A stretch of 64,000 nucleotides of DNA from an uncultured Gemmiger sp. (lineage in GTDB: Bacteria > Bacillota > Clostridia > Oscillospirales > Ruminococcaceae): assembly GCA_944388125.1 (NCBI GenBank), contig CALXHO010000004.1:16781-80780 (forward strand). Direction: 5' to 3'. Shown here piece by piece: positions 1 to 64,000 of this stretch. The notes under the pieces were generated by a model, which was given only the letters and a program-made list of their open reading frames with translations, had not been told where the DNA came from and did not search any database. Both the position numbers and the translations under genes were made by a program. The first letter of the stretch is position 1, and every line of letters begins with the position of its first letter.

Positions 1-47
1 CGGTATTTTTTGTGCCATACAGCCCGGATAGGGGCAAACAAGAAAAA

Positions 48-443
48 TCAGTCCCGGTGCGTGCCGCCGCGCCCGGCTTTGAGGCGGGACAGGTATTCCT
101 CCAGCTCGTCGATGTCCCGGTCGGTGAGGTCGTCGCTCTCGGCCATGGCGGCGATCAGATTTTTGGCGCTGCCCGCAAACAGGCGGGACAGGGCGCTGCG
201 GCTCTCCACCGGCAGATAGTCTTTCCGGGACAAGGCGGCGTGGTAGAGATAGCCCCGCCCCTGGCGGCTGCGGCTGACGCAGCCCTTGGCCTCCAGCCGG
301 GCCAGCAGAGCCAGCAGGGTGGTGCTGGCCCAGTTGTGCCCGGCCAGCCGCTCCTCCAGCTGGGTGCGGGTCAGGGGCTGGTCTGCGTCCCACAGGGCTT
401 TCATGACCTCCAGTTCGGCATCGGGCAGACGTTTTTCATGCAT
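48..443 (-). CDS. BlaI/MecI/CopY-family transcriptional repressor
   Basis: A 131-residue winged-helix repressor. The N-terminal half (residues about 5-75) has the BlaI layout: PDAELEVMKALWD, then a TRTQLEERLAG helix and the recognition segment STTLLALLARLEAKG, then a wing ending in GRGYLYHAALS. The C-terminal half is the dimerisation and protease-sensitive part. In this family the repressor holds its own operon off until the partner BlaR1/MecR1 membrane protease causes its cleavage. The gene lies directly downstream of such a protease and overlaps it by 8 bases, so the two are translationally coupled. Two TACA-N2-TGTA-type palindromes stand in front of the pair. No beta-lactamase gene is adjacent, so the regulon is unknown. 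Family certain, target inferred. Confidence 0.93.
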   Translation of the reverse strand: MHEKRLPDAELEVMKALWDADQPLTRTQLEERLAGHNWASTTLLALLARLEAKGCVSRSRQGRGYLYHAALSRKDYLPVESRSALSRLFAGSAKNLIAAMAESDDLTDRDIDELEEYLSRLKAGRGGTHRD

Positions 444-2421
444 TGCGGTTCTCCTCCTGGGCAGCGGCGGGTGGGATGGGTTCGGTGGAAGGATCCATCT
501 GCCAGCTTTCCCCCAGATCGTCGCTGAAAATATAAAATCGGTGATACATGGAATTGCTGTGGTCGGCGGAACAGCTCACCCGCACCCGGCCGGGATGGGT
601 GGGGTCCAGTTTGACCGCACAGGTATGGATGCCGGGCACCTCGTCGTAGGGGATCTCCCCCTCCAGGGCGCTCAGGTCCAGGGCTTCCCAGCTGGCGCCG
701 CCGTCCACGGTGCGCCAGAGGGCAAAGTGGGTGTAGTCGGTGTGGGGCGCCCAGAAGCCAACCTTCTCATTCACCCACAAAAAGGGCTGCAAATGCCAGT
801 TTTCCTGCTCTGTCCCGGCGGGCAGGCTGTGGCGGCCGGTCAGCTCCCAGGTATTGCCGCCGTCCGCGGTGCGCAGGACGGCCATGCCGTCGCTGCACCA
901 GTAATACGCGGAGGGCCACAGGGCAGCCTCTTCCTGGGTGGAACCCAGGCGCAGCACCACAAACCCGGTGCTGTCGCTGACCATCTGGTAGTTCATGACC
1001 AGGAAAGGCTCCTCCCCGAACAGACCGGAGAGGTCGGTGTGGATGTGGTCCCAGTTCTCGCCCTCATCCTTCGAGGTGTAAAGGTCCAGCCCGCCGCTGC
1101 CGTCGGCGCAGGCACAGCCCACCAGACCCAGGGAGGGAACCTGCCAGCTGTCCCGGAGCTGATAGGGGGTCTCTTCCAGCGGGGCAGGGACAGGGGAGAG
1201 GTAAGCACCCCCGTCCAGGTCCGTCCAGACCGTCTCCCGACCCGTCAGATCGGCGGCGGGGGAGGGCTGGGCGCTCTCCGGCGTTTGGGCCGTGTCGGGT
1301 TCCGGGGAGGCGGTGGCGGCGGGAAGGGAGGAGTCCTCGGCGGGCATCCGGCAGGAGACCAGCCCGCCCGCCAGCAGGGCGCAGAGAGCCAGCCCTGCCA
1401 GCGCGGTCCGGCCCCGGCGCTTGGGGGTCAGGTCCCACAGCTGACGCAGCCGCTCAGCCCAGTCCCTGCGGCTCAGGGCAAAGCCGGTGGTAAGGGAAGG
1501 CGCCCGCCCCATGCGGGCGGCCCGCAGCAGGGCATCGCTGTAAGCGGCGCGGAAGGCGTGATCCTTCCCGGCCACGGCCTGCTCGTCACAGGCGGCCTCA
1601 ATGTCCCGCCCCGCCCGGCGGAGAAGCAGCCAGACCGCCGGGTTATACCAGTGCACTGCCGCCGCCAGTACCAGCACCAGCTTGCAGCCTAAATCCCTCC
1701 GGCGCAGATGGGTCAGCTCGTGGGCCAGCATGAGGACGGCCTGCTCCCGTGGCGGCGCCTGGAGCGGCACCAGCAGTACCGGACGCAGCAGCCCGGTCAC
1801 CAGCGGCCCGCCCACCCCGGCGCTGGCCATCAGCCGGGGACGGCGGCAAAGACCCATCTGCCTTTGGGCATCCTCCAGGGCAGCCTGCCACTCGGGGTCC
1901 GGAACCCGCCGCAGCCGGAACACCCGGCGGTACCAGAACCCCCAGGCAAGCCCCTGCCAGAGAAGCACCGCCGCCGCCCCCGCCAGCCACAGACCTGCGG
2001 CCACTTCAATCAGCGGGGGCAGCTGCCGCCCCGCCTCTCCCGCGGCCTGGGGTGCAGGACCCGTCCGAGACGGCCCGTCCACGGCAGCCGGAGGGATGGC
2101 GCCGCTCTCCTGGGCAAGGGAATCATCCGCTGCCTCCTCCACTAGGGGAAAAGCCTCGTCGGCAAAGGCGACCCGGTCCGCTGTCCTGGGCCGGGTCAGG
2201 GCATCGGGCACGGTGAGACGGGCGGCAGGGACATCGGGCAGCAGAAGCCGCAGGGGAAGGAGAAACAGCACTGCCAGCACCAGCCATACCCGGCACAGCC
2301 ACCGGGCACCGTAGCGCCGCTGCAGTCTGCGGCCAAGCCCCAGCACCGCAAGGACCACGGCGGCCAGCAGGGCGCCCTGAACGGCATAGGCGGAAAACAG
2401 GGAAATCCACAGGGAGGACAT
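436..2421 (-). CDS. BlaR1-like M56 membrane metallopeptidase with Asp-box (BNR) sensor domain
   Basis: A 661-residue integral membrane protease. The N-terminus has membrane segments (about residues 8-28 and 40-60), then a Pro/Ala-rich loop, another segment near 140-160, and the M56 zinc-protease core with HELTH at 234-238 and EAACDE near 275-280. A last membrane segment (about 338-356) leads to an outward C-terminal region. BlaR1 and MecR1 carry a penicillin-binding domain there. This protein instead has four Asp-box motifs of S/T-x-D-x-G-x-x-W type: SKDEGENW (450), TADGGNTW (518), TVDGGASW (571) and SDDLGESW (633), as found in sialidase-like beta-propellers. It probably senses an external ligand and triggers cleavage of the BlaI-like repressor encoded next. 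The ligand is unknown; a glycan is a guess from the fold. Confidence 0.88.
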   Translation of the reverse strand: MSSLWISLFSAYAVQGALLAAVVLAVLGLGRRLQRRYGARWLCRVWLVLAVLFLLPLRLLLPDVPAARLTVPDALTRPRTADRVAFADEAFPLVEEAADDSLAQESGAIPPAAVDGPSRTGPAPQAAGEAGRQLPPLIEVAAGLWLAGAAAVLLWQGLAWGFWYRRVFRLRRVPDPEWQAALEDAQRQMGLCRRPRLMASAGVGGPLVTGLLRPVLLVPLQAPPREQAVLMLAHELTHLRRRDLGCKLVLVLAAAVHWYNPAVWLLLRRAGRDIEAACDEQAVAGKDHAFRAAYSDALLRAARMGRAPSLTTGFALSRRDWAERLRQLWDLTPKRRGRTALAGLALCALLAGGLVSCRMPAEDSSLPAATASPEPDTAQTPESAQPSPAADLTGRETVWTDLDGGAYLSPVPAPLEETPYQLRDSWQVPSLGLVGCACADGSGGLDLYTSKDEGENWDHIHTDLSGLFGEEPFLVMNYQMVSDSTGFVVLRLGSTQEEAALWPSAYYWCSDGMAVLRTADGGNTWELTGRHSLPAGTEQENWHLQPFLWVNEKVGFWAPHTDYTHFALWRTVDGGASWEALDLSALEGEIPYDEVPGIHTCAVKLDPTHPGRVRVSCSADHSNSMYHRFYIFSDDLGESWQMDPSTEPIPPAAAQEENRNA

Positions 2422-2438
2422 ACCGTCACCTCACATTC

Positions 2439-2482
2439 TCTACAAACGTAGAAGTATCCTGATTTTATTCTACAATTGTAGA
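2439..2482. promoter_or_regulatory. Two BlaI-type operators upstream of the repressor/protease pair
   Basis: Two dyads, TCTACAAACGTAGA (2439-2452) and TCTACAATTGTAGA (2469-2482), lie 30 bp apart centre to centre, about three helical turns. The second extends to ATTCTACAATTGTAGAAT. Both fit the TACA-N2-TGTA core of BlaI/MecI operators and sit 18-61 bp upstream of the protease start codon, where they would block transcription of the pair. Confidence 0.85.
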
Positions 2483-2790
2483 ATAAAACTGTCAACCCTT
2501 TCCCCGGCCATCGGGGCAAAGGTGCCGCCGCCGGGCTCTCCCCGTCCGCCTGGCCGTGTCTTTCTTTGCCGGGATGGGGAAGGCTCGCTGCCTCTGCCCG
2601 GCACCCGCCGGCCCGATTCTCCGCCAGCCGGGCCGGTCTCCCTGCGGATTGTCTCAGTCCGGGAAAAACGGACAGCGTACCGAAATCCCATCCCGGAACT
2701 TTGTAAAAATCCCCCGGCCGCCCTGCCCGGTGCCCCGTCCTGTCGGTCTTGCCCCGCTGCAAACTGCTCCTGTTTTTTGCCCGGACACAC

Positions 2791-2819
2791 TTGCACGCAC
2801 TAAAGCGGCGTGGTATAAT
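2791..2819 (+). promoter_or_regulatory. Sigma-A promoter of the 146-residue anchored protein
   Basis: TTGCAC (2791-2796), a 17-bp spacer and TATAAT (2814-2819) form a near-consensus promoter about 60 bp upstream of the ATG at 2878. Confidence 0.85.
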
Positions 2820-2877
2820 AACCGACATAAGGCCCCCGGAGGGGACTTGTGGAAGTTTTCAAAAAGGAGGAACAGGC

Positions 2878-3318
2878 ATGGCCCGGAAACACCGTTTGCT
2901 GACAGCCGCCGTTGTGGCGGCAGCCGCGGGCGCAGCACTGCTTTGGCTGCGCAGCCGCGAGCAGGAGCACGAACATACCAAGGGCCCGGAGGCTGACACC
3001 ACAGCCGCCGAGGCCCCGAAAACCGCGCCTGCCTGCGATGATACCGAGGTTCCGGTCCAGACGCCGGACACCCCGCAGCCCGCTCCCGTCCAACCGGCGG
3101 AGACGCCTGCTCCGGCCCAACCGGCCCCCGAGCAGGAGCAGCCGGCCGTCCGGCCCGTGACCTATCGGCCGGTCCGGCCCCAGGACGGCGGTCCCAATGC
3201 AAATCCTGTGGAAAGCCACACCCAGAAGCCGCCCGTGGTGGACGGCAAGGTAGATCCGACGCAGATTGCTGTGCCGGAGGATTTCGCGGATTGGGACGAC
3301 CTTGGCTGCCAGGGATAA
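2878..3318 (+). CDS. Small Pro/Ala/Glu-rich membrane-anchored protein of unknown function
   Basis: Encodes 146 residues. The ATG at 2878 is chosen because AAAGGAGG lies just upstream. A positively charged start (MARKHR) is followed by one hydrophobic helix (residues about 7-25), which looks like an uncleaved anchor, since no lipobox or clear cleavage site is seen. The rest is a low-complexity, Pro/Ala/Gln/Glu-rich extracytoplasmic linker (about 30-110), then a short C-terminal segment with conserved-looking VDGKVDPTQIAVPEDF. I recognise no domain. It has its own strong promoter and is closed by a terminator before the his operon, so it is a single-gene unit. A cell-wall spacer or adaptor role is only a guess. 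Confidence 0.7.
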   Translation: MARKHRLLTAAVVAAAAGAALLWLRSREQEHEHTKGPEADTTAAEAPKTAPACDDTEVPVQTPDTPQPAPVQPAETPAPAQPAPEQEQPAVRPVTYRPVRPQDGGPNANPVESHTQKPPVVDGKVDPTQIAVPEDFADWDDLGCQG

Positions 3319-3330
3319 GATGCATGCAAA

Positions 3331-3378
3331 CAGGCGCAGCTTTGTACCAAACCGGTGCAAAGCGCGCCTGCTTTTTTA
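3331..3378 (+). terminator. Intrinsic terminator before the his operon
   Basis: CAGGCGC-A-GCTTTG pairs with CAAAGC-GCGCCTG across a short loop and is followed by CTTTTTTA. It ends the 146-residue gene. No T-box antiterminator core was found in this interval. Confidence 0.8.
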
Positions 3379-3452
3379 TTTCCGGCACCGGATGCAGCGG
3401 GAATGTGCGGCCCGCCGGTGCCCGGCAACATACAGAGAGGGGATCGAAGAAT

Positions 3453-5036
3453 ATGGAACTGGATCTGACCGCGTTTCGCCCGGCGGAGCGCAGCACATTG
3501 CAGCTGCGGGTGCTGTACGAACAGGCGGGCTACCGCAAATACCGCATGGCCCGCTTTGAGGAGTACGCCCTCTACCAGCAGTACGAGAGCTTTCTGCCCG
3601 ACGCCCAGGTGGTGACCTTCACCGACCTGGACGGCAAGCTGCGGGCCATCAAGCCGGACGTGACGCTGTCCATTGCCAAAAACGCCCAGCCCGCGCCGGG
3701 AACCTGCAAAAAGTACTATTACACCGAGCAGGTCTGCCGTCCCAGCCGGGAGAGCCACACCTTCACCGAGATCAGCCAGATGGGCCTGGAATGCCTGGGC
3801 ACGGTGGGGTCGGCAGAACAGGCGGAGGTGATCCGCCTGGCGGCCCAGAGCCTGGCAGCCCTGGGCGCCCCCGGCGTCATGGAGCTGGGGCACATGGGCT
3901 TTGTGACGGCCCTTCTGGACGGCATCGGCGCGGCCAAGGCTGACCGCCCCGCCCTGCTGGCCCTGTTGCAGGAGAAAAACCCCCATGGCCTGCGGCAGGC
4001 CGCCCAGAAAGCCGGGCTGCCGGAGGAGGGCATCGACGCTTTGGCCGAGCTGTTGACCCTCAACGGCCCGCTCACCCAGACCCTGGCCGCCGCCCGCAGC
4101 TGCTGCCGCTACCCCGGCCAGCGGGAAGCCCTGGATGAGCTCACCGCCCTCCAGAACGACCTGGGGGAGGCCGCCCGGGGCGCCCGGCTGGATCTGAGCC
4201 TGGCGGGCGACATGGAATACTACAACGGTTTGGTCTTCAGCGGGTATCTGTCCGGCATTCCCCGGGCGGTGCTCAAGGGTGGCCAGTACGACCTGCTCAT
4301 CCGCCGCTTCACTCCGGGGGCCTGTGCCCTGGGCTTTGCCCTCTACCTGGACGAGCTGGAACGGCTGGAAGCCCCCCTGCCTCCCGTGCGGGAGGGGGAG
4401 ACCGACGGCAACCGTTGGCTGAACATCGCCCTGCCCAAGGGCCGCCTGGGGGACAAGGCCTACGCCCTGCTGGCCGGGGCGGGCTACGGCGCGGGGGACT
4501 ATAACGACACCCGCAAGCTGGTCATCGAAAACCCCGACGCCCGGGTGCGGTACTTCCTGGTCAAGCCCAGCGACGTTGCCATCTACGTGGAGCACGGCGC
4601 GGCGGATGTGGGCATTGTGGGCAAGGACATCCTGTCCGAGAGCGGCGCCGATGTCTATGAGCTCATGGACACCGGCATGGGCCGCTGCCGCATGTGCGTG
4701 GCGGGACCCAAGAATTTTGCCGACGACGAGAGCCGGGCCCTGCGGGTGGCCACCAAGTTTGTCAACATCGCCCGGGCCCATTACGAGCAGACCGGCCGGG
4801 ACATCGACATCATCAAGCTCAACGGCTCCATCGAGCTGGCCCCCATCCTGGGCCTGTCCGACGTCATCGTGGATATCGTGGAGACCGGCACCACCCTGAA
4901 AGAAAACGATCTTGCCGTGCTGGAGGAGTTCATGCCCATCTCGGCGCGGTTCATCGCCAACAAGGCGAGCTATCAGTTCAAGCGGGCGGCCATCGACGCT
5001 CTGCTGGGCAGCATGAAGGAGGCACTGGAACAATGA
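3453..5036 (+). CDS. hisZ-hisG: Fused HisZ-HisG: ATP phosphoribosyltransferase with its regulatory subunit in one chain
   Basis: A 527-residue protein catalysing the first step of histidine synthesis, ATP plus PRPP to phosphoribosyl-ATP. Residues 1 to about 305 are HisZ, a class-II histidyl-tRNA-synthetase paralogue that lacks aminoacylation; motif-like stretches include DGKLRAIKPDVTLSIAK and GDMEYYNGLVFSGY. From about residue 319 the chain is a short-form HisG catalytic domain: NIALPKGRLGDKAY, VKPSDVAIYVEHGAADVGI, NGSIELAPILGLSD and the PRPP-loop DIVETGTTLKEN. In most bacteria with short HisG the two are separate subunits that form a hetero-octamer. Here the linker is about 15 residues and the frame is continuous. 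The start is ATG 3453 after AGAGAGGGGATCG. The stop overlaps the hisD start (ATGA). It is first in the his operon; feedback inhibition by histidine through the HisZ part is expected from the family. Confidence 0.93.
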   Translation: MELDLTAFRPAERSTLQLRVLYEQAGYRKYRMARFEEYALYQQYESFLPDAQVVTFTDLDGKLRAIKPDVTLSIAKNAQPAPGTCKKYYYTEQVCRPSRESHTFTEISQMGLECLGTVGSAEQAEVIRLAAQSLAALGAPGVMELGHMGFVTALLDGIGAAKADRPALLALLQEKNPHGLRQAAQKAGLPEEGIDALAELLTLNGPLTQTLAAARSCCRYPGQREALDELTALQNDLGEAARGARLDLSLAGDMEYYNGLVFSGYLSGIPRAVLKGGQYDLLIRRFTPGACALGFALYLDELERLEAPLPPVREGETDGNRWLNIALPKGRLGDKAYALLAGAGYGAGDYNDTRKLVIENPDARVRYFLVKPSDVAIYVEHGAADVGIVGKDILSESGADVYELMDTGMGRCRMCVAGPKNFADDESRALRVATKFVNIARAHYEQTGRDIDIIKLNGSIELAPILGLSDVIVDIVETGTTLKENDLAVLEEFMPISARFIANKASYQFKRAAIDALLGSMKEALEQ

Positions 5037-6316
5037 TCCGTATTTTTGAATTTGATGCCCTGAAACCGGAGGAGATCCTCAACCGGGACATCCGGGCCGA
5101 GGCCGACGTGGAAGCCACCGTGGACGCCATCATTGCCGACGTCCGCGCCCGTGGCGACGCCGCCCTGAAAGACTATGCCCTCAAGTTCGACCATGCCAAG
5201 ATCGACGACCTGCGGGTGAGCCAGCAGGAGATCGACGAGGCTTTTGCCGCCATGGAGCCGGACTTCCTCAAAACGCTGGAGATGGCCGCCGAAAATATCC
5301 GGGCCTTCCACCGCCAGCAGGTGCACAAGGACTTCATGCTGGAGCGGGGCCCCGGCATCACCCTGGGCCAGAAGTACACCCCCATTGAGCGGGCGGGCGT
5401 CTATGTGCCCGGCGGCACCGCGGCCTACCCCTCCACCGTGCTCATGGACGTCATCCCCGCCAAGGTGGCGGGCGTGTCCGAGATCGTCATGACCACCCCG
5501 GCGGGCAAGGACGGCAAGGTCAACCCCGCCATTCTGGCCGCAGCGGTGACGGCGGGCATTGACAAGATCTTCAAGACCGGCGGCGCCCAGGCTGTGGCCG
5601 CCCTGGCCTACGGCACCGAGAGCATCCCCGCCGTGGACAAGATCGTCGGCCCCGGCAACATCTACGTGGCCACTGCCAAGCGCAAGGTCTTCGGCAAGGT
5701 GGGCATCGACATGATCGCCGGGCCGTCGGAGATCCTGGTCCTGGCCGACGGCAAGAGCAACCCCGCCTGGGTGGCCGCCGACCTGCTCAGCCAGGCCGAG
5801 CACGACAAGCTGGCCAGCCCGGTCCTCGTCACCGACAGCATGGAGCTGGCCAAGGCGGTGCAGGCAGCATTGGAAGTGCAGATCCCTCAGCTGCCCCGGG
5901 CCGACATTGCCCGGGCCAGCGTGGATACCAACGGCAAGATCGTGGTGGCCGCCGACCTGGACCGGGCCATCGACGCGGCCAACATCATCGCGCCGGAGCA
6001 CCTGGAGATCTGCCTGGACGATCCCTTTGCCGTGCTGGGCCGCATCAAGAACGCGGGCAGCATCTTCATGGGCCGCAACGTGCCGGAAGCTCTGGGCGAC
6101 TACTTCGCCGGGCCCAACCACACCCTGCCCACCAGCGGCACGGCGCGGTTCTCCAGCCCCCTGAGCGTGGACGACTTTGTCAAGAAGTCCAGCTTCATCT
6201 ACTACACCCGGGACGCTCTGGGCAAAGTGCAGGGCCGCATTGCCGACTTTGCCGAGCACGAGGGCCTGCACGCCCACGCCAAGAGCGTGACCATCCGTTT
6301 TGAGGAGGACAAGTGA
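5033..6316 (+). CDS. hisD: Histidinol dehydrogenase
   Basis: A 427-residue cytosolic, zinc-dependent enzyme that oxidises L-histidinol to L-histidine in two NAD steps, the last reactions of the pathway. Family hallmarks are visible: ERAGVYVPGGTAAYPSTVLM (about 120-140), KTGGAQAVAALAYGTE (182-197), IVGPGNIYVATAKRKVFG (about 203-220), DMIAGPSEILVLAD, SQAEHD and EHLEI (about 322). The length is normal. The start is ATG 5033, overlapping the hisZ-hisG stop by 4 bases, which means translational coupling. A longer in-frame reading beginning at 4694 exists but runs inside hisG and is not used. The next gene begins 1 base after the stop. Confidence 0.97.
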   Translation: MIRIFEFDALKPEEILNRDIRAEADVEATVDAIIADVRARGDAALKDYALKFDHAKIDDLRVSQQEIDEAFAAMEPDFLKTLEMAAENIRAFHRQQVHKDFMLERGPGITLGQKYTPIERAGVYVPGGTAAYPSTVLMDVIPAKVAGVSEIVMTTPAGKDGKVNPAILAAAVTAGIDKIFKTGGAQAVAALAYGTESIPAVDKIVGPGNIYVATAKRKVFGKVGIDMIAGPSEILVLADGKSNPAWVAADLLSQAEHDKLASPVLVTDSMELAKAVQAALEVQIPQLPRADIARASVDTNGKIVVAADLDRAIDAANIIAPEHLEICLDDPFAVLGRIKNAGSIFMGRNVPEALGDYFAGPNHTLPTSGTARFSSPLSVDDFVKKSSFIYYTRDALGKVQGRIADFAEHEGLHAHAKSVTIRFEEDK

Positions 6317-6317
6317 T

Positions 6318-6566
6318 ATGGAGTACCGCTACGACACCCAGCTGCTCATCGAGGGCCACGACCTGGATGAGGATGAGATCCACGACCAGATCATGAGCCG
6401 CTTCAAGGGCGACTGCCTGCTGGTGGTGGGGGACGACGACCTCATCAAGCTGCACTACCATACCAACGAGCCCTGGCTGGTGCTGGAATACTGCGCCTCC
6501 CTGGGAGAAATCTTCGACATTGTGGTGGAGGACATGGACCGCCAGGCCCGGGGCCTCAAGGGCTGA
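6318..6566 (+). CDS. Stand-alone FakA/YloV C-terminal-like domain (DAK-family fragment)
   Basis: An 82-residue acidic protein. The stretch GDCLLVVGDDDLIKLHYHTN, followed by EPWLVLEYCASLGEI and VVEDMDRQ, closely resembles the C-terminal domain of FakA/YloV (fatty-acid kinase, 'kinase to dihydroxyacetone kinase'), where the pattern is SLVVVGDDDLVKVHVHTNDPG. The rest of FakA, the ATP-binding DAK-L domain, is absent. The gene is tightly embedded in the his operon: one base separates it from hisD, and hisC starts 40 bases later. Ribosomes must therefore read it along with his genes. Its function is unknown. It may be a scaffold or ligand-binding module; it cannot be a kinase by itself. Another Fak-type partner, a DegV protein, is encoded at 49789-50643. 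Confidence 0.75.
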   Translation: MEYRYDTQLLIEGHDLDEDEIHDQIMSRFKGDCLLVVGDDDLIKLHYHTNEPWLVLEYCASLGEIFDIVVEDMDRQARGLKG

Positions 6567-6606
6567 ACCCGACCCAAAATCTCAATCAGGAAGAAGGCAA
6601 TCTGCC

Positions 6607-7668
6607 ATGAGCCGTTATTTTACTCCTACCCTGGCGGCGCTGGAGCCCTACACCCCCGGCGAGCAGCGCAAGATGCCCGATCTGGTCAAGCTCAACGCCA
6701 ACGAAAACCCCTATCCGCCCTCCCCGGCGGTGGCCGATGCGGTGGCGGGAGCGGTATCCGGGCTGCGCCTCTACTGCGACCTGACCGAGGCCGACCTGTG
6801 CAGCGCCATTGCCGGACAGGTGGGCCTGCCCGCCGACCATATCCTGTGCGGCAACGGCAGCGACGAAAACCTGCTGCTGGCCATCCGGGCCTTCTGTGAC
6901 GGACAGACGCCCCTGGCCTTTGCGGACATCACTTACAGCTTTTACCCGGTGCTCTGCCAGCTCATGGGGGTGCCCGCCCACATCCTGCCGGTGCGGGAGG
7001 ACTTTACCCTGGACCTGTCCGCCTACTACGGGCTGGGGGAGACCATCGTCATCGCCAACCCCAACGCCCCCACCAGCCTGCTGGCCCCGGTGGCGGAGAT
7101 GGAGGAGGTCATCCGCCGCAACCCCGACCACATCGTCATTGTGGACGAGGCCTACGTGGACTTTGCGGGGGAGGAAGCTTCCTGCCTGCCGCTGGTGCCC
7201 AAATACGACAACCTCGTTGTGGTGCGCACCTTCTCCAAGTCCCGCAGCCTGGCGGGGGCCCGGCTGGGCTTCTGTGCGGCACAGCCCGCTCTCATCGCGG
7301 ACATGAACCGCATCAAGTTCAGTTACAGCCCCTACAACATCAGCTCGCTGAACCAGGCCGCCGGCGCCGCCGCCATGAGGGACGACGCCTATTTCCGGGA
7401 GACCGTGGAAAAAATCTGCCGCACCCGCCAGCAGACCACCGACGCTCTGCGCCGGCGGGGCTTCACTGTGCTGGATTCGGCCACCAATTTCCTGTTTGCC
7501 AGGCCTGCCGCCAAACCGGCCAAGGAAATTTTTGAGGCCTTGCGGGAGCGGGGGGTGCTCATCCGGTATTTTTCCGCCCCGCGCATTGACAGCTGGCTGC
7601 GCATCACCATCGGCACGCCGGAACAGATGGCGCGCTTTTTGCAGGAACTGGACGATATCCTGCACTGA
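6607..7668 (+). CDS. hisC: Histidinol-phosphate aminotransferase
   Basis: A 353-residue PLP-dependent class I/II aminotransferase that converts imidazole-acetol phosphate plus glutamate to histidinol phosphate. Typical sequences are KLNANENPYPPSP near the N-terminus, the cofactor-binding aspartate in HIVIVDEAYVDFAGE, the PLP-lysine in VVRTFSKSRSLAGARLGF, and the C-terminal LIRYFSAPRIDSWLRITIGT. The start at ATG 6607 has AGGAAGAAGG upstream, and an extended in-frame reading from 6520 runs back into the preceding gene and is not used. In related operons hisB usually lies between hisC and hisH; here only 24 bases separate the two. Confidence 0.96.
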   Translation: MSRYFTPTLAALEPYTPGEQRKMPDLVKLNANENPYPPSPAVADAVAGAVSGLRLYCDLTEADLCSAIAGQVGLPADHILCGNGSDENLLLAIRAFCDGQTPLAFADITYSFYPVLCQLMGVPAHILPVREDFTLDLSAYYGLGETIVIANPNAPTSLLAPVAEMEEVIRRNPDHIVIVDEAYVDFAGEEASCLPLVPKYDNLVVVRTFSKSRSLAGARLGFCAAQPALIADMNRIKFSYSPYNISSLNQAAGAAAMRDDAYFRETVEKICRTRQQTTDALRRRGFTVLDSATNFLFARPAAKPAKEIFEALRERGVLIRYFSAPRIDSWLRITIGTPEQMARFLQELDDILH

Positions 7669-7692
7669 AATTTTCATAGAGGGGGAACCAAG

Positions 7693-8310
7693 ATGATCGC
7701 CATTGTGGATTACGGAGTGGGCAACCTGTTCAGCCTGGCCTCCAGCCTGAAGAGCCTGGGCCTGGAGACCGAGGTCACCCGGGACGCCGACCGGCTGCGG
7801 GCTGCCTCCCGCATCATTCTGCCGGGGGTGGGAGCCTTCGGCGACGCCATGCAGAAACTCACCGACACCGGGCTCGTGCCCGTCATCCGGGAGGAAGCTG
7901 CCAGAAAGCCCCTTTTGGGCATCTGCCTGGGCATGCAGCTTCTCTTTGAGGAAAGCTACGAGTACGGCCATCACGCCGGCCTGGGTCTGGTGCCGGGCAA
8001 GGTCTGCCCCCTGGCCGACGACCTGGCCGACCCCACCCTCAAGGTGCCCCACATCGGCTGGAACGCCATGGACATCGTGCCCGGCCGGGAGGACGACCCC
8101 CTCTTCCGCTACGTGAAAAACGGGGAGTACGTCTACTACGTCCACAGCTACTATGCCAAGGACTGCGCCGCCAGCACCCTGGTCACCAGCGAGTACAGTA
8201 TCCCGGTCACCGGCGCGGTGCGCAGCGGCCATGTCTATGGCACCCAGTTCCACCCCGAAAAATCCGGCGACACCGGCCTGCGCCTGCTGCGGGCCTTCGC
8301 CGAGCTGTGA
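7693..8310 (+). CDS. hisH: Imidazole glycerol phosphate synthase, glutaminase subunit
   Basis: A 205-residue class-I glutamine amidotransferase. It makes ammonia from glutamine and channels it to HisF. It starts IAIVDYGVGNLFSLASSL, has the oxyanion segment LPGVGAFGDAM, the nucleophile cysteine in GICLGMQLLFEES (about residue 78), and the His-Glu pair in GTQFHPEKSGDTG. The ribosome site AGAGGGGG is well placed. hisA follows after 13 bases. The partner HisF is encoded two genes downstream. Confidence 0.97.
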   Translation: MIAIVDYGVGNLFSLASSLKSLGLETEVTRDADRLRAASRIILPGVGAFGDAMQKLTDTGLVPVIREEAARKPLLGICLGMQLLFEESYEYGHHAGLGLVPGKVCPLADDLADPTLKVPHIGWNAMDIVPGREDDPLFRYVKNGEYVYYVHSYYAKDCAASTLVTSEYSIPVTGAVRSGHVYGTQFHPEKSGDTGLRLLRAFAEL

Positions 8311-8323
8311 GGAGGGACAAAGC

Positions 8324-9037
8324 ATGAAACTGTTTCCTGCCATTGATCTGCGGGGCGGTCAGGCCGTGCGGCTCTATCAGGGCGACTACGACCAGATGAC
8401 CGTCTACAATCCCGACCCTGCCGACCAGGCCCGGGCCTTTGCCGCCGCGGGGGCCAAACACCTCCATGTGGTGGACCTGGACGGCGCCAAGGACGACACC
8501 ACCGCCAACCTGCCCGCCATTGCCCGCATCGCCGCCGAGAGCGACCTCTACATCGAGGTGGGCGGCGGCATCCGGGACGAGGAGCGCATCCGCCGCTACC
8601 TGGACCTGGGGGTCTCCCGGTGCATCCTGGGCACCGTGGCGGTGCGGGACTTCGACTTCACTGCCCGCATGGCCCAAAAGTACGGCGACAAGATCGCCGT
8701 GGGCGTGGACATGAAGGACGGCCTGGTGGCTGTGGCGGGCTGGAAGGAAGTCACCCCTGAGCCGGGGGTGGCCTTCTGCCGCCGTCTGGCCGAAGCGGGC
8801 GTCAAAGCGGTCATCGCCACCGATATCTCCCGGGACGGCACCATGCAGGGCACCAACATGGACCTCTACCGGGAGCTGCTGACCATCCCCGGGCTGGAGA
8901 TCACCGCCTCCGGCGGCATCGCAAAGATGGAGGAGCTGGACACCCTGCAGGCCATGGGCTGCCACGCCGCCATTCTGGGCAAATCGGTCTACACCGGCGC
9001 CATCGACCTGGCCGAGGCCGTGCGCCGTTTCGGCTGA
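8324..9037 (+). CDS. hisA: ProFAR isomerase (phosphoribosylformimino-AICAR-ribotide isomerase)
   Basis: A 237-residue TIM-barrel enzyme for the Amadori rearrangement of ProFAR to PRFAR. It has the half-barrel phosphate-binding repeats: LFPAIDLRGGQAVRLYQGDY at the start with the catalytic Asp, EVGGGIRDEERIRRYLDLG in the first half, then ATDISRDGTMQGTNMDLY with the second catalytic Asp, and ITASGGIAKMEELDTL near the end. ATG 8324 is preceded by GAGGAGGG. The longer in-frame reading from 8153 overlaps hisH and is a shadow. Confidence 0.97.
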   Translation: MKLFPAIDLRGGQAVRLYQGDYDQMTVYNPDPADQARAFAAAGAKHLHVVDLDGAKDDTTANLPAIARIAAESDLYIEVGGGIRDEERIRRYLDLGVSRCILGTVAVRDFDFTARMAQKYGDKIAVGVDMKDGLVAVAGWKEVTPEPGVAFCRRLAEAGVKAVIATDISRDGTMQGTNMDLYRELLTIPGLEITASGGIAKMEELDTLQAMGCHAAILGKSVYTGAIDLAEAVRRFG

Positions 9038-9057
9038 GAGAAGGAGGGCTTTTTTGC

Positions 9058-9816
9058 ATGATTACCAAACGCATCATTCCCTGCCTGGACGTCAAGGACG
9101 GCCGCGTGGTCAAGGGCGTCAATTTTGAAGGGCTGAAAGATATGGCCGACCCGGTGGAGATGGCCCGCTGGTACAACCAGTCGGGGGCCGACGAGCTGGT
9201 CTTTTACGACATCACCGCCAGCGTGGAGGGCCGCACCCTCTTCACCGACATTCTGCGCCGGGTGGCGTCGGAGATTTTCATTCCCCTGACGGTGGGCGGC
9301 GGCATCCGCACCCTGGAGGACTTTGACCGTGTGCTCAAGTGCGGCGCCGACAAGGTCAGCGTCAACTCGGGGGCCATCGCCAACCCCGACATCATCCCGG
9401 CGGCCGCCCAGAAATACGGCGACCAGTGCGTGGTGCTGTCGGCGGACATCAAGCGGGTGGACGGCAGATTCATGCTGTTTGCCAAGGGCGGCCGGGAAAA
9501 CACCGGCATCGACGCCCTGGACTGGCTGGAGCGGGGCGTCAAGAACGGCGCCGGGGAACTGGTGGTCAACTCCATCGACACCGACGGCGTCAAGAATGGC
9601 TTTGACCTGGAACTGCTGGACGCGGTGGCCAAGCGCTGCGCCGTGCCCATCATCGCCTCGGGCGGCGCGGGCTGCATGGAGGACTTCAAGACGCTGTTTC
9701 TGGAGCATCCCGCCGTGGACGCGGGCCTGGCGGCCAGCATCTTCCACACCCGGCAGGTGGACATCCGGGAACTGAAACAATACCTGCGGCAAAACGGCGT
9801 GGAAATGCGCCTGTGA
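9058..9816 (+). CDS. hisF: Imidazole glycerol phosphate synthase, cyclase subunit
   Basis: A 252-residue TIM-barrel partner of HisH that converts PRFAR and ammonia to imidazole glycerol phosphate and AICAR. Signature stretches are TKRIIPCLDVKDGRVVKGVN with the catalytic Asp at about 11, LTVGGGIRTLEDFDRVL, DKVSVNSGAIANP, VNSIDTDGVKNGFDLELL with the second Asp, and IASGGAGCMEDFKTLF. The length is normal. It lies 20 bases after hisA with a strong AAGGAGG site. It is followed by an 87-base gap containing a small hairpin before hisIE, the only notable gap within the operon. Confidence 0.97.
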   Translation: MITKRIIPCLDVKDGRVVKGVNFEGLKDMADPVEMARWYNQSGADELVFYDITASVEGRTLFTDILRRVASEIFIPLTVGGGIRTLEDFDRVLKCGADKVSVNSGAIANPDIIPAAAQKYGDQCVVLSADIKRVDGRFMLFAKGGRENTGIDALDWLERGVKNGAGELVVNSIDTDGVKNGFDLELLDAVAKRCAVPIIASGGAGCMEDFKTLFLEHPAVDAGLAASIFHTRQVDIRELKQYLRQNGVEMRL

Positions 9817-9842
9817 CCCTGCGGCAGCCGCGCCGCTTTTAT

Positions 9843-9864
9843 GCCTTGCAAAATATCGCAAGGC
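9843..9864 (+). other. Small hairpin between hisF and hisIE
   Basis: GCCTTGC and GCAAGGC, 7-bp perfect arms with an 8-base AT-rich loop. No U-run follows, so it is not an intrinsic terminator; it may stabilise or process the mRNA. TTGCAA-17-TAAACT (9846-9874) overlaps it and could be a weak internal promoter for hisIE and hisK. Confidence 0.45.
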
Positions 9865-9903
9865 AAGGTAAACTATATGTATCACATGACTGGAGCGAAT
9901 ACT

Positions 9904-10560
9904 ATGCAATATCCTGACACCGAGAAGACCCTCAAGTTTGACGCCAACGGGCTGATCCCCGTCATTGTTCAGGACCATTATTCCCGCGAGGTCCTGACCC
10001 TGGCCTACATGAATGCCGAGACCCTGGCCCTCACCATTGCGGAAGGCCGCACCGTCTTTTACAGCCGCAGCCGCCAGGAGATCTGGCGCAAGGGGGAGAC
10101 CTCCGGCAATGTGCAGCGGGTGGTGTCCATCACCGCCGACTGCGACAAGGACGCCCTGGTGGTGGATGTGGTCAAGGCGGGGCCCGCCTGCCACACCGGC
10201 GCCGAGAGCTGCTTCTTCAACCCGGTCTACGTGTCGGAGGAACTGAAGCAGTTCACCTGGCAGGGGCTGTATGAGCTCATCGAGGGCCGCAAGACCGACC
10301 CCAAGGAAGGCAGCTACACCTCCTACCTGTTTGACAAGGGCATCGAGAAGATCCTGAAAAAGGTGGGCGAGGAGAGCACCGAGGTCATCATTGCCGGGGC
10401 GAAAAAGGACAAGGAAGAGACCATCTTTGAGATCAGCGACCTGGCCTACCATGTGATGGTGCTGATGATCGAGCTGGGCATCTCGGTGGAGGATATCACC
10501 AAGGAACTGGAAAAGCGTCATGTGATCGACCATAAAGTGAAGCAGGAGAGGATGCAGTAA
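9904..10560 (+). CDS. hisI: Bifunctional phosphoribosyl-AMP cyclohydrolase / phosphoribosyl-ATP pyrophosphatase
   Basis: A 218-residue fused enzyme for steps 2 and 3 of histidine synthesis. Residues 1 to about 110 are the HisI cyclohydrolase: [15 protein letters not shown], then [15 protein letters not shown], the Asp-rich metal site [13 protein letters not shown] and the zinc cysteines in CHTGAESCF. The C-terminal HisE part (about 120-218) is an all-alpha pyrophosphatase with [16 protein letters not shown] and [15 protein letters not shown] chose ATG 9904 because GGAG lies 8 bases upstream; the reading can be extended to 9841 but without family similarity. It overlaps the next gene by one base. 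Confidence 0.95.
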
Positions 10561-11387
10561 TGGCAGGCGAATACATGCTCAGCTCGGTACATGTCCACAC
10601 CAAGCTGTGTGACGGCAAAAACACGATGGACGAACTGGCGGTCACCGCCTGGCGCGCAGGGCTCAAGACGCTGGGCTTTTCGGGCCACAGCCACACCCCG
10701 TGCGATCTGGAATACTGCATGAGCCCGGCCCGCACCGCCCAGTACAAGGGCGAGGCCGCCCGGCTGAAAAAGCAGTACCAGGGCAAGATGGATATTCTCT
10801 ACGGCCTGGAATGGGATCTGTATTCCGACGATGACCCGTCGAAATACGATTACTGGATCGGGTCCACCCACTATGTCCAGGGCCCCAAGACCGGCAAATA
10901 TTACGAGATCGACTGGCGGGAGTCCGACCTGGCCGCCTGCATCCGCGACGACTTTGACGGCGACGGACTGGCGGTGGTGGAGACCTACTTTGCCAATGTG
11001 GCCAAGGTGGCGGAAAAGCACCCCACCATTCTGGGCCACTTCGACCTCATCAAGAAGATCAACGGCGACGGCAAGTTCTTTGACGAGAACGCCCCCCGCT
11101 ACAAGGCGGCGGCCTCGGCGGCGCTGGCTGCTGCTGCCCGCAACCGCTGTGTGCTGGAGGTCAACACCAGCACGGTGCACCGGGGCTTCCGGGAGGATTT
11201 CTTCCCCTCCAACGACATTCTCAAGGAATGGCTGGCCCTGAGCGGCAATGTGGTCATCACCGCCGACTCTCACTCCGCCGAGACCCTCACCGCCGGCTAT
11301 GAGCAGGCAGCCGCCGACCTCAAGGCCCTGGGCTATGACAAGGTCCTGGTGCTGGGCAAGGACGGCTTTACCCCCTGCGCCCTGTAA
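10560..11387 (+). CDS. hisK: PHP-family histidinol-phosphatase
   Basis: A 275-residue metal-dependent phosphatase that converts histidinol phosphate to histidinol. The PHP metal ligands appear in order: [15 protein letters not shown] near the start, FSGHSHTP (about 41-48), GLEWDLY with the bridging acid, [10 protein letters not shown] (about 158-167) and TADSHS near the C-terminus. This type replaces the HAD-type phosphatase half of HisB seen in Enterobacteria. It closes the operon, with its ATG overlapping the hisIE stop by one base and a strong terminator 25 bases after its stop. Confidence 0.93.
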
Positions 11388-11412
11388 GCGGGTATTTACA
11401 GCAAAACAAAGT

Positions 11413-11446
11413 CCCCGGCCGGGAAACGCTCCGGCCGGGGCTTTTT
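11413..11446 (+). terminator. Terminator of the his operon
   Basis: CCCCGGCCGG (11413-11422), 8-base loop, CCGGCCGGGG (11431-11440), then CTTTTT. A very stable hairpin, about 25 bases after the hisK stop. Confidence 0.92.
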
Positions 11447-11464
11447 GCCCCTCTGCCCGCCCGC

Positions 11465-11493
11465 TTTCCATCCCGGGGCGGATATGCTATAAT
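11465..11493 (+). promoter_or_regulatory. Promoter of the aminotransferase/isomerase pair
   Basis: TTTCCA (11465-11470), 17-bp spacer and TATAAT (11488-11493) with an upstream TGC, giving an extended -10. It sits 68 bp before the ATG at 11561. Confidence 0.75.
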
Positions 11494-11560
11494 AAAACAA
11501 TACATGGATAAAACCCGGGCGAATCCCCGGAATACCTACAAGATTGAGGGAGGCAGAACC

Positions 11561-12670
11561 ATGCGGATCATGCCCAACGACCTGGGGCGGCAGTACAGCC
11601 TGCACGCGGCCGAATATGAGGCGAAAGCCATCGAAGTGCTTCGCAGCGGATGGTATATCCTGGGCCGGGAGGTGGAGGCCTTTGAAAAAGAGTGGGCCGC
11701 CATGGTGGGCGCCAGACACTGTGTGGGCCTGGCCTCGGGGCTGGATGCCCTGTGGATCGCCTTCCGCCTTTTGAACATCGGGGCGGGGGACGAGGTCATC
11801 GTCAGCGCCAACGCCTATATTGCCTGCGTCATGGGCATCACCATCAACGGGGCCACGCCGGTCTTTGTGGAGCCGGATCAGTACGACAACATCGACGCCG
11901 ACAAGATCGAGGCTGCCGTCACCCCCCGCACCAAAGCCATTCTGGCGGTGCATCTCTACGGCCAGAGCTGTGACATGGACAAGATCATGGACATTGCCCG
12001 CCGCCATAACCTGAAGGTGGTGGAGGACTGCGCCCAGAGCCACGGCAATCGTTGGAAAGGCCGGGTCACCGGTTCCATCGGGGACATCGGCTGCTTCAGC
12101 TTCTACCCCACCAAGGGCTGCGGCGCTTTCGGGGACGCGGGCTGCATCACCACCAACGACGACGACATCGCCGCCCGCTGCCGGGTGTTCCGCAATTACG
12201 GCAGCGACCGCCGATATCATAATAAAGTGGTGGGCGCCAACAGCCGCCTGGATGAACTGCAGGCGGGCCTTTTGCGGGTCAAACTGAAATACCTCCAGGA
12301 CTTCAACGAGGAACGCTGCCGCATTGCGGCCCGCTACGACGCAGAACTCAACCTGCCCGGCCTCATCAAGCCCCGGGTGCGTCCGGGGGCGGACAGCTCC
12401 TGGCACCAGTATGTGGTGCATCTGCCCGGTTTCCGGGATGAGCTGGCGGCCTGGCTGGACAAAAACGGCATCGGCACCATCATCCACTATCCCATCCCGC
12501 CCCACCTCAGCGAGGCCTACGCCAACCTGGGCTACCATAAGGGTGACTTCCCCATCGCCGAGCGCTATGCCGACGAGGTGCTGAGCCTGCCCATGTACAA
12601 CGGCATGACGGCGGAGGAACAGGAGACGGTCATCCGCACCATCAATGCCTACCGCCCGGGCTGCGTCTGA
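11561..12670 (+). CDS. DegT/DnrJ/EryC1/StrS-family sugar aminotransferase
   Basis: A 369-residue PLP enzyme that transaminates a keto group on a nucleotide sugar. Features: [18 protein letters not shown] near the N-terminus, [31 protein letters not shown] with the cofactor Asp, and the PLP lysine in [17 protein letters not shown] (about 185-201), then [16 protein letters not shown]. The closest functional types are 3-keto-6-deoxyhexose aminotransferases such as FdtB. This fits the next gene, a WxcM/FdtA-type 3,4-ketoisomerase 31 bases downstream. Together they would convert a dTDP-4-keto-6-deoxyhexose to a 3-amino sugar. The start ATG 11561 has GAGGGAGG upstream. dTDP-sugar supply genes and a glycosyltransferase are not in this window. 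Confidence 0.9.
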
Positions 12671-12701
12671 CTGCCCGCAGGAAAGAAAGGAGAAGCACGC
12701 C

Positions 12702-13133
12702 ATGGACATGATCAACAGCGCCTGCTTTATCGAATTTGCCGAACACGGGGACGAGCGGGGCAACCTGGTCGTTGTGGAGGGGGAGAAGGACATCCCCTTT
12801 GCCATCCAGCGTGTCTTTTATATCTACGGCTCCGACCCTGATATCATCCGGGGCCGCCATGCCAACCGCCGCAGTGAGTTTGTGCTGGTGAACGTGGCGG
12901 GCAAGAGCAAGGTCAAGGTGATGGACGGCCTGGGCAACGAGGTGGTCTTCTGTCTCAACCGGCCCCGCACCGGCGTCTACATTCCCCGCATGGCGTGGAA
13001 GGAAATGTACGATTTCAGCCCCGACTCGGTGCTGCTCTGCCTGGCCAGTGAGCACTACGACGAGAGTGAATATATCCGGGAGTACGACGAGTTCGAGGCG
13101 GAGGTCCGCGCCGCCCGCGCCGACGCCGAGTAA
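12702..13133 (+). CDS. WxcM/FdtA-like sugar 3,4-ketoisomerase (cupin)
   Basis: A 143-residue cupin-fold protein. DERGNLVVVEGEKDIPFAI, RVFYIYGSD, IIRGRHANRRSEFVLVNVAGK (histidine-rich cupin motif) and YIPRMAWKEMYDFSPDSVLLCLASEHYDESEYIREY are typical of the WxcM C-terminal/FdtA family, which isomerises dTDP-4-keto-6-deoxyglucose to the 3-keto sugar. In this family SEHYDE is highly conserved. It follows the aminotransferase closely, and AAGAAAGGAG is the ribosome site. The very acidic C-terminal tail is normal. No acetyltransferase follows, so the product is perhaps an unacetylated 3-amino-3,6-dideoxyhexose (inference). Confidence 0.88.
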   Translation: MDMINSACFIEFAEHGDERGNLVVVEGEKDIPFAIQRVFYIYGSDPDIIRGRHANRRSEFVLVNVAGKSKVKVMDGLGNEVVFCLNRPRTGVYIPRMAWKEMYDFSPDSVLLCLASEHYDESEYIREYDEFEAEVRAARADAE

Positions 13134-13177
13134 GGCGGAATTTCCGGGATGATACAGCCGTCCGGCTGGAAACAGAA

Positions 13178-13219
13178 AAGGGAAGGCCCGGGTGCCCATG
13201 TGAGCACCCGGGCCTTCCC
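13178..13219. terminator. Terminator between the isomerase and hsp20 genes
   Basis: GGGAAGGCCCGGGTGC and GCACCCGGGCCTTCCC, 16-bp arms with an 8-base loop. The U-run (CTTTTCTG) is on the minus side, so it mainly ends hsp20 transcription; the long stem may also stop plus-strand transcripts. Confidence 0.85.
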
Positions 13220-13285
13220 CGGTATGGGATGCGGAGTTTCTTCCACAGAATGTTTTGCTGCCGTTTCCGGCCCGTCGCGGACCGA

Positions 13286-13699
13286 TTACTCGATCACGAT
13301 GGTGCGGTCATCGGGCTGTTTCGGCGCCTGCTTGGGCAGACGGATGCGCAGCACACCGTCGGTGTAGGAGGCGGAAATCTGGCTGACATCCACGCCGGTC
13401 ACATCGAAGCTGCGGCTGTAGGAACCGTAGCTGCGCTCGCAGCGCAGATAGCCGGACTTCTTGTCCTGGTCCTCAAAGTCGCTGTGACGCTCCGCCTTGA
13501 TGGTCAGGGTGTCGCCGTTCACAGACAGCTTGATGTCCTCCTTCTTGAAGCCGGGCAGATCGGCTTCAAGCTCAAAGCCGTCGCCCATGTCGCGGATATC
13601 GGTCTTGAACTCGGCCAGGGAGTTGTCACCAAAGAATGCGCGGTTGATGTCCTCGAAATCGCGGAACGGATTATAACGACGATCCATAAGAAGTGCCAT
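13286..13699 (-). CDS. Hsp20/alpha-crystallin small heat-shock protein
   Basis: A 137-residue ATP-independent chaperone holdase. A short N-terminal arm (RRYNPFRDFEDINRAFFG) precedes the alpha-crystallin domain (about residues 35-125): DGFELEADLPGFKKEDIKLS, then DTLTIKAERHSD, YGSYSRSFDVTGVD, and the conserved ASYTDGVLRIRLPK. The C-terminal tail DDRTIVIE contains the I-x-I motif (IVI) used for oligomer assembly. It is a single-gene unit. The ribosome site AAGGAG is 9 bases before ATG. A CIRCE operator 142-168 bp upstream indicates HrcA control and heat induction. Confidence 0.95.
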   Translation of the reverse strand: MALLMDRRYNPFRDFEDINRAFFGDNSLAEFKTDIRDMGDGFELEADLPGFKKEDIKLSVNGDTLTIKAERHSDFEDQDKKSGYLRCERSYGSYSRSFDVTGVDVSQISASYTDGVLRIRLPKQAPKQPDDRTIVIE

Positions 13700-13840
13700 A
13701 AGTCATATCTCCTTTTTCAAACGGCGCTTTGGCGCCGGTCATGTGCAAGTGTGTTTGTTTTTGTCTTCCGGGCCTTTTCCCTTTCGACAATTCTAGAATA
13801 CTCCCGGATTATGAATAAAGTATGAACAAAATGTGAAAAA

Positions 13841-13867
13841 TTAGCAATCTTGCAAGTAGAGTGCTAA
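13841..13867. promoter_or_regulatory. CIRCE operator (HrcA site) of hsp20
   Basis: TTAGCAATC - 9 bp - GAGTGCTAA, matching the consensus TTAGCACTC-N9-GAGTGCTAA with one mismatch. A TATAAT reading toward hsp20 (complement of 13870-13875) lies 2 bp upstream, so the operator begins just after the -10 box, a common arrangement for HrcA control. The transcript would have a ~150-nt AT-rich leader. Confidence 0.92.
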
Positions 13868-13876
13868 AAATTATAA

Positions 13877-14154
13877 AATAACACGAGATAACGACAGAAA
13901 TAAAATTCGAAATTTCAAAAAGTTTTTGGAAAATGGTTGGCAGACGCGCCGAATTCGGCGCGCCCACCGCCTTGTTTGCCGCTTTTGGGTTCGGATGCTA
14001 TGCCGGGCAAGCGCCTGACCCTGTGCAGGGAAAGGAAAAATCTCTCCCCCGGCGAAAGGCCGGGCAGGAGGGCAGGTAGCCGGTCCGCGGGGAAACTCCG
14101 CGCGGCAGAAAGCCCCCTCGCCGCAGGGGAAGCGGGCGGCTTTTCGACGCCGCC
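13877..14154. other. Non-coding interval between hsp20 and cls
   Basis: AT-rich at the hsp20 side, then GC-rich. It holds an 18-bp perfect palindrome CGCGCCGAATTCGGCGCG (13945-13962) with no clear function. No convincing gene: the ORFs here lack ribosome sites and homology. Confidence 0.5.
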
Positions 14155-14183
14155 TTGCAATTTTCGGCCCATAGTGATACAGT
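14155..14183 (+). promoter_or_regulatory. Promoter of cardiolipin synthase gene
   Basis: TTGCAA (14155-14160), 17-bp spacer, TACAGT (14178-14183), about 80 bp before the TTG start codon. Confidence 0.6.
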
Positions 14184-14264
14184 AGGGATATTATTTGCGG
14201 CCCCGCCCAAGGCGGGAAAATCCGTACCGGTACATACCGGATACAGCGGGGAAAGGAGTACTTT

Positions 14265-15821
14265 TTGCGCAAGATCAACCGTATCATCAAGCGGATTTAC
14301 AGTGCGGTATTCAGCCGCCTGGTGCTGACGGGGCTATTGATCCTCAGCCAGGCGGTGTGGATGGCGTTTCTGTTTCTGCGCCTGACCGATTATATCCCCT
14401 GGATCAACGGCCTGTGCATTGCCTTCAGTGTCATCATGTGCCTGCTGCTCATCCGCGTGGATTCCATCGAGCCGGAGTTCAAGATCAGCTGGATGGCGCT
14501 GTTCCTGCTCATGCCGGTGCAGGGCGGCATTCTGTATCTGCTGTGGGGCAACAAGCGCCCGGCCTTCCGGCTGCGGCGCAAGCTGGACCGGGCGGCGGCC
14601 CGCATCCATCCGCTGCTGACCCAGGAACCGGAACCGGCGCAGCGCCTGAAACAGAACGATTCCCGGGGCGCCCTGACGGCCCGGTATCTCAGCCGCCAGG
14701 GGCACTACCCGGTCTTTTCCGACACCGAGGTCAAGTACTATCCCCTGGGCGACGATATGTTTGCCGATATGCTCCCTGCTCTGGAAAGCGCCGAGCACTT
14801 CATCTTCATTGAATACTTTATTATCGGCCTGGGCACCATGTGGGGCCAGATCCATGAGATCCTCAGGCGCAAGGCGGCCCAGGGGGTGGATGTCCGGGTC
14901 ATCTACGACGACGTGGGCAGCGTCAGTGTGCTGCCTATGGGCTATTGGAGCAAACTGGAGGAGGAGGGTATCCACAGCCTGCCCTTCAACCCCTTTGTCC
15001 CGGTGCTCAACCTGGTCATGAACAACCGGGACCACCGCAAAATCATGGTCATTGACGGCTACATCGCCTTTTCCGGCGGGGTCAATATTGCGGACGAGTA
15101 CATCAACAAGCTGGAACGCTTCGGCCACTGGCGGGACACCGCCATCCGCCTGCGGGGGGATGCAGCCTGGAGCTTCACCATCATGTTCCTGGAATTCTGG
15201 AACGCCAACCGCCCCACCGACCGGGAATTCGAGCATTTCAAGCCGGAGCGCCACCGTCCCGCCCCCTTTGTGGCGGACGGTCTGGTCCAGCCCTTCTCGG
15301 ACAGCCCCGTGGACCGGGAAAACGTCTCCCAGAACGTCTATCTGGAACTCATCAATCAGGCGCGGTACAGCCTGTTCATCACCACGCCCTACCTGATCCT
15401 GAGCAACGAACTCCTGACCGCCCTCTGCCTGGCGGCCAAGCGGGGAGTGGATGTGCGCATCTATACCCCCGGCATCCCGGACAAAAAGATGACCTACCAG
15501 CTGACCCGCAGCTACTTCCCGCCGCTTCTGCAGGCGGGGGTGCGCATCTTCAGCTATACGCCGGGCTTTCTGCACGGCAAGACCTGGCTGTGCGACGACC
15601 GCATTGCCGCGGTGGGCACCGTCAACCTGGACTACCGCAGCCTCTACCTGCACTTTGAGTGCAGCACCCTGCTTTACGGCTGCCGTGCCCTGGCGGACAT
15701 CCGCGCCGACATGATCGAGCTGGAATCCCACTGCCGCGCCATCACCCTCAACGAGTGCCGCAACAGCTTTTTCGGCACCCTGCTGTCGGCGGTGCTGCGC
15801 ACCATGGCGCCCCTGTTCTGA
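14265..15821 (+). CDS. cls: Cardiolipin synthase (phospholipase D superfamily)
   Basis: A 518-residue membrane enzyme that joins two phosphatidylglycerols into cardiolipin and glycerol. Two N-terminal helices (about 17-37 and 45-62) and a third near 75-92 form the usual anchor (PLDc_N region). Two catalytic HKD motifs follow: DHRKIMVIDGYIAFSGG (about 254-270) and LHGKTWLCDDRIAAVGTVN (about 434-452). The length suits bacterial Cls. The start is TTG at 14265 with AAGGAG 8 bases upstream; no ATG is available before the first helix. It has its own promoter; the metal transporter follows 67 bases later and may be cotranscribed. Confidence 0.95.
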   Translation: MRKINRIIKRIYSAVFSRLVLTGLLILSQAVWMAFLFLRLTDYIPWINGLCIAFSVIMCLLLIRVDSIEPEFKISWMALFLLMPVQGGILYLLWGNKRPAFRLRRKLDRAAARIHPLLTQEPEPAQRLKQNDSRGALTARYLSRQGHYPVFSDTEVKYYPLGDDMFADMLPALESAEHFIFIEYFIIGLGTMWGQIHEILRRKAAQGVDVRVIYDDVGSVSVLPMGYWSKLEEEGIHSLPFNPFVPVLNLVMNNRDHRKIMVIDGYIAFSGGVNIADEYINKLERFGHWRDTAIRLRGDAAWSFTIMFLEFWNANRPTDREFEHFKPERHRPAPFVADGLVQPFSDSPVDRENVSQNVYLELINQARYSLFITTPYLILSNELLTALCLAAKRGVDVRIYTPGIPDKKMTYQLTRSYFPPLLQAGVRIFSYTPGFLHGKTWLCDDRIAAVGTVNLDYRSLYLHFECSTLLYGCRALADIRADMIELESHCRAITLNECRNSFFGTLLSAVLRTMAPLF

Positions 15822-15888
15822 CAAAGGCGCCGGCGGGGCAACCCCTTTTCCCGACCTCGAATCTTCGACCGACCCAAAAGGAGACCTC

Positions 15889-16704
15889 ATGCTGCAAAAA
15901 GAATTGTTGTACGCGGCCCTGGGCACAGGCTTTACCTGCCTGGCCACCGTTCTGGGTGCCGCCATGGTATTTTTCTTCAAAAAAGAGATGGGCGAACTGA
16001 CCCAGAAGCTCTTCCTCGGCTTTGCCGCGGGCGTCATGGTGGCGGCCTCAGTGTGGAGCCTGCTCATCCCGGCCATGGAGATGGCCGAACAGCAGGCGGC
16101 CCCCGGCACGCCCAAGGCCCTGGCGGTGGGATTGCCCGTCTTTGCGGGCTTTGCGGCGGGGGCAGCCTTCCTGCTGCTTCTCGACCAGCTGATGCCCCAC
16201 CTGCACATGGGCAGCGACGAACCGGAGGGCCTGCCCGCCCGGCTCAAGCGCACCACCATGATCGTGCTGGCCGTCACGCTGCACAATATCCCCGAGGGCA
16301 TGGCCGTGGGCCTGACCTTCTCGGTGGCGGCGGCGGACCCCTCCCAGGGGGCACTGGCCGGGGCGGTGGCCCTGGCTCTGGGCATGGCCCTGCAGAACTT
16401 CCCCGAGGGCGTAGCGGTATCCCTGCCCCTCAAGGCCCAGGGCATCGGCAACGGCAAGGCCTTTGTCTGCGGCGCGTTGTCCGGTGTGGTGGAGCCGGTG
16501 TTCGGCCTGCTCATCGTGCTGGCGGCGGGGCAGGCGGTGACCGTCATGCCCGGGCTGCTGGCCTTTGCCGCCGGCGCCATGCTGTATGTGGTGGTGGAGG
16601 AACTCATCCCCGAGGCACGCCTGGGGGAACACTCCAATACCGGCACCCTCAGCGTATTGACCGGCTTCCTCGTCATGATGATGCTGGACGTTTTCCTTGG
16701 CTGA
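15889..16704 (+). CDS. ZIP-family divalent metal transporter
   Basis: A 271-residue integral membrane protein with about eight hydrophobic helices. The two ZIP signature helices are plain: TLHNIPEGMAVGLTFSVAAA (helix 4) and GMALQNFPEGVAVSLPL (helix 5), carrying the H-N-x-P-E-G metal site. The cytoplasmic loop between helices 3 and 4 is short with HLHMGSDEPE, a histidine/acid patch. It resembles ZupT/GufA-type transporters, which bring in zinc, iron or manganese; the exact metal is not predictable. The gene lies 67 bases after cls and ends at a bidirectional terminator. Confidence 0.93.
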   Translation: MLQKELLYAALGTGFTCLATVLGAAMVFFFKKEMGELTQKLFLGFAAGVMVAASVWSLLIPAMEMAEQQAAPGTPKALAVGLPVFAGFAAGAAFLLLLDQLMPHLHMGSDEPEGLPARLKRTTMIVLAVTLHNIPEGMAVGLTFSVAAADPSQGALAGAVALALGMALQNFPEGVAVSLPLKAQGIGNGKAFVCGALSGVVEPVFGLLIVLAAGQAVTVMPGLLAFAAGAMLYVVVEELIPEARLGEHSNTGTLSVLTGFLVMMMLDVFLG

Positions 16705-16716
16705 AACCACAATAAA

Positions 16717-16772
16717 AGAAGGCTCCCTCCTCCCGCGTCCGTCCGGACGGCAGGGAAGAGGGAGCCTTTTTC
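16717..16772. terminator. Bidirectional terminator between the ZIP and YoaK-like genes
   Basis: AAGGCTCCCTC pairs with GAGGGAGCCTT around a loop that itself holds GTCCGGAC; runs of U occur on both sides (TTTTT to the right, TTTTATT to the left in the other direction). Confidence 0.9.
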
Positions 16773-16791
16773 TGTTGTGTTTGAGAGGAGG

Positions 16792-17520
16792 TCAGCCGGC
16801 GGAATGGTGGTCGTCCCACCGCTGCCAGATCCACACCACGAAGAGGATGGCAGCGCACAGGAACATGAGGCGGGTCTCCATGAGGTAGGTGAGGTAGACG
16901 CCGCCCAGAATGCCCCCGAAGAAGGCGATGAACACCGCAATGTAGATGAGGGTGATGCGGCGTTCCTGGCGGGCCTCCTCCTGGGAGGCGGGGGTCAGGC
17001 CGCGGCATTTCTGGCGCCAGATGGTGGCGTGGAGCGTCATCTGGCGGAGGTTGTTGGTGGTGAACAGGGTGGACACCGGCACGCCGTGGAGCGCCGTGAA
17101 GGTGTTGTACTGCAAGGCCGAGGCAAAGAACACCGGCCACAGGTACATGGCAGGGGAGATGGCGGACAGCTGCTCAAAGGGCAGAAGACCCTGCAGCAGG
17201 AAGCAGGCGGTCTCAATGAGCAGGCAGCAGCGCTTCCACCGCCGCTGGTCGCCGCCGAACCAGAGGTAGGGCAGGCGGATGGACAGATAGATACCCAGAA
17301 TAAACAGACCCACGGCGGCGGTGCGGGACCAGACGCCCGCCCATTCACCGCTGTGGATCTCGGACGCCAGGCTGATGATGTTGCCGGTCTGGGCGTTGGC
17401 AAACACATGAGAGCAGTATACACTGCCGAACGAACCCGCAAACCCGGCATTGACGGCCAGGGCGGCAAACCGTGCCTCCTCCCGCCGGGGCGCGGGCAGA
17501 GAGATAGAATGGCTGTACAT
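16792..17520 (-). CDS. YoaK/DUF1275-family membrane protein
   Basis: A 242-residue protein with six hydrophobic segments. The pattern NAGFAGSFGSVYCSHVFANAQTGN in the first third, with the family's 'G-N' after T-G, and LQYNTFTALHGVPVSTLFTTNNLR in the middle are DUF1275 hallmarks. Function of this family is unknown; some members are proposed as transporters. I start at ATG 17520 because GGAGGGG is next to it; the reading could be extended upstream to 17610 without similarity. It is a single-gene unit between terminators. Confidence 0.88.
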   Translation of the reverse strand: MYSHSISLPAPRREEARFAALAVNAGFAGSFGSVYCSHVFANAQTGNIISLASEIHSGEWAGVWSRTAAVGLFILGIYLSIRLPYLWFGGDQRRWKRCCLLIETACFLLQGLLPFEQLSAISPAMYLWPVFFASALQYNTFTALHGVPVSTLFTTNNLRQMTLHATIWRQKCRGLTPASQEEARQERRITLIYIAVFIAFFGGILGGVYLTYLMETRLMFLCAAILFVVWIWQRWDDHHSAG

Positions 17521-17669
17521 GATAGACCCCTCCTTCTGTTGCGGAGGAAAAGCGGCCCCCGCACCGCCGCGGCTGCATCCCCATGCGGCCGCGCACTTTC
17601 CCGGCAACAAGTATACAGCAGGGATGCGGGGATGTCAAAGGCTGTCGGAGCAGCGGGAAAAATCCCCGC

Positions 17670-17703
17670 AAAAATCCCCGGGCCTGCGGGGGCAGGTCCG
17701 GGG
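17670..17703 (-). terminator. Terminator of the ABC exporter operon
   Basis: Read on the minus strand: CCCCGG-A-CCTGC, loop CCCC, GCAGG-C-CCGGGG, then ATTTTTG. It lies about 25 bases after the stop of the second ABC gene. Confidence 0.85.
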
Positions 17704-17726
17704 AAACAGGAATGATGGAAAGAAAC

Positions 17727-19577
17727 TCAGGCGGTGACGTCCTCGAACTGGCTGTTGTACAGGTCGGCGTAGAATCCGCCCTGGGCCAGCAGTTCGTCGT
17801 GGGTGCCCTGCTCCACAATGTCGCCGTCCCGCATGACCAGGATGAGGTCGGCGTCCTTGATGGTGGACAGCCGGTGGGCGATGACAAAGCTGGTGCGGCC
17901 CCGCATCAGGTTGTCCATGGCCTTCTGGATGCGCTGCTCGGTGCGGGTATCCACCGAGCTGGTAGCCTCGTCCAGGATCAGGATACGGTTGTCGGCCAGA
18001 ATGGCCCGGGCGATGGTCAAAAGCTGCTTCTGGCCCTGGCTGACGTTGGAGGCGTCCTCGTTGAGCTCCATCTGGTAGCCGCCGGGCAGGGTGCGGATGA
18101 AGTGGTCGGCGTGGGCAGCCTTGGCGGCGGCGATGACCTCGTCGTCGGTGGCGTCCAGACGGCCGTAGCGGATGTTCTCCATGATGGTGCCCTTGAACAG
18201 CCAGGTGTCCTGCAACACCATGCCGAAGCCCTCCCGCAGGGCGCTGCGGTCAAAGTCCCTGACGTTGTGGCCGTTTAACAGGATGGCGCCGGAGTCCACA
18301 TCATAGAAGCGCATGAGCAGCTTGACCATGGTGGTCTTGCCGGCCCCGGTGGGACCCACGATGGCCACCTTCTGGCCCGGCTTCACGTCGCAGGTGAAGT
18401 TGTGGATGATGGTCTTGTCGGGGGTATAGCCGAACTTGACGTGATCGAAGCGGACGGTGCCGTCGATGACGGAGGGGTCGGCCCGGCGGGCGGGATCGGC
18501 CTTCTGGTCTTCCTCCTCCTCGCCCAGGAATTCAAAGACGCGCTCGGCCGCGGCGGCCATGCTCTGGAGCATGTTGGACACCTGGGCCAGCTGCTGGATG
18601 GGCTGGGTGAAGTTCTTGACGTACTGGATGAAAGCCTGGATATCGCCGATGGTGATGATGCCCCGGGCGGCAAAGATGCTGCCCACCACGGCCACCGCCA
18701 CATAGCCCAGGTTGCCCACAAAGGTCATGACGGGCATCATCAGGCCGGAGAGGAACTGGCTCTTCCAGGCGGACTCGAACAGCTTGTTGTTGGCCTTGCC
18801 GAAGTCCTCCAGCACCGCCTCTTCCCGGTTGAATGCCTTGACCACGTTGTGACCGGAGTAGATCTCCTCCACCTGGCCGTTGACCACGCCCAGGTAGTTC
18901 TGCTGGTCCTTGAAGTACCGCTGGCTGAAGCGGACCACCAGCAGCACCAGAACGATGGACACCGGCAGGATCAGGATGGCGATGAGGGTCATCTGGGGGC
19001 TGATGGACAGCATCATGATCAGCACGCCGATCATGGTGGTGATGCTGGTGATGAGCTGGGTGACGCTCTGGTTCAGGCTCTGGCCCAGGGTGTCGATATC
19101 GTTGGTGATGCGGCTCAGAACCTCGCCCACCGTGCGCTTTTCAAAGTAGGCGAGGGGCAGGCGGTCGATCTTTTCGGAGATCTGGCGGCGGAAGTCGTAG
19201 CAAAGCCGCTGGGACATGCCGCTCATCAGCCAGCCCTGGATGAAGCTGAACCCGGCGGACAAAAGATACATGCCCAGCAGAATCAGCAGGATCTTTCCGA
19301 TGTAGCCGAAGTCGATGCTGCCGGTGCCGGTGATCATGGCGTACCAGCCGGTGGCCAGGGCAGTGGTGGCCTTGGCCAGGATCTTGGGTCCCGCAATGTT
19401 GAAAATGGTGGACAGGGCCGCAAACACCAGCACGGCAAAGAAGGCCATGCGGTATTTGCCCAGGGCGTTCAGAAGGCGCCGCAGGGTGCCGGTCAGGTCC
19501 TTGGGCTTTTCCACGGCGCCGGGGCCGTGGCCCATGGGCCCGCGCCCCATGGGGCCGCGTCTTACAGGTTCTGCCAT
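17727..19577 (-). CDS. ABC exporter half-transporter, catalytically intact subunit
   Basis: A 616-residue fused permease/ATPase. After a Gly/Pro/Met-rich cytoplasmic start (PMGRGPMGHGP) come six membrane helices (about 40-320) of the type-I exporter fold. The nucleotide-binding domain has Walker A GPTGAGKTTMVKLL (about 408-421), Q-loop, the signature NVSQGQKQLLTIARAI (S-Q-G-Q), Walker B ILILDEATSSVDTRTE with the catalytic Glu, and switch His in IAHRLSTI. It pairs with the gene just upstream, whose stop overlaps this start by one base. Such heterodimers export drugs, peptides or lipids; the substrate is unknown. A MarR repressor leads the operon, which suggests induction by a small toxic compound. 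Confidence 0.93.
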   Translation of the reverse strand: MAEPVRRGPMGRGPMGHGPGAVEKPKDLTGTLRRLLNALGKYRMAFFAVLVFAALSTIFNIAGPKILAKATTALATGWYAMITGTGSIDFGYIGKILLILLGMYLLSAGFSFIQGWLMSGMSQRLCYDFRRQISEKIDRLPLAYFEKRTVGEVLSRITNDIDTLGQSLNQSVTQLITSITTMIGVLIMMLSISPQMTLIAILILPVSIVLVLLVVRFSQRYFKDQQNYLGVVNGQVEEIYSGHNVVKAFNREEAVLEDFGKANNKLFESAWKSQFLSGLMMPVMTFVGNLGYVAVAVVGSIFAARGIITIGDIQAFIQYVKNFTQPIQQLAQVSNMLQSMAAAAERVFEFLGEEEEDQKADPARRADPSVIDGTVRFDHVKFGYTPDKTIIHNFTCDVKPGQKVAIVGPTGAGKTTMVKLLMRFYDVDSGAILLNGHNVRDFDRSALREGFGMVLQDTWLFKGTIMENIRYGRLDATDDEVIAAAKAAHADHFIRTLPGGYQMELNEDASNVSQGQKQLLTIARAILADNRILILDEATSSVDTRTEQRIQKAMDNLMRGRTSFVIAHRLSTIKDADLILVMRDGDIVEQGTHDELLAQGGFYADLYNSQFEDVTA

Positions 19578-21796
19578 CAGGATACACCCCCTTCGGTGGA
19601 ATTGAGGCCGAGCTCTTTCTGGCTCAGCTGGCTCTTTGCGATCTCCTGGTACTCGGGGCAGGTCTCCATCAGCTCACTGTGGCGGCCCCGGCCGACGATG
19701 CGGCCTTCGTCCAGCACCAGGATCTGGTCGGCGTGCAGCACCGTGGAAATGCGCTGGGCCACGATGATGACGGTGGCGTCGCCGGTCTTTTCCCGCAGGG
19801 CCCGGCGCAGGACCACGTCGGTCTTGTAGTCGAGGGCCGAGAAGCTGTCGTCGAACAGATAGACCTTGGGCGCCTTGGCAATGGCCCGGGCGATGGACAG
19901 GCGCTGCTTCTGGCCGCCGGACACGTTGGTGCCGCCCTGGGCGATGGGACTTTCAAAGCCCTCGGTCTTGGCGGTGATGAAGTCGGTGGCCTGGGCGATG
20001 TCGGCGGCCTTGTGCATGTCGTCGTCGGTGATGAAGCTGCCGCCGAATTTCAGGTTGCTCTCGATGGTGCCGGAGAAGAGCACGCCTTTCTGGGGCACAT
20101 AGCCCAGCTGGGCGCGCAGCGTCTGCTGGGGAATGCTGCGGATGTCCACGCCGTCCAGCGTCACGCTGCCTTCCGTCGCATCGTAGAAGCGGGGGATCAG
20201 GTTGAGCAGGGTGGACTTGCCGCAGCCGGTGGCACCGATGATGGCGGTGGTCTTGCCCGGCTCGGCGGTAAAGTCGATGTCGGTCAGGGCGTCCTCGTCG
20301 GCGCCGGGATAGCGGAAGTGGACATGGTCAAAGCGGATGACGCCCTTCCAGTCCTTGCGGTCCAGCCCGGCGGGCAGCGCCTCGGGCTTGGGGTCCTCGA
20401 TGACCGGCTCGGTGCGCAGCACTTCCTCAATACGGTCGGCGGCCACGCCGGCACGGGGCAGCATGATGGAGATGACTGTCAGCATGAGGAAGGACATGAC
20501 GATCTGCATGGTGTAGGTGATGAAGGCGATGAGGTCGCCGATCTGCATGCCGCTCTCCGCCATGGCGTGACCGCCGAACCAGACGATGAGCAGGGTGGTG
20601 CCGTTCATGATGAGCATCATGGCGGGCATCATGAAGGTCATGACCCGGTTGGTGAACAGCTGGGTGCGCATGAGGTCCTTGCTGGCGGCGTCAAAGCGCT
20701 GTTCCTCGTACTTCTCCCGGGAGAAGGCGCGGATGGGCATGATGCCGGTGAGGATCTCCCGGCTGACCAGGTTGAGGCGGTCCACCAGGGTCTGCATGAG
20801 CTTGAACTTGGGCAAAGCCACCTGCACCAGGACCAGGACGATGGCCATGAGCAGCGCCACCGCCACCACAATGATCCAGGACAGGCCGGTGGCGGTGCCA
20901 GCCACCCGGATGATGCCGCCGATGCCCAGGATGGGGGCGTAGGCGACGATGCGCAGCAGCATGACGGAGGTCTGCTGGACCTGCTGGATGTCGTTGGTGG
21001 TGCGGGTGATGAGGGAGGCGGTGGAGAAGCGGTCGGTCTCGGCGTTGGAGAAGGAAACGACCTTGCTGAACACCTGGCGGCGCAGGTCGCGGCCGATGGC
21101 AGCGGACACCCGGGAGGCAATGAAGCCCACCGACACGGCGGCAGCCACCATGAGCAGGCTGTACAGAAGCATCTGCCCGCCGGTGGAGAGCAGATAGGAC
21201 ATCTGGACGTCACCGTCGATGCCCTGGGCCTGGTATTCCAGCCGGACCAGCTGCACCGCCTGGGAGGCCAGGGTGCTCTCGGTGTCGGGGGCAAGGCTTG
21301 CCTGGGCGGAGGCCATCTGGTCCAGCATGGCCTGGTGGTCAAAGCCGGGCTGGGCGGCTGCTGCGCTCACCATGGCGGCAGCGGCGTCCAGGTCCTGGGC
21401 CTCGGGCAGGGCGGTCTCCACCCCCTGGCGCTTGGCCGACTGGGACGCCGCCGCCATGTAGAGGGCCACGTCGGGCATGGTCAGATCGGAAGCCAGGGTG
21501 TCGGCATCGGCGGTATCCAGCAGGGCGCGGACGCCGCTTTCATCGGCGGGGGCGTAGGCGGCTTCCAGGGCCGCGGCCTCCTCGTCGGGCATCAGGATCT
21601 TGAGGGCCTGGAGCGTGGTGTCGCGCACAGTATCGGGCAGGGCACTGTCCACGCCGCCCTGCTGGATGCCCACGTCGACGATGTCCGACGTGTAGCCCGG
21701 CAGGGCAAGGTCACAGCTTGCCTGTACGATGAGCAGCGCCACCACAGCCAGGCAGGCGACCCAGTGTTTGCCCAGGTTTCGGAAAATATTGAGCAT
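19577..21796 (-). CDS. ABC exporter half-transporter with large extracytoplasmic insertion and degenerate ATP site
   Basis: A 739-residue fused permease/ATPase, about 120-150 residues longer than usual. The excess is between helix 1 (about 13-30) and helix 2 (about 205-235): a soluble Ala/Asp/Gln-rich stretch, roughly residues 45-195, expected outside the membrane, as in the BmrD-type partner of heterodimeric exporters. The nucleotide-binding domain has Walker A GATGCGKSTLLNLI (about 520), signature NVSGGQKQRLSIARAI, and Walker B VYLFDDSFSALD, where Asp replaces the catalytic Glu. H-loop is AQRIST (Gln instead of His). So one ATP site is degenerate and the partner supplies the active site. 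It starts with RBS AAGGAGG 76 bases after the MarR gene. Confidence 0.92.
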   Translation of the reverse strand: MLNIFRNLGKHWVACLAVVALLIVQASCDLALPGYTSDIVDVGIQQGGVDSALPDTVRDTTLQALKILMPDEEAAALEAAYAPADESGVRALLDTADADTLASDLTMPDVALYMAAASQSAKRQGVETALPEAQDLDAAAAMVSAAAAQPGFDHQAMLDQMASAQASLAPDTESTLASQAVQLVRLEYQAQGIDGDVQMSYLLSTGGQMLLYSLLMVAAAVSVGFIASRVSAAIGRDLRRQVFSKVVSFSNAETDRFSTASLITRTTNDIQQVQQTSVMLLRIVAYAPILGIGGIIRVAGTATGLSWIIVVAVALLMAIVLVLVQVALPKFKLMQTLVDRLNLVSREILTGIMPIRAFSREKYEEQRFDAASKDLMRTQLFTNRVMTFMMPAMMLIMNGTTLLIVWFGGHAMAESGMQIGDLIAFITYTMQIVMSFLMLTVISIMLPRAGVAADRIEEVLRTEPVIEDPKPEALPAGLDRKDWKGVIRFDHVHFRYPGADEDALTDIDFTAEPGKTTAIIGATGCGKSTLLNLIPRFYDATEGSVTLDGVDIRSIPQQTLRAQLGYVPQKGVLFSGTIESNLKFGGSFITDDDMHKAADIAQATDFITAKTEGFESPIAQGGTNVSGGQKQRLSIARAIAKAPKVYLFDDSFSALDYKTDVVLRRALREKTGDATVIIVAQRISTVLHADQILVLDEGRIVGRGRHSELMETCPEYQEIAKSQLSQKELGLNSTEGGVS

Positions 21797-21871
21797 GGGA
21801 CAATCCTCCTTGCAAATCGGGGCTTGGTTTCGGGTGGAAAGAACGGGGATGGGACCCGGCGGGAAAGGCGA

Positions 21872-22336
21872 TCATTCCTCCCGGGCAAGCTCGGCCTGCA
21901 TGGCCTGCTCCCAGGTGGAAAGATCGTCCAGCATCCGGGCGAAGGTTTCCTCCCCCACCCGGTCAATGACCCGGTGCATGTACTCCCGCATGCGGTCCTC
22001 GGCCTTCAGGCGGATGGCTTCGCCCTTGTCCGTCAGGCGCACCAGGGCCTTGCGGTGATCGCCGGGGTCGGGGATGCGCTCCACCAGCCCGTTTTCCTCC
22101 AGCTGCCGCAGGGTGCGGGAGACGGCGGGGGCCAGCATGCGCAGACAATCCGGCAGCGCCGACACCGGCACCGCGCCGTCCTGGCCGTTTTGCCGGATGA
22201 TGTAGTGCAGCCGTTCCAGCATGGCCAGCTCGCTGCGGGGACGGTCGGGATAGGCCTGCTGAATGCTCGTCTGCATGGTTTTGCGGATCTGCCAGAACAG
22301 CTGGACCAGGTCGCTCAGCGCGTGATCCGATTCCAT
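21872..22336 (-). CDS. MarR-family transcriptional regulator
   Basis: A 154-residue winged-helix protein. Helix-turn-helix at about 55-90: VPVSALPDCLRMLAPAVSRT, then LRQLEENGLVERIPDPGDHRKALVRLTDKG, the classic MarR wing with D-x-R/H-R-K. N- and C-terminal helices form the dimer interface. ATG 22336 (MESDHAL) is chosen over an upstream ATG at 22372 because GGTGG-GGA lies before it and the operator overlaps the longer version. It heads an operon with the two ABC exporter genes and probably represses itself and the exporter until a ligand binds. Confidence 0.92.
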   Translation of the reverse strand: MESDHALSDLVQLFWQIRKTMQTSIQQAYPDRPRSELAMLERLHYIIRQNGQDGAVPVSALPDCLRMLAPAVSRTLRQLEENGLVERIPDPGDHRKALVRLTDKGEAIRLKAEDRMREYMHRVIDRVGEETFARMLDDLSTWEQAMQAELAREE

Positions 22337-22364
22337 AGTTCCACCACCTTTCCTTGGGAAGATA

Positions 22365-22397
22365 CTTAACAAATGGTAAAACTTAACGTTTGTTAAG
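22365..22397. promoter_or_regulatory. Tandem MarR-type operators
   Basis: CTTAAC-GTTT-GTTAAG (22382-22397) is a perfect dyad, and next to it CTTAACAAATGGTAAA (22365-22380) is an imperfect copy. They share CTTAAC, lie 17 bp apart and sit 29-61 bp upstream of the MarR start, where autoregulation is expected. Confidence 0.75.
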
Positions 22398-22505
22398 AAT
22401 CAACTGTACGCAACATTATACCCCGTTCCACTGCAGATGCAAGAGGCAAATCCAAGAATTCTAAAATTGTTCACAAATTCTATGCGGTGATTTTGGACAG
22501 AATGC

Positions 22506-22551
22506 AAAAAGCACCCCCGCCGGAATGCCTTGCGGCCCCGGCGGGGGTGCT
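22506..22551 (-). terminator. Terminator of the GNAT/aminotransferase operon
   Basis: AGCACCCCCGCCGG pairs with CCGGCGGGGGTGCT; on the minus strand it is followed by TTTTTGCATT. Confidence 0.88.
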
Positions 22552-22584
22552 GTCGTTGTGAAATTGTGGAAAACCTGGCGGCGC

Positions 22585-23082
22585 TTATCCCAGGGCGCAT
22601 CGATACCGCGCACCTTTGGGCGTCTGAGCATAAGGGACAAAGCCCAGCCCTTCAAACAGGGCACGGGAAGCGGTGTTGAAGGAATAGATTTCGTTCACAT
22701 ACAATTCCTGCCATCCAAGGCGGCGGGCCCGTTCCATCAGCGCTGCGACGGTGCGGCGGCCGATGCCCTGGCCGCGGAGATCTTTGCGCCCGATGACGAT
22801 GGGAAGATCCTCCGGCCACAGCGTCACATCCCCCACCGGCTCAAAGGTGCCGCCGGGGGCGCGCCACTCGATCCAGTAAAGCTCGCCGTGCTGTTCCAGG
22901 TATCGGTACATTGCCGTGAGATGGGGCATGTCGTAAGGGTCGGTCTTTCCGTCCACCAGCATCAGGGTTTCAGGGTCCTGGTACCAGGGCAGGGCAAAGG
23001 CAAACCCGCTTCCGGCTCTTTTCAGGCGCAGGGTGGGATCTATCGTAAGAATGTCAGGCTGTTGGATGCCGGGAATGGGCAT
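22585..23082 (-). CDS. GNAT-family N-acetyltransferase
   Basis: A 165-residue protein. The acetyl-CoA-binding motif A is clear: PIVIGRKDLRGQGIGRRTVA (about 108-127; R-x2-G-x-G), followed by motif B LYVNEIYSFNTASRALFEGLGFVPYAQ, in which Asn and the LFEGLGF turn are typical. The N-terminal part is family-variable. ATG 23082 follows AGAGAGG; the reading extends further upstream only by overlapping the aminotransferase gene. It is 16 bases downstream of that gene, so the two are one operon. Substrate unknown; peptide, amino acid or small amines are all possible. Confidence 0.87.
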   Translation of the reverse strand: MPIPGIQQPDILTIDPTLRLKRAGSGFAFALPWYQDPETLMLVDGKTDPYDMPHLTAMYRYLEQHGELYWIEWRAPGGTFEPVGDVTLWPEDLPIVIGRKDLRGQGIGRRTVAALMERARRLGWQELYVNEIYSFNTASRALFEGLGFVPYAQTPKGARYRCALG

Positions 23083-23098
23083 AGGTTTTTCGCCTCTC

Positions 23099-24271
23099 TC
23101 AGCCCAGGATGCCGCTGGCGGCAATGGCCTGGACGGCGGCCTGGATGCGCTCCACCGGCATGGTGAGGGCAAAGCGGACATAGCCCTCCCCGGAAGGCCC
23201 GAAGCTGGAACCCGGGGTGCAGATGACCCCGGCCTTCTCGATGAGGTCCATGCAGAAGGTCATGCTGTTGGTGTAGCCGCCGGGCAGGGGCGCCCAGACG
23301 AACATGCTGCCGTGGCTGTCGGGCACATTCCAGCCGATGCTGCGCAGTCCGCCGCACAGGGCATCCCGGCGGCGCTGGTACTCGGCGCACTGGGCCCTGA
23401 CGCCGTCCAGGGGGCCGGTGAGGGCGGCGATGGCTGCCTTCTGGATGGGCAGGAACATGCCGAAGTCGATCTGGGTGCGCAGCTTCTTGCAGGCGGCGAT
23501 GACGTCCCGGCGGCCCACCAGGAAGCTGATGCGGGCGCCGGTGACGTTGAAGCTCTTGCTCAGGCTGAAGAACTCCACGGCCACCTCCTCGGCACCGGGG
23601 GTGTTGAAGACGCTGCCGCCCACCTTGCCGTCAAAGATGATGTCGCTGTAGGCGTTGTCGTGGATGAGCAGGATGTCGTGCTTGCGGCAGAAGTCCACGA
23701 TCTCCCGGTAGAGCTCGGGGGAGCCCACGCTGCCCACCGGGTTGGCGGGCAGGGAAACCAGCATGTACTTGGCCCGGTCGGCCACGTCGTCGGGGATGGT
23801 GGAGACGTCGGGCAGGAAGTTGTGCTCCTTGGTCAGATGGTAGTACCAGGGCTCGGCGCCGCCCAAAAGCGATCCGGTCATGAAGACAGGGTAGCAGGGG
23901 TCGGGCAGCAGCACCAGGTCGCCGTCGTTGCACAGGGCCATGCCCAGGTGGCCGATACCGTCCTGGCTGCCGGAAAAGCTCATGACCTGGTCGGGGGTCA
24001 GGCCCTCCACGCCGAAGCGGCGCTTGTAGTAGGCGCAGACTGCCTCCAGCATTTCGGGGATGTCCCGCAGGCTGTACTTCCAGTTTTCGTCCGACTGGGC
24101 GGCGTCGATGAGCGCCTGCTTGATGTGGGGAGCCGGCGGAAAATCGGGCGTGCCCACCGAAAGATTGTACAAAGCCTTGCCCTGCTGTTCCAGCGCGACT
24201 TTTTTGTCGTTGAGCGCGGCGAAGATCTCAGGCCCGAACAGGTCGAGACGCTTGGAAAACTGCATATTCAT
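23099..24271 (-). CDS. PLP-dependent class I/II aminotransferase (DapL/AspC-like)
   Basis: A 390-residue fold-type I enzyme. It has LYNLSVGTPDFPPAPHIKQALIDAA at the start, the substrate segment WKYSLRDIPEMLEAV, SFSGSQDGIGHLGMAL, LVSLPANPVGSVGSPELYREI with the conserved Asn, HDNAYSDIIFDG with the cofactor Asp-Tyr pair, and the Schiff-base lysine in FFSLSKSFNVTGARISFLVGR. The G-S-Q-D-G motif and SLSKSFNVTG are close to LL-diaminopimelate aminotransferase relatives, but a broad alanine/aspartate transaminase is as likely. Start is ATG 24271 or the ATG six bases on (24265), which has a better spaced GAGGGGG. The longer reading to 24790 runs against a divergent gene. Confidence 0.9.
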   Translation of the reverse strand: MNMQFSKRLDLFGPEIFAALNDKKVALEQQGKALYNLSVGTPDFPPAPHIKQALIDAAQSDENWKYSLRDIPEMLEAVCAYYKRRFGVEGLTPDQVMSFSGSQDGIGHLGMALCNDGDLVLLPDPCYPVFMTGSLLGGAEPWYYHLTKEHNFLPDVSTIPDDVADRAKYMLVSLPANPVGSVGSPELYREIVDFCRKHDILLIHDNAYSDIIFDGKVGGSVFNTPGAEEVAVEFFSLSKSFNVTGARISFLVGRRDVIAACKKLRTQIDFGMFLPIQKAAIAALTGPLDGVRAQCAEYQRRRDALCGGLRSIGWNVPDSHGSMFVWAPLPGGYTNSMTFCMDLIEKAGVICTPGSSFGPSGEGYVRFALTMPVERIQAAVQAIAASGILG

Positions 24272-24338
24272 AACCCCCTCACAGGTGGCGGACCTCGGCA
24301 AAATGCGGGTGTGCTGCCGGGTCCGCTGCATAATTTTC

Positions 24339-24367
24339 ATTGTAGCAGTCCTGCCCCGCCGATGCAA
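24339..24367 (-). promoter_or_regulatory. Promoter of the aminotransferase/GNAT operon
   Basis: Minus strand TTGCAT (24362-24367), 17-bp spacer, TACAAT (24339-24344). Confidence 0.75.
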
Positions 24368-24385
24368 GCCAAAATTCGCCCTGTA

Positions 24386-24414
24386 TTGCAGCAAACCGCT
24401 CCGCGTGCTACAAT
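24386..24414 (+). promoter_or_regulatory. Promoter of the 182-residue membrane protein
   Basis: TTGCAG (24386-24391), 17-bp spacer, TACAAT (24409-24414), 34 bp before the ATG. It is back to back with the minus-strand promoter 20 bp away. Confidence 0.78.
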
Positions 24415-24448
24415 CACAAAAGAGATTGCTGCACGGAGGAACTGCCTT

Positions 24449-24997
24449 ATGGATAAAAACAACCGCCCGGCTCTGGGATTTCTCTTGCTGGGCATCGCGG
24501 CCATCGGCCGTGCCCTGCTGGGGGTGCAGGACACCAGCTCCACCGCCGAGGTTACCCTGACGGTGCTGGCCGGCCTGGGAGCTGCCCTGCTGGCCGCCCG
24601 CTGCCGGAAAGCCCTGCCCGCCTACATCGGGCAGCTGGTCATGGAGGTGCTGCTCTGCGGCCTGGAGGTGGGCGGCTGGCTGCGCCCGGTGCTGCGCGCG
24701 GTGGATCTGTGGCTGGTGCTGGCGGGAGCCTTTGTCACGCTGACCGCCGCGGAACAGGTGCGAAACGACGAAACCTACACCGCAAAACACCGCCTGCTGC
24801 GCCCCATTCTGACGGTGCTGCTGGCCGTCCAGACGGTACTGCTCTTTGCCCAGACCGCCCTGCCCGGCCTGACCCCTCTGGCGGTGGCGGGGGCCGGCGT
24901 GTTTGTGCTGTTCTCCCTGGGGCTCATCTGGTACGGCACCCGGATGCTCAGCACCTACAACGCCCTGCGGGTGAAGAAAACAAAGCGGATTCTGTAA
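24449..24997 (+). CDS. Six-helix integral membrane protein of unknown function
   Basis: A 182-residue very hydrophobic protein. Segments are seen at about 8-26, 31-50, 53-75 (with a GGWLRPVLR loop), 83-100, 118-138 and 146-168, with a basic tail ALRVKKTKRIL on the presumed cytoplasmic side. No family motif is recognised. ATG 24449 is preceded by CACGGAGG. It is a single-gene transcription unit bounded by its own promoter and a terminator shared with trxB, so the context gives no functional hint. Confidence 0.75.
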   Translation: MDKNNRPALGFLLLGIAAIGRALLGVQDTSSTAEVTLTVLAGLGAALLAARCRKALPAYIGQLVMEVLLCGLEVGGWLRPVLRAVDLWLVLAGAFVTLTAAEQVRNDETYTAKHRLLRPILTVLLAVQTVLLFAQTALPGLTPLAVAGAGVFVLFSLGLIWYGTRMLSTYNALRVKKTKRIL

Positions 24998-25011
24998 CTG
25001 CCATACAATGA

Positions 25012-25062
25012 AAAAACGGCGGATGCCGGGAGCAACTTCCCCGGTATCCGCCGTTTATTTTT
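25012..25062. terminator. Bidirectional terminator, membrane protein and trxB-like gene
   Basis: AAACGGCGGAT-GCCGGG pairs with CCCGG-TATCCGCCGTTT, with TTTATTTTTA on the plus side and TTTTTTCATT on the minus side. Confidence 0.9.
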
Positions 25063-25077
25063 ATGCTGTGAAAAATT

Positions 25078-26010
25078 TTATTCTGCCGCGGGGTGTTCGT
25101 CCGCCCAGGTGCAGGCGGCCAGGGCGGCCACGGTGCCGTCGGCGGCAGCGGTGGTCAGCTGGCGCACCGACTTGGTGCGGCAGTCGCCCGCCGCAAAGAG
25201 GCCGGGCACATTGGTGCGGCAGTCCTCCCCGGCCAGCACATAGCCGGACGGGTCCAGGGCCACCGGCGGGGCAAAGGGCTCATTAGCGGGCTGCTGGCCC
25301 ACCGACAGGAAGAGCCCGTCCACTGTCACTTCGGTGCGGACGCCGGTCTTTTTGTTTTCCACCACAATGCCGGTGAGCTTGTCCTCGCCCAGGTATTCCA
25401 CCACGTTGCTGTCCAGCATGAGGGTCAGGTTGGGGTTGGCGCAGACCCGCTTGGCCAGGGCGGCCTCGCCCCGGAACTCGTCCCGGCGGTGGATGAGCAC
25501 CACTTCCTTGCAGACGCCGCACAGATACTCGGCGCTCTGCAACGCCGCGCTGCCGCCGCCCACCACGGCGGTCTTGCCCCCGCGGTAGAAGGAGCCGTCA
25601 CAGACGGCGCAGTAGGCGACGCCGTGGCCGGTGAGCTCCTTCTCCCGGGGCAGGCCCAGGCCCCGGTGATGGGCGCCGGAAGCCAGGATGACGCTGCGGC
25701 AGGCGTAGGGGCCTGCGTCGCTCTCCACCACAAAGCCGCCGTCGGCCTGGGGGGCAATGGACTGGGCCCGGGCGAAAGCAAACTCCACGCCCAGACCGGA
25801 CGCCTGCTGGTACAGGGCATCGGACAGGTCGGTGCCCGAGATGGCCGGGATGCCGGGATAGTTTTCCACACGGGGGGAGGTGGAGATCTGCCCGCCGAAA
25901 GCCTCACACTCCAGAACGGTCACGCGCTTGCCGGCGCGCACGGCGTAAACGGCTGCCGTCATGCCCGCGATGCCTGCGCCGATGACGACGATGTCGGTGT
26001 TTTGAGTCAT
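25078..26010 (-). CDS. trxB: Thioredoxin reductase-like FAD/NAD(P)H disulfide oxidoreductase
   Basis: A 310-residue flavoprotein. FAD dinucleotide fold at the N-terminus (IVVIGAGIAGMTAAVYAVRAG), FGGQISTSPRVENYPG, the redox-active CxxC in GVAYCAVCDGSFYRGG (about 135-150), the NADPH fold AVVGGGSAALQSAEYL, and the second FAD motif VPGLFAAGDCRTKSVRQLTTA. This architecture and length match low-molecular-weight TrxB. No thioredoxin gene is adjacent, so it may reduce another partner such as a glutaredoxin- or AhpC-type protein. Single gene, with a weak GC hairpin and T-rich tail behind ugd separating the two units. Confidence 0.9.
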   Translation of the reverse strand: MTQNTDIVVIGAGIAGMTAAVYAVRAGKRVTVLECEAFGGQISTSPRVENYPGIPAISGTDLSDALYQQASGLGVEFAFARAQSIAPQADGGFVVESDAGPYACRSVILASGAHHRGLGLPREKELTGHGVAYCAVCDGSFYRGGKTAVVGGGSAALQSAEYLCGVCKEVVLIHRRDEFRGEAALAKRVCANPNLTLMLDSNVVEYLGEDKLTGIVVENKKTGVRTEVTVDGLFLSVGQQPANEPFAPPVALDPSGYVLAGEDCRTNVPGLFAAGDCRTKSVRQLTTAAADGTVAALAACTWADEHPAAE

Positions 26011-26051
26011 AAGAGTTTTCCTCCATGGATTATGAAATGATTGAAAGAAAT

Positions 26052-26070
26052 CCCCGCCGCGGCGGGACCT
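26052..26070 (-). terminator. Possible weak terminator after ugd
   Basis: On the minus strand CCCGCCGCGGCGGG followed by GATTTCTTTC, between the ugd stop and the trxB start. The U-tract is imperfect. Confidence 0.45.
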
Positions 26071-26110
26071 TTGATAAAAGTCTGTGCATTCCCGGCCGGA
26101 TGCAGTCGGG

Positions 26111-27295
26111 TCAGTCCCGGGAATAGATGTCGCGGGTGTAAACCTTGTCCGCCACGTCGGACAGTTCGGGGGCGGCGCGGTTGGTCAGGATGATGTCGCA
26201 TTCTTTTTTGAAGGCGTCCAGGTCGTGTTCCACCCGGCTGCCGTAAAACTCGTCGGCGTCCAGGGTGGGCTCGTAGACCACCACCGGCACCCCCTTGCCC
26301 TTGATGCGCTTCATGACGCCCTGGATGCTGGACTGGCGGAAGTTGTCGCTGCCTGCCTTCATGGTCAGGCGGTAGACGCCCACCACCCTGGGATGGCGGG
26401 AGAGCACGTCCTCGGCGATGAAGTCCTTGCGGGTGCGGTTGGAATCCACAATGGCCTGGATGAGGTTCTGGGGCACGTCCCGGTAGTTGGCCAGCAGCTG
26501 CTTGGTGTCCTTGGGCAGACAGTAGCCGCCGTAGCCGAAACTGGGATTGTTGTAGTGGCTGCCGATGCGGGGGTCCAGGCAGACGCCCTCGATGATGCCC
26601 CTGGTGTTCAGGCCCCGGGCGGCGGCGTAGGTGTCCAGCTCGTTGAAGAAGGCCACCCGCAGGGCCAGATAGGTGTTGGCGAACAGCTTGATGGCCTCCG
26701 CCTCGGTCAGGCTGGGAAAGAGGGTAGGAATGTCCTCCTTGACGGCCCCTTCCGCCAGAAGCCCGGCAAACTGCTTTGCCTTGGCCAGGGCGGCATCGTC
26801 CCCGGCGGGAGCGCCCACCACGATGCGGCTGGGGTAGAGGTTGTCGTAGAGGGCATGGCCCTCCCGCAGGAACTCGGGGCTGAACAGGATCTGCTGGCCG
26901 GGATAGCGGTCCCGGATCTGGGCGGTGTAGCCCACCGGCACGGTGGACTTGATGATGACGGTGGCCTGGGGCGCGTACTGCCGGGCCAGGTCCAGCACGT
27001 TCTCCACGCTGGAGGTGTCGAAATAGTTCTTGTCGGGGTCGTAGTTGGTGGGAGTGGCCACCACGATGAAGTCGGCGCCGGGATAGGCCCGGGCGGCGTC
27101 GGTGGTGGCGCGGAGGTCAAGGTCCCGGTGGGCCAGGTAGTCCTCGATCTCGGTGTCCACAATGGGGGAGCGCCGGGCGTTGATGGCCTCGGCCTTGGCG
27201 GGCAGAATGTCCATGGCCCACACCTCGTTGTGCTGGGACAGCAGCACGCTGATGGACAACCCCACATATCCGGTACCGGCAACGGTGATCTTCAT
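26111..27295 (-). CDS. ugd: UDP-glucose/GDP-mannose 6-dehydrogenase family (UDP-glucose dehydrogenase, short type)
   Basis: A 394-residue cytosolic NAD enzyme that oxidises UDP-glucose to UDP-glucuronate in two steps for surface polysaccharides. Rossmann start [18 protein letters not shown], catalytic Lys/Asn region [19 protein letters not shown], and the active-site cysteine in [19 protein letters not shown] (about 255). The UDP-binding C-terminal domain ends SGSR-type: [19 protein letters not shown]. It is of the 390-residue class, as in Klebsiella and Streptococcus enzymes. It stands alone, away from glycan genes of the window, and diverges from the yhhN-like gene. Confidence 0.93.
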
Positions 27296-27325
27296 GCCGA
27301 AAAACCTGCCTTTCTTCTGGGCCCC

Positions 27326-27354
27326 TTGCCGCTGCGGGGCGCTTCCGCTATACT
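27326..27354 (+). promoter_or_regulatory. Promoter of the YhhN-like gene
   Basis: TTGCCG (27326-27331), 17-bp spacer, TATACT (27349-27354). The ATG is 125 bp further on. Confidence 0.72.
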
Positions 27355-27365
27355 AAAGCTGAACG

Positions 27366-27420
27366 GCGGGCAACACTGCCCGCTGCATGGGAATTTTTCT
27401 CAGTACAAATGCTGTACTGA
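27366..27420 (+). promoter_or_regulatory. Two stem-loops/dyads in the yhhN leader
   Basis: GCGGGCA-ACAC-TGCCCGC (27366-27383) begins about 5 bases after the likely transcription start. A second perfect 8-bp dyad, TCAGTACA-AATGC-TGTACTGA (27400-27420), follows. The second has the look of a repressor operator or mRNA stem. Confidence 0.55.
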
Positions 27421-27479
27421 TGTTGATTATATCGTATCCGGGGCTGCTTTGCAACGCCGCCCCGGCGGGAGGAGACGAG

Positions 27480-28145
27480 ATGGGACTGGCAGTTTCAGCG
27501 GGGGTCTATCTGGTGCTGGCGGCGTCGGTGCTGGCCTTGCGGGGGCGCCCGGCCTACCCGGCAGCCAAGGCTGCCGCGGGCATCGCTTTCACTGTGCTGG
27601 CGGTGCTGTGCGCTTTGCAGAGCGGCGGGGCAGCCGGGGTGCGGGTCTTTGCGGCGGGCTTTGCCCTGTGTGCCGCCGGGGACGTGGCCCTGGGCGTCTA
27701 CAACCTGTATGGCCGCTCCGCCTGGATGGCAGGGGGCACCGGGGTGTTTTTCTGCGGGCACCTCTGCTTTCTGGCGGGGCTGTGGCATCTCCACGCCGCC
27801 GCCCCGGCCTGGCTGCTGCTGCTGCCGCTGGCGGCGGCAGCTTCCCTGGCGGTTCTGCTGCGCCGGGGCGTTGTCCGCATGGGCAGGCTGGCACCCTTCG
27901 GGGTGGTTTACTGCTTTGCGGTCAGCACTCTGCTGGCCCAGAGCCTGTCGCTGCTCCTCAGCCGGCCGGATTTCGCCGCGGTGCTGCTCTGCGCGGGGGC
28001 GGTGCTGTTCTGGACGTCGGACTTTATCCTGCTCTTTCTCTATTTCGGCAGGCGGGGGAAAACGCCTGCCCTGCATATTGCAAATCTTGTCACCTATTAC
28101 GGGGGAATTCTCCTCATGGCGCTGAGCATCCGGGGGCTGTTCTGA
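27480..28145 (+). CDS. YhhN/TMEM86-family membrane protein (lysoplasmalogenase-like)
   Basis: A 221-residue membrane protein with seven to eight hydrophobic segments. The pattern FALCAAGDVALGVYNLY in the second/third segment and GAVLFWTSDFILLFLYF near the C-terminus place the two conserved acidic residues (Asp in GD and SD) as in the YhhN family, whose characterised members hydrolyse the vinyl-ether bond of lysoplasmalogens. That activity would suit an anaerobe, as anaerobic Clostridia contain plasmalogens. ATG 27480 is preceded by GGGAGGAG; an in-frame reading from 27387 has no ribosome site. Assignment is by pattern only. Confidence 0.72.
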   Translation: MGLAVSAGVYLVLAASVLALRGRPAYPAAKAAAGIAFTVLAVLCALQSGGAAGVRVFAAGFALCAAGDVALGVYNLYGRSAWMAGGTGVFFCGHLCFLAGLWHLHAAAPAWLLLLPLAAAASLAVLLRRGVVRMGRLAPFGVVYCFAVSTLLAQSLSLLLSRPDFAAVLLCAGAVLFWTSDFILLFLYFGRRGKTPALHIANLVTYYGGILLMALSIRGLF

Positions 28146-28393
28146 GGCAATTGAGACAAAATCCCGGAACCGTCCATAGACGTCCGCTTCGCCGGGGGGA
28201 TATACTATATTGGGAGAATACCCGGAAATATCGGCCCATTGCGGTTGCCATGGCAAAAGTTTATAAACCGTTCAGCTTTTGTTCACAGAGGCTTCGCATT
28301 TGGTCTGGTATCATACCCTTGCAAAGCAGTATCGCGGCGCAAAACCGGCGCCGCGCGCCGCTGACGCTTTCTTTATAACGAGGAGGATGTCTT
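28146..28393 (+). promoter_or_regulatory. ftsH upstream region
   Basis: A 248-bp gap with no gene. TATACT (28201-28206) lacks a good -35 box. TGG-TATCAT (28306-28314) is a possible extended -10. A GC-rich imperfect hairpin (GCGGCGC...GCGCCGC, about 28331-28360) lies just before AGGAGGATG of ftsH. Confidence 0.4.
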
Positions 28394-30280
28394 ATGCAGG
28401 AGATCCAGGACAAGGATCGCAAGCCCCCCAAAAAACCATTGATTTATTATTATGTCATCGCCATGGTGGTGGTGCTGCTTCTCAACGCCCTGTTCTTTCC
28501 GTCGGTGCTGGAGACCCAGGTGGTGGAGGTGGCGTACAGCGACTTCCTGACCATGGTGGACGAAGGCCAGGTGCAGGAGGTGGCTCTGGAGGAAAGCTCC
28601 GGCCAGCTGGTGTTCACGGCCACACAGCCGGACAACGGCGACAAGGTGGGCATCTACAAGACCGGCATCTGGCCCGACGACGGCCAGCGCCTGCTGGAAC
28701 AGCTGCGCACCGACCCCGACATTTCCTTTACTGCCGAGATTCCCACCCAGGCCAACCCGATTTTGAGCTTCATCGTCTCGTGGGTGGTGCCGATTCTCTT
28801 CTTCCTGTTCATCGGTGAGCTGCTCTCCCGCTGGATGACCAAGCGGATGGGCAATCTGGGGGGCATGGGCAACGCCATGGCCTTCGGCAAATCGGGTGCC
28901 AAGATCTATGTGGAGCAGGCCGAGACCGGCGTCACCTTTGCCGACGTGGCGGGCCAGGATGAGGCCAAGGAGTCGCTGCTGGAAGTCGTCGACTTCCTCC
29001 ATGACCCCGAAAAATATGCGAGCATCGGTGCCAAGCTGCCCAAAGGCGTGCTGCTGGTGGGCCCTCCGGGTACCGGCAAGACGCTGCTGGCCAAGGCGGT
29101 GGCCGGCGAGGCAAAGGTGCCTTTCTTCTCCATGTCCGGCTCAGAGTTTGTGGAGATGTTTGTGGGCATGGGTGCCGCCAAGGTCCGCGACCTGTTCAAG
29201 CAGGCCAATGAAAAAGCGCCCTGCATCGTCTTTATTGATGAGATCGACGCCATCGGCAAAAAGCGTGACGCGGGCGGGCTGTCCGGCAACGACGAGCGGG
29301 AGCAGACCCTCAACCAGCTGCTGGCCGAGATGGACGGCTTCGACGCCCGCAAGGGCGTGGTGCTGCTGGCGGCCACCAACCGGCCCGAAAGCCTGGACCC
29401 GGCGCTGCTGCGCCCCGGCCGCTTTGACCGCCGTGTGCCGGTGGAGCTGCCCGACCTGCAGGGCCGCGAGGCCATCCTGAAGGTCCACGCCAAGGACGTC
29501 AAGCTCAGCGGCGACATTGACTGGTCGCTGATCGCCCGGGCGACGGCGGGGGCTTCCGGCGCCGAGCTGGCCAACATCATCAATGAGGCCGCCCTGCGTG
29601 CCGTCCGCCAGAACCGCACGGCAGTGGAGCAGGCCGACCTGGAGGAGAGCGTGGAGACGGTCATCGCCGGCGCCCAGCGCAAGAACGCCGTTGTCTCCCC
29701 CAAGGAAAAGCGCATTGTCGCCTACCACGAGATCGGCCACGCCCTGGTGGCGGCCCTGCAGAGCCATTCTGCGCCGGTCACCAAGATCACCATCATTCCC
29801 CGCACCTCCGGCGCGCTGGGTTATACCATGCAGGTGGATGAGGGGGACAAGATGCTCATGAGCCGGGTGGAACTGCTCAACAAGCTGGCCACCCTCACCG
29901 GCGGCCGCTGTGCCGAGGAGCTGGTCTTCGGCGAGGACCAGATGACCACCGGCGCTTCCAATGATATCGAGCAGGCCACCAAGCTGGCCCGGGCCATGAT
30001 CACCCGCTACGGCATGACCGAGGAGTTCGGCATGATGGCCCTGGAGACGGTGCAGAACCAGTACCTGGGCGGCGACACCTCCCTGACCTGTGCGGGGGAT
30101 ACGGCGGGCCGCGTGGATGAGATGGTCTGCACCACCATCAAGCAGGCCCACGACAAGGCCTACAAGATTTTGAGCGAAAACCGGGAAACTTTGGACCGTC
30201 TGGCGGCCTACCTGCTGGAGAAGGAGACCATCACCGGGGAGGAGTTCATGGACCTGCTCAAGCAGCAGGAACAGGCCTGA
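28394..30280 (+). CDS. ftsH: ATP-dependent zinc metalloprotease FtsH
   Basis: A 628-residue membrane-anchored AAA+ protease that degrades damaged or regulatory membrane and cytosolic proteins. N-terminal helix at about 17-34, an extracytoplasmic domain (about 35-115), second helix at about 117-137. AAA module: Walker [17 protein letters not shown] (about 220), pore loop [15 protein letters not shown], Walker [15 protein letters not shown], and the second region of homology [18 protein letters not shown]. The protease site is HEIGH (about 445-449; usually HEAGH), with the third ligand Asp in [20 protein letters not shown]. The Gly/Met-rich C-terminal tail of E. coli FtsH is missing, which is common. 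ATG 28394 has AGGAGG upstream. Single gene. Confidence 0.97.
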
Positions 30281-30378
30281 GAGGAACAATCCTTCTCAAA
30301 AACATCCAAAACTGCACAAACCTTGGCCCGGTGAGGCCCCTGCCGTTTGAGCGATTCGCATGATTTTCAAAAAAATGC

Positions 30379-30451
30379 TTGACGCAGGCGGGAAAGGTGC
30401 ATATACTGGTGCCATGGCAAAGGCGCCGAGGAAATTTTCCTCGGCGCCTTT
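30379..30451 (+). promoter_or_regulatory. amt promoter followed by a 33-bp near-perfect palindrome
   Basis: TTGACG (30379-30384), 17-bp spacer, TATACT (30402-30407). About five bases after the predicted start, AAAGGCGCCGAGGAAA (30419-30434) and TTTCCTCGGCGCCTTT (30436-30451) form 16-bp arms with a single central base. In RNA this would be a strong hairpin at the very 5' end; in DNA it could be an operator. The remaining leader runs 70 nt to the ATG at 30522. Confidence 0.8.
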
Positions 30452-30521
30452 CCTGTTTGCGGTACAGCCTTCTCCCCAGGAGGTGCCGCGGTGGGGAGTA
30501 TGCAGAGAGGAGAGATCATTT

Positions 30522-32237
30522 ATGTACAATTCTTCCGACGTCATATGGACGCTTGTTGCGGCGTTTCTGGTCTTCTTCATGCAGGCGGGCTTTGCTCTTT
30601 GCGAAGCAGGCTTGACCCGAGCCAAGAATACCGGCAATATTCTGATGAAGAATATGATGGATTTTTGTATCGGCACCCCCTGCTACTGGCTGGTCGGTTT
30701 CGGTATCATGTTTGCGGGATCCGGCGCCCTCATCGGCGGCTTCGACCCCTTCATCCAGGGCAGCTATGATTTCGGCACGCTGCCTGTCTGGGTCTACGTC
30801 GTGTTCCAGACTGTGTTCTGCGCCACGGCCGCGACCATCGTTTCCGGCTCCATGGCAGAGCGCACCAAGTTCAGCGCCTACTGCCTCTACTCGGCAGCCA
30901 TCAGCCTGATCGTCTACCCCATCTCCGGCCACTGGATCTGGGGCGGCGGCTGGCTCAGCCAGCTGGGCTTCCATGACTTCGCCGGTTCCACTGCCGTCCA
31001 CTTTGTTGGCGGCCTCACCGCCATGCTGGGCGCTGCCATGCTGGGCCCCCGTATCGGCAAGTACGGCAAGGACGGCAAGGCACGCGCCATTCCCGGCCAC
31101 AACCTGACCGCCATGGCTCTGGGCGTTTTCATCCTGTGGTTCTGCTGGTTCGGTTTCAACGGCGGCTCCACCGTTTCCATGACCGGTGACGACACCATGG
31201 TTTCCGCCGGCCTCATCTGCTTCAACACCAACCTGGCCGCTGCGCTGGCTACCTGCGCAGCCCTCATCACCACCTGGGTCCGCTATGGCAAGCCCGACGT
31301 CTCCCTGACCTTCAACGGCGCTCTGGCCGGCCTGGTCGCCATCACCGCAGGCTGCGATGTGGTCGATCCCTTCGGCGCTGCCATCATCGGTATCGTTGCC
31401 GGTGTGCTGTGCGTCTTCTCCGTTGAGTTCTTCGACAACATCGCCAAGATCGATGACCCTGTGGGTGCTGTCTCCGTCCACTTTGCCAACGGCATGTGGG
31501 GCACCCTGGCGGTTGGCCTCTTCGCCACCGAGGGCGGCCTCTTCTACGGCGGCGGCTTCGCCAAGCTGGGCGTTCAGGCCCTGGGTGTTGTCAGCGTTGC
31601 AGCCTGGGTTCTGGTTGCCATGTTCATCATCTTCACCCTCATCAAGAAGACCGTCGGCCTGCGCGTGACCGAGCAGGAAGAGATCGACGGCCTGGACATC
31701 CACGAGCATGGCCTGGCCTCCGCTTACTCCGGCTTTGCCATCAACGATGCTACCTACGCCGATCTGTCCACCAATGAGAACACCGACCTGGGCGAGGACG
31801 ACCTGGAAAAGGCCAGCCCGGCCAAGGTCGCAGCGGCCATCAAGGTCGAGCGCGAGGCACCCCTGCCCGCCGATCTGGACAGCGGTATGCACAAAGTCGT
31901 TATCATTCTGCAGCTTGCCAAGTTTGACGCACTCAAGCGTGCCCTCAACGGCATCGGCGTCACTGGCATGACGGTGACCCAGGTCATGGGCTGCGGCCTG
32001 CAGAAGGGCAGCGGTGAGAAATACCGCGGCGCTGAAGTCGATATGACCCTGATGCCCAAGGTCAAGGTCGAGGTCGTCGTCAGCAAGATCCCCGTGGAAA
32101 AGATCATCGACACTGCCACCCATACCCTGTATACCGGCCACATCGGCGACGGCAAGATCTTCGTCTACAATGTCGCCTGTGTTGTCAAGGTCCGTACCGG
32201 TGAGAGCGACTACGCCGCTCTGCAGGATGTGGAGTAA
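30522..32237 (+). CDS. amt: Ammonium transporter fused to a PII (GlnK-like) regulator
   Basis: A 571-residue protein. Residues 1 to about 400 are an Amt channel: VFFMQAGFALCEAGLTRAKN, TAATIVSGSMAERTKF, GSTAVHFVGGLTAMLGA with the first pore His, and VSVHFANGMWGTLAVGLF with the second. After a linker of about 50 residues rich in acidic residues, a complete PII domain follows (about 455-571): HKVVIILQLAKFDALKRAL, T-loop QKGSGEKYRGAEVDMTL, and TGHIGDGKIFVYNV. In GlnB/GlnK the uridylylated Tyr51 lies in RGAEY; here it is Val, so GlnD-type uridylylation at that position is impossible. The domain probably gates its own channel by sensing ATP/ADP and 2-oxoglutarate. ATG 30522 follows GAGAGGAGAG. Confidence 0.95.
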   Translation: MYNSSDVIWTLVAAFLVFFMQAGFALCEAGLTRAKNTGNILMKNMMDFCIGTPCYWLVGFGIMFAGSGALIGGFDPFIQGSYDFGTLPVWVYVVFQTVFCATAATIVSGSMAERTKFSAYCLYSAAISLIVYPISGHWIWGGGWLSQLGFHDFAGSTAVHFVGGLTAMLGAAMLGPRIGKYGKDGKARAIPGHNLTAMALGVFILWFCWFGFNGGSTVSMTGDDTMVSAGLICFNTNLAAALATCAALITTWVRYGKPDVSLTFNGALAGLVAITAGCDVVDPFGAAIIGIVAGVLCVFSVEFFDNIAKIDDPVGAVSVHFANGMWGTLAVGLFATEGGLFYGGGFAKLGVQALGVVSVAAWVLVAMFIIFTLIKKTVGLRVTEQEEIDGLDIHEHGLASAYSGFAINDATYADLSTNENTDLGEDDLEKASPAKVAAAIKVEREAPLPADLDSGMHKVVIILQLAKFDALKRALNGIGVTGMTVTQVMGCGLQKGSGEKYRGAEVDMTLMPKVKVEVVVSKIPVEKIIDTATHTLYTGHIGDGKIFVYNVACVVKVRTGESDYAALQDVE

Positions 32238-32276
32238 TCTTTCCGGCAACTGATCTGTTGCTTCATAAACTTTCCG

Positions 32277-32332
32277 CCCCGAGGGGCGGGGCATGCCCGC
32301 AAGCTCTGCCCCGCCCCTCGGGGCTTTTTTTT
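32277..32332 (+). terminator. Terminator of amt
   Basis: CCCCGAGGGGCGGGGCA pairs with TGCCCCGCCCCTCGGGG and is followed by CTTTTTTTT; 17-bp perfect arms. Confidence 0.93.
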
Positions 32333-32337
32333 GTGCG

Positions 32338-32662
32338 GTGGAGCACGCGCTGCACTGGTAGATGTAAAACAGCTTCGAAACCGTTGGGATGACCTCAGAT
32401 ACGGATCAATAAGATTGGAGAAGTCCGATCATCTTCCGCCAGTCCGCCGGCAGAACTTTTCCTCCCAAAAAATACCTTGAAACAAAATAGTTAATTTTCA
32501 TAAAAAAATATAACACAACAGAAAAAATTTATGTTATATACTTGAAGGTGCAATGGCTCGATTATATAATGAAAAGAACAGAAGAAATACTTATGCGAAC
32601 CTGGCAAAAACCAGACAGGTTGCCAAGTAGCCCACCCCCGACCAGACCCAGAGGAAAAGAGC
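32338..32662 (+). other. AT-rich non-coding region before the adhesin
   Basis: About 325 bp without a convincing gene. The middle (32460-32550) is strikingly AT-rich against this genome. It contains TTGAAA (32477) and TATACT (32537-32542), possible promoter parts without good partners. The composition break, together with the decayed adhesin next to it, may mark acquired DNA. Confidence 0.5.
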
Positions 32663-35600
32663 ATGAAAATGAAGCGATTGTTAGCCGGTCTGATGAGTTT
32701 GGCGATGAAGTTTTGTCCGGCGCCACCTTCACCCTGGAGTACAAGGCCTTTGACAATTGGTCCGGCACCCAGCAACTGACCGGCAAGGAGACGGGCTGGA
32801 GCACCGCTGTGGCCGAAACCGCACCCACCGGCACCGACGGCAAAGTGACAGTGAGCGACCTGGAACCCGGTATCTACAAGATCACCGAGAAAACGGCCCC
32901 CGATAAATATACCGCCGACCCCGACCCCAGGTATGCCATCGTCACGGGAGGCCTGGACCAGACCGTCACATGGAACGGGACAGCGCTGAACGGTGAGGCA
33001 GCCTTTACCAACAAGGCAGAGGTTGCGCTGACCATCACCAAGAAGCTGGATACCGGCAGCCGTGCCCCCCACTGCCGGCAACGGCCTGATCGTGAACAAC
33101 TATCCCGGCGTCAAGATCCAACTGACCAAGTACGACAACACCAAAGAGGGCCGGGACCCCATGGTGCAGCCCAACGTTACCTTTGCTCTCTACCACAAGG
33201 ACGGCGACACCTGGAGCTTTACGGATTCGGCCACCACCGATGCCAACGGTATGCTGACCTTCACCGTGGAGGAAGGCAAAACCTATGCCGTGGTGGAAAA
33301 TCCCATCCCTGACGGTTACCAGAGCCTGGAAGGCCTGTGGGACGGCAGCGGATGGATGCCCACCGAGAGCGACAGCAACCGCACCTACTATCTGATCAAT
33401 GACGGCGAACCGCTGGAACTGGAACACGGCCTGTACGAGTACAAGGCCTACAACATTCCCTTTGTCCAGCTGGAAGTGCGCAAGCAGGATGCCCTGAATC
33501 CGGCAGCCGACGCTCAGCCCACCGCCATTGTGGACCTGTATGAGGTGCCTGCAAATACTTCCGCTACCATGACCGAGGAACAGATCAGCGCCCTGCTGGA
33601 TGATACCGAGAATGTACATCAGGTAGCCCGGGATCTGAACGTGAATCTGGATGGCGAGGATACTTTGGCCAACATCCAGTTCAAGTACGCCCTTCTGGAC
33701 AATGTGGTGGTGGGCGGCAAGACCTACCTGGCCCTGGAGACCGACTCTTCCATGACGCAGATCCGCGACCATAACCAGGAGGTATGGTACGTGGTATTCA
33801 CGGTGCCGGTCAATACCGACGGCCATGAAGTGGTGACCCTGAAGAACGTGGCCGGTCAGGCAGATCTGGACCTGAGCAAGAGCACCACCACGGAAAACTA
33901 TGAAAGCCTGATGGAGGCTCCGGCCCAGCTGGAGTACACCCTGACCCCCACTGTGGGCGACAATACCTACCCGCTCAACAGCTTTGTACTGCAGGACACC
34001 GGCCTGACCGCCTATCATCAGGACGATCAGAATGAAACCCTGCTGGACTTTGGAGATTACCTGAAGGAAAAGTATTCCATCACCAGTGTGACTCTGGCAC
34101 CGTCCAGCCATGACGGCGCGGCTTACAGTGCCGACGGAAAACAGACCGGCCTGCAGGCTACTGTGACCTTCTACGATTTTGAGGGGACGGCAGTGGAGAG
34201 TAAAACGGTGGATGATGCCACCAAGGCAGCCACCGTGACCCCCACCGGGCCCGACAAGATCGCACAGGTATCGGTCAGCTATCAGTCCCCGGCCCTGCAA
34301 AAGGACACCGGCTACGCTCTGGGCCAGTATTTCCAGCCTGGTGCCGTGACTGTACAGATGACGCTGGACCAGCAGCAGGGCGGGGTGAATGTGCAGGAGA
34401 TCACCCGTGTGGTGAACACTGCCACCGCCACGCTGACCTATTCGCCTTGGGACGGTACGGGCTCCCAGCTGGCCCCGACAACCCTGCAAGAGTCCGACAC
34501 TGCCCAGAATGCGTTCAATGAGCTCAAAGGCGCATTGATCAGTGTATCCAAAACGGTAGACAAAACGCTTCCCAGCCAGGATGATACCCTGACCTATACC
34601 ATCTCTTTGAACAACGACGCCAACGCCGAAGCCGACATGCAGCGGCCCTTTGTGGTAGATCTGCTGCCGCAGGGCACCCGCCTGGAGGGAGAGAACGGCA
34701 ACGTCACCCTGGTCAACCCGCCCGAGGGCATCGAGATCGAAAACATCCGTGCCTCTACCCAGGATGGTGAGACAGCTCTCTTTATATTCCTCACAGGTTC
34801 GCTGGAACCCGGCGCAACTGTGACGCTGCAGCTGCAGGTACACACCACTCCCGAAATTGCGATCTACGGCCCGGAAATCCGCAACTATGCCATTGCCGGC
34901 AGCCGTGTGGCAGGCGTCAAGACCGTCAACAATCCCCAGGGCTCCTCCTACAAGACGAAAGATAACCTCTGGCCTCATGGCCTGGACAGCGTCCTCTCCA
35001 CCCTGGAAGGAACCGAACGGCTGGAAAGCCTGCGCTCCATGCTGGGCGAAATGAAGGACTTCGGCTATGTTTCGACCTATGTAGGCAGCAACTGGTCGGC
35101 CACCTCGGCTGCAGGTCTGGTCAAGACCGGCCAGGGCAATCTGTCCACCGATCTGGGCTTTACCTCGGATCATCTGTCCACCGTGGGCAACAGGGGGTAT
35201 ATGGACTACCGCCTGCAGGTGAGCAACCTCTCCGCGGCGGATCAGGGCGTGAAGTTTACCAATGCGACCATTCTGGATGTGTTCCCCTTTGTGGGAGACC
35301 TCGGCCTGACGGGCGCCAGTCGCGGCAGTCAGTGGGAGATGACCTTTGCCACCGATACCTATGCCGACAAGGGCAACAATACCGGTGTGCAGATGCAGCG
35401 TCTGGATGGAACCGGAAATGCCACGATTCTGAGTACCGATCAGTATGAGGTATTCTACTACCTGAACGATATCACTGCAGACAACATCGATGCTGTCTAT
35501 GACGATGTGGATCAGCTCCATTTTGGTGACACTGCGCCCGAAGGCTGGACCAAGACGCCTACAGCCAACGCCACGGCCATCGCCGTTGCGGTGGAAAAAC

Positions 35601-37789
35601 AGGATGACAGCGCCCTGCCTTCCCATGCCAGCTATCTGGCTGAGTACCGCCTCAATGTGGGCAACCTGAGCCAGGAGGAGCTGACCAACCGGTCCTGGAC
35701 CAACGCGGTGAACAACTTCATCTTCGCCTATGACCGGTATGCAGGAAGCCAGACCGCTGACCAGGCCACGTCGGCCGGTAAACCCATTATGTCCAACTCG
35801 GTGTCCAATACCATTCTGCCCAGTCTGGTGCAGGTGGGCGGTCATGTCTGGATCGACAAGAACGCCGACGGCGAATGGCAGGCCGACGAGTCGGTGTCGC
35901 AGCTGACCGACAATGCTCTGGTTCAATCCCTGCTCAATCATGTGGAGATCACACTGTATACCTACGAGGGCAGAAGCGACATGGTCCGTCAGGCCGAAAG
36001 CTACGCCACAGCCAATGATCCCGACTGGAAGAGCGAGGCAAACTTCCTGTTCACCGATTTGGAACCTGCCAGCCGGATGGACAATTTCACCGAGGATCAG
36101 CTGTACAGCAGCGGCAACAACCGTGAGCCGCTGAATCCTGCCATTCTCAAGGGCGAAGCTCCCAAGACCTACCGTGTCCTGGCAACTGTGCCGGAAAGTG
36201 CCGGTATTCTGACCCAGGTGACCACACTGGGCGGCCTGAGCCAGAAAGCGCAGACCGGCTTCTCCCGCCATCCCGACGACCTGGCCGACGGTGGCATCCA
36301 TGATGACGAGGCCAGCGACAACAACTTCTTTGCGGCAGGCAGCACCGCCTGACGCAACTATACTTCGGAGCGGTTCTTCCTGTACGCTACCGCAAACCCC
36401 ACCACCCAGTTCGACAACACCAAGGATATCGGCTTTGTGCTGCAGCGCAACCTGACCCTGCACAAGGTGGCCCAGAAAGATCCCACCAAGGACCTGAAAG
36501 GCGCGACTTTCCAGATCTACGGCCCCTTTGCCACGGTGGAGCAGGCCGATACCGCAGCACTGACGAGTGATAACCTGGTTGCCACGGTAACCACTGACGA
36601 TGACGGCAAAGCCATCGTGCAGAACCTGAACTGGTTCCAGAACTATGTTATTGTGGAGACGGACAGTGCCGACTACTATCAGGTGGACGGTGCTACCGCC
36701 ACCAACACTGACGGAGTACTGTCGGCTTATACCGGCACCGCAGCCCAAGGTCCTGCCTGGGTGCTGGAGGTGCCCGCCGACAGCGTGACCAACCAGAATC
36801 AGACCGTCACCGTGACCAACCGCACGGAGGTGGAATACACCCTGACTGCCACCAAGACGCTGGAAGGCACCACCCTGCGGGATAACCAGTTTGCCTTTGT
36901 GCTGATGGATGACCAGATGAAGACCCTGCAAACCGCCTACAATGTGGACGGGAAGGTCACCTTTGACAGCATCCAGGTGGACCAGGAGGCACAGTTCACC
37001 TACTACCTGAAGGAAGTCATTCCTGAGGATGCCGTGAATGCCGTGCTGGACAACATTCTGTACGACACTACCCTCTGGAAAGTGGAAGTGGTGGTGGAGC
37101 GCAACGCCCAAAACCACCGTCTGGAAGCCGACATCACGTACAGCCGGCAGAATGCCGATGGCAGCTGGAGCCCGGTGACCGAAGGCATCGCCTTTACCAA
37201 CCGGTATCTGCCTGCATTCCGCGTCCAGTACAGCCCGGTGGTGTACAAGACCTTTACCGACAACAGCAAGGCCCGTCCGAAGGACCAATCCTTTACCTTT
37301 ACCCTGACCCCTGCCGAAAACTACGGCGAGGCGGTGCAGATCGCTTCGGGCGGTGATACGGTGACGATCCACCAGGAAGGCATGGTCTACTTTGCCCCCA
37401 TCACCTTCACGCAGACGGGGAACTATCGCTTCACCCTGCAGGAGGCCAAGGGCGATGCATCCAACTACACCTACGATACGACCCGGTGGACGCTGGAAAT
37501 CGAGGTGGGCAAAGAGGGGGATGACCTGAAGATCCTGCATGCCGTCTATCGGGCGGATGGCAAGCCCGATGCCGACAAGGCCACCTTCGTCAACGGGTAT
37601 TACCCGCCTGACCAGCCTCCCGAAACTCCCGATGAGGGCGGAGAGGAAAACAAAAATCCGTTGCACTGGATTTACACGCTGCTGCCGCAGACAGGGGATT
37701 CCAGCCAGCCCATGCTGTGGGTAGCCCTGCTGGTGATCTCTGCCGGCTGCCTGGCAGCCATCGTGGTCTGGCGCAAGCGCAAAAAGTAA
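32663..37789 (+). pseudogene. Decayed LPxTG-anchored pilin-type adhesin (Cna_B/SpaA and isopeptide domains)
   Basis: The remains of a very large wall-anchored protein (about 1,700 codons). The original start is visible: AGAGGAAAAGAGC-ATG, signal-peptide start MKMKRLLAGLMSLAM. Three lesions break it. First, the signal peptide is in a different frame from the mature part (VLSGATFTLEYKAF), with the join near 32708-32713. Second, one extra base at about 33061 shifts the frame inside LDTGS/VPPTAGNG. Third, an in-frame TGA occurs at 36350-36352, after which the same frame continues (RNYTSERFFLYA). Visible domains: SpaA-type prealbumin-like repeats with SGATFTL and DLEPGIYKITEKTAP (N-terminal); DUF11-like and SdrD B-like segments such as GGHVWIDKNADGEWQADESV; a pilin isopeptide-linkage domain (SFTFTLTPAENYGEA to WTLEIEVG) near the C-terminus; and LPQTG, a membrane helix and RKRKK tail. 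No sortase gene is nearby. Confidence 0.82.
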
Positions 37790-37826
37790 GTCCGTAACCG
37801 TACTCCGGACCTGACACAAACCCACG

Positions 37827-37872
37827 CCGCCGGGGAAACGTGCATCATCGCCGTTTCCCCGGCGGTTTTGGT
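37827..37872 (+). terminator. Terminator of the adhesin locus
   Basis: CCGCCGGGGAAACG pairs with CGTTTCCCCGGCGG and is followed by TTTTGGTTT. Confidence 0.85.
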
Positions 37873-37921
37873 TTGCTGCCCAAAACGCACATTGCAGTGT
37901 CTTGCAAATGATGCCACAGAA

Positions 37922-37964
37922 AGAAAACCCGCCCCCTGTCAGGCAGGGAGCGGGTTTTTATGCT
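37922..37964. terminator. Second terminator, serving the minus-strand small genes
   Basis: AAAACCCGC-CCCCTG pairs with CAGGGA-GCGGGTTTT; U-rich on both sides (TTTTTATG on plus; TTTTCTTTCT on minus). Confidence 0.78.
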
Positions 37965-38008
37965 TTTTATATGGGGAAACTCGGCCCGGTCAAAGGCAAA
38001 AGGAAAGT

Positions 38009-38263
38009 TCAGCGCAGGCAGGCCCGGGCGCGTTCCAGATCCTCACGCCTGACGTAGATGGTGTAGGTCCAGGAGTCGGCCACGCTCTGCCCAAAGGTGC
38101 CGGAGCGCTCCCGTGTGCCTGCGGCGAATACCGAGGGGGAAGTCCGGCTGCGGGAAGCAACATGGTACTCGATGCCGGCCTGCTCCAGAGCGGCGGAGAG
38201 TTTCTGGCTCTGCTCCAGAGTGGGACAGACGGTCAGTTCGCAGCGGTTGAAAATGGAAATCAT
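38009..38263 (-). CDS. Small DUF2007-like protein
   Basis: An 84-residue protein. The order beta-alpha-beta, ISIFNRCELTVCPTLEQSQKLSAAL, then AGIEYHVASRS, and a C-terminal strand SWTYTIYVRREDLERARACL, matches small 'putative signal transducing protein' (DUF2007) domains that resemble half of a PII fold. ATG 38263 is chosen since AAAGGAG lies 7 bases before; extension to 38299 lacks support. It follows a 70-residue gene on the same strand by about 90 bases. Function unknown. Confidence 0.62.
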   Translation of the reverse strand: MISIFNRCELTVCPTLEQSQKLSAALEQAGIEYHVASRSRTSPSVFAAGTRERSGTFGQSVADSWTYTIYVRREDLERARACLR

Positions 38264-38353
38264 GGGAAGGCTCCTTTCTCTGTTCGCTATGCGGAACAAA
38301 TGATAGATGGCGGCGGAAACGCAAACTCCCGGAGCTCCCGCCTGTGGGGGAAC

Positions 38354-38566
38354 TTACCAGACGACCTCGTCTTCCGGGATGCATTCCTCCAGGGGAACCT
38401 GCATCCCCTGGAGAAGTTTGGATTTCAGGGCAGGGTTCTCTGAAATCTGCTGCATGGCCCCGGTGGCATCGGAAGCATCCCGACCGGGGGAGGGAGACGG
38501 GCAAAAGCCGGCGAAATCACTCCCGGCGGGATTCTGCCGGGGAGAATCTTTCCTGTTGCGGCACAT
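38354..38566 (-). CDS. Small 70-residue protein of unknown function
   Basis: Not recognised. The case for a real gene is the expression signals: AAAGGAGG eight bases before ATG 38566, and a consensus promoter upstream. The protein begins with a basic, Pro/Ser/Arg-rich stretch (MCRNRKDSPRQNPAGSDF), followed by an amphipathic, likely helical segment (ATGAMQQISENPALKSKLLQG), and ends EECIPEDEVVW. No membrane segment. It is probably cotranscribed with the DUF2007-like gene. Neighbouring decayed and repeated DNA leaves room for it being a remnant. Confidence 0.6.
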   Translation of the reverse strand: MCRNRKDSPRQNPAGSDFAGFCPSPSPGRDASDATGAMQQISENPALKSKLLQGMQVPLEECIPEDEVVW

Positions 38567-38598
38567 GGAAATTCCTCCTTTGTACCTGTTTATGATTC

Positions 38599-38627
38599 AG
38601 TATATCATTTATCTTTGCCTGCTGCAA
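38599..38627 (-). promoter_or_regulatory. Promoter of the 70-residue gene
   Basis: Minus strand TTGCAG (38622-38627), 17-bp spacer, TATACT (38599-38604), 33 bp upstream of the start codon. Confidence 0.8.
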
Positions 38628-38652
38628 ATGGAACGGACAATGGATTTTATGT

Positions 38653-39051
38653 AGGTACGCAAAACGGCCGTCCTTACGGGTTGCGGTGCCCGCATCGGAC
38701 GGTGCCCCGTGGAAGGGGCTTGTCCTCTGCGACCGCGGCCCCTGCTCCGGCTCCCTGTTTCCGCCGCAGGCGGCGGTCGCCTGCGCAGCTTTTCGAGTCC
38801 CTTCCGAGGCATCCCGGGAACAACAAAAAAGAAGAGGTCTCACGTTTCCGTAAAACCTCTTCTTTTGGTGCGCTGGAAGGGGCCCCTCTCCCGCGCCCTT
38901 CCCGACAGTCCGCAGGACTGTCGGGCCCGGCCGGTACGCAAAACGGCCGGACGGGCTTTTCTCGTCCCTTCCGATGCATCCCGGGAACAACAAAAAAGAA
39001 GAGGTCTTACGTTTCCGTAAAACCTCTTCTTTTGGTGCGCTGGAAGGGACT
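38653..39051 (-). repeat. Tandem ~167-bp repeats carrying the tRNA-Arg 3' end and terminator
   Basis: Behind tRNA-Arg, the last ~16 bases of the tRNA (CTTCCAGCGCACCA on the minus strand) and its terminator recur. Near-identical blocks at about 38974-39051 and 38807-38881 share the tRNA tail, the AAGAAGAGGT hairpin, the spacer GTTGTTCCCGGGATGC and TCGGAAGGGAC. The tail copies start at 39033 and 38866, 167 bp apart; a degenerate third copy (GGTGCCCCGTGGAAGGGG) starts near 38700, again about 166 bp on. The middle of each unit differs but holds a hairpin (GACAGTCC-GC-AGGACTGTC in one, CCGCCGC-AG-GCGGCGG in the other). GTACGCAAAACGGCC occurs in two places. No protein is credible here. The design recalls the E. 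coli tyrT/rtT repeats. Confidence 0.75.
38991..39030 (-). terminator. Terminator of tRNA-Arg
   Basis: AGAAGAGGT and ACCTCTTCT flank an inner stem TTACG/CGTAA with a 4-base loop; on the minus strand CTTTTTTG follows. A second copy at 38824-38863 keeps the fold through a G-U pair. Confidence 0.85.
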
Positions 39052-39109
39052 CGAACCCCCGGCCTTCTGATTCGTAGTCAGACACTCTATCCAGCTGAGC
39101 TACCAGCGC
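39033..39109 (-). tRNA. tRNA-Arg (anticodon ACG)
   Basis: On the minus strand a full cloverleaf of 77 nt is seen: acceptor GCGCTGG pairing with CCAGCGC, D arm AGCTC-AGCTGGATA-GAGT, anticodon arm CTGAC-TACGAAT-like loop with ACG (complement of 39073-39075), extra loop, T arm CGGGGGTTCGAGTCCC-TT, discriminator A and an encoded CCA. ACG is deaminated to ICG and reads CGU/CGC/CGA. Confidence 0.95.
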
Positions 39110-39193
39110 AACTGCAAGAAGTATAATAACACAGGAGGTGGGGAATGTCAAGCATTTTTTTGGGGAAAAATTCAAAATATTTTTTTGCCCCGG

Positions 39194-39874
39194 TCAATGG
39201 GTGTTTTTTCGGGGAAACGGTTCGTCGCCTCCCCGGCGCAGATGGTCCAGCACTTCGTTGAGGTCCTCGCAGCAGGCGTCGCACAGGGAGAGGATCTCCT
39301 CGGTGGGCTGCTGCAGGTCGGGCACCATGACAGTCACGGCACCGGAAGCATGGCCCGCCCGCACACCGTTGAAACTGTCCTCCAGCACCAGGCAGTCGCT
39401 GGCAGGCAGGCCAAGATGTTCTGCCGCCACCAGGAAGATCTCCGGATCGGGTTTGGATGCCTTGGCGTCGTCGCCGCAGACGGTATCGGTAAAGTACCGG
39501 TCTGCCCCCGAAATGCGCAGGTACCGCTCAATAGTCTCATGGGAGCTGGAGCTGGCCACAATGCGGGGAATCTTCTGCTCCTCCAGGTAATCCAGCAGGG
39601 CGAACAATCCCGGTTTGGCGGGGGCACCGTTGGCCAGGGCCGTCTTGCCCTCCTCCCGCACGGCGGCCAGCAGGACGTTGGGGTCGCACTGGGGATAGTA
39701 GTGCCGCAGATGCCGCAGCATGTTCTCCCCGGCCAGGCCGCGGGCTCCCGACACAAAAGCCTCGCAGGGGGCGGGCAGACCCAGCTTTTTCAGGGCCGGG
39801 GCCCACAGTGTTGTCCAGATGCGCTCGGTGTCGAACATCAGACCGTCCATATCAAAAATAACGCCTCGGATCAT
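39194..39874 (-). CDS. HAD-superfamily phosphatase/phosphomutase (beta-phosphoglucomutase-like)
   Basis: A 226-residue haloacid-dehalogenase protein. Motif I is GVIFDMDGLMFDTE (about 4-17; nucleophile Asp and general acid Asp), motif II IVASSSSHETIERYL, motif III Lys in DDAKASKPDPEIFL, and motif IV LVLEDSFNGVRAG. The alpha-helical cap between motifs I and II makes it subclass IA. Members act on sugar phosphates, as phosphatases or beta-phosphoglucomutases; the exact substrate cannot be read. Located 85 bases upstream of tRNA-Arg on the same strand, with an AAGGAAG ribosome site. Confidence 0.9.
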   Translation of the reverse strand: MIRGVIFDMDGLMFDTERIWTTLWAPALKKLGLPAPCEAFVSGARGLAGENMLRHLRHYYPQCDPNVLLAAVREEGKTALANGAPAKPGLFALLDYLEEQKIPRIVASSSSHETIERYLRISGADRYFTDTVCGDDAKASKPDPEIFLVAAEHLGLPASDCLVLEDSFNGVRAGHASGAVTVMVPDLQQPTEEILSLCDACCEDLNEVLDHLRRGGDEPFPRKNTH

Positions 39875-40046
39875 GGCAGAAAACTTCCTTTCACGCGGGG
39901 AGATACGCTCCCCGAAACGGATTGCACTGCGCCCATGGCAGCAAGTTTTATTGTATCGGATTTGCTCTTTGATTGCAACCGGGCAGCTTGGGGAGGGGGC
40001 GTTTGACAGGCGTCAAAAATTGTTTGTAAAACTGAAAGATTTTGCC

Positions 40047-40075
40047 TTGACTTGCGGGCGGCGGGATGGTACGAT
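40047..40075 (+). promoter_or_regulatory. Promoter of the mgtE leader transcript
   Basis: TTGACT (40047-40052), 17-bp spacer, TACGAT (40070-40075). Predicted start near 40082, some 307 nt before the mgtE ATG. Confidence 0.78.
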
Positions 40076-40132
40076 AACCGTGTACGAGTATGTCCCGTCA
40101 AAAACTGACAGAGGAAAGGCAGGTGGTACGGC

Positions 40133-40282
40133 ATGGAGATTCCCGGTAGTCCAGTGAACCGATGGAACAATATTATGGCAACCGATGTTTGGGTGCATAT
40201 GCGCAGAGACAGACGGACCGGACACGCGGGCAATCCCGTGACCGGTCGGCCTGCTTGTTCAGCGCGCGTCTGCACTGCATGA
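40133..40282 (+). CDS. Putative 49-residue leader peptide of mgtE
   Basis: ATG 40133 follows AGGTGG by 6 bases and opens a 50-codon frame ending with TGA at 40280-40282. The peptide starts MEIPGSPVNRWNN, has an Arg-rich middle (MRRDRRTG) and ends CSARVCTA; it has no membrane segment. Its stop codon falls at the base of the loop of the leader terminator, and its last codons form the left arm. A ribosome that translates to the end would therefore prevent the hairpin from forming, and a stalled or absent ribosome would allow it. This is the logic of translation-coupled attenuation, as with Mg-responsive mgtL-type leaders, although the sequence is unrelated to those. Inference; translation is untested. 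Confidence 0.5.
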   Translation: MEIPGSPVNRWNNIMATDVWVHMRRDRRTGHAGNPVTGRPACSARVCTA

Positions 40283-40297
40283 CGCGCCTTTTCTTTT
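40264..40297 (+). terminator. Leader terminator (attenuator) upstream of mgtE
   Basis: GCGCGTC (40264-40270), 10-base loop, GACGCGC (40281-40287), then CTTTTCTTTT. It lies 92 bases before mgtE and after the mgtE promoter, so it can only act as an attenuator. Confidence 0.85.
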
Positions 40298-40388
40298 GCC
40301 GTTCCGGGGGCAGAGTGTCCGCCGGAGGGGCACTGTGCGGCGTATGCGCATCGGAACACCGGCTGCCCGAAAAAAGGAGGCAACCCCA

Positions 40389-41750
40389 ATGTCCGATACT
40401 GCAATCCAGACCCTCAAGAATATGCTGGCGCACCTGGATGACGCCAAAAAGTACCAGAGCCTGCGGGATGTGATGGAGACCCTCAACGCGCCGGATCTGG
40501 CCGCCGTGTTTGAGGACCTCCCCCAGGAGAAAATGCCGGTCCTTTTCCGGCTGATGCCCAAGGATCTGGCCGCCGAAGTCTTTGCGGAACTGACCCCCGA
40601 GACCCAGGAGGCTCTGATCCAGGGCCTATCTGACCGGGAGCTCAAGCTGGTCATCGACGAGCTGTTTGTGGATGACGCCACCGACCTGGTGGAGGAGATG
40701 CCCGCCGGTGTGGTCAAGCGCATTCTGGCCCAGGCGGCCCCCGATACCCGCCAGATGATCAACGAGCTGCTCAAATACCCGGAGGATTCCGCCGGCGGCG
40801 TCATGACCACCGAGTTCATGGAACTGCGCCCCGACATGACTGTCCGCCAGGCCATGGATGCCATCCGCAAAAACGGCATCGACAAGGAAACCATCAACAA
40901 CTGCTACGTCACCAACCCCGATCGCACCCTGGTGGGCGTGGTATCCCTGCGCTCCCTGGTGCTGGAGAAAAATGAAGACCGCTGCATTGATGACTTTATG
41001 GACACCAATGTGGTCAGCGTCACCACCTCCACCGACCAGGAACAGACCTCCCATCTGTTTGAAAAGTACGGCCTGCTGGCGGTGCCCGTAGTGGACGGGG
41101 AAAAGCGCCTGGTAGGCATCGTCACGGTGGACGACGCCATCTCCATCCTGCAGGATGAGGCCGACGAGGACATTGCCAAGATGTCCGCTATGGCCCCCAC
41201 CGACAAGCCGTACTTCCGGCGCAGCATGTGGGACCTGTACAAGAGCCGCGCCCCCTGGCTGCTGTTTCTGATGGTCAGCGCCACCTTCTCCAGCCTGGTC
41301 ATCCGCAGCTATGAGGATGCCCTGGCCGCCGTGACGGTGCTCACCGCCTACATCCCCATGCTGACCGATACCGGCGGCAACGCGGGCAGCCAGAGTACCT
41401 CCACCATCATCCGCGGCATCGCCCTGGGCGAGATCCGCGGCCGCGACCTGCCCCGTGTCCTGTGGCGGGAATTCCGGGTGGCCATCCTCTGCGGCGGCAC
41501 GCTGGCTGTCTGCAACTTTGTCAAGCTGCTGGTCTTTGACCACATCGCCATGCCGGTGGCGGCCGTCGTCTGCCTGACCCTGGTGCTGACGGTGCTCATC
41601 TCCCAGCTGCTGGGCACCCTGCTGCCCGTCACCGCCAACCGCATCGGCATCGACCCGGCGGTCATGGCATCCCCCCTCATCACCACCATTGTGGATACCA
41701 CCACCCTGCTGGTCTACTTCAACATTGCCCGGGTCATCCTGCATTTGTGA
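40389..41750 (+). CDS. mgtE: Magnesium transporter MgtE
   Basis: A 453-residue Mg2+ channel. The cytosolic N-domain (about 10-130) shows the MgtE repeat pattern (LPQEKMPVLFRLMPKDLAAEVF; DDATDLVEEMPAGVVKRIL). Two CBS domains follow (about 138-195 and 200-260): ELRPDMTVRQAMDAI and VVSVTTSTDQEQTSHLFEKY-type, which sense Mg2+ and close the pore. The membrane part (about 287-453) has five helices and the family hallmark TDTGGNAGSQSTSTIIRGIA. ATG 40389 is preceded by AAAAAAGGAGG. The long leader with a terminator shows that transcription into the gene is conditional, presumably on Mg2+. Confidence 0.96.
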   Translation: MSDTAIQTLKNMLAHLDDAKKYQSLRDVMETLNAPDLAAVFEDLPQEKMPVLFRLMPKDLAAEVFAELTPETQEALIQGLSDRELKLVIDELFVDDATDLVEEMPAGVVKRILAQAAPDTRQMINELLKYPEDSAGGVMTTEFMELRPDMTVRQAMDAIRKNGIDKETINNCYVTNPDRTLVGVVSLRSLVLEKNEDRCIDDFMDTNVVSVTTSTDQEQTSHLFEKYGLLAVPVVDGEKRLVGIVTVDDAISILQDEADEDIAKMSAMAPTDKPYFRRSMWDLYKSRAPWLLFLMVSATFSSLVIRSYEDALAAVTVLTAYIPMLTDTGGNAGSQSTSTIIRGIALGEIRGRDLPRVLWREFRVAILCGGTLAVCNFVKLLVFDHIAMPVAAVVCLTLVLTVLISQLLGTLLPVTANRIGIDPAVMASPLITTIVDTTTLLVYFNIARVILHL

Positions 41751-41773
41751 TGCAGCTACCCCCCGATAAAAAA

Positions 41774-41820
41774 TAACCGTCCTGTGCAGAGGCCCCAAGG
41801 GCCCGCGCAGGACGGTTTTT
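41774..41820. terminator. Bidirectional terminator between mgtE and the TetR gene
   Basis: AACCGTCCTG-TGC pairs with GCG-CAGGACGGTT, then TTTTT on plus; TTATTTTTTA follows on minus. Confidence 0.85.
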
Positions 41821-41841
41821 CTGTCCGGGTACGGCAGGAGG

Positions 41842-42363
41842 TTACAGCGGTGCGGCGGAGGAAAGCTTCCCCAGGATCTCCACCACCTTGTCCTCCCCGT
41901 ACTGCCGGTTTTCCAGAAAGGCATAGTAGGAGCCGTAGATGCGGAAACTCAGGGAGACCTCGAAGGCGGGGTCTCCCTTCCGCTCGGGATAGAGGGCAAA
42001 GATCAGCCGTTTCAGCTCGGCGGAAAACCGGGCGATGAGCAGCCCCCGCCGGCTGCCTGAAAAGAGCACCGCCAGCTGGGGATGGGGCGCGCAGGCCCGG
42101 AACAGGTCCTGGACAAAGCGGGCGGTGTCGGTGAGGACGGCCTCGGGGTGGGGCAGACCCTCCACAATGGAGCGCACCAGCTCGTTTTCCAGCTGTTCCG
42201 ACAGGTCGTAGACGTCCTTGTAATAGGTGTAAAAGGTAGAGCGGTTGACCGGGGCTTCCCGGCAGAGTTCCCGCACCGTGATCTTCTCCAGAGGCTTGTG
42301 GGCCCGCAGCCGGTAAAAGGCCTCGGCAATGCTCTTTTGTGTTTTCTGTGCCCGCAGATCCAT
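41842..42363 (-). CDS. TetR/AcrR-family transcriptional regulator
   Basis: A 173-residue regulator. The helix-turn-helix is at about residues 25-50: ITVRELCREAPVNRSTFYTYY, followed by KDVYDLSEQLENELV, the usual TetR pattern. The C-terminal ligand/dimer domain is the variable TetR_C type often annotated in clostridial genomes. ATG 42363 is chosen; the reading extends back to 42510 across the divergent promoter region and is not likely used. It diverges from glgB with only 167 bp between, in which half-site repeats and opposing promoters overlap, so it may control itself and glgB. Confidence 0.88.
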   Translation of the reverse strand: MDLRAQKTQKSIAEAFYRLRAHKPLEKITVRELCREAPVNRSTFYTYYKDVYDLSEQLENELVRSIVEGLPHPEAVLTDTARFVQDLFRACAPHPQLAVLFSGSRRGLLIARFSAELKRLIFALYPERKGDPAFEVSLSFRIYGSYYAFLENRQYGEDKVVEILGKLSSAAPL

Positions 42364-42375
42364 ATTGCATCTTCC

Positions 42376-42413
42376 CCAACACATTGTGCCGAGTGTTGGA
42401 TAACCGACACTTG
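42376..42413. promoter_or_regulatory. Candidate TetR operator array
   Basis: CCAACAC (42376-42382) and GTGTTGG (42393-42399) form a perfect dyad with a 10-bp centre; a third half-site CCGACAC follows near 42405-42411 and pairs with GTGTTGG in turn. It lies directly before the TetR start codon. Confidence 0.6.
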
Positions 42414-42438
42414 GCGTAAGCTGACGGTAGTCCCATTT

Positions 42439-42469
42439 TTGGACAGACTGTATACTGATTATAGTATAC
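42439..42469 (+). promoter_or_regulatory. glgB promoter with embedded dyad
   Basis: TTGGAC (42439-42444), 17-bp spacer, TAGTAT (42462-42467). GTATAC-N8-GTATAC (42450-42469) covers the -10 region. A TATAAT in the opposite direction (42459-42464) may be the -10 box of the TetR gene. Confidence 0.68.
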
Positions 42470-42530
42470 GGGCGGCAGCCTGTCCAGCGCAGCCGCCCTG
42501 TCAGGGACACAACAAGGAGCTGTTACGGTT

Positions 42531-44330
42531 ATGAAGATACAGGACTTTTATACCGGTCATGCCTTTGACGCCTATGAGGTCCTGGGCACCCACCCGGGGC
42601 CGGAAGGCACCCGCTTTGCCGTGTGGGCACCCTCGGCCCGGGCGGTGAGCGTGGCGGGGGACTGGGCGGCAGGGGAAACACCCCTCCACCGCAGTACAAG
42701 CATCAGCGGCGTGTGGGAGGGTCTTGTCCCCGAGGCAAGGCAGGGCATGGCCTATGTTTACCGGGTGACCGGCACCGACGGAAATACGGTGGACCACTGT
42801 GACCCCTACGGCTTTGCCATGACCCTGCGCCCCGAGGGCCGCAGCATTGTGGCGGGGCTGCCGGACTATACTTTTGCCGACAGGGACTGGATGGCCCGCC
42901 GCACCAAGAATTTTGACGCCCCCCTCAACATCTACGAGGTCCACGCCGGAAGCTGGCAGCGGCGGGAGGACGGCAGCTGGCTGAGCTATGACGAGCTGGC
43001 CGACCGCCTGCCCGGCTATGCCAGGGAGAACGGCTACACCCACATTGAGCTCATGCCCCTGGCCGAGCACCCCTTTGACGGCAGCTGGGGCTACCAGATC
43101 ACGGGATTTTACGCTCCCACCAGCCGCTACGGCACGCCGGAGGGCCTCTGCCGCTTTATTGACGCCTGCCACCGGGCGGGGGTGGGCGTCATCCTGGACT
43201 TTGTTCCGGTGCACTTTGCGGTGGACGGTTACGGCCTGCGCCGCTTTGACGGCACCCCGCTGTACGAGTATCCCGCCGACGCGGTGGGGGAGAGCGAGTG
43301 GGGCAGCTGCAACTTCATGCACTCCCGGGGGGAGATCCGCTGCTTTGTGCAGTCCTGCGCCGATTACTGGCTGCGGTACTTCCACGCCGACGGCCTGCGG
43401 ATGGACGCGGTCAGCCGCCTCATCTACTGGCAGGGCGACCCCGCCCGGGGCGTCAACGGCAGCACGCTGGAGTTCCTCAAAACCATGAACGCCGGGCTCC
43501 AGCAGCGCCATCCCACCGCCATGCTCATTGCGGAGGACAGCACCAACTATCCCAAGGTCACCGCCCCGGTGGAGTACGGCGGCCTGGGTTTTGACTACAA
43601 GTGGGACCTGGGCTGGATGAACGACACCCTGGACTATTTCAAAAAGACCCCGGAGGAGCGCACCCGGAACCAGGGCAGGCTGACCTTCTCCATGATGTAC
43701 TTCTACAACGAGCACTATATCCTGCCCTTCTCCCACGACGAGAACGTCCACGGCAAGGCCACCATCCTCCAGAAGATGTACGGCGACTACGACGGCAAAT
43801 TCCCCCAGGGCCGTGCGCTCTACCTGTATATGGTGGTGCATCCGGGCAAGATGCTGGACTTCATGGGCAACGAGTTCGGCCAGCTGCGGGAGTGGGACGA
43901 GGCCCGCGCCCAGGACTGGGAGATCCTGCGCTACCCCAACCACGATGCCTTCCGCCATTTCCGGCAGGAGCTGGCAGGGCTGTACAACCGCTATGACGCC
44001 TTCTGGCAGGGGGAGTACGACTCCGCCCGCTTCCGCTGGCTGGACTGCGACGAGGCCGGGCAATGCACCTTTGCCATGCTGCGCACCGGGCGGGAGAGCA
44101 GGGTGTTCGGGGCGTTCTGCTTCGGGGACAAGGCCCGGCAGGGCTACCGGCTCACCCTGCCCGGCCCCGGCAGGGCCGAGCTGCTTCTGGACAGCGACTG
44201 GCAGTGCTTCGGCGGCAATACCCCGCGGGAGGGGCAGATGCTGACCGCCGGCGGGGACGGTGTCCTCACCCTGGACCTTGCCCCGTACAGCGGGAAACTG
44301 TATCTCTGGACGCCGGACGATCCCGCCTGA
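42531..44330 (+). CDS. glgB: 1,4-alpha-glucan branching enzyme
   Basis: A 599-residue GH13 enzyme that introduces alpha-1,6 branches into glycogen. N-terminal CBM48 (about 10-95, FAVWAPSARAVSVAGDW), then the (beta/alpha)8 barrel: YTHIELMPLAEHPFDGSWGYQ, the nucleophile Asp in GLRMDAVSRLIYW (about 290), acid Glu in LIAEDSTNYPK (about 333), transition-state Asp in FSHDENVHGK (about 402), and MLDFMGNEFGQLREWDE. A C-terminal beta domain ends the chain. Most GlgB are 630-730 residues; this is the short form. No other glycogen genes are adjacent. The short leader with TetR operators suggests local control. Confidence 0.94.
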   Translation: MKIQDFYTGHAFDAYEVLGTHPGPEGTRFAVWAPSARAVSVAGDWAAGETPLHRSTSISGVWEGLVPEARQGMAYVYRVTGTDGNTVDHCDPYGFAMTLRPEGRSIVAGLPDYTFADRDWMARRTKNFDAPLNIYEVHAGSWQRREDGSWLSYDELADRLPGYARENGYTHIELMPLAEHPFDGSWGYQITGFYAPTSRYGTPEGLCRFIDACHRAGVGVILDFVPVHFAVDGYGLRRFDGTPLYEYPADAVGESEWGSCNFMHSRGEIRCFVQSCADYWLRYFHADGLRMDAVSRLIYWQGDPARGVNGSTLEFLKTMNAGLQQRHPTAMLIAEDSTNYPKVTAPVEYGGLGFDYKWDLGWMNDTLDYFKKTPEERTRNQGRLTFSMMYFYNEHYILPFSHDENVHGKATILQKMYGDYDGKFPQGRALYLYMVVHPGKMLDFMGNEFGQLREWDEARAQDWEILRYPNHDAFRHFRQELAGLYNRYDAFWQGEYDSARFRWLDCDEAGQCTFAMLRTGRESRVFGAFCFGDKARQGYRLTLPGPGRAELLLDSDWQCFGGNTPREGQMLTAGGDGVLTLDLAPYSGKLYLWTPDDPA

Positions 44331-44367
44331 TGCCCCGCCTTTTTCCGGAAAAATCAAAACAGCAAAA

Positions 44368-44402
44368 ACAGCCGCCTTTCCCGGTCGGGAAAGGCGGCTG
44401 TC
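44368..44402. terminator. Terminator between glgB and galM
   Basis: CAGCCGCCTTTCCC pairs with GGGAAAGGCGGCTG. The U-run is strong on the minus side (TTTTTGCTGTTTTG), so it serves galM; it probably stops glgB transcripts too. Confidence 0.82.
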
Positions 44403-44453
44403 TCATGTTTCAGGGAAAAACCTGCCCGGCGGAGAAGCCCGCAGGGAAACGCC

Positions 44454-45503
44454 TCACAGCGGGGCGATGTCGAACTTGTAGACCGTCGTCTCGTCGTAGG
44501 TCTGCTTGGGCAGCAGGGTGGCGTCGGGGAAATCGGGATGGTTGGGGCTGTCGGGGCAGTTCTGGGTCTCCAGACAGACGGCATCCCGGGCGCTGTAATG
44601 GGCGCCGTCCTTGCAGTCGGTGGCGGGGTCCAGATTGTTGGCCGAGTACAGCTGCACTGCGGGTTGGGTGGTCAGCGTCTCCATGCGGATGCCGGTCTCG
44701 GGTCCCACCAGCCAGGCGGCGTGGCGAAGCCCCGTGTCGGGCAGCAGATAGCAGTGGTCGTAGCCCTTGCCCTGTACCAGGGCGGGGTAGTCCTCCCCGA
44801 TGTCCCGGCCGATGGTTTTCTCCTCATTGAAGTCCATGGGAGTGTCGGCCACGGGAATCCGGCGGCCGGTGGGAATGCTGGCGTCGTCGGTCTCCAGATA
44901 GGCGGGGCTTTCCAGGGAAAGGCGGTGTCCCAGCACGCTGCCGGAGGCATGGCCGTTGAGGTTGAAGTAGCTGTGGTTGGTGATGTTGACCACGGTGGGG
45001 GCGTCGGTGGTGGCGTAGTACCGGACGACCAGGCCGCTGCCGGCCAGGGAATACTGGACCTCCAGCTGCATGGTGCCGGGGAAGCCGTCGGTGCCGTCGG
45101 GGCTTTCCGCCGTCAGGCTGACGGCATCCTCCCCGGGGATGGCCTCCATGGAAAACACGGTGCGGTTGAAACCGTGCAGGCCGCTGTGCAGACAGTTGCC
45201 CCGCTGGTTGGCGGTGACGTGGTATTCCTGCTCGTACAGATAGAAGCGTGCCCCGCCGATGCGGTTGGCATAGCGGCCCACCACGGCGCCCATGGCATCG
45301 CCCGAGTTGAGCTCATAGTCGGGCACAGTGGGATAGCCCAGCACCACGTCCACCGGATTGCCGCAGCGGTCCGCCACCAGAATGCGGTGGAGGATGGCGG
45401 CATAGCTGAGGATGTGCACTTCCAGCTTGTCGTTTTTCAGCACGGCCTTCTGGACAGGGGTGCCGTCGGTGGCGCGGCCGAAATTGGAAATTGTGATAGA
45501 CAT
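44454..45503 (-). CDS. galM: Aldose 1-epimerase (mutarotase)
   Basis: A 349-residue cytosolic enzyme interconverting alpha and beta anomers of aldoses such as galactose and glucose. It is built of a beta-sandwich; catalytic residues are visible in VVGRYANRIGGARF, NCLHSGLHGFNRTVF (first His), VVNITNHSYFNLNGHASG (second His, general acid) and PVADTPMDFNEEKTIG (the motif before the catalytic Glu). Length is as usual. It lies 83 bases after the YerC/TrpR-like gene on the same strand, so the two are likely an operon. Other galactose genes are absent. Confidence 0.93.
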   Translation of the reverse strand: MSITISNFGRATDGTPVQKAVLKNDKLEVHILSYAAILHRILVADRCGNPVDVVLGYPTVPDYELNSGDAMGAVVGRYANRIGGARFYLYEQEYHVTANQRGNCLHSGLHGFNRTVFSMEAIPGEDAVSLTAESPDGTDGFPGTMQLEVQYSLAGSGLVVRYYATTDAPTVVNITNHSYFNLNGHASGSVLGHRLSLESPAYLETDDASIPTGRRIPVADTPMDFNEEKTIGRDIGEDYPALVQGKGYDHCYLLPDTGLRHAAWLVGPETGIRMETLTTQPAVQLYSANNLDPATDCKDGAHYSARDAVCLETQNCPDSPNHPDFPDATLLPKQTYDETTVYKFDIAPL

Positions 45504-45586
45504 CCGGGATACCTCCTCTCGCGGCAGAAGCTGCCGCCTGATTTCTCGTTCTCTTGGTCGGGGGAGAGGGGACAGGCGGGGGCGGA

Positions 45587-45922
45587 TCAGCCCTCGGTGC
45601 CGTCTTCCTTTTCCGCCTCATCGGCGTGTTCCAGGTCGTAGCGGACGCTCTCCGCCACGGCGCCGGTGCCGTAGTTGAGCATGCGGTTGATGCGGGAAAC
45701 GGTGGCGCTGGAAGCCCCGGTCTCCCGGCGGATCTCGGCGTAGACCTTGCCCTGCAGAAGGCAGCCGGCCACATCGTAGCGCTGTTCCAGGGCGCGCAGT
45801 TCGGTCACGGCGCAGAGATCGTCAAAAAAGCGGATGCAGTCCTCCAGATTGTCCAGGCGGAGGATGGCCTGATACAGCGCAAGGCTGTGCGGGTCCCGGA
45901 AACCGGGTGTCTGAGTGCGCAT
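45587..45922 (-). CDS. YerC/YecD (TrpR-like) family regulator
   Basis: A 111-residue all-helical DNA-binding protein. The family core is visible: LDNLEDCIRFFDDLCAVTEL, LEQRYDVAGCLLQGKVYAEI, and the recognition helix region RRETGASSATVSRINRMLNYG, as in TrpR-type regulators. ATG 45922 is preferred over a longer reading to 46000. Its promoter (TTGACT-17-TAGAAT, 46018-46046) holds a TACAGTT box in the spacer, and the divergent clc promoter carries more copies, so autoregulation and control of clc are plausible. galM follows as an apparent operon partner. Confidence 0.88.
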   Translation of the reverse strand: MRTQTPGFRDPHSLALYQAILRLDNLEDCIRFFDDLCAVTELRALEQRYDVAGCLLQGKVYAEIRRETGASSATVSRINRMLNYGTGAVAESVRYDLEHADEAEKEDGTEG

Positions 45923-46017
45923 GGGCGTCTCCTTACAAAGCGCCCCGCCAAAGCCGGGCTGTGACGGGGCGGGAATGATTTGCCCGATGGTGCAGCACAC
46001 CCGGGCAGGTTATCTTT

Positions 46018-46046
46018 ATTCTAACAATATGTACAGTTCAAGTCAA
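46018..46046 (-). promoter_or_regulatory. yerC promoter with a TACAGTT box in the spacer
   Basis: Minus strand TTGACT (46041-46046), 17-bp spacer, TAGAAT (46018-46023). The spacer contains TTGAACTGTAC, one of the four AACTGT/ACAGTT boxes of this intergenic region. Confidence 0.8.
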
Positions 46047-46203
46047 GGTGGGAGGGGAGATTTTTGGGCGCAATCACGGCCAAATCCGGGATTTTGAACT
46101 GTAAAATATTTTGCCGCGGAAGAGGGTGAATTTTTCGCTTTGACGCAGCAAAGTACAGTTGCCCGGCGAGGGTCTATGTGGTATCATAATGTGGTAACTG
46201 TAC
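46031..46203. promoter_or_regulatory. Four ACAGTT operator boxes between yerC and clc
   Basis: GTACAGTTCAA (46031-46041), TTGAACTGTA (46094-46103), GTACAGTT (46153-46160) and AACTGTAC (46196-46203). The first two are exact inverted copies over 10 bp, and so are the last two over 8 bp. Box 1 is in the yerC promoter spacer, box 3 overlaps the clc -35, box 4 lies about 8 bp after the clc -10. This is how a repressor would block both promoters, possibly with looping. Confidence 0.72.
46159..46187 (+). promoter_or_regulatory. clc promoter
   Basis: TTGCCC (46159-46164), 17-bp spacer, TATCAT (46182-46187), 55 bp before the start codon, flanked by ACAGTT boxes. Confidence 0.75.
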
Positions 46204-46242
46204 GCGTTGCGGACGCGGCAGAACTGAGGGGGATTTTTAAAA

Positions 46243-47487
46243 ATGCGGAATACACTTTCAGCCATGCGCGGCCGCGCAGGGCTTATTGCCTGTGCGGCTG
46301 TTGTCGGCGTGATGGCAGGCGTGCTGGATGCAGTGTTCGGCCGGGGCATCCTGCTCTGCACCGATGTGCGGGAGGCCTGGCCGCTGCTCATGCTGCTGCT
46401 GCCTGCGGGCGGTGCGCTCATCTGTTTTTGCTACGACCGGTTCGGCGGGGACTGCCGCCGGGGCATGGGACTGGTCTTTGAGACAGCCGACGCCCTGCGG
46501 GATCACGTCCCCACCCGGCTCATCCCCATGGCCATCGTCTCCACCTGGATCACTCATCTGCTGGGCGGCAGCGTGGGCCGGGAGGGCGTCGCGGTGCAGA
46601 TCAGCACCTCGGCGGCGGGGCTCATCATGCCTCACCTGCCCGACGCCCGTGCCCGGCGGCATCTGCTCATGGCGGCGGTGGCTGCCGGCTTTGCGGGGCT
46701 GTTCCGCACGCCGGTGGGGGCCATCTTCTTTGCCATGGAGCTCTTCCACGTGGGAATGATGGAATACGCTGCCCTGCTGCCCGCGGCGGTGGCGGCATTC
46801 ATCGCCAGCGCGGTGAGCGGTGCCCTGGGCCTTGCCCGGGGCGGCGTTCTGCTGACCTGCGGTGTGCCGGAACTCACCCTGCCCACCCTGGGTGCCCTGG
46901 TGGTGCTGGGCATCGCCAGCGGCCTGGCAGGACGGCTGTTCGTCTTTCTGCTCCATGGGCTCAAGGACCGGCTGGGCAGGCTTTTGCCCAACGCCTATCT
47001 GCGCATCGTGCTGGTGGGTGCCTTTGTGGCGGTGTTCGGTCTGCTGACGGCGGGGCGCTACAACGGCCTGAGCACCGGCCTTTCCAACGCGGCCCTGGCC
47101 GGACAGCCCCTCTATGCCTGGGACTGGCTGGTCAAACTGGCCCTGACCGCCCTCTGCCTGGCCGCGGGCTATCAGGGCGGTGAGGTCGCCCCGCTGTTCA
47201 CCATCGGTGCCTCCCTGGGCGTCGTGGTGGGCGGCTTTGTGGGCCTGCCCCTGCCGCTGTGCGCCGCCCTGGCCTATGCGGCGGTGTTCGGGTCGGGCAC
47301 CAACACGCTGGTGGCTCCTGTGCTGGTGGGCATGGAACTGTTCGGCGGTCAGTATTTCGGCTGCTTTTTCCTGGTAAGCCTTGTGGCCTACGCCTGCAAC
47401 GGCAACCATTCGATCTATCCGCAGCACGCGCTGCCGGATTTCTGGAAGGACGGCGCTGCCTGCGCCTCCGGGGAGGATACACACTGA
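46243..47487 (+). CDS. ClC-family chloride channel/transporter
   Basis: A 414-residue membrane protein with about ten helices. The ion-pathway motif GGSVGREGVAVQIS (about 104-117) holds the gating Glu of the ClC family (GREGP in E. coli). A later AIFFAMELFHVG is at the place of the proton Glu, and YQGGEVAPLFTIGASLGVV matches the G-x-F-x-P-like helix N region. Whether it is a Cl-/H+ antiporter or a channel, or passes fluoride or other anions, cannot be told. The stop overlaps the start of rmuC by one base. It is divergent from yerC/galM and has ACAGTT boxes at its promoter. Confidence 0.92.
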   Translation: MRNTLSAMRGRAGLIACAAVVGVMAGVLDAVFGRGILLCTDVREAWPLLMLLLPAGGALICFCYDRFGGDCRRGMGLVFETADALRDHVPTRLIPMAIVSTWITHLLGGSVGREGVAVQISTSAAGLIMPHLPDARARRHLLMAAVAAGFAGLFRTPVGAIFFAMELFHVGMMEYAALLPAAVAAFIASAVSGALGLARGGVLLTCGVPELTLPTLGALVVLGIASGLAGRLFVFLLHGLKDRLGRLLPNAYLRIVLVGAFVAVFGLLTAGRYNGLSTGLSNAALAGQPLYAWDWLVKLALTALCLAAGYQGGEVAPLFTIGASLGVVVGGFVGLPLPLCAALAYAAVFGSGTNTLVAPVLVGMELFGGQYFGCFFLVSLVAYACNGNHSIYPQHALPDFWKDGAACASGEDTH

Positions 47488-48992
47488 TGGAAACAATGCT
47501 TGTGATTCTGCTGGTCCTGGCTGTGGCGGGGGACGTCATGCTGGCCGTGGCCCTGGTGCGCCTCTACCGCAGCCGGGAACAGGGGAGCGATGACAGCCAG
47601 CTGCTGCGCTCGGTGCAGGACTGCGTGGAGCAGGAGACCGAGGTCCTGGCCGATCAGCTGCGGGCCATGCAGGGGGAGATCGGCCGCAACACGGTATCTT
47701 CTCTGCGGGACCTGGGCACCATGCTGGCCGAGACCCAGCGCCAGGGGGCGTCGGCCTCCACGGCCCGGCTGGAGAGCATCGACCGGGCAGGTGCCGCCCG
47801 CCAGAAGGCCGCCAACGACGCGGTGGTGGCCCAGCTGTCCATGCTGGAGACCCGGCTGAAAAACCTGGAAGACTCCAACGCCGCCCGTCTGGACGGGGTG
47901 CGCGGTGCGCTGATCCAGGGCATGAACGCCATCCGCACCGACAACAACCGCAAGCTGGACGAGATCCGGGGCACGGTGGACGAAAAATTGCAGGACACCC
48001 TGCAAAAGCGGATCTCCGAGTCCTTCCGCACCGTCAGCAGCCAGCTGGAACAGGTGTACAAGGGCCTGGGCGAGATGCAGTCCCTGGCCGCCGACGTGGG
48101 CAGCCTGAAACAGGTGCTCAGCGGCGTCAAGACCCGGGGCATCCTGGGCGAGGTCCAGCTGGGGTCCATCCTGCAGGAGATCCTGGCCCCCGGCCAGTAC
48201 GAGGAGAACGTGGCCACCGTGCCGGGCAGCAACAACCGGGTGGAATTCGCGGTGCGGCTGCCCGGGCGGGACGGCACCATCTACCTGCCCATCGACGCCA
48301 AGTTCCCCGGGGATACCTACGCCCAGCTGCAGGCGGCCCGGGAATCCGGCGACGCGGCGGCGGTGGCGGCGGCAGCCAAGCGGCTGGACACTGTCCTGCG
48401 GCAGGAGGCCAAGGACATCCACGACAAGTACATCGAGGTTCCCTACACCACCAACTTCGGTGTGCTGTTTCTGCCCTTTGAGGGGCTCTACGCCGAGGTG
48501 GTCAACAGCGGCGTGACCGAGACGCTGCAGCGGGACTACCAGATCAGCGTGGCGGGCCCCTCCACCATGGCGGCGCTGCTCAACGCATTGCAGATGGGCT
48601 TCCGCACCCTGGCCATCCAGAAGCGCTCCGGCGAGGTCTGGACGGTGCTGGGAGCGGTCAAGACCGAGTTTGAAAAGTTCGGCGCCGGCCTGCAGGCCAT
48701 GCAGCGCCACCTCAACCAGACGGGCAATGACCTGGAGGAGCTCATCGGCACCCGCAGCCGGGCCATCACCCGCAAGCTGGAACAGGTACAGCAGCTGGAC
48801 CCCGGTGAGGCCGAGGACCTGCTGGGCCTGGCTGATGCAGTGCGCCCCGTGCCCCGGGAGCACGCGGCGTCGTCCCTCCCGGCGTCTGCCCCGGAAGCGG
48901 CTCCCACGCCCGCCCCGGAATCTGCCGCCGCGCCTGCCGCTGTGGCCGCGCCCCGCCTGCGCCGCCGCAGCGACAATGAATCCCTGAGCTGA
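47487..48992 (+). CDS. rmuC: DNA recombination protein RmuC
   Basis: A 501-residue protein. An N-terminal membrane helix (about 3-22) is followed by a long coiled coil (about 30-220, for instance VLADQLRAMQGEIGRNTV and LDEIRGTVDEKLQDTLQ-type heptads), then the RmuC nuclease-like core (about 215-450): KTRGILGEVQLGSILQEIL, YLPIDAKFPGDTYAQL with the catalytic-like Asp-x-Lys, YTTNFGVLFLPFEGLYAEVV. A Pro/Ala-rich tail ends the chain. RmuC restrains inversions at short inverted repeats in E. coli. It is translationally coupled to clc, a pairing without an obvious functional link. Confidence 0.94.
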   Translation: METMLVILLVLAVAGDVMLAVALVRLYRSREQGSDDSQLLRSVQDCVEQETEVLADQLRAMQGEIGRNTVSSLRDLGTMLAETQRQGASASTARLESIDRAGAARQKAANDAVVAQLSMLETRLKNLEDSNAARLDGVRGALIQGMNAIRTDNNRKLDEIRGTVDEKLQDTLQKRISESFRTVSSQLEQVYKGLGEMQSLAADVGSLKQVLSGVKTRGILGEVQLGSILQEILAPGQYEENVATVPGSNNRVEFAVRLPGRDGTIYLPIDAKFPGDTYAQLQAARESGDAAAVAAAAKRLDTVLRQEAKDIHDKYIEVPYTTNFGVLFLPFEGLYAEVVNSGVTETLQRDYQISVAGPSTMAALLNALQMGFRTLAIQKRSGEVWTVLGAVKTEFEKFGAGLQAMQRHLNQTGNDLEELIGTRSRAITRKLEQVQQLDPGEAEDLLGLADAVRPVPREHAASSLPASAPEAAPTPAPESAAAPAAVAAPRLRRRSDNESLS

Positions 48993-49041
48993 AAATTGGT
49001 ACGAATCCGTGCAGATAACCGATGATTTGCCCCGCCCGCTG

Positions 49042-49050
49042 TGTTATACT
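49042..49050 (+). promoter_or_regulatory. Extended -10 promoter of the DUF308 gene
   Basis: TG-T-TATACT; no good -35 box at the right distance. Confidence 0.5.
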
Positions 49051-49097
49051 ATACTTACACAAAGGATCTGCGCGGCACCTCCGCGCGAAAGGATGGT

Positions 49098-49628
49098 ATG
49101 TATATGAACCATGTGAACATCCAGTGGGACCGCATCGTCATGCCGCTGGTGGGCATTGTCCTGGGCATCTATCTGGTGGCCCGCCCCTGGGACGCCACCG
49201 GGGCCATCTGCTCCCTCATCGGCTGGTTGGTGCTTCTTTCGGGCATTGCGGGCATCCTCAATGCGGCGGCTTTCCGGCGTGCCACCCTGCTCAGCGACCC
49301 CTTCCTGCCCCTCAGCGTGGCAGGCACCGTGCTGGGACTCTTCATCGTCACCCGCCCCACCATTCTGGTGGAGATCGTGGGCATGATCATCTGCGTCTTT
49401 CTGCTGGTGGAGGGCGTCAACAGCGTGCAGAACGCCATCCAGCGCCAGCGCTGGGGTGACGGCCTCTGGTGGCTGCCCCTGGTGGTCGGCATCCTCTGCC
49501 TGCTGCTGGGCCTGGCCGCCCTGTTTGCGCCGGTGGCCTCCACTGCCATGATGATGCGCCTCATCGGCATCTCCCTCATCGTCAGCAGCGCCGTCAACCT
49601 GCTGGCCGCCTTTGTGCGACCCCGCTGA
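49098..49628 (+). CDS. DUF308/HdeD-like membrane protein
   Basis: A 176-residue protein with six regular helices in three pairs (about 11-28, 32-52, 64-80, 86-106, 118-138, 147-168). Each pair shows the repeat seen in HdeD/DUF308 proteins, with Trp and Gly-rich helices (ICSLIGWLVLLSGIAGILNA; ILVEIVGMIICVFLLVEGVN). HdeD is linked to acid resistance in E. coli; here the role is unknown. Start ATG 49098 (AAAGGA in front) or ATG 49104 are both possible. It is a single gene between its own promoter and terminator. Confidence 0.83.
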   Translation: MYMNHVNIQWDRIVMPLVGIVLGIYLVARPWDATGAICSLIGWLVLLSGIAGILNAAAFRRATLLSDPFLPLSVAGTVLGLFIVTRPTILVEIVGMIICVFLLVEGVNSVQNAIQRQRWGDGLWWLPLVVGILCLLLGLAALFAPVASTAMMMRLIGISLIVSSAVNLLAAFVRPR

Positions 49629-49641
49629 AACAACCTGTGAG

Positions 49642-49675
49642 ATCGGACAGCTTTGCACAGCTGTCCGATTTTTGA
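49642..49675 (+). terminator. Terminator of the DUF308 gene, overlapping the degV -35 box
   Basis: ATCGGACAGCT, loop TTGCAC, AGCTGTCCGAT, then TTTTT. The U-run continues into TTGACA (49672-49677), the -35 box of the next gene. Confidence 0.9.
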
Positions 49676-49699
49676 CATTTCGGGAAAATGTGGTAAAAT
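49672..49699 (+). promoter_or_regulatory. degV promoter
   Basis: TTGACA (49672-49677), 16-bp spacer, TAAAAT (49694-49699) with TGG before it. Confidence 0.82.
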
Positions 49700-49788
49700 A
49701 TATAAAATAATTGACCTATTTGGGCCGAGTATTCCACCTGTCACCCGGCGCGGCTGTCCCGTGCCGTACAGAATCAGAGGTGTCTGCC

Positions 49789-50643
49789 ATGATCCGTATC
49801 CTGACCGATTCCGCCGCCGACCTGACCGCCAAGGAGGCCGCCGCCATTCCGGGGCTGCACATTGTGCCCCTGAACGTGCTGTTTGAGGACGGCGAGACCA
49901 TCCGCGACGGCATCGACATGACCCGCGCGGATTTCTATGACCGGCTGGCAAAGGCCGACAAGCTGCCCCGCACCAGCCAGCCCTCCCCGGAAGCCTTCAT
50001 CCAGGTGTTCGAGGAAGCCAAGGCCGCCGGGGATGAGGTGATCGCCATTCTGATCTCCTCCAAGCTGTCGGGCACCTTCCAGTGCGCCAAGCTGGCCGCC
50101 GAGGACTGTGAGTTCCACGACGTTTACTTTGTGGACTCGGATACCGCCTCCCCCGGTGAGTACATCCTCATCCGGGAAGCCGTCCGCCTGCGGGAGGAGG
50201 GGGTCAGCGCCGCCGAGATCGCTGCCTCCCTGGACATTCTGAAAAAGCGCATCCGCATCCTGGCCGTGGTGGACAGCCTCAAGCACCTGCACAAGGGCGG
50301 CCGTCTGCCCGCCGCCGTGGCCCTGGTGGGCGGCGCGCTGGGCATCAAGCCGGTGCTGTCGGTGTATGACGGCGCCGTCCATCTGGCGGACAAGGCCCGC
50401 GGCCGTCCCGGCGCCTACGTGGCCCTCTTCAAGCAGCTGGACAAGATGGGCGGCATCGACACCCGCTACGACTTCGTCATGGTCTATTCCAGCGACAAGC
50501 TGGTGCTGGGTCCCATCCAGCATTATGTGCGCAACAACCTCAAGCTGGAGGGCGGCCACCTGAGCCAGATCGGCTCGGTCATCGGCACCCACATCGGACC
50601 TTCGGCGGCAGGCATTGCCTTTGTCATCCCGCCCGAGCAGTAA
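49789..50643 (+). CDS. DegV-family fatty-acid-binding protein (FakB-like)
   Basis: A 284-residue two-domain protein. N-terminal domain: IRILTDSAADLTAKEA, LPRTSQPSPEAFIQVFEEA with the conserved T-S-Q-P-S motif, and ILISSKLSGTFQCAKLAA, whose Ser/Thr hold the carboxylate head of a bound fatty acid. C-terminal helical domain: VVDSLKHLHKGGRLP and LGIKPVLSVYDG, closing with IGTHIGPSAAGIAFV (conserved H-x-G-P-G-A-x-G-like end). FakB proteins present a fatty acid to the kinase FakA for phosphorylation and use in lipid synthesis. No full FakA is in the window; a C-terminal-like fragment is in the his operon. Confidence 0.93.
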   Translation: MIRILTDSAADLTAKEAAAIPGLHIVPLNVLFEDGETIRDGIDMTRADFYDRLAKADKLPRTSQPSPEAFIQVFEEAKAAGDEVIAILISSKLSGTFQCAKLAAEDCEFHDVYFVDSDTASPGEYILIREAVRLREEGVSAAEIAASLDILKKRIRILAVVDSLKHLHKGGRLPAAVALVGGALGIKPVLSVYDGAVHLADKARGRPGAYVALFKQLDKMGGIDTRYDFVMVYSSDKLVLGPIQHYVRNNLKLEGGHLSQIGSVIGTHIGPSAAGIAFVIPPEQ

Positions 50644-50654
50644 GCATTGTATAA

Positions 50655-50701
50655 CAAAACCGCCCGCCTTCCCAGGCAAAAGGGAAGGCGGGCGGTTTTT
50701 G
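50655..50701. terminator. Bidirectional terminator between degV and the nonulosonate/ThrE operon
   Basis: AAAACCGCCCGCCTTCCC pairs with GGGAAGGCGGGCGG-TTTTT; U-runs on both strands. It is the end of the ten-gene minus-strand operon. Confidence 0.92.
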
Positions 50702-50708
50702 TATGGGG

Positions 50709-51152
50709 TTATTTCCGGGGCAGAGCGCGGTGCCGGGGCAGGGGAATGGCCGACACCAGAGCGATGCCGAAGGCGATGGCCAGGGCGATTTTGAGAGTCT
50801 CGAAGCCCCGCTCGGCGCACAGGGCGCCCTCGTCCTGGAGAAAGTAGTAGGCGGTGTAGTAGATGCCCGCGCCGGGCACCAGGGGAAAGATGCCGCACAG
50901 CAGGTACAGCGTCACGGGGGCGCGGAACCGGACGGCAAAGATCCGGCACAAAAGCGTCAGGGGCAGTACGGCCACCAGGGTGGCGGTGGCGGGGGACAGC
51001 CCGCCCAGGTCGTGGCAGACCAGATAGGTCACCCAGCCCACCGCGCCCACAATGCCGCAGGCGATGTAGTGGCGGCTGGGGACATGGAAGGTGACCCCGA
51101 AAAAGATGGTGGCAAAGGCGGCCACCACAAACTGAAACAGCGGATTTCTCAT
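50709..51152 (-). CDS. ThrE_2-type threonine/serine exporter subunit
   Basis: A 147-residue membrane protein with four helices, corresponding to the C-terminal half of ThrE (ThrE_2/DUF3815): ATIFFGVTFHVPSRHYIACGIVGAVGW and LCGIFPLVPGAGIYYTAYYFL, in which FPLVPGAG is the family hallmark. ATG 51152 overlaps the stop of the gene for the other half (ATGA), so the subunits are translationally coupled. Together they would export threonine or serine. They are the last genes of the operon that starts with the nonulosonate genes. Confidence 0.9.
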   Translation of the reverse strand: MRNPLFQFVVAAFATIFFGVTFHVPSRHYIACGIVGAVGWVTYLVCHDLGGLSPATATLVAVLPLTLLCRIFAVRFRAPVTLYLLCGIFPLVPGAGIYYTAYYFLQDEGALCAERGFETLKIALAIAFGIALVSAIPLPRHRALPRK

Positions 51153-51922
51153 AGTGCCACCCCCCAGAGTGCCCGTGCGGCGGTGTAGGTCAGCACCACG
51201 CCGCCGGCCAGACATCCGGCCACCAGCACCGCGTCCAGCAGGCGGATGGCGCCGGACAGATAGTCGGCGTTGATGATGTCCCGGATGCCCATGGCCAGGG
51301 ATACGCCGGGGGTCAGCACCATCAGGGCGCCGATGGCGGCGGTGCTCACATCCAGGGGCGGCCACAGCAGACGGCAGAGCAGGGCGATGGCGGTACCCGC
51401 CGCCGCCGAGATGATGTCGGAAAAGATCCGGCTGATGTGCCAACGGCGGCAGAGCTGGACGAGGATACTCTCCACGATACCGGCAGCCAGGGCAGCCAGC
51501 GTCTCGGGCAGGCCGCCGCCGAACAGGTAGCCGAAGCAGGCACTGCCCGCCGCTGCCGATGCGATGAGCACGCCAGGATGCCGGGCGGGCAGGGAGCGGA
51601 TCTCCTTCAGACGGGTTTCGGCCCCCGCCAGGTCCAGACTGCCCGCGGCAATCTCCCGGGACAGCTCGTTGACGGCCTCCACCCGGGCCAGATGGATGGA
51701 TACCGACGGAATGTGCCGGACCTCGTTGCAGGCGTTGGCGGAGGCAAAGATGCCGTTGGTCACCACGTAGGTGTTGAAACCTTCAATGCCCAGACTGTCG
51801 GCCATGATCTGCATAGTCTGCTGGACGCGGAAAACCTCGCCGCCGTTTTCCAGCAGCAGTTTGCCCGCGTCCATGACCAGATGCATGGCGCGGGCCTGGG
51901 TTTCAGGGGTGTTCATATCCAT
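51149..51922 (-). CDS. ThrE_1-type threonine/serine exporter subunit (DUF1212)
   Basis: A 257-residue protein. A soluble N-terminal half (about 1-110) has LLLENGGEVFRVQQTMQIMA and NTYVVTNGIFASAN, hallmarks of the ThrE N-terminal domain; the conserved G-A/G-E-V/T-x-R-V motif is intact. The second half has about five helices (from 112) with PLDVSTAAIGALMVLTPGVSLAMGIRDI, also typical. The start is ATG 51922 with GGAG upstream; it overlaps the end of the YfhO-like gene by 10 bases. It pairs with the downstream ThrE_2-type subunit. Confidence 0.92.
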   Translation of the reverse strand: MDMNTPETQARAMHLVMDAGKLLLENGGEVFRVQQTMQIMADSLGIEGFNTYVVTNGIFASANACNEVRHIPSVSIHLARVEAVNELSREIAAGSLDLAGAETRLKEIRSLPARHPGVLIASAAAGSACFGYLFGGGLPETLAALAAGIVESILVQLCRRWHISRIFSDIISAAAGTAIALLCRLLWPPLDVSTAAIGALMVLTPGVSLAMGIRDIINADYLSGAIRLLDAVLVAGCLAGGVVLTYTAARALWGVAL

Positions 51923-53193
51923 AGAAATGCTCCATACAATGTGATGCAGCTGCTGACGATCACATCGGCCAGCATCAGGACCGTCAGCAAAATCCCGGCG
52001 CTCCGGCGGTAGCGGGGCTGGGCCCGCAGGCGCAGCAGGGCACAGCAGGCCAGATACACCCCGCCCCCGATGCCCAGCCGCCACAGCCGTGCGGCGGGGC
52101 CCACGGTACCCCGGTACCCCAGCAGATAGATGGCCAGCACAAACATGGCCGCTGCCAGGGAGGAGATGGGCGGGGGATCCTTGACCACCGTGTCGGCGGC
52201 CAGGATCAGCAGCATGGCGCTGAGCAGGAATCCGTACCGGAAGGGAAAGACCGCCAGATCATCCCCGTTCTGCCAGGTAAGGCCCGGCAGATCCACCAGA
52301 TAGCTGGCCAGCACACCCACCAGCAGAAAGGCGCTGGCAAACTTGGCGCGGGTGGAGTCGTCGTTGCCCATGAAATAGAGCAGGGCCAGGATCACCGCCG
52401 CACTGCCGGTATAGAGGTAGGGCATGCCCGCCGCCGCACAGGCGGAGGAATACCGCCCGAAAAACAGGCAGTAGATGAGCTCCATGGGCTCAAAACCGAA
52501 CTGATCCCCGGCTGCCGCCATATGGAAGGCGTCGCTGCGGTACTGGGACCACACTACGGGCAGCACCAGCAGGATGGCAGCGGCCATACCGGGCAGCATG
52601 GCCCGGAGGCCGTTGCCGATGGCCCGGAAAAATCCCGGCCAGTCCATGGGGCCGGGGCGGCGCAGGACCTGCCAGATGAGGTAGAACAGGCAGTAGACAC
52701 ACAGCGGCCAGGCGGTGTAGCAGTTGACCGCCACACAAATAAAAGTCAGCACCAGCAGACGGCGGACCCGCCCGGTGCGGAGAACCGTATCGGCGGCATC
52801 CAGCATGAGGGGCAGCAGGGTGGCGGCGTCCACCCACACCAGGTTGATGATGCAGCCGGTGTAGACGGCGGCCGCGTACCCGGCGCACAGGGGAGCAAAC
52901 AGCCGGCTGACCTGTCCCAGATGCCGCATGAGATACCAGCACAGGACGCCCCCTGCCACCGCAGCCCGCAGGATGAGAAATCCCTGCTGGGTGAGCACCC
53001 GCCAGCCGGGGGGCAGCAGCAGGGTCAAGGCGTCCAGAGGGCTGTTGATGCCGTAATGAAAGCCGGCGGGGGCGTTGACGTAGGGCCGCCAGCCTCCCGC
53101 CAGGTAGAGGGCCAGCAGCACGCCCAGCCCGGCCAGCAGGCTGAAAAGCAGCGTCCGGCGGCGGAGGAGGGCATCCTCAGAGCGGGCAGTCAT
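51913..53193 (-). CDS. Half-length YfhO-like polytopic membrane protein
   Basis: A 426-residue protein with about 11 hydrophobic helices. AGFHYGINSPLDALTLLLPPGWRVL, CIINLVWVDAATLLPLMLDA and ELIYCLFFGRYSSACAAAGM are like the N-terminal membrane half of the YfhO family (GT-C-like fold), implicated in B. subtilis in glycosylating lipoteichoic acid. YfhO proteins are usually about 800-900 residues; here the second, extracytoplasmic half is missing and the gene ends cleanly after the last helix. It overlaps neuA by 4 bases and the next gene by 10, so it is part of the operon. It could transfer or flip the nonulosonate product (inference). Confidence 0.72.
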   Translation of the reverse strand: MTARSEDALLRRRTLLFSLLAGLGVLLALYLAGGWRPYVNAPAGFHYGINSPLDALTLLLPPGWRVLTQQGFLILRAAVAGGVLCWYLMRHLGQVSRLFAPLCAGYAAAVYTGCIINLVWVDAATLLPLMLDAADTVLRTGRVRRLLVLTFICVAVNCYTAWPLCVYCLFYLIWQVLRRPGPMDWPGFFRAIGNGLRAMLPGMAAAILLVLPVVWSQYRSDAFHMAAAGDQFGFEPMELIYCLFFGRYSSACAAAGMPYLYTGSAAVILALLYFMGNDDSTRAKFASAFLLVGVLASYLVDLPGLTWQNGDDLAVFPFRYGFLLSAMLLILAADTVVKDPPPISSLAAAMFVLAIYLLGYRGTVGPAARLWRLGIGGGVYLACCALLRLRAQPRYRRSAGILLTVLMLADVIVSSCITLYGAFLWI

Positions 53194-53954
53194 CCGCGGA
53201 TGTTGTCGCGCACAGCGGCAAAGGCGGGGTTGTGGGCGTAGAGATGGGCGCCGATGGCCTCCATGAGCAGGTAGTCGGCTTCGGAATCAATGTCGATGAT
53301 GCCGGTATCCATCATGACCGACACACCGATCTTGCCGCTCCACAGCATGCCGTCGGTGTTGCTGGCCAGAAAATCCCGCTTGAATACATAGATGGAGGCG
53401 TTGACGTCGTAGACGGCGGGGGCCTGCTGCCGGGCGGTGAAGGGGCTGTGGATGACCTGCTCCACGTGGTCGCCCGCATCCTTGACCATGTTGAACCAGG
53501 GATTGCGCCGGGCCTCGGTGACGCTGAACACCAGGTCCAGGTCGGGACGGCCGCGCTTTTTGGCCACGGCGTTCTCCACGTCGGCGGCGGTGCGCAGGGG
53601 GCTGGTGATGTCCAGGTCCATGAGATAGTCGTAGGGGGCGCCGGTGCGCTCCTCCATGCGGGCCAGGGTGTCCTGGAACACCCGCATCTTGGGCACCGAG
53701 TCCCCGCCCAGCTCCTCGCCCCGGGGCAGATAGACGACCTCGGGGTATTCCTTTGCCACCAGGTCGGCCAGCAGGTCGGAGTCGGTGTTCAGGGCAATGT
53801 CCACCGAAATTTCCGGGTGCGCCTTGATAAAGAGCTCGGCGGCGCTCAGGGTGTAGTAGACCAGCGGATGGCCGCAGAAGTTTTTCAGGTTCTTGTTGGC
53901 AAAGCCCTTGCTGCCCGCGCGGCCGCAGACAGAGATCAAAAGACGTTCCTTCAT
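53190..53954 (-). CDS. neuA: CMP-nonulosonic acid cytidylyltransferase (NeuA/LegF-like)
   Basis: A 254-residue enzyme that activates a sialic- or legionaminic-type acid with CTP, giving the CMP sugar. The nucleotide-binding start is ISVCGRAGSKGFANKNLKNF (R-A-G-S-K-G), followed by DIALNTDSDLLADL, YDYLMDLDITSPLRTAADVE (the D-L-x-x-T-S-P-L-R motif), and VYDVNASIYVFKRDFL and GIIDIDSEADYL with the metal-binding acids. ATGA overlaps link it to the genes on both sides. A C-terminal SGNH domain as in some NeuA is absent. Sialic acid cannot be excluded as substrate, but the linked CBS-nucleotidyltransferase and aminotransferase favour a legionaminic-type acid. Confidence 0.93.
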   Translation of the reverse strand: MKERLLISVCGRAGSKGFANKNLKNFCGHPLVYYTLSAAELFIKAHPEISVDIALNTDSDLLADLVAKEYPEVVYLPRGEELGGDSVPKMRVFQDTLARMEERTGAPYDYLMDLDITSPLRTAADVENAVAKKRGRPDLDLVFSVTEARRNPWFNMVKDAGDHVEQVIHSPFTARQQAPAVYDVNASIYVFKRDFLASNTDGMLWSGKIGVSVMMDTGIIDIDSEADYLLMEAIGAHLYAHNPAFAAVRDNIRG

Positions 53955-54898
53955 ACCAGTTCCCCCAATGTCAGTTTGAGCACACGGCAGGCCGTGGCGG
54001 GCGGGTTGAGGCTCTCGGTTTCCTCACCGAGGGCGTAGCCCACAAAGTAATCCATCTCACGCAGGTAGCGCTCGTTCACGTCCTCAGCGTAGGACTGCAC
54101 CGTGCCGTCGGGCAGGGTGAGCGTACCCGCGCCGAAATCCGCCACCACGCTGCCGTCGCGGCAGAACAGCTCGATGCTGCGCCGGTATCCCCGGCCGAAG
54201 TAGTCCAGATGGACCTCCCCCAGCATGTGGGGCCACCGGGCAATGTAGACCGACAGATCGTCGGAGTCCAGTTCCAGTTCGGAATAGGTGCCCTTGAAGT
54301 TGTGGACCTCCTCCGGCGTGCCGAACAGGTCCACCAGATAATCCCACTCGTGGATCAGGTCGATGGTCACCCCGCCGCCCAGCGCCCGGTGGGCGCTGTA
54401 CACCGTGCGGTAGTCCACCCCCGGCCGCCAGTCGGGCAGGTAGGAGGAGCAGATCACCCGGGCACAGTAGGGGTGCAGGGTGGGCAGCAGCTTTTTCAGG
54501 GCCAGCATGGCGCCGCACCAGCGCATGGGTGCCGCCACATAGGCCTTCTGCCCGGCGGGCATCAGGTCGGCAGGGTCCAGCCCCGTCTGCTCGGCGGAGA
54601 AGATGGGCTTTTCAATAAACAACGCCCCCGCCTTGCCGCGGATGGCTTTGAGGGCATCGGCATGCAGGCTGGTGGGATTGGTGATGAAAGCCATGTCATA
54701 CTGTCCCAATGCTGCCGCGTCGGTGGCCTGGGCGCGGAGCAGTTCCGCCACCCCGGGGCGCAGAGGACGGGACAGGTCGCTGCGCAGGGCGTCGGCCTCC
54801 AGCCGGATGCCCCGTCTGGCGCAGATGGCGTGCAGGTTTTTCAGATGCCTGGTCCCGATGGACCCCAGGCCAATGAAGAGCGCGGAGAGTGTTTGCAT
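53951..54898 (-). CDS. Gfo/Idh/MocA-family oxidoreductase (intact EKP motif)
   Basis: A 315-residue NAD(P)-dependent sugar dehydrogenase-like protein. Rossmann start ALFIGLGSIGTRHLKNL, then DMAFITNPTSLHADAL, and the catalytic-lysine motif GALFIEKPIFS (about 92-102). The C-terminal beta-sheet domain carries GGGVTIDLIHEWDYLVDLFG, with the His/Asp pair (D-x-x-x-H-E-x-D) seen in this family. Such enzymes appear in some nonulosonate clusters, where their reactions are mostly not worked out. It lies 39 bases after a second Gfo/Idh gene and overlaps neuA by 4 bases, so it acts with them. Confidence 0.9.
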   Translation of the reverse strand: MQTLSALFIGLGSIGTRHLKNLHAICARRGIRLEADALRSDLSRPLRPGVAELLRAQATDAAALGQYDMAFITNPTSLHADALKAIRGKAGALFIEKPIFSAEQTGLDPADLMPAGQKAYVAAPMRWCGAMLALKKLLPTLHPYCARVICSSYLPDWRPGVDYRTVYSAHRALGGGVTIDLIHEWDYLVDLFGTPEEVHNFKGTYSELELDSDDLSVYIARWPHMLGEVHLDYFGRGYRRSIELFCRDGSVVADFGAGTLTLPDGTVQSYAEDVNERYLREMDYFVGYALGEETESLNPPATACRVLKLTLGELV

Positions 54899-54937
54899 GG
54901 GATGATTCCCTCCCGGAAAAGATTGGGCCGGGTCAGG

Positions 54938-55924
54938 TCACGCCTGACCGGCGGCCTGGACCTTGTCCATGATATCGATGGCGGCCAGGTCCTTCTCAAA
55001 GCTCCAGCGGGGGGATTCCTCCCCCTTGAGCACGGCAAAGAAGTTGGCCAGCTCGTCCACGTAGGCGTTTTCCACGATGTTGTCGCTGTACCGCGGGTCG
55101 TGGGTGAAGTCACCGTAGGTGTCCACAAATTGCTTGTCGCCGTCGGCATAGCGGTAGAGGGCCTTGGGGTTGCCCTCCCAGAAGAGGTGCAGCCCGTCGC
55201 CGAAGCACTCAAAGTTGCGCACCGCCTTGGGGCTGACCACGTCGGCGGCCAGCACGCCCTGGGCGCCGGAAGCATGGCGCAGCAACAGGGTGGCGCAGTC
55301 GGGGTAGGGCAGACCAAGGTCGCTGATGCTGTCGCACCGGATGGTCACATCCTCCACCGGGCCGAAGGTATCCAGCAGCCAGGGCAGGTCGATGCCCAGG
55401 ATCTCCCGCACGCCGCCGGTGCGGGCGTTGCCCACAAAGAAGTTTTTGTAGTTTTCCCAGGGATGCCAGTCGGGCAGATACTGACCGATGTGGTAGATAT
55501 AGTGCACCGGCTTGCCGAAAGCTTCGGTCTGGGCCTTGATGTACTGGATCTCCCGGCGGTAGAGCATGGTGGAGGACAGAAAGAGCACGAGGTTGTGCGC
55601 CTTTGCCTTGGCCAGGTTTTCGGCATAGCCGTCGGAGACGAGGTTTAACTCGGTAAAGACGGGAAGGTCTGCGTCCAGCAGCTCCCTGATGACCGCCGCA
55701 TGGGACAGGGGGGCGGTGCAGACCAGGGCGGCGTCGGGGGCAAAGGCCTCCACCGCTTCCCCGATGGAGGGATAGGCGGCGTCGGTCAGTCCCAGATTGA
55801 CGGCCTCCTCCCGGCGGGATTCGGCGGTATCCACGCCCGCAATGCGGATGTCCTTGTCCAGGCCCCGGGCCAGGCGCGCGCGGCGCTTGCCCATGCTGCC
55901 CAGACCCACAATGAGAAGTTTCAT
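54938..55924 (-). CDS. Gfo/Idh/MocA-family protein lacking the EKP lysine
   Basis: A 328-residue protein with the same two-domain layout: LLIVGLGSMGKRRARLA start, DAALVCTAPLSHAAVIRELL, then FTELNLVSDGYAENLAKA, where family members normally have E-K-P. The Lys and Pro are replaced by Leu and Asn. The C-terminal domain has VREILGIDLPWLLDTFGPVEDV, in place of the usual G-G-x-x-x-D-x-G/H pattern. So binding of NAD is likely but standard dehydrogenase chemistry is doubtful. It is about 30 % similar in feel to its neighbour, not a recent duplicate. Possibly a partner or a different reaction in the nonulosonate pathway. Confidence 0.87.
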   Translation of the reverse strand: MKLLIVGLGSMGKRRARLARGLDKDIRIAGVDTAESRREEAVNLGLTDAAYPSIGEAVEAFAPDAALVCTAPLSHAAVIRELLDADLPVFTELNLVSDGYAENLAKAKAHNLVLFLSSTMLYRREIQYIKAQTEAFGKPVHYIYHIGQYLPDWHPWENYKNFFVGNARTGGVREILGIDLPWLLDTFGPVEDVTIRCDSISDLGLPYPDCATLLLRHASGAQGVLAADVVSPKAVRNFECFGDGLHLFWEGNPKALYRYADGDKQFVDTYGDFTHDPRYSDNIVENAYVDELANFFAVLKGEESPRWSFEKDLAAIDIMDKVQAAGQA

Positions 55925-56015
55925 GGCAGGGTCCTTTCTCCCCGGCGGCGGGCCGGGGGCAGAATTGCAGAAAAACGGGGCGTTCCCCGTTCACAGTCAG
56001 AAACAGTCAGCGCCC

Positions 56016-57215
56016 TCACAGCGCCGGCTCGGCCATGGGGTCAAAGTCCGGCACCGGGCCGTCGTAGAAAGTCTTGGCCCCGGTCATGGCCGGGGTGGCG
56101 ATGCGGGAGGCCAGCACCCGGACGATCTTGCCCGCGGTGTCCCCGCCGTTGTAGGGACTGCGGGCGGTCTTTGCCAGGGCGGCAAAGTCGGGGGAGAGGG
56201 CCCGGCGCAGGGCGGCTTCGATCTCCCCGGCATCCCCGCCGCAGGAGAGTACGTTGGCGCACTGGATGCGCCCCGCCTGCCGGTTGCCGATGTTGACGGT
56301 GGGCACCCCGAAGGAGGGGGTCTCCACCACGCCGGAGCTGGAATTGCCCGCCACCAGGGAGGCATACTCCATGGCGGAAAGGTAGCGCTTGAGGCCCAGG
56401 CTCTGGACAAAGCCCGCCCGGTCGGGGTGGGCGGCGGCAAAGGCGCGCATGGCGGCGGAGCAGACCTCGCCCCCCGCGTCGGCGTTGGAGCCGGTGATGA
56501 GCCAGAAGATGCCTTTCACCGCCTCCATGGCATGGCACAGGGCCGCCGACTGGACGGCAGGGTCGGGGGCGTCTGCACCTGTCTCGGGGTGGAAGGTCAC
56601 CAGGGCAAAGGGCTGCATCAGGTCAAATCCGGTGGAACTGCACAATTCCTGCCGGGTCATTTTGGGCAGAGTGCGGATGTTCTGGTCCCCCAGCCCTCCC
56701 ACACAGAAGACCCGCCCCGGTTCCTCCCCCATGCGGACCAGGCGGGCGGCACTGTCGGCGCAGGAGGGAAAATGCAGGGCAGCCATCTTGCTGATGCAGT
56801 GGCGGTAGTACTCGTCCGCTGCGCCCAGGGTCACGTCCCCGCCGGAGATGTGGGCGATAGGAATGTGCCGGGCCGCCGCAGCTGCCGCCACGGCGAAGAT
56901 CTCGAACCGGTCCCCCAGCAGCAGCACTGCGTCGGGACGGCGGGCGGCAAAATAGTCATCGAACACCGTCATGGTGCGGACGATGGTGCGGGCCACCGGC
57001 TCGGCCGGGTCGTCGGAGAAGATGGGCAGCCGTGCGTCGATGGGAAAGCCGTCGGCCTCGATCTCGCTGACCGTCGCCCCCAGCCGGGCGCAGAGGTGTG
57101 CCCCCGTCACCACCAGGCGCAGCCCGGGCTCCTGCCCGGCAGCCAGCCGCCCGATGACGGGGCGCAGCAGTCCGTATTCCGCCCGTGTGGCGGTGACGAC
57201 GGCGACAGTGGACAT
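56016..57215 (-). CDS. neuC: UDP/GDP-N-acetylhexosamine 2-epimerase, hydrolysing (NeuC/LegG-like)
   Basis: A 399-residue GT-B-fold enzyme that epimerises at C2 and releases the nucleotide, giving ManNAc or its diamino analogue for NeuB. Motifs: AVVTATRAEYGLLRPVI, VTGAHLCARLGATVSEIE, LLGDRFEIFAVAAAAAARHI, PIAHISGGDVTLGAADEYYR (the G-G-D/E-x-T-x-G-x-x-D-E signature), and near the C-terminus LVAGNSSSGVVETPSFGVP (nucleotide binding). Length is as in LegG and NeuC. Which nucleotide sugar it takes cannot be told. It lies between neuB and the Gfo/Idh genes. Confidence 0.93.
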   Translation of the reverse strand: MSTVAVVTATRAEYGLLRPVIGRLAAGQEPGLRLVVTGAHLCARLGATVSEIEADGFPIDARLPIFSDDPAEPVARTIVRTMTVFDDYFAARRPDAVLLLGDRFEIFAVAAAAAARHIPIAHISGGDVTLGAADEYYRHCISKMAALHFPSCADSAARLVRMGEEPGRVFCVGGLGDQNIRTLPKMTRQELCSSTGFDLMQPFALVTFHPETGADAPDPAVQSAALCHAMEAVKGIFWLITGSNADAGGEVCSAAMRAFAAAHPDRAGFVQSLGLKRYLSAMEYASLVAGNSSSGVVETPSFGVPTVNIGNRQAGRIQCANVLSCGGDAGEIEAALRRALSPDFAALAKTARSPYNGGDTAGKIVRVLASRIATPAMTGAKTFYDGPVPDFDPMAEPAL

Positions 57216-57293
57216 ACAAAAACCTCCGGAAAACCTGCAAAATGCGCGGGAACAGGGCAGGAATGCCCCATTCCGCGCGCGGAATGAATGGGA

Positions 57294-58289
57294 TTACAGC
57301 TCGATTTTTTCGTCCTCGGCAAAGTCCCGCTTGGCGGTCTGGCCCAGGACCTCATACCAGCGCATGGGGCTGATGCCGTCGCCGGGGCGCTTGGTGGTCA
57401 GGTTGTCGGTGGTGAACACTTCCCCCGCATGGATGGCCCTGGCCGCCACAATGCTCTTGCGGGCCACCGGCTTGTTGGGGGCTTCGCTGGCGGTCACATG
57501 CTTGCGGCCGTCTCCCAGGGCAGCCTCCACATGGCGCACCGCGTCCACCATGGCCTTGAACTCGGCGGGGTCCAGGCTTGCCTTCTGGTCGGGGCCGGGC
57601 AGGGATTTGTCCAGGGTGAAATGCTTTTCAATGACGGTAGCGCCCAGCACGGTGGCGGCCACGTCGCACTCCCAGCCCGGGGTGTGGTCGGACAGCCCCA
57701 CCGGCAGGCCGAACTGGTCGAACAGCTCCAGCATGGCGGAGAGGTTGGCGTCCTCGTAGGGGGTGGGGTATTGGGTGTTGCAGTGGAGCACGGTAGCCTC
57801 GGGGCAGCCGTTGTCATCCAGAATGCCCAGGGCGTCGGTGATCTCGTTGAGGGTGCTCATGCCGGTGGAGAGAAGCACCGGGGTCTTGAGTTTGGCGATC
57901 TCCTCCAGGTAGGGCAGATTGGTGATCTCCCCGGACGGAATCTTGATGAGGGGCAGACCCAAAGTCCCCAGAAACCGCACACTGGGAATATCAAAGGGCG
58001 CCGACAGATACTGGATGCCGATCTCGTCGCAGTATTCCTTCAGTTCCCGGTGGCCCTCAAAGGAAAAGTGCAGCTTGCGGATCATGTCCAGCTGACTCTC
58101 GGCAGCATCGGTGGTCTCCTTCTGATACTCGGCCTTCTCGGCAAAGCGGCTGACCACCAGCTCGGGCACGGCGGTCTGGTACTTGACGATGTCGGCCCCG
58201 CACTCCTTGGCGGTCAGGGCCATTTTCTTGGCCATTTCCAGGTCGCCGTTGTGGTTGACTCCGGCTTCGGCAATGATGGTGACGGGCAT
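57294..58289 (-). CDS. neuB: Nonulosonic acid synthase (NeuB/LegI-like)
   Basis: A 331-residue enzyme that condenses phosphoenolpyruvate with an N-acylhexosamine to the nine-carbon acid. TIM barrel with IIAEAGVNHNGDLEMAKKM, CGADIVKYQT, LIKIPSGEITNLPYLEEIA, PVLLSTGMSTLNEI, VLHCNTQYPTPYEDANL (family C-x-T/S-x-Y-P), GLSDHTPGWECDVAA and VIEKHFTLDKSLPGPDQKAS. The C-terminal antifreeze-like SAF domain (about 270-331) has KSIVAARAIHAGEVFTTDNL. CNTQYPTP with Gln is more like LegI than classical NeuB (Ser/Thr-x-Tyr varies), but this is weak evidence. Gene spacing of 34 and 78 bases fits the operon. Confidence 0.94.
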   Translation of the reverse strand: MPVTIIAEAGVNHNGDLEMAKKMALTAKECGADIVKYQTAVPELVVSRFAEKAEYQKETTDAAESQLDMIRKLHFSFEGHRELKEYCDEIGIQYLSAPFDIPSVRFLGTLGLPLIKIPSGEITNLPYLEEIAKLKTPVLLSTGMSTLNEITDALGILDDNGCPEATVLHCNTQYPTPYEDANLSAMLELFDQFGLPVGLSDHTPGWECDVAATVLGATVIEKHFTLDKSLPGPDQKASLDPAEFKAMVDAVRHVEAALGDGRKHVTASEAPNKPVARKSIVAARAIHAGEVFTTDNLTTKRPGDGISPMRWYEVLGQTAKRDFAEDEKIEL

Positions 58290-58323
58290 GTGCAGCCTCC
58301 TTACAATATTCCTGTAAAACGCC

Positions 58324-59373
58324 TCAGGTCTGTTCCTCCAGCTTGCGGCGCATTTTTTCCAGCTCCTCCATCTGGCCCATGTCCATCCAGGAGCTTTCGC
58401 TGATGGGGTAGACGCCGACTTTTTCCCCGGCGGCGCGGTAGCGCTCGATCACATCGGGGAAGCCGATCTTCTCCCCGTCCTGCATCTCCTCCACCACACG
58501 GGGCTCCACCACGTAGACGCCGGTGTTGGTGAGAAAGTTCAGCTCCGGCTTTTCCTTCATGGCGGCGATGCCCCCGTCGGGGCCCAGCTCCACCACGCCG
58601 TAGGGCACGGTGTAGTGCTTGAAGGCACAGACCATGGTGATCAGGTTGCCCTGCCGTTTGTGATAGGCGTAGATGTCGCCGAAGTCGGCGTCCAAAAGCA
58701 CATCGCAGTTGGTGAAGAAGAAGGTGGAATCCATCCTTCCTTTCAGCAGGCAGAGCCCGCCGCCGGTGCCCATGAACACTTCCTCGTCGGCAAAGTCCAC
58801 GGTGTAGTCGGTCTCCAGATCGCCGAAATAGGACTTGATCATGTTCTTTTTGTAGTTGACGATCATGGTGAACTGGCGGCAGCCGAAATCCCGGAACCGG
58901 TCAATGATGAGCTCGGCGATGGGATGTTCCCCCACCGGGATGAGAGGCTTGGGCAGGATCTTGGTGTAGGGATAGAGCCGGGTGCCCAGCCCGCCGGCCA
59001 TGATGACCACCGGGATGGGGGCCTGTTTGCGGTTGTCGATGTCCAGACCATGGGCAAAGACGATGTCGGTGATGCAGCCCTTCAGGTCCAGAATGGGCAC
59101 CGCGTCGATGCCGCAGTCCTTGAGCATCTTGCGGGCGCGGCCGCGCTCGGAGACGGTCAGGCTTTTGGGATGGTAGTTTGCTGCCTGGGAGATCGGGGCG
59201 TCCAGCGTGCCGCCGCGCAGAAGGAACTTGCGCAGGTCGCCGTCGGTGACCACGGCCTGCAGCTTGCCCCCCGGGGCAATGAACAGAATGCGCTGGCCGG
59301 TTTCGTCCAGCTTTTTCATGCTGTCCAGCACGGATGCGTTTTCGTCGATGAACAGTTCCTCTACCTTGAGCAA
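58324..59373 (-). CDS. CBS-domain sugar nucleotidyltransferase (PtmE-like)
   Basis: A 349-residue protein with two N-terminal CBS domains (about 1-115: ENASVLDSMKKLDETGQRIL; HPKSLTVSERGRARKMLKD) fused to a nucleotidyltransferase (about 120-349): PVVIMAGGLGTRLYPYTKIL with the G-x-G-T-R-x2-P-x-T-x3-P-K motif, then KPLIPVGEHPIAELIIDRF and FTNCDVLLDADFGDIY. This fusion matches PtmE of Campylobacter, which makes GDP-glucosamine for legionaminic acid; its presence favours the GDP-sugar route here. It lies 49 bases after the aminotransferase gene and 34 before neuB. Other nucleotidyltransferase specificities are possible. Confidence 0.88.
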   Translation of the reverse strand: MLKVEELFIDENASVLDSMKKLDETGQRILFIAPGGKLQAVVTDGDLRKFLLRGGTLDAPISQAANYHPKSLTVSERGRARKMLKDCGIDAVPILDLKGCITDIVFAHGLDIDNRKQAPIPVVIMAGGLGTRLYPYTKILPKPLIPVGEHPIAELIIDRFRDFGCRQFTMIVNYKKNMIKSYFGDLETDYTVDFADEEVFMGTGGGLCLLKGRMDSTFFFTNCDVLLDADFGDIYAYHKRQGNLITMVCAFKHYTVPYGVVELGPDGGIAAMKEKPELNFLTNTGVYVVEPRVVEEMQDGEKIGFPDVIERYRAAGEKVGVYPISESSWMDMGQMEELEKMRRKLEEQT

Positions 59374-59422
59374 GGCGGTTCGGCCTCCTTTTCGGTCGGG
59401 TGAATCACCCGGGATGAGCGCC

Positions 59423-60592
59423 TTACAGCGCCAGCACCGCGTCGATGACGCGGGCGCAGTCCTGCTCGGTCAGGTCGGTGGAGCAGGGCAGGTTGACGAT
59501 GTGTTTGCGGTAGTCCAGGGCCTTGTCCAGATGGTAGGCCTCGTTTCTGGGATAGTCGGCCTGCTCATGGATGAGCGCCCACACCGGGCGGGTCTGGATG
59601 TTCTGGGCCTGCAGCTTGGCGATGACGGTATCCCGGTCGAGGTCGCTCTCCCCCAGATAGAGGCTGAAGAACCAGCGGTTGGGGCGGACCCCCTGGGCCT
59701 CGTCCCGGAAGGGCAGAATGCGCAGGCCCTTCTTGCCGTCCAGCCCGGCGACGTACTGCTCATAGCGGGCCTTCTTGTTTTCGATGAAGCCCTCCAGGCG
59801 GTCCAGCTGGACCAGACCCAGGGTAGCCTGGACGTTGGTCATGCGGTAGTTGTAGCCCACCTCGTCATGGAGAAACTGCAGAAGATCGGCCTTGGCCTGG
59901 GTGGAAAGGTGCTTGGCGTGCTCGGTCCAGTCGGGATGGTTGGAGACCATCATGCCGCCGGCACCGGTGGTGATGATCTTGTTGCCGTTGAAGCTGTAAC
60001 AGCCTGCATCGCCCATGGTACCGGCAAACTTGCCTGCCAGGGGGCCGGAGATGTAATGGGTGCCCAGGGCCTCGGTGGCGTCCTCAATGAGGATGAGGCC
60101 GTAGCGCCTGGCAATGTCCATCAGGCGGGGCATGTCGGCCATGTTGCCGAAGACGTGCACCACACCCAGGGCCGCCACATGGGCGCCGGTCTTGTTGTTG
60201 TAGAGCTTGCCGTCGCGCATGGTGCAGTGGTTGGCACAGAAGTCCTCCACCCCGTCGGGGTCGATGCACAGCGAGTCGTCGCAGCCGATGAAGACCGGCT
60301 CGGCGCCGATGTAGCGGGTCAGAGGGTTGACGGCGGCAATAAAGGTCAGGGTGGGGACGATGACCTCATCCCCGGCGTGGATGCCGGCGGCCATGGCGGC
60401 AATGTGCAGCGCCGAGCTGCCCGCGTTGGTGGCGACGGCCCGGGGCATGCCCAGGTAGTCGGCAATGGCCTGCTCAAACTCGGAGACGCGGGCACCGCTG
60501 GTGGAGACCCAGCCGGACAGGACGGCGGCACGGGCAGCGTCGGCTTCCCACTCACCGAAATTCGGAACCGAAAGGGGAATGAATTCAGACAT
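59423..60592 (-). CDS. LegC-type nucleotide-sugar aminotransferase (DegT/DnrJ family)
   Basis: A 389-residue PLP enzyme and first gene of the operon. Features: GWVSTSGARVSEFEQAIADY, ATNAGSSALHIAAMAAGI, LTFIAAVNPLTRYIGAEPVF, LILIEDATEALGTHYISG with the cofactor Asp, and the PLP-lysine in GCYSFNGNKIITTGAGGMMV (about 188-207). The G-N-K-I-I-T-T-G-x-G-G motif is shared with LegC/PseC-like 4-aminotransferases of nonulosonate pathways. It would aminate a 4-keto-6-deoxy sugar, but no 4,6-dehydratase (LegB) is found in the window. ATG 60592 is preceded by GGAGGG; the longer reading to 60742 crosses the promoter. Confidence 0.9.
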   Translation of the reverse strand: MSEFIPLSVPNFGEWEADAARAAVLSGWVSTSGARVSEFEQAIADYLGMPRAVATNAGSSALHIAAMAAGIHAGDEVIVPTLTFIAAVNPLTRYIGAEPVFIGCDDSLCIDPDGVEDFCANHCTMRDGKLYNNKTGAHVAALGVVHVFGNMADMPRLMDIARRYGLILIEDATEALGTHYISGPLAGKFAGTMGDAGCYSFNGNKIITTGAGGMMVSNHPDWTEHAKHLSTQAKADLLQFLHDEVGYNYRMTNVQATLGLVQLDRLEGFIENKKARYEQYVAGLDGKKGLRILPFRDEAQGVRPNRWFFSLYLGESDLDRDTVIAKLQAQNIQTRPVWALIHEQADYPRNEAYHLDKALDYRKHIVNLPCSTDLTEQDCARVIDAVLAL

Positions 60593-60698
60593 AAAATTGC
60601 CCTCCCAAAACGGCGTCGGCGGGCACAGCTGCCCGGTCTGCCGGAGATTTTGCACTTCCTCCGCACAAAGAAAAGGTGCGGACAGGTATACACAGTAC

Positions 60699-60727
60699 AT
60701 TATACCCTGCCGGGCCCCAAACGGCAA
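60699..60727 (-). promoter_or_regulatory. Promoter of the nonulosonate operon
   Basis: Minus strand TTGCCG (60722-60727), 17-bp spacer, TATAAT (60699-60704). It is about 105 bp upstream of the aminotransferase ATG. From here to the terminator at 50.7 kb all ten genes are on one strand with gaps of 91 bp or less. Confidence 0.82.
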
Positions 60728-60761
60728 GGGGAGCGCCCCCAAAACCGGCTGCCCCGATCAA

Positions 60762-60800
60762 AAAAAGCCCCGGCATTCCGTCAGGCCGGAACACCGGGGC
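60762..60800 (-). terminator. Terminator of the peroxiredoxin-fold gene
   Basis: On the minus strand GCCCCGG-TGTT-CCG, loop, CGG-AATG-CCGGGGC, then TTTTTTTG. It separates this gene from the nonulosonate promoter about 35 bp further on. Confidence 0.88.
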
Positions 60801-60819
60801 AGTGCAATTGATAGAAAGT

Positions 60820-61599
60820 TCAGTCATCCTGATAGGGATCATCCAGCAATCCCAGCAGCATGGTGTGGGACAGCTTGGGGGAATTGTACTCCCGCACGTC
60901 GCTGTCGTCGGGCACATCGGCAAAGTCGTCGGCGTCGGGGTCATAATCCTCGGGTTCGGCCGGGGCTTCGTCGTAGCCGTCGTCCTCCTCGCCATACTCT
61001 TCATAGCCGTCGGTCTCGAAATCCTCCGCCGCATCCTCGGGTTCCTCGGGCAGAAGATCCAGCTCGGCCAGCAGATTCTGCATGGCACCGCAGTCCTCGG
61101 GCACGTCGGTCAGGCTGGAGCCGTAGTGGCTGAACAGCACGGTGCCGTCGGCGTCCAGGATGAGGGTCAGGGGCATCTGCTGGGGCTGATGGGCAGGCAT
61201 GACATAGCCCCGGCGCCGGGCCTTTTTCAGGATGCGCCATGCCTCCAGCGAGCAGGTCCGCCAGAAGCCCGTCTTGCTGGGGATGGCCAGCAGATCGTAC
61301 AGGACGCCCTCGGCGTCGCAGAGCAGGGGATAGGGCAGGCTGTTGGGGCCGATGTTCTCGGCCAGCTTTTCGGGGTAGGAGCGCACCACCATGGCAAAGC
61401 CGCCGTCGGTCAGCTTGTAGCGGGTGTGGGAGTACCGGGACACAAAGGTCCGGGTGACCGGATGCCCGAAGTTGCTCATGAACACCAGCACCAGAGGCGC
61501 ATTTTGCTTCAGAAGTTCCCGGAAGCTGTTCTGGGCGCTGTAAGGGGTGTCGTATTGGAAAAACGGGATCCTGTCCCCCGGGGCGATGCGTTTGCCCAT
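60820..61599 (-). CDS. Peroxiredoxin/AhpC-TSA-fold protein without its cysteines, acidic tail
   Basis: A 259-residue protein. Residues about 1-170 have the thioredoxin-like order of the AhpC/TSA family: IAPGDRIPFFQYDTPYSAQNS, LVLVFMSNFGHPVTRTFVSRY, FAMVVRSYPEKLAENI, YPLLCDAEGVLYDLLAI and LTLILDADGTVLFSHYGS. In the PRXL2/AhpC-TSA_2 group the active site reads F-G-C-P-x-C-R; here it is FGHPVTR, so both cysteines are gone and peroxidase activity is unlikely. The C-terminal 80 residues are very acidic with Tyr (EEYGEEDDGYDEAPAEPED). ATG 61599 has GAGGAGGG in front; the reading to 61782 lacks support. Function unknown, perhaps a binding or regulatory relic. Confidence 0.8.
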   Translation of the reverse strand: MGKRIAPGDRIPFFQYDTPYSAQNSFRELLKQNAPLVLVFMSNFGHPVTRTFVSRYSHTRYKLTDGGFAMVVRSYPEKLAENIGPNSLPYPLLCDAEGVLYDLLAIPSKTGFWRTCSLEAWRILKKARRRGYVMPAHQPQQMPLTLILDADGTVLFSHYGSSLTDVPEDCGAMQNLLAELDLLPEEPEDAAEDFETDGYEEYGEEDDGYDEAPAEPEDYDPDADDFADVPDDSDVREYNSPKLSHTMLLGLLDDPYQDD

Positions 61600-61944
61600 G
61601 GAAAATTCCCTCCTCATCGTCCGCCCGGTGTGGAGAAAGGGGAACGGACGATTTTTTGTGTTCCGCATGGAGTCCGGCGCCGCAATGCCGGAGCCCCAAA
61701 AGAAAAAAGGCAGAGCTGCATTTCTGCGCGCCCTGCCTGGAAAAACGAACAAACCCCCGCCCGGCCGTCTGCAGCCAATCAAAACCTACCGTATGGCAGG
61801 TGGGTGCCCTGCGGACGCTTTCACGCTCCCTTCCTCCGCCAAAGGCGGGAGGTCTGCAATCCGGCGGCCGACACCAGGCTCCCTGAATTTGATTAGTAGG
61901 ATTATATAAAGCTGCAACAAATCGAACCGCGCAGGGGTCAGAAA
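61600..61944. other. Non-coding interval upstream of the peroxiredoxin-fold gene
   Basis: About 345 bp. It holds the likely DUF1292 terminator at 61702-61738 and otherwise only a GC-rich stretch (61790-61880) without a credible gene or clear promoter. Confidence 0.45.
61702..61738 (-). terminator. Terminator downstream of the DUF1292 gene
   Basis: On the minus strand AGGCAG...CTGCCT with an inner GCGCAGAAATGCAGC stem, followed by TTTTTTCTTTT. It is about 200 bp after the DUF1292 stop. Confidence 0.7.
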
Positions 61945-62274
61945 TCAGGATTCCAGCTCGGAATCGTCGATGTCGAACATGGCACGCAGGCGCTCTTCAA
62001 ACACGTGGCCCACTTCCAGCAGTTCCTCATCGTCATCGACGATGTCCATATATTCGCCTTCGTCGTCGGTGCCCACGCGCATGATGATGAGTTCGGCATC
62101 ATCGTTGAGGTTGGCCGGATCTTCCACGTAGGGGACCACCGCCAGATAGCGGGTGCCCTTGACCTCGGTGGCATCCACGACTTCAAAGGTGCATTCCTGC
62201 CCGTCCTCATCCTCCAGGGTCAGAAGATCGGGTTTGGCTTCTTCCATCATTTCGGGGGTAAGCTCGTCAGACAT
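61945..62274 (-). CDS. DUF1292-family protein (YrzB-like)
   Basis: A 109-residue, very acidic cytosolic protein. LLTLEDEDGQECTFEVVDATEVKGTRYLAVVPY, then DDAELIIMRVGTDDEGEYMDIVDDDEELLEVGHVFEERL, matches DUF1292, known from B. subtilis YrzB and common in Firmicutes next to yrrK/yrzL or fur genes. Biochemical role is unknown. It is a single-gene unit with a near-consensus promoter. Nothing is odd about it apart from the isolated location. Confidence 0.92.
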   Translation of the reverse strand: MSDELTPEMMEEAKPDLLTLEDEDGQECTFEVVDATEVKGTRYLAVVPYVEDPANLNDDAELIIMRVGTDDEGEYMDIVDDDEELLEVGHVFEERLRAMFDIDDSELES

Positions 62275-62322
62275 AGTTTTGATTCTCCGTTCCGCGGGGT
62301 GCTGCCCCGTTACTCTGCTATT

Positions 62323-62351
62323 AGTTTACTTGTTTTTTGTACTGCCGTCAA
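62323..62351 (-). promoter_or_regulatory. Promoter of the DUF1292 gene
   Basis: Minus strand TTGACG (62346-62351), 17-bp spacer, TAAACT (62323-62328), 49 bp before the start codon. Confidence 0.82.
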
Positions 62352-62375
62352 GCGCTATCTATTTGCCCGGCGCTG

Positions 62376-62384
62376 TGGTATAAT
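62376..62384 (+). promoter_or_regulatory. Extended -10 promoter of the cyclophilin gene
   Basis: TGG-TATAAT, about 69 bp before the TTG start; divergent from the DUF1292 promoter with about 25 bp between. Confidence 0.68.
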
Positions 62385-62452
62385 ATTATAGATATTTTCC
62401 CCGGGCTGGTGTTCCGGGCTGCGCCCTGCGGGGCGGAAAGGAGGGCCGTCCG

Positions 62453-63301
62453 TTGGCTCCCAAGGTAAAACGAAATCTCTGCGCGCTGTGCGCAGTTTTG
62501 CTGTCATCGCTGCTGCTGTGTTCCTGCGGGGGCAGCCGCTACCCGGTGCCCGACCGCCCCGCGGTGGAAAGCACCGAGCGTCAGTTCACCGCCCCGTCGG
62601 ACGGCGATCTCATCGCCATCTTCACTACTTCCCTGGGGGAGGTGCGGGCGGTGCTCTACCCTGATGCCGCGCCCATGGCCGTCTACAACTTTGTAGGTCT
62701 GGCCCGCAGCGGCTACTATGACAACACCATCATCTGGCGCAGTGAGTACGGCTTCACGGTGCAGGGGGGCGACGCCACCGGCACAGGGACCGGGGGCAGC
62801 ACCATCTATTCGGACAACCCCATTCCCCTGGAGGCGGATTCCTCCCTGCGCCACTACGCCGGGGCACTGTGCGCCGCCACCACCAAGGGGGACCCCAACA
62901 GCGGGGAGAGCCAGTTCTATTTTGTGACGGCCCTGCCCGACAGTGTGGACGAGGAGATGCAGTCCCAGCTGACCCAGAACGGCTACACCGAGTCCCAGGT
63001 GTCGGCCTACGCGGCGGCGGGCGGCCTGCCTTACCTGGACAACACCGACACGGTGTTTGGCCAGGTGTATGAGGGCATGGACGTGGTGGACAAGATGGCC
63101 TGCGTGGACACGGTGACGGATGAGGAGGGCAACGATACCTTCCGCCCCACCGAGGAGGACACCATCACCATCGAGAAGGTCACCATTGCCACCTACCCCG
63201 GCCCCACCGCCGAGGAGCTGGCCCAGGCGGCGGAGGCCTCCGCCGAGGATGCCGCCTCCGATGACGGGGCGCAGTCCCAGCAGACGCAGGACGGACAGTG
63301 A
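62453..63301 (+). CDS. Cyclophilin-type peptidyl-prolyl isomerase, lipoprotein
   Basis: A 282-residue secreted foldase. N-terminal signal with a lipobox-like end (SSLLLCSCGGS), so it is probably a membrane-attached lipoprotein. The cyclophilin domain (about 50-235) shows FTTSLGEVRAVLYPDAAPMA, VYNFVGLARSGYYDNTIIWR, FTVQGGDATGTGTGG, GALCAATTKGDPNSGESQFY (S-Q-F-Y/F catalytic region) and DTVFGQVYEGMDVVDKMA. An insertion and an Ala/Glu/Gln-rich tail follow. The start is TTG 62453: AAAGGAGG lies 8 bases before it, and no ATG precedes the signal. It probably helps fold exported proteins. Confidence 0.93.
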   Translation: MAPKVKRNLCALCAVLLSSLLLCSCGGSRYPVPDRPAVESTERQFTAPSDGDLIAIFTTSLGEVRAVLYPDAAPMAVYNFVGLARSGYYDNTIIWRSEYGFTVQGGDATGTGTGGSTIYSDNPIPLEADSSLRHYAGALCAATTKGDPNSGESQFYFVTALPDSVDEEMQSQLTQNGYTESQVSAYAAAGGLPYLDNTDTVFGQVYEGMDVVDKMACVDTVTDEEGNDTFRPTEEDTITIEKVTIATYPGPTAEELAQAAEASAEDAASDDGAQSQQTQDGQ

Positions 63302-63387
63302 CCCGCCGCTGCCCCTAGTATATGCAGCCGCCCGGCGGTTTAGCCACAGTCCTTTTGCAGGCGGGCCGACGGTTGAGAGCAAACACA

Positions 63388-63426
63388 ACAAAAACCTCCC
63401 GGAAAGGATTCCGGGAGGTTTTTTTG
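63388..63426. terminator. Bidirectional terminator between the cyclophilin and L,D-transpeptidase genes
   Basis: AAAAACCTCCCGGAA pairs with TTCCGGGAGGTTTTT; U-runs on both strands. Confidence 0.92.
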
Positions 63427-63480
63427 CAGATTCGCCTGGATTTGCCGGTCAACGCCGGACAACAGCTGCCCAATCGGAGG

Positions 63481-64000
63481 TTACCCGCGGGTACCCTCGG
63501 TCTTGTAGTCGGTGCTCCAGCCCTGCAGATCGGTCTCGTTCAGGCTGTAACTCCAGCGGGCATCGTCCTGGGCGGCATCCCATTCGGCCCAGGCCTCCTC
63601 GCTGCGGATGGTGGTGCCGGTGAGGTAGGCGTCATCCCAGGGATTGGCGGGATCGGGGTCGGTGGGGTCCCAGCCGCGCATGCTCTCGTCGTCGGGATCG
63701 GTGTAGATGGTGCCGGGGCGTCCCATGGGGCCGGGATCGTTCTCGTCGTCGTAGATGACCACCGTGGTGCCGATGGGGCAGTTGTCGTAGATCCACTTGA
63801 CGTCCACCACCATCAGGCGGATGCATCCCAGGGAAGCCTGGGTGCCCAGCTTGTTGTACTCCACATACTCCAGGTCATCCTTGTGCTGGGTGTAGTAGGG
63901 CACGCTGTGGAAGAGGTAGGCGTCCCAGATGCGGGTGGCGTACTGGCCGTAGCAGGGGCCGGACAGCAGCCGCCAGGGATAGTTGATGGGCGTCTCAAAC
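63481..64000 (-). CDS. YkuD L,D-transpeptidase, C-terminal part (runs off the window)
   Basis: The last 172 codons of a gene whose start is beyond 64000. The sequence from the edge reads ETPINYPWRLLSGPCYGQ, then YLFHSVPYYTQ with the conserved His, and NKLGTQASLGCIRLMVVDVK, the YkuD catalytic motif (G-x-x-x-S-x-G-C-I/V-R) with the nucleophile Cys. Such enzymes make 3-3 cross-links in peptidoglycan or attach proteins to it. After the core (DNCPIGTTVVIYDDE) is an acidic C-terminal extension of about 80 residues (PDDESMRGWDPTDPDPANPW) not typical of small YkuD proteins. The GTG near 63903 is internal, not the start. Confidence 0.92.
   Translation of the reverse strand, partial: FETPINYPWRLLSGPCYGQYATRIWDAYLFHSVPYYTQHKDDLEYVEYNKLGTQASLGCIRLMVVDVKWIYDNCPIGTTVVIYDDENDPGPMGRPGTIYTDPDDESMRGWDPTDPDPANPWDDAYLTGTTIRSEEAWAEWDAAQDDARWSYSLNETDLQGWSTDYKTEGTRG

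Follow-up and report, generated by a model that had tools for sequence, protein, structure and literature searches.

The mgtE gene of an uncultured Gemmiger sp. is preceded by a 49-codon leader open reading frame (uORF), which probably encodes a Mg2+-responsive leader peptide acting in the manner of MgtL and MgtQ. This judgement was reached by comparing the leader with those of related genomes. The uORF and the stem that pairs with its ribosome-binding site (P1) are well supported by that comparison; it is by inference only that we propose translation in vivo, a dependence on Mg2+, a cause in ribosome destabilization and a particular sign of the regulation. The M-box riboswitch is a known control of Mg2+ transporters in Firmicutes, and in the best reading of our data the leader peptide replaces or joins it.

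Results

The mgtE leader of the window

The window, by which we mean the whole stretch of 64,000 nucleotides that was analysed, carries on its forward strand a gene (40389..41750) for a Mg2+ transporter of 453 amino acids with the Pfam domains MgtE, MgtE_N and CBS. Its nearest relatives with a name are Gemmiger gallinarum DSM 109015, whose MgtE is 98% identical, and other Gemmiger including G. formicilis ATCC 27749; NCBI places these relatives in Oscillospiraceae, Clostridia, Bacillota. An earlier note on this DNA had described a promoter, a Shine-Dalgarno sequence, an ATG, a 49-codon frame ending in TGA and a terminator upstream of mgtE, and the coordinates of all of these were confirmed from the sequence. 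The end given in that note, 40388, immediately precedes the mgtE ATG. The promoter (40047..40075) has a -35 element TTGACT (40047-40052), a 17-base spacer and a TG-extended -10 element TACGAT (40070-40075). Counted from it, the leader before mgtE is about 300 bases long. The uORF, MEIPGSPVNRWN... (40133..40282), runs from ATG 40133 to TGA 40280-40282 and follows the Shine-Dalgarno AGGCAGGTGGT (40117..40127), the first 8 bases of which (40117-40124) are the 5' strand of P1, called region 1 here. The conserved coding part of the uORF, with its acidic residue 2, Pro/Ser/Gly and Arg, comprises about 12 codons (40133..40168).

Further downstream on the same strand lies a conserved RNA block, GGCAACCGATGTT (40177..40189), equivalent to the GGCAGCC block of other Gemmiger leaders. 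It is followed by a second hairpin (40216..40247), which had been noted as ACCGG/CCGGT at about 40216-40246 and is present as GACCGG (40216-40221) and CCGGTC (40242-40247). In the subclade to which the window belongs, the 3' strand of P1 is GCCTGCTT (40249..40256). It stands a little 5' of the intrinsic terminator (40264..40297), which has a 7-bp stem of GCGCGTC (40264-40270) and GACGCGC (40281-40287), followed by CTTTTCTTTT (40288-40297). The uORF stop sits at the loop and 3' arm of this terminator. The element closest to mgtE (40359..40382) consists of region 3, CCGGCTGCC, and region 4, the mgtE Shine-Dalgarno GGAGGCA.

The window leader folds better than its dinucleotide shuffles, with a z of -2.77 for each of two stretches tried. 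A simple scan counted 3 terminators in the region, no more than the 3.1 expected; it skipped the window hairpin, because the 10-base loop is longer than the scan's loop limit of 8. No Rfam family matched the window leader at the gathering threshold. This agrees with the failure of the earlier note to find an M-box there, and the known riboswitch across the region that would have refuted its proposal did not turn up. When Rfam was searched at E<=10 over 39800-40600, four sub-threshold matches were obtained, all to eukaryotic or archaeal small RNAs inside mgtE and none in the leader. Five uORF peptides tried against NCBIfam and Pfam had no match.

Elsewhere in the window, a 6S RNA (RF00013, 70.3 bits) was found at 61750-61940 on the minus strand. 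Two 94-base direct repeats, 96% alike, occur at 38788-38881 and 38955-39048; each contains a self-complementary AAAAGAAGAGG...CCTCTTCTTTT stretch, and the pair is located next to tRNA-Arg(acg) (39033-39109).

Conservation of the uORF within Gemmiger

The leader-mgtE segment was matched in 33 of the 35 genomes of the genus set, and loci were fetched for 30. All 30 have the promoter pattern TTGAC...TGGTA and a Shine-Dalgarno GGTGGT, then ATG, GTG or TTG, with Glu or Asp as residue 2. Loss of the ORF start, frame and stop in relatives would have spoken against the earlier note; the start and the N-terminal frame are kept in 30/30 loci. The genus consensus is [MV][DE]x-P-x-S-P...R, with conservation confined to the first 12 codons or so. 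Ser-Pro is present within residues 4-10 in 29/30 uORFs (the exception is L013), Arg within residues 9-13 also in 29/30 (the exception is L015), and Pro within residues 3-10 in all 14 of the 14 non-redundant peptides, among them MEIPGSP of the window. Insertions and deletions near the N-terminus are multiples of three, by which Pro-Ser or Ser is gained or lost; start codons are swapped, as are Glu and Asp, and Pro codons differ at the third base. Past about codon 12 the frame is free, the GGCAGCC block being in frame 2, 0 and 1 in 14, 6 and 1, respectively, of 21 genus leaders examined. Because the indels and start swaps respect the frame at the N-terminus while the frame of GGCAGCC varies, what is conserved is the peptide at the N-terminus and the RNA at the GGCAGCC block.

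Strict uORF criteria were satisfied at 28/30 genus loci, compared with a shuffle mean of 1.1. The two misses are L020, with a weak Shine-Dalgarno, and L015, where the uORF runs into mgtE. The leader of L015 lacks the attenuator, and its uORF, VEYPSSPVNLCKTKEV..., crosses the Shine-Dalgarno and start of mgtE. In the 29 genus loci where the frame closes, the length of the uORF is 23 to 60 codons.

In 20/30 genus leaders a pattern search found a hairpin resembling a terminator, with a 3' arm that contains the mgtE Shine-Dalgarno and a T run that extends as far as the ATG; the mgtE-proximal segment of the window (40359..40382) has no T run. A separate GC-rich terminator was found instead in 7/30 genus leaders including the window; in L008 the stem is changed. 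The uORF stop lies inside the GC-rich terminator at 6/30 genus loci (L001-L006), and in L002 and L003 paired compensating 1-base indels hold it there. The ending of the ORF inside a terminator, as the earlier note had it, thus holds locally but is not a general signature. The general signature is the first 12 or so codons together with the stem masking the uORF's own ribosome-binding site, rather than the stop in the terminator.

Leader uORFs outside the genus

A model built from sequence alone (R1) and run over 396 family genomes gave only six weak matches outside the genus (E 2e-4 to 8e-3), which is about the chance level, and leaders were therefore located through mgtE. The gene was found in 111/247 family genomes (E<=1e-60) and, with E<=1e-50, in 102/197 order, 122/196 class and 94/149 phylum genomes. 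We examined leaders at 86 of 114 non-genus family places, of which 84 were usable, at 69 loci each of the order and the class, and at 68 of the phylum, of which 67 were usable. The latter three sets are samples composed of the best 28-29 each plus 40 hand-picked rows each, and the class and phylum sets include a few genomes of narrower rank.

Under strict criteria, closed uORFs led by a Shine-Dalgarno and carrying an acidic residue 2 were present in 47/84 family, 36/69 order, 39/69 class and 29/67 phylum leaders. Dinucleotide shuffles gave means of 2.8, 1.9, 2.3 and 3.1, respectively, and the reverse strand gave 0, 1, 0 and 0. Control leaders of glgB had such a uORF in 3/30 cases (shuffles 1.0). 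The strict uORF was absent from 37/84 family, 33/69 order, 30/69 class and 38/67 phylum leaders.

The wider peptide set was chosen for its acidic residue 2. When all Shine-Dalgarno-led uORFs were considered, an acidic residue was favoured at position 2 and rare at position 3 (49 vs. 7 of 80 in the family); the next acidic peak was at position 4 in class (12/81) and phylum (25/83) uORFs. Peptides at the order level often start with MDAG, then Ser or Gly, and MEPAGSSS... was found in two records named Faecalibacterium. Class-level peptides include MDSSPLP, VDPGPLP and MDSDPLP, and several of them (MDPSPLP, MDSDPLP) resemble enterobacterial MgtL; MDADPSN and LESDPGS are examples from the phylum. 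Pro occurs within residues 3-10 in 18/43 family and 8/33 order non-redundant peptides and in 90/206 non-acidic uORFs, that is, without enrichment. The peptide motif varies and is loose across the wider set, which counts against the Mg2+-responsive leader peptide.

The uORF stop lies 5-30 bases from mgtE in 15/39 class and 11/32 phylum non-redundant leaders, and in some leaders of these two ranks (L302, L303, L304 and L229 among them) its TAA directly abuts or overlaps the mgtE Shine-Dalgarno. We also looked at corA leaders of the class; 30 loci were fetched and a start was obtained for 27. An acidic-2 uORF was present in 6/27, vs. 1.1 in shuffles. Four of these are alike in kind (MDTDPYPNRS, VDADPKR, VDADPRA and VDADPRT, from L417, L420, L424 and L425) and the other two are unlike them.

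Pairing of the ribosome-binding sites

Helices were assessed by a permutation test, in which the best helix of the uORF ribosome-binding region with its own downstream sequence was compared with those formed with the downstream sequence of other leaders. Ten family loci with implausible uORF picks were omitted, as was any leader with a uORF Shine-Dalgarno match of <5 bases or a uORF starting less than 60 bases from mgtE, and peptides identical in their first 8 residues were counted once. The same exclusions held for the P1 pair types and for the folding with region 1 blocked. For P1, the pairing of regions 1 and 2 (1:2), cognate sequence was better than non-cognate at every level (z -12.7 class, -8.4 phylum, -5.2 family, -5.0 order and -3.8 genus). 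A control with reversed partners gave about -1 in family, order and class, -3.0 in the genus and -3.6 in the phylum; thus, the genus value is weak, and both it and the phylum value are partly compositional. The covarying stems that the earlier note had suggested looking for in relatives are supported at all levels by this test, only weakly in the genus.

A 14-base sliding window, applied from family to phylum, centred the P1 signal on -10..+8 of the uORF start. At -10..+3, z was -13.5 in class, -9.6 in phylum, -7.8 in order and -7.4 in family, vs. values between +1.1 and -2.5 for windows not touching the uORF start. The idea that codons 3-8 are region 1 everywhere was dropped, because the sliding window put the main signal at the uORF start. 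A second focus of covariation at +20..+33 was seen in family and order (z -3.9 each) and is perhaps an extra or alternative helix. It falls in uORF codons 7-11; in L119, for instance, GGCATAAAAC would pair with GTTTTGTGCC. When the best single helix joining uORF codons 2-16 to the sequence ahead of mgtE was tested over 50 leaders, p was 0.0013; eleven loci had been excluded and two more lost. Long duplexes were uninformative (mean z -0.87 over 67). Pair types of P1 were also tabulated position by position for 38 of the 71 class and phylum leaders; since the register was picked by the helix, this is an illustration and not a test.

The helix masking the mgtE Shine-Dalgarno (3:4) had z of -5.7 in family, -4.7 in class, -3.9 in phylum and -2.3 in order, and was borderline in the genus (p 0.05). 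The competing 2:3 helix had z of -6.6 in class and -3.5 in phylum; the helix test did not detect it in the narrower ranks (genus, family and order). The full set of three helices that exclude one another and end with the ribosome-binding site masked was seen at the class and phylum level only. Comparison of the sequences, then, shows the peptide-level conservation of the uORF, the 1:2 stem, the 3:4 stem in family, order, class and phylum, and the 2:3 stem in class and phylum only.

In the window, P1 is predicted to pair AGGCAGGT (40117-40124) with GCCTGCTT (40249-40256), with a mean pair probability of 0.94 when 40082-40300 is folded and 0.69 for 40082-40395. In Gemmiger outside the window's subclade, region 2 is the GGCAGCC block, which pairs with the uORF Shine-Dalgarno, and L009, with its GTG start, has a correspondingly altered partner strand. 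Blocking region 1 in equilibrium folding raised the mean Shine-Dalgarno accessibility from 0.28 to 0.39 in class (35 leaders) and from 0.32 to 0.36 in the genus (12 leaders), left it unchanged in order and phylum, and lowered it in family (0.28 to 0.21). Leaders with more than 230 bases from uORF to mgtE, including that of the window, were excluded from this comparison. Equilibrium folding as proof of the sign of regulation was dropped; its support was too weak. The window terminator formed at 0.98-1.00 in every folding state tried.

M-box riboswitches in mgtE leaders

The M-box (RF00380) was not found by Rfam in the window nor in the 4 genus genomes among 247 searched; it was present in 22/247 family genomes, and in 8/40 class and 12/40 phylum loci. 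The class and phylum scan was limited to those 40 loci each, plus L229, L341 and L302 again. At 17 loci, an M-box is followed by a uORF within one mgtE leader, and in 16 of these residue 2 is acidic. They comprise L053, L054, L055, L124 and L130 (acidic residue 2) and L070 (acidic residue 5) of the family, L295, L304, L308, L317, L322 and L329 of the class, and L338, L363, L365, L374 and L229 of the phylum. Where an M-box and an acidic uORF occur together, the leader possibly carries a tandem of two Mg2+ sensors. Other leaders have the M-box and no such uORF (for example L056, L063, L314, L325, L342 and L349). Near one mgtE locus a THF riboswitch was found (L057, 3632-3732).

Discussion

As far as the available portions of the reports on MgtL, CorL and MgtQ go, acidic and/or proline residues early in a short uORF hinder its translation, whereupon the leader fold changes and the transporter is turned on; CorL has fewer acidic/proline residues (PMC11282234, PMC11552253, PMC6460261, PMC8092293). 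For the mgtE leaders, we infer that Mg2+ is probably sensed through how well ribosomes translate the uORF, without expression, Ribo-seq or Mg2+ data to hand; intrinsic destabilization of the ribosome is, also by inference, probably how the leader peptide works. The act of translating the uORF would matter and the peptide product would not. Its first codons, encoding the acidic residue 2 and then Pro/Gly/Ser and Arg, would be hard to translate. At low Mg2+ the ribosome would slow or fall apart on them, and with ample Mg2+ it would continue, so that its position would select the fold. A ribosome lingering at the uORF start would leave strand 1, the ribosome-binding site, unable to pair with strand 2. 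Strand 2 would then pair with strand 3, the mgtE Shine-Dalgarno (strand 4, which doubles as a terminator arm in most Gemmiger) would be free, and mgtE would be made. Once the ribosome is past the uORF start, 1:2 and 3:4 would form and mgtE would be off.

In the subclade of the window, peptide and P1 are present and the switching of the extra terminator is unresolved. A ribosome completing the window uORF would sit on the terminator and disturb it, which could mean the opposite sign. Because the terminator forms at nearly full probability in all states tried, the switch of the window and even its sign are undecided. Our inferences on Mg2+ sensing and on the sign are least certain for the window, where no switch at the terminator is predicted by folding. 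The translation-coupled attenuator before mgtE that the earlier note proposed remains the best reading, but Mg2+ as its signal is only inferred.

The explanation that competes best with a Mg2+-responsive leader peptide, though an unlikely one, keeps the same attenuator anatomy and gives it another signal, such as translation stress, EF-P, the supply of tRNA-Pro or some other hard-to-translate trigger, with Mg2+ acting indirectly. A loose peptide motif would suit this explanation, and EF-P and proline codons do affect enterobacterial mgtL according to the part of that study available (PMC6460261). However, the regulated gene is a Mg2+ transporter, an acidic residue 2 is prominent among positions 2-8, Pro is missing from residues 3-10 of 25/33 order non-redundant peptides, and the M-box is also present in some leaders. 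It is considerably more doubtful that the leader is a metal- or ligand-binding RNA, that is, a new riboswitch, with an incidental uORF. The peptide was kept through start-codon swaps and indels of threes, the covarying stem has its centre at the uORF start codon and the window leader has no Rfam match, although a structured and covarying leader with a conserved RNA block out of the reading frame might be expected of a riboswitch. A functional small protein that does not act by being translated, for example a regulator of MgtE, has precedents in MgtR and MgtU, small peptides regulating Mg2+ transport in Salmonella (PMC8092293, seen in part); the change of sequence and frame after about codon 12 and the spread of lengths over the 29 closed genus uORFs make it improbable here. 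A chance ORF in an ordinary leader, with the terminator alone setting a basal level, fits the lack of a terminator excess in the simple scan but is already contradicted by conservation, by covariation and by the excess of uORFs over shuffles, reverse strand and glgB control, and can hardly be entertained.

A leader peptide responsive to Mg2+ thus remains our preferred reading, and it has several known counterparts, each described here from the accessible part of its report. The mgtE leaders resemble MgtL/mgtA of Salmonella and E. coli, and CorL/corA, in having a short uORF before a Mg2+ transporter gene. MgtL has acidic and Pro residues at the N-terminus (EPDP, PMC11282234; Pro at 3, 5, 7 and 9, PMC6460261), as do the window and genus peptides, whereas Pro is variable in the wider set. 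A uORF Shine-Dalgarno within a stem (stem A, PMC11552253) and alternative leader folds are shared. In contrast, the mgtE leaders are from another phylum and belong to another transporter, they would use Shine-Dalgarno masking and intrinsic terminators and not, as far as is visible, Rho, and their order-level peptides are Gly/Ser-rich. MgtQ, from the intergenic mgtB leader of Salmonella, has an N-terminus like those of the mgtE uORFs (Asp2, Pro4, Glu5) and sets 1:2 and 3:4 against 2:3, with 3:4 hiding the ribosome-binding site (PMC8092293), a choice seen in the mgtE leaders at the class and phylum level. It is 8 amino acids long and intergenic (PMC8092293), whereas the mgtE uORFs are longer and lie in 5' leaders with a stem covering their own start. 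No homology with MgtL or MgtQ has been shown; for MgtL the peptides are too short, and convergence is just as likely as kinship.

The M-box shares some mgtE leaders but is an RNA aptamer rather than a peptide. The mgtE motif of Thioalkalivibrio also lies upstream of mgtE with the Shine-Dalgarno in a stem; in the portion of the report available it is a riboswitch candidate of one genus only, with no uORF described (PMC11109978). A similar conserved small uORF with Pro near its N-terminus, uORF2, follows the mycobacterial M-box, but there, going by the part of the paper available, the M-box controls uORF2, the peptide is proposed to act as a product and the arrangement is genus-specific (PMC12810186).

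The open-access papers searched contained no account of peptides like these ahead of mgtE in Firmicutes; subscription papers are mostly outside that search and supplements were not covered by it. The main text of a microbiome survey (PMC8040213) mentions neither mgtE nor magnesium, and a candidate RNA at these leaders in its supplements cannot be excluded.

In the literature found, peptide-based Mg2+ sensing has been worked out in Salmonella and E. coli. Whether Bacillota in general sense Mg2+ through ribosome-destabilizing leader peptides that control mgtE and some corA, instead of or in tandem with the M-box, is evenly balanced at present; such peptides across the phylum would be largely unannotated because they are tiny and variable. 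From these leaders, candidate destabilizing peptides with differing amounts of acidic residues, Pro and Gly are available as a natural library. If our reading is true, it would explain the Mg2+ control of many mgtE leaders that lack an M-box, including those of the gut commensals Gemmiger and Faecalibacterium, and, given the similar design across Clostridia and beyond, the ribosome as a Mg2+ meter would be widespread or would have arisen more than once.
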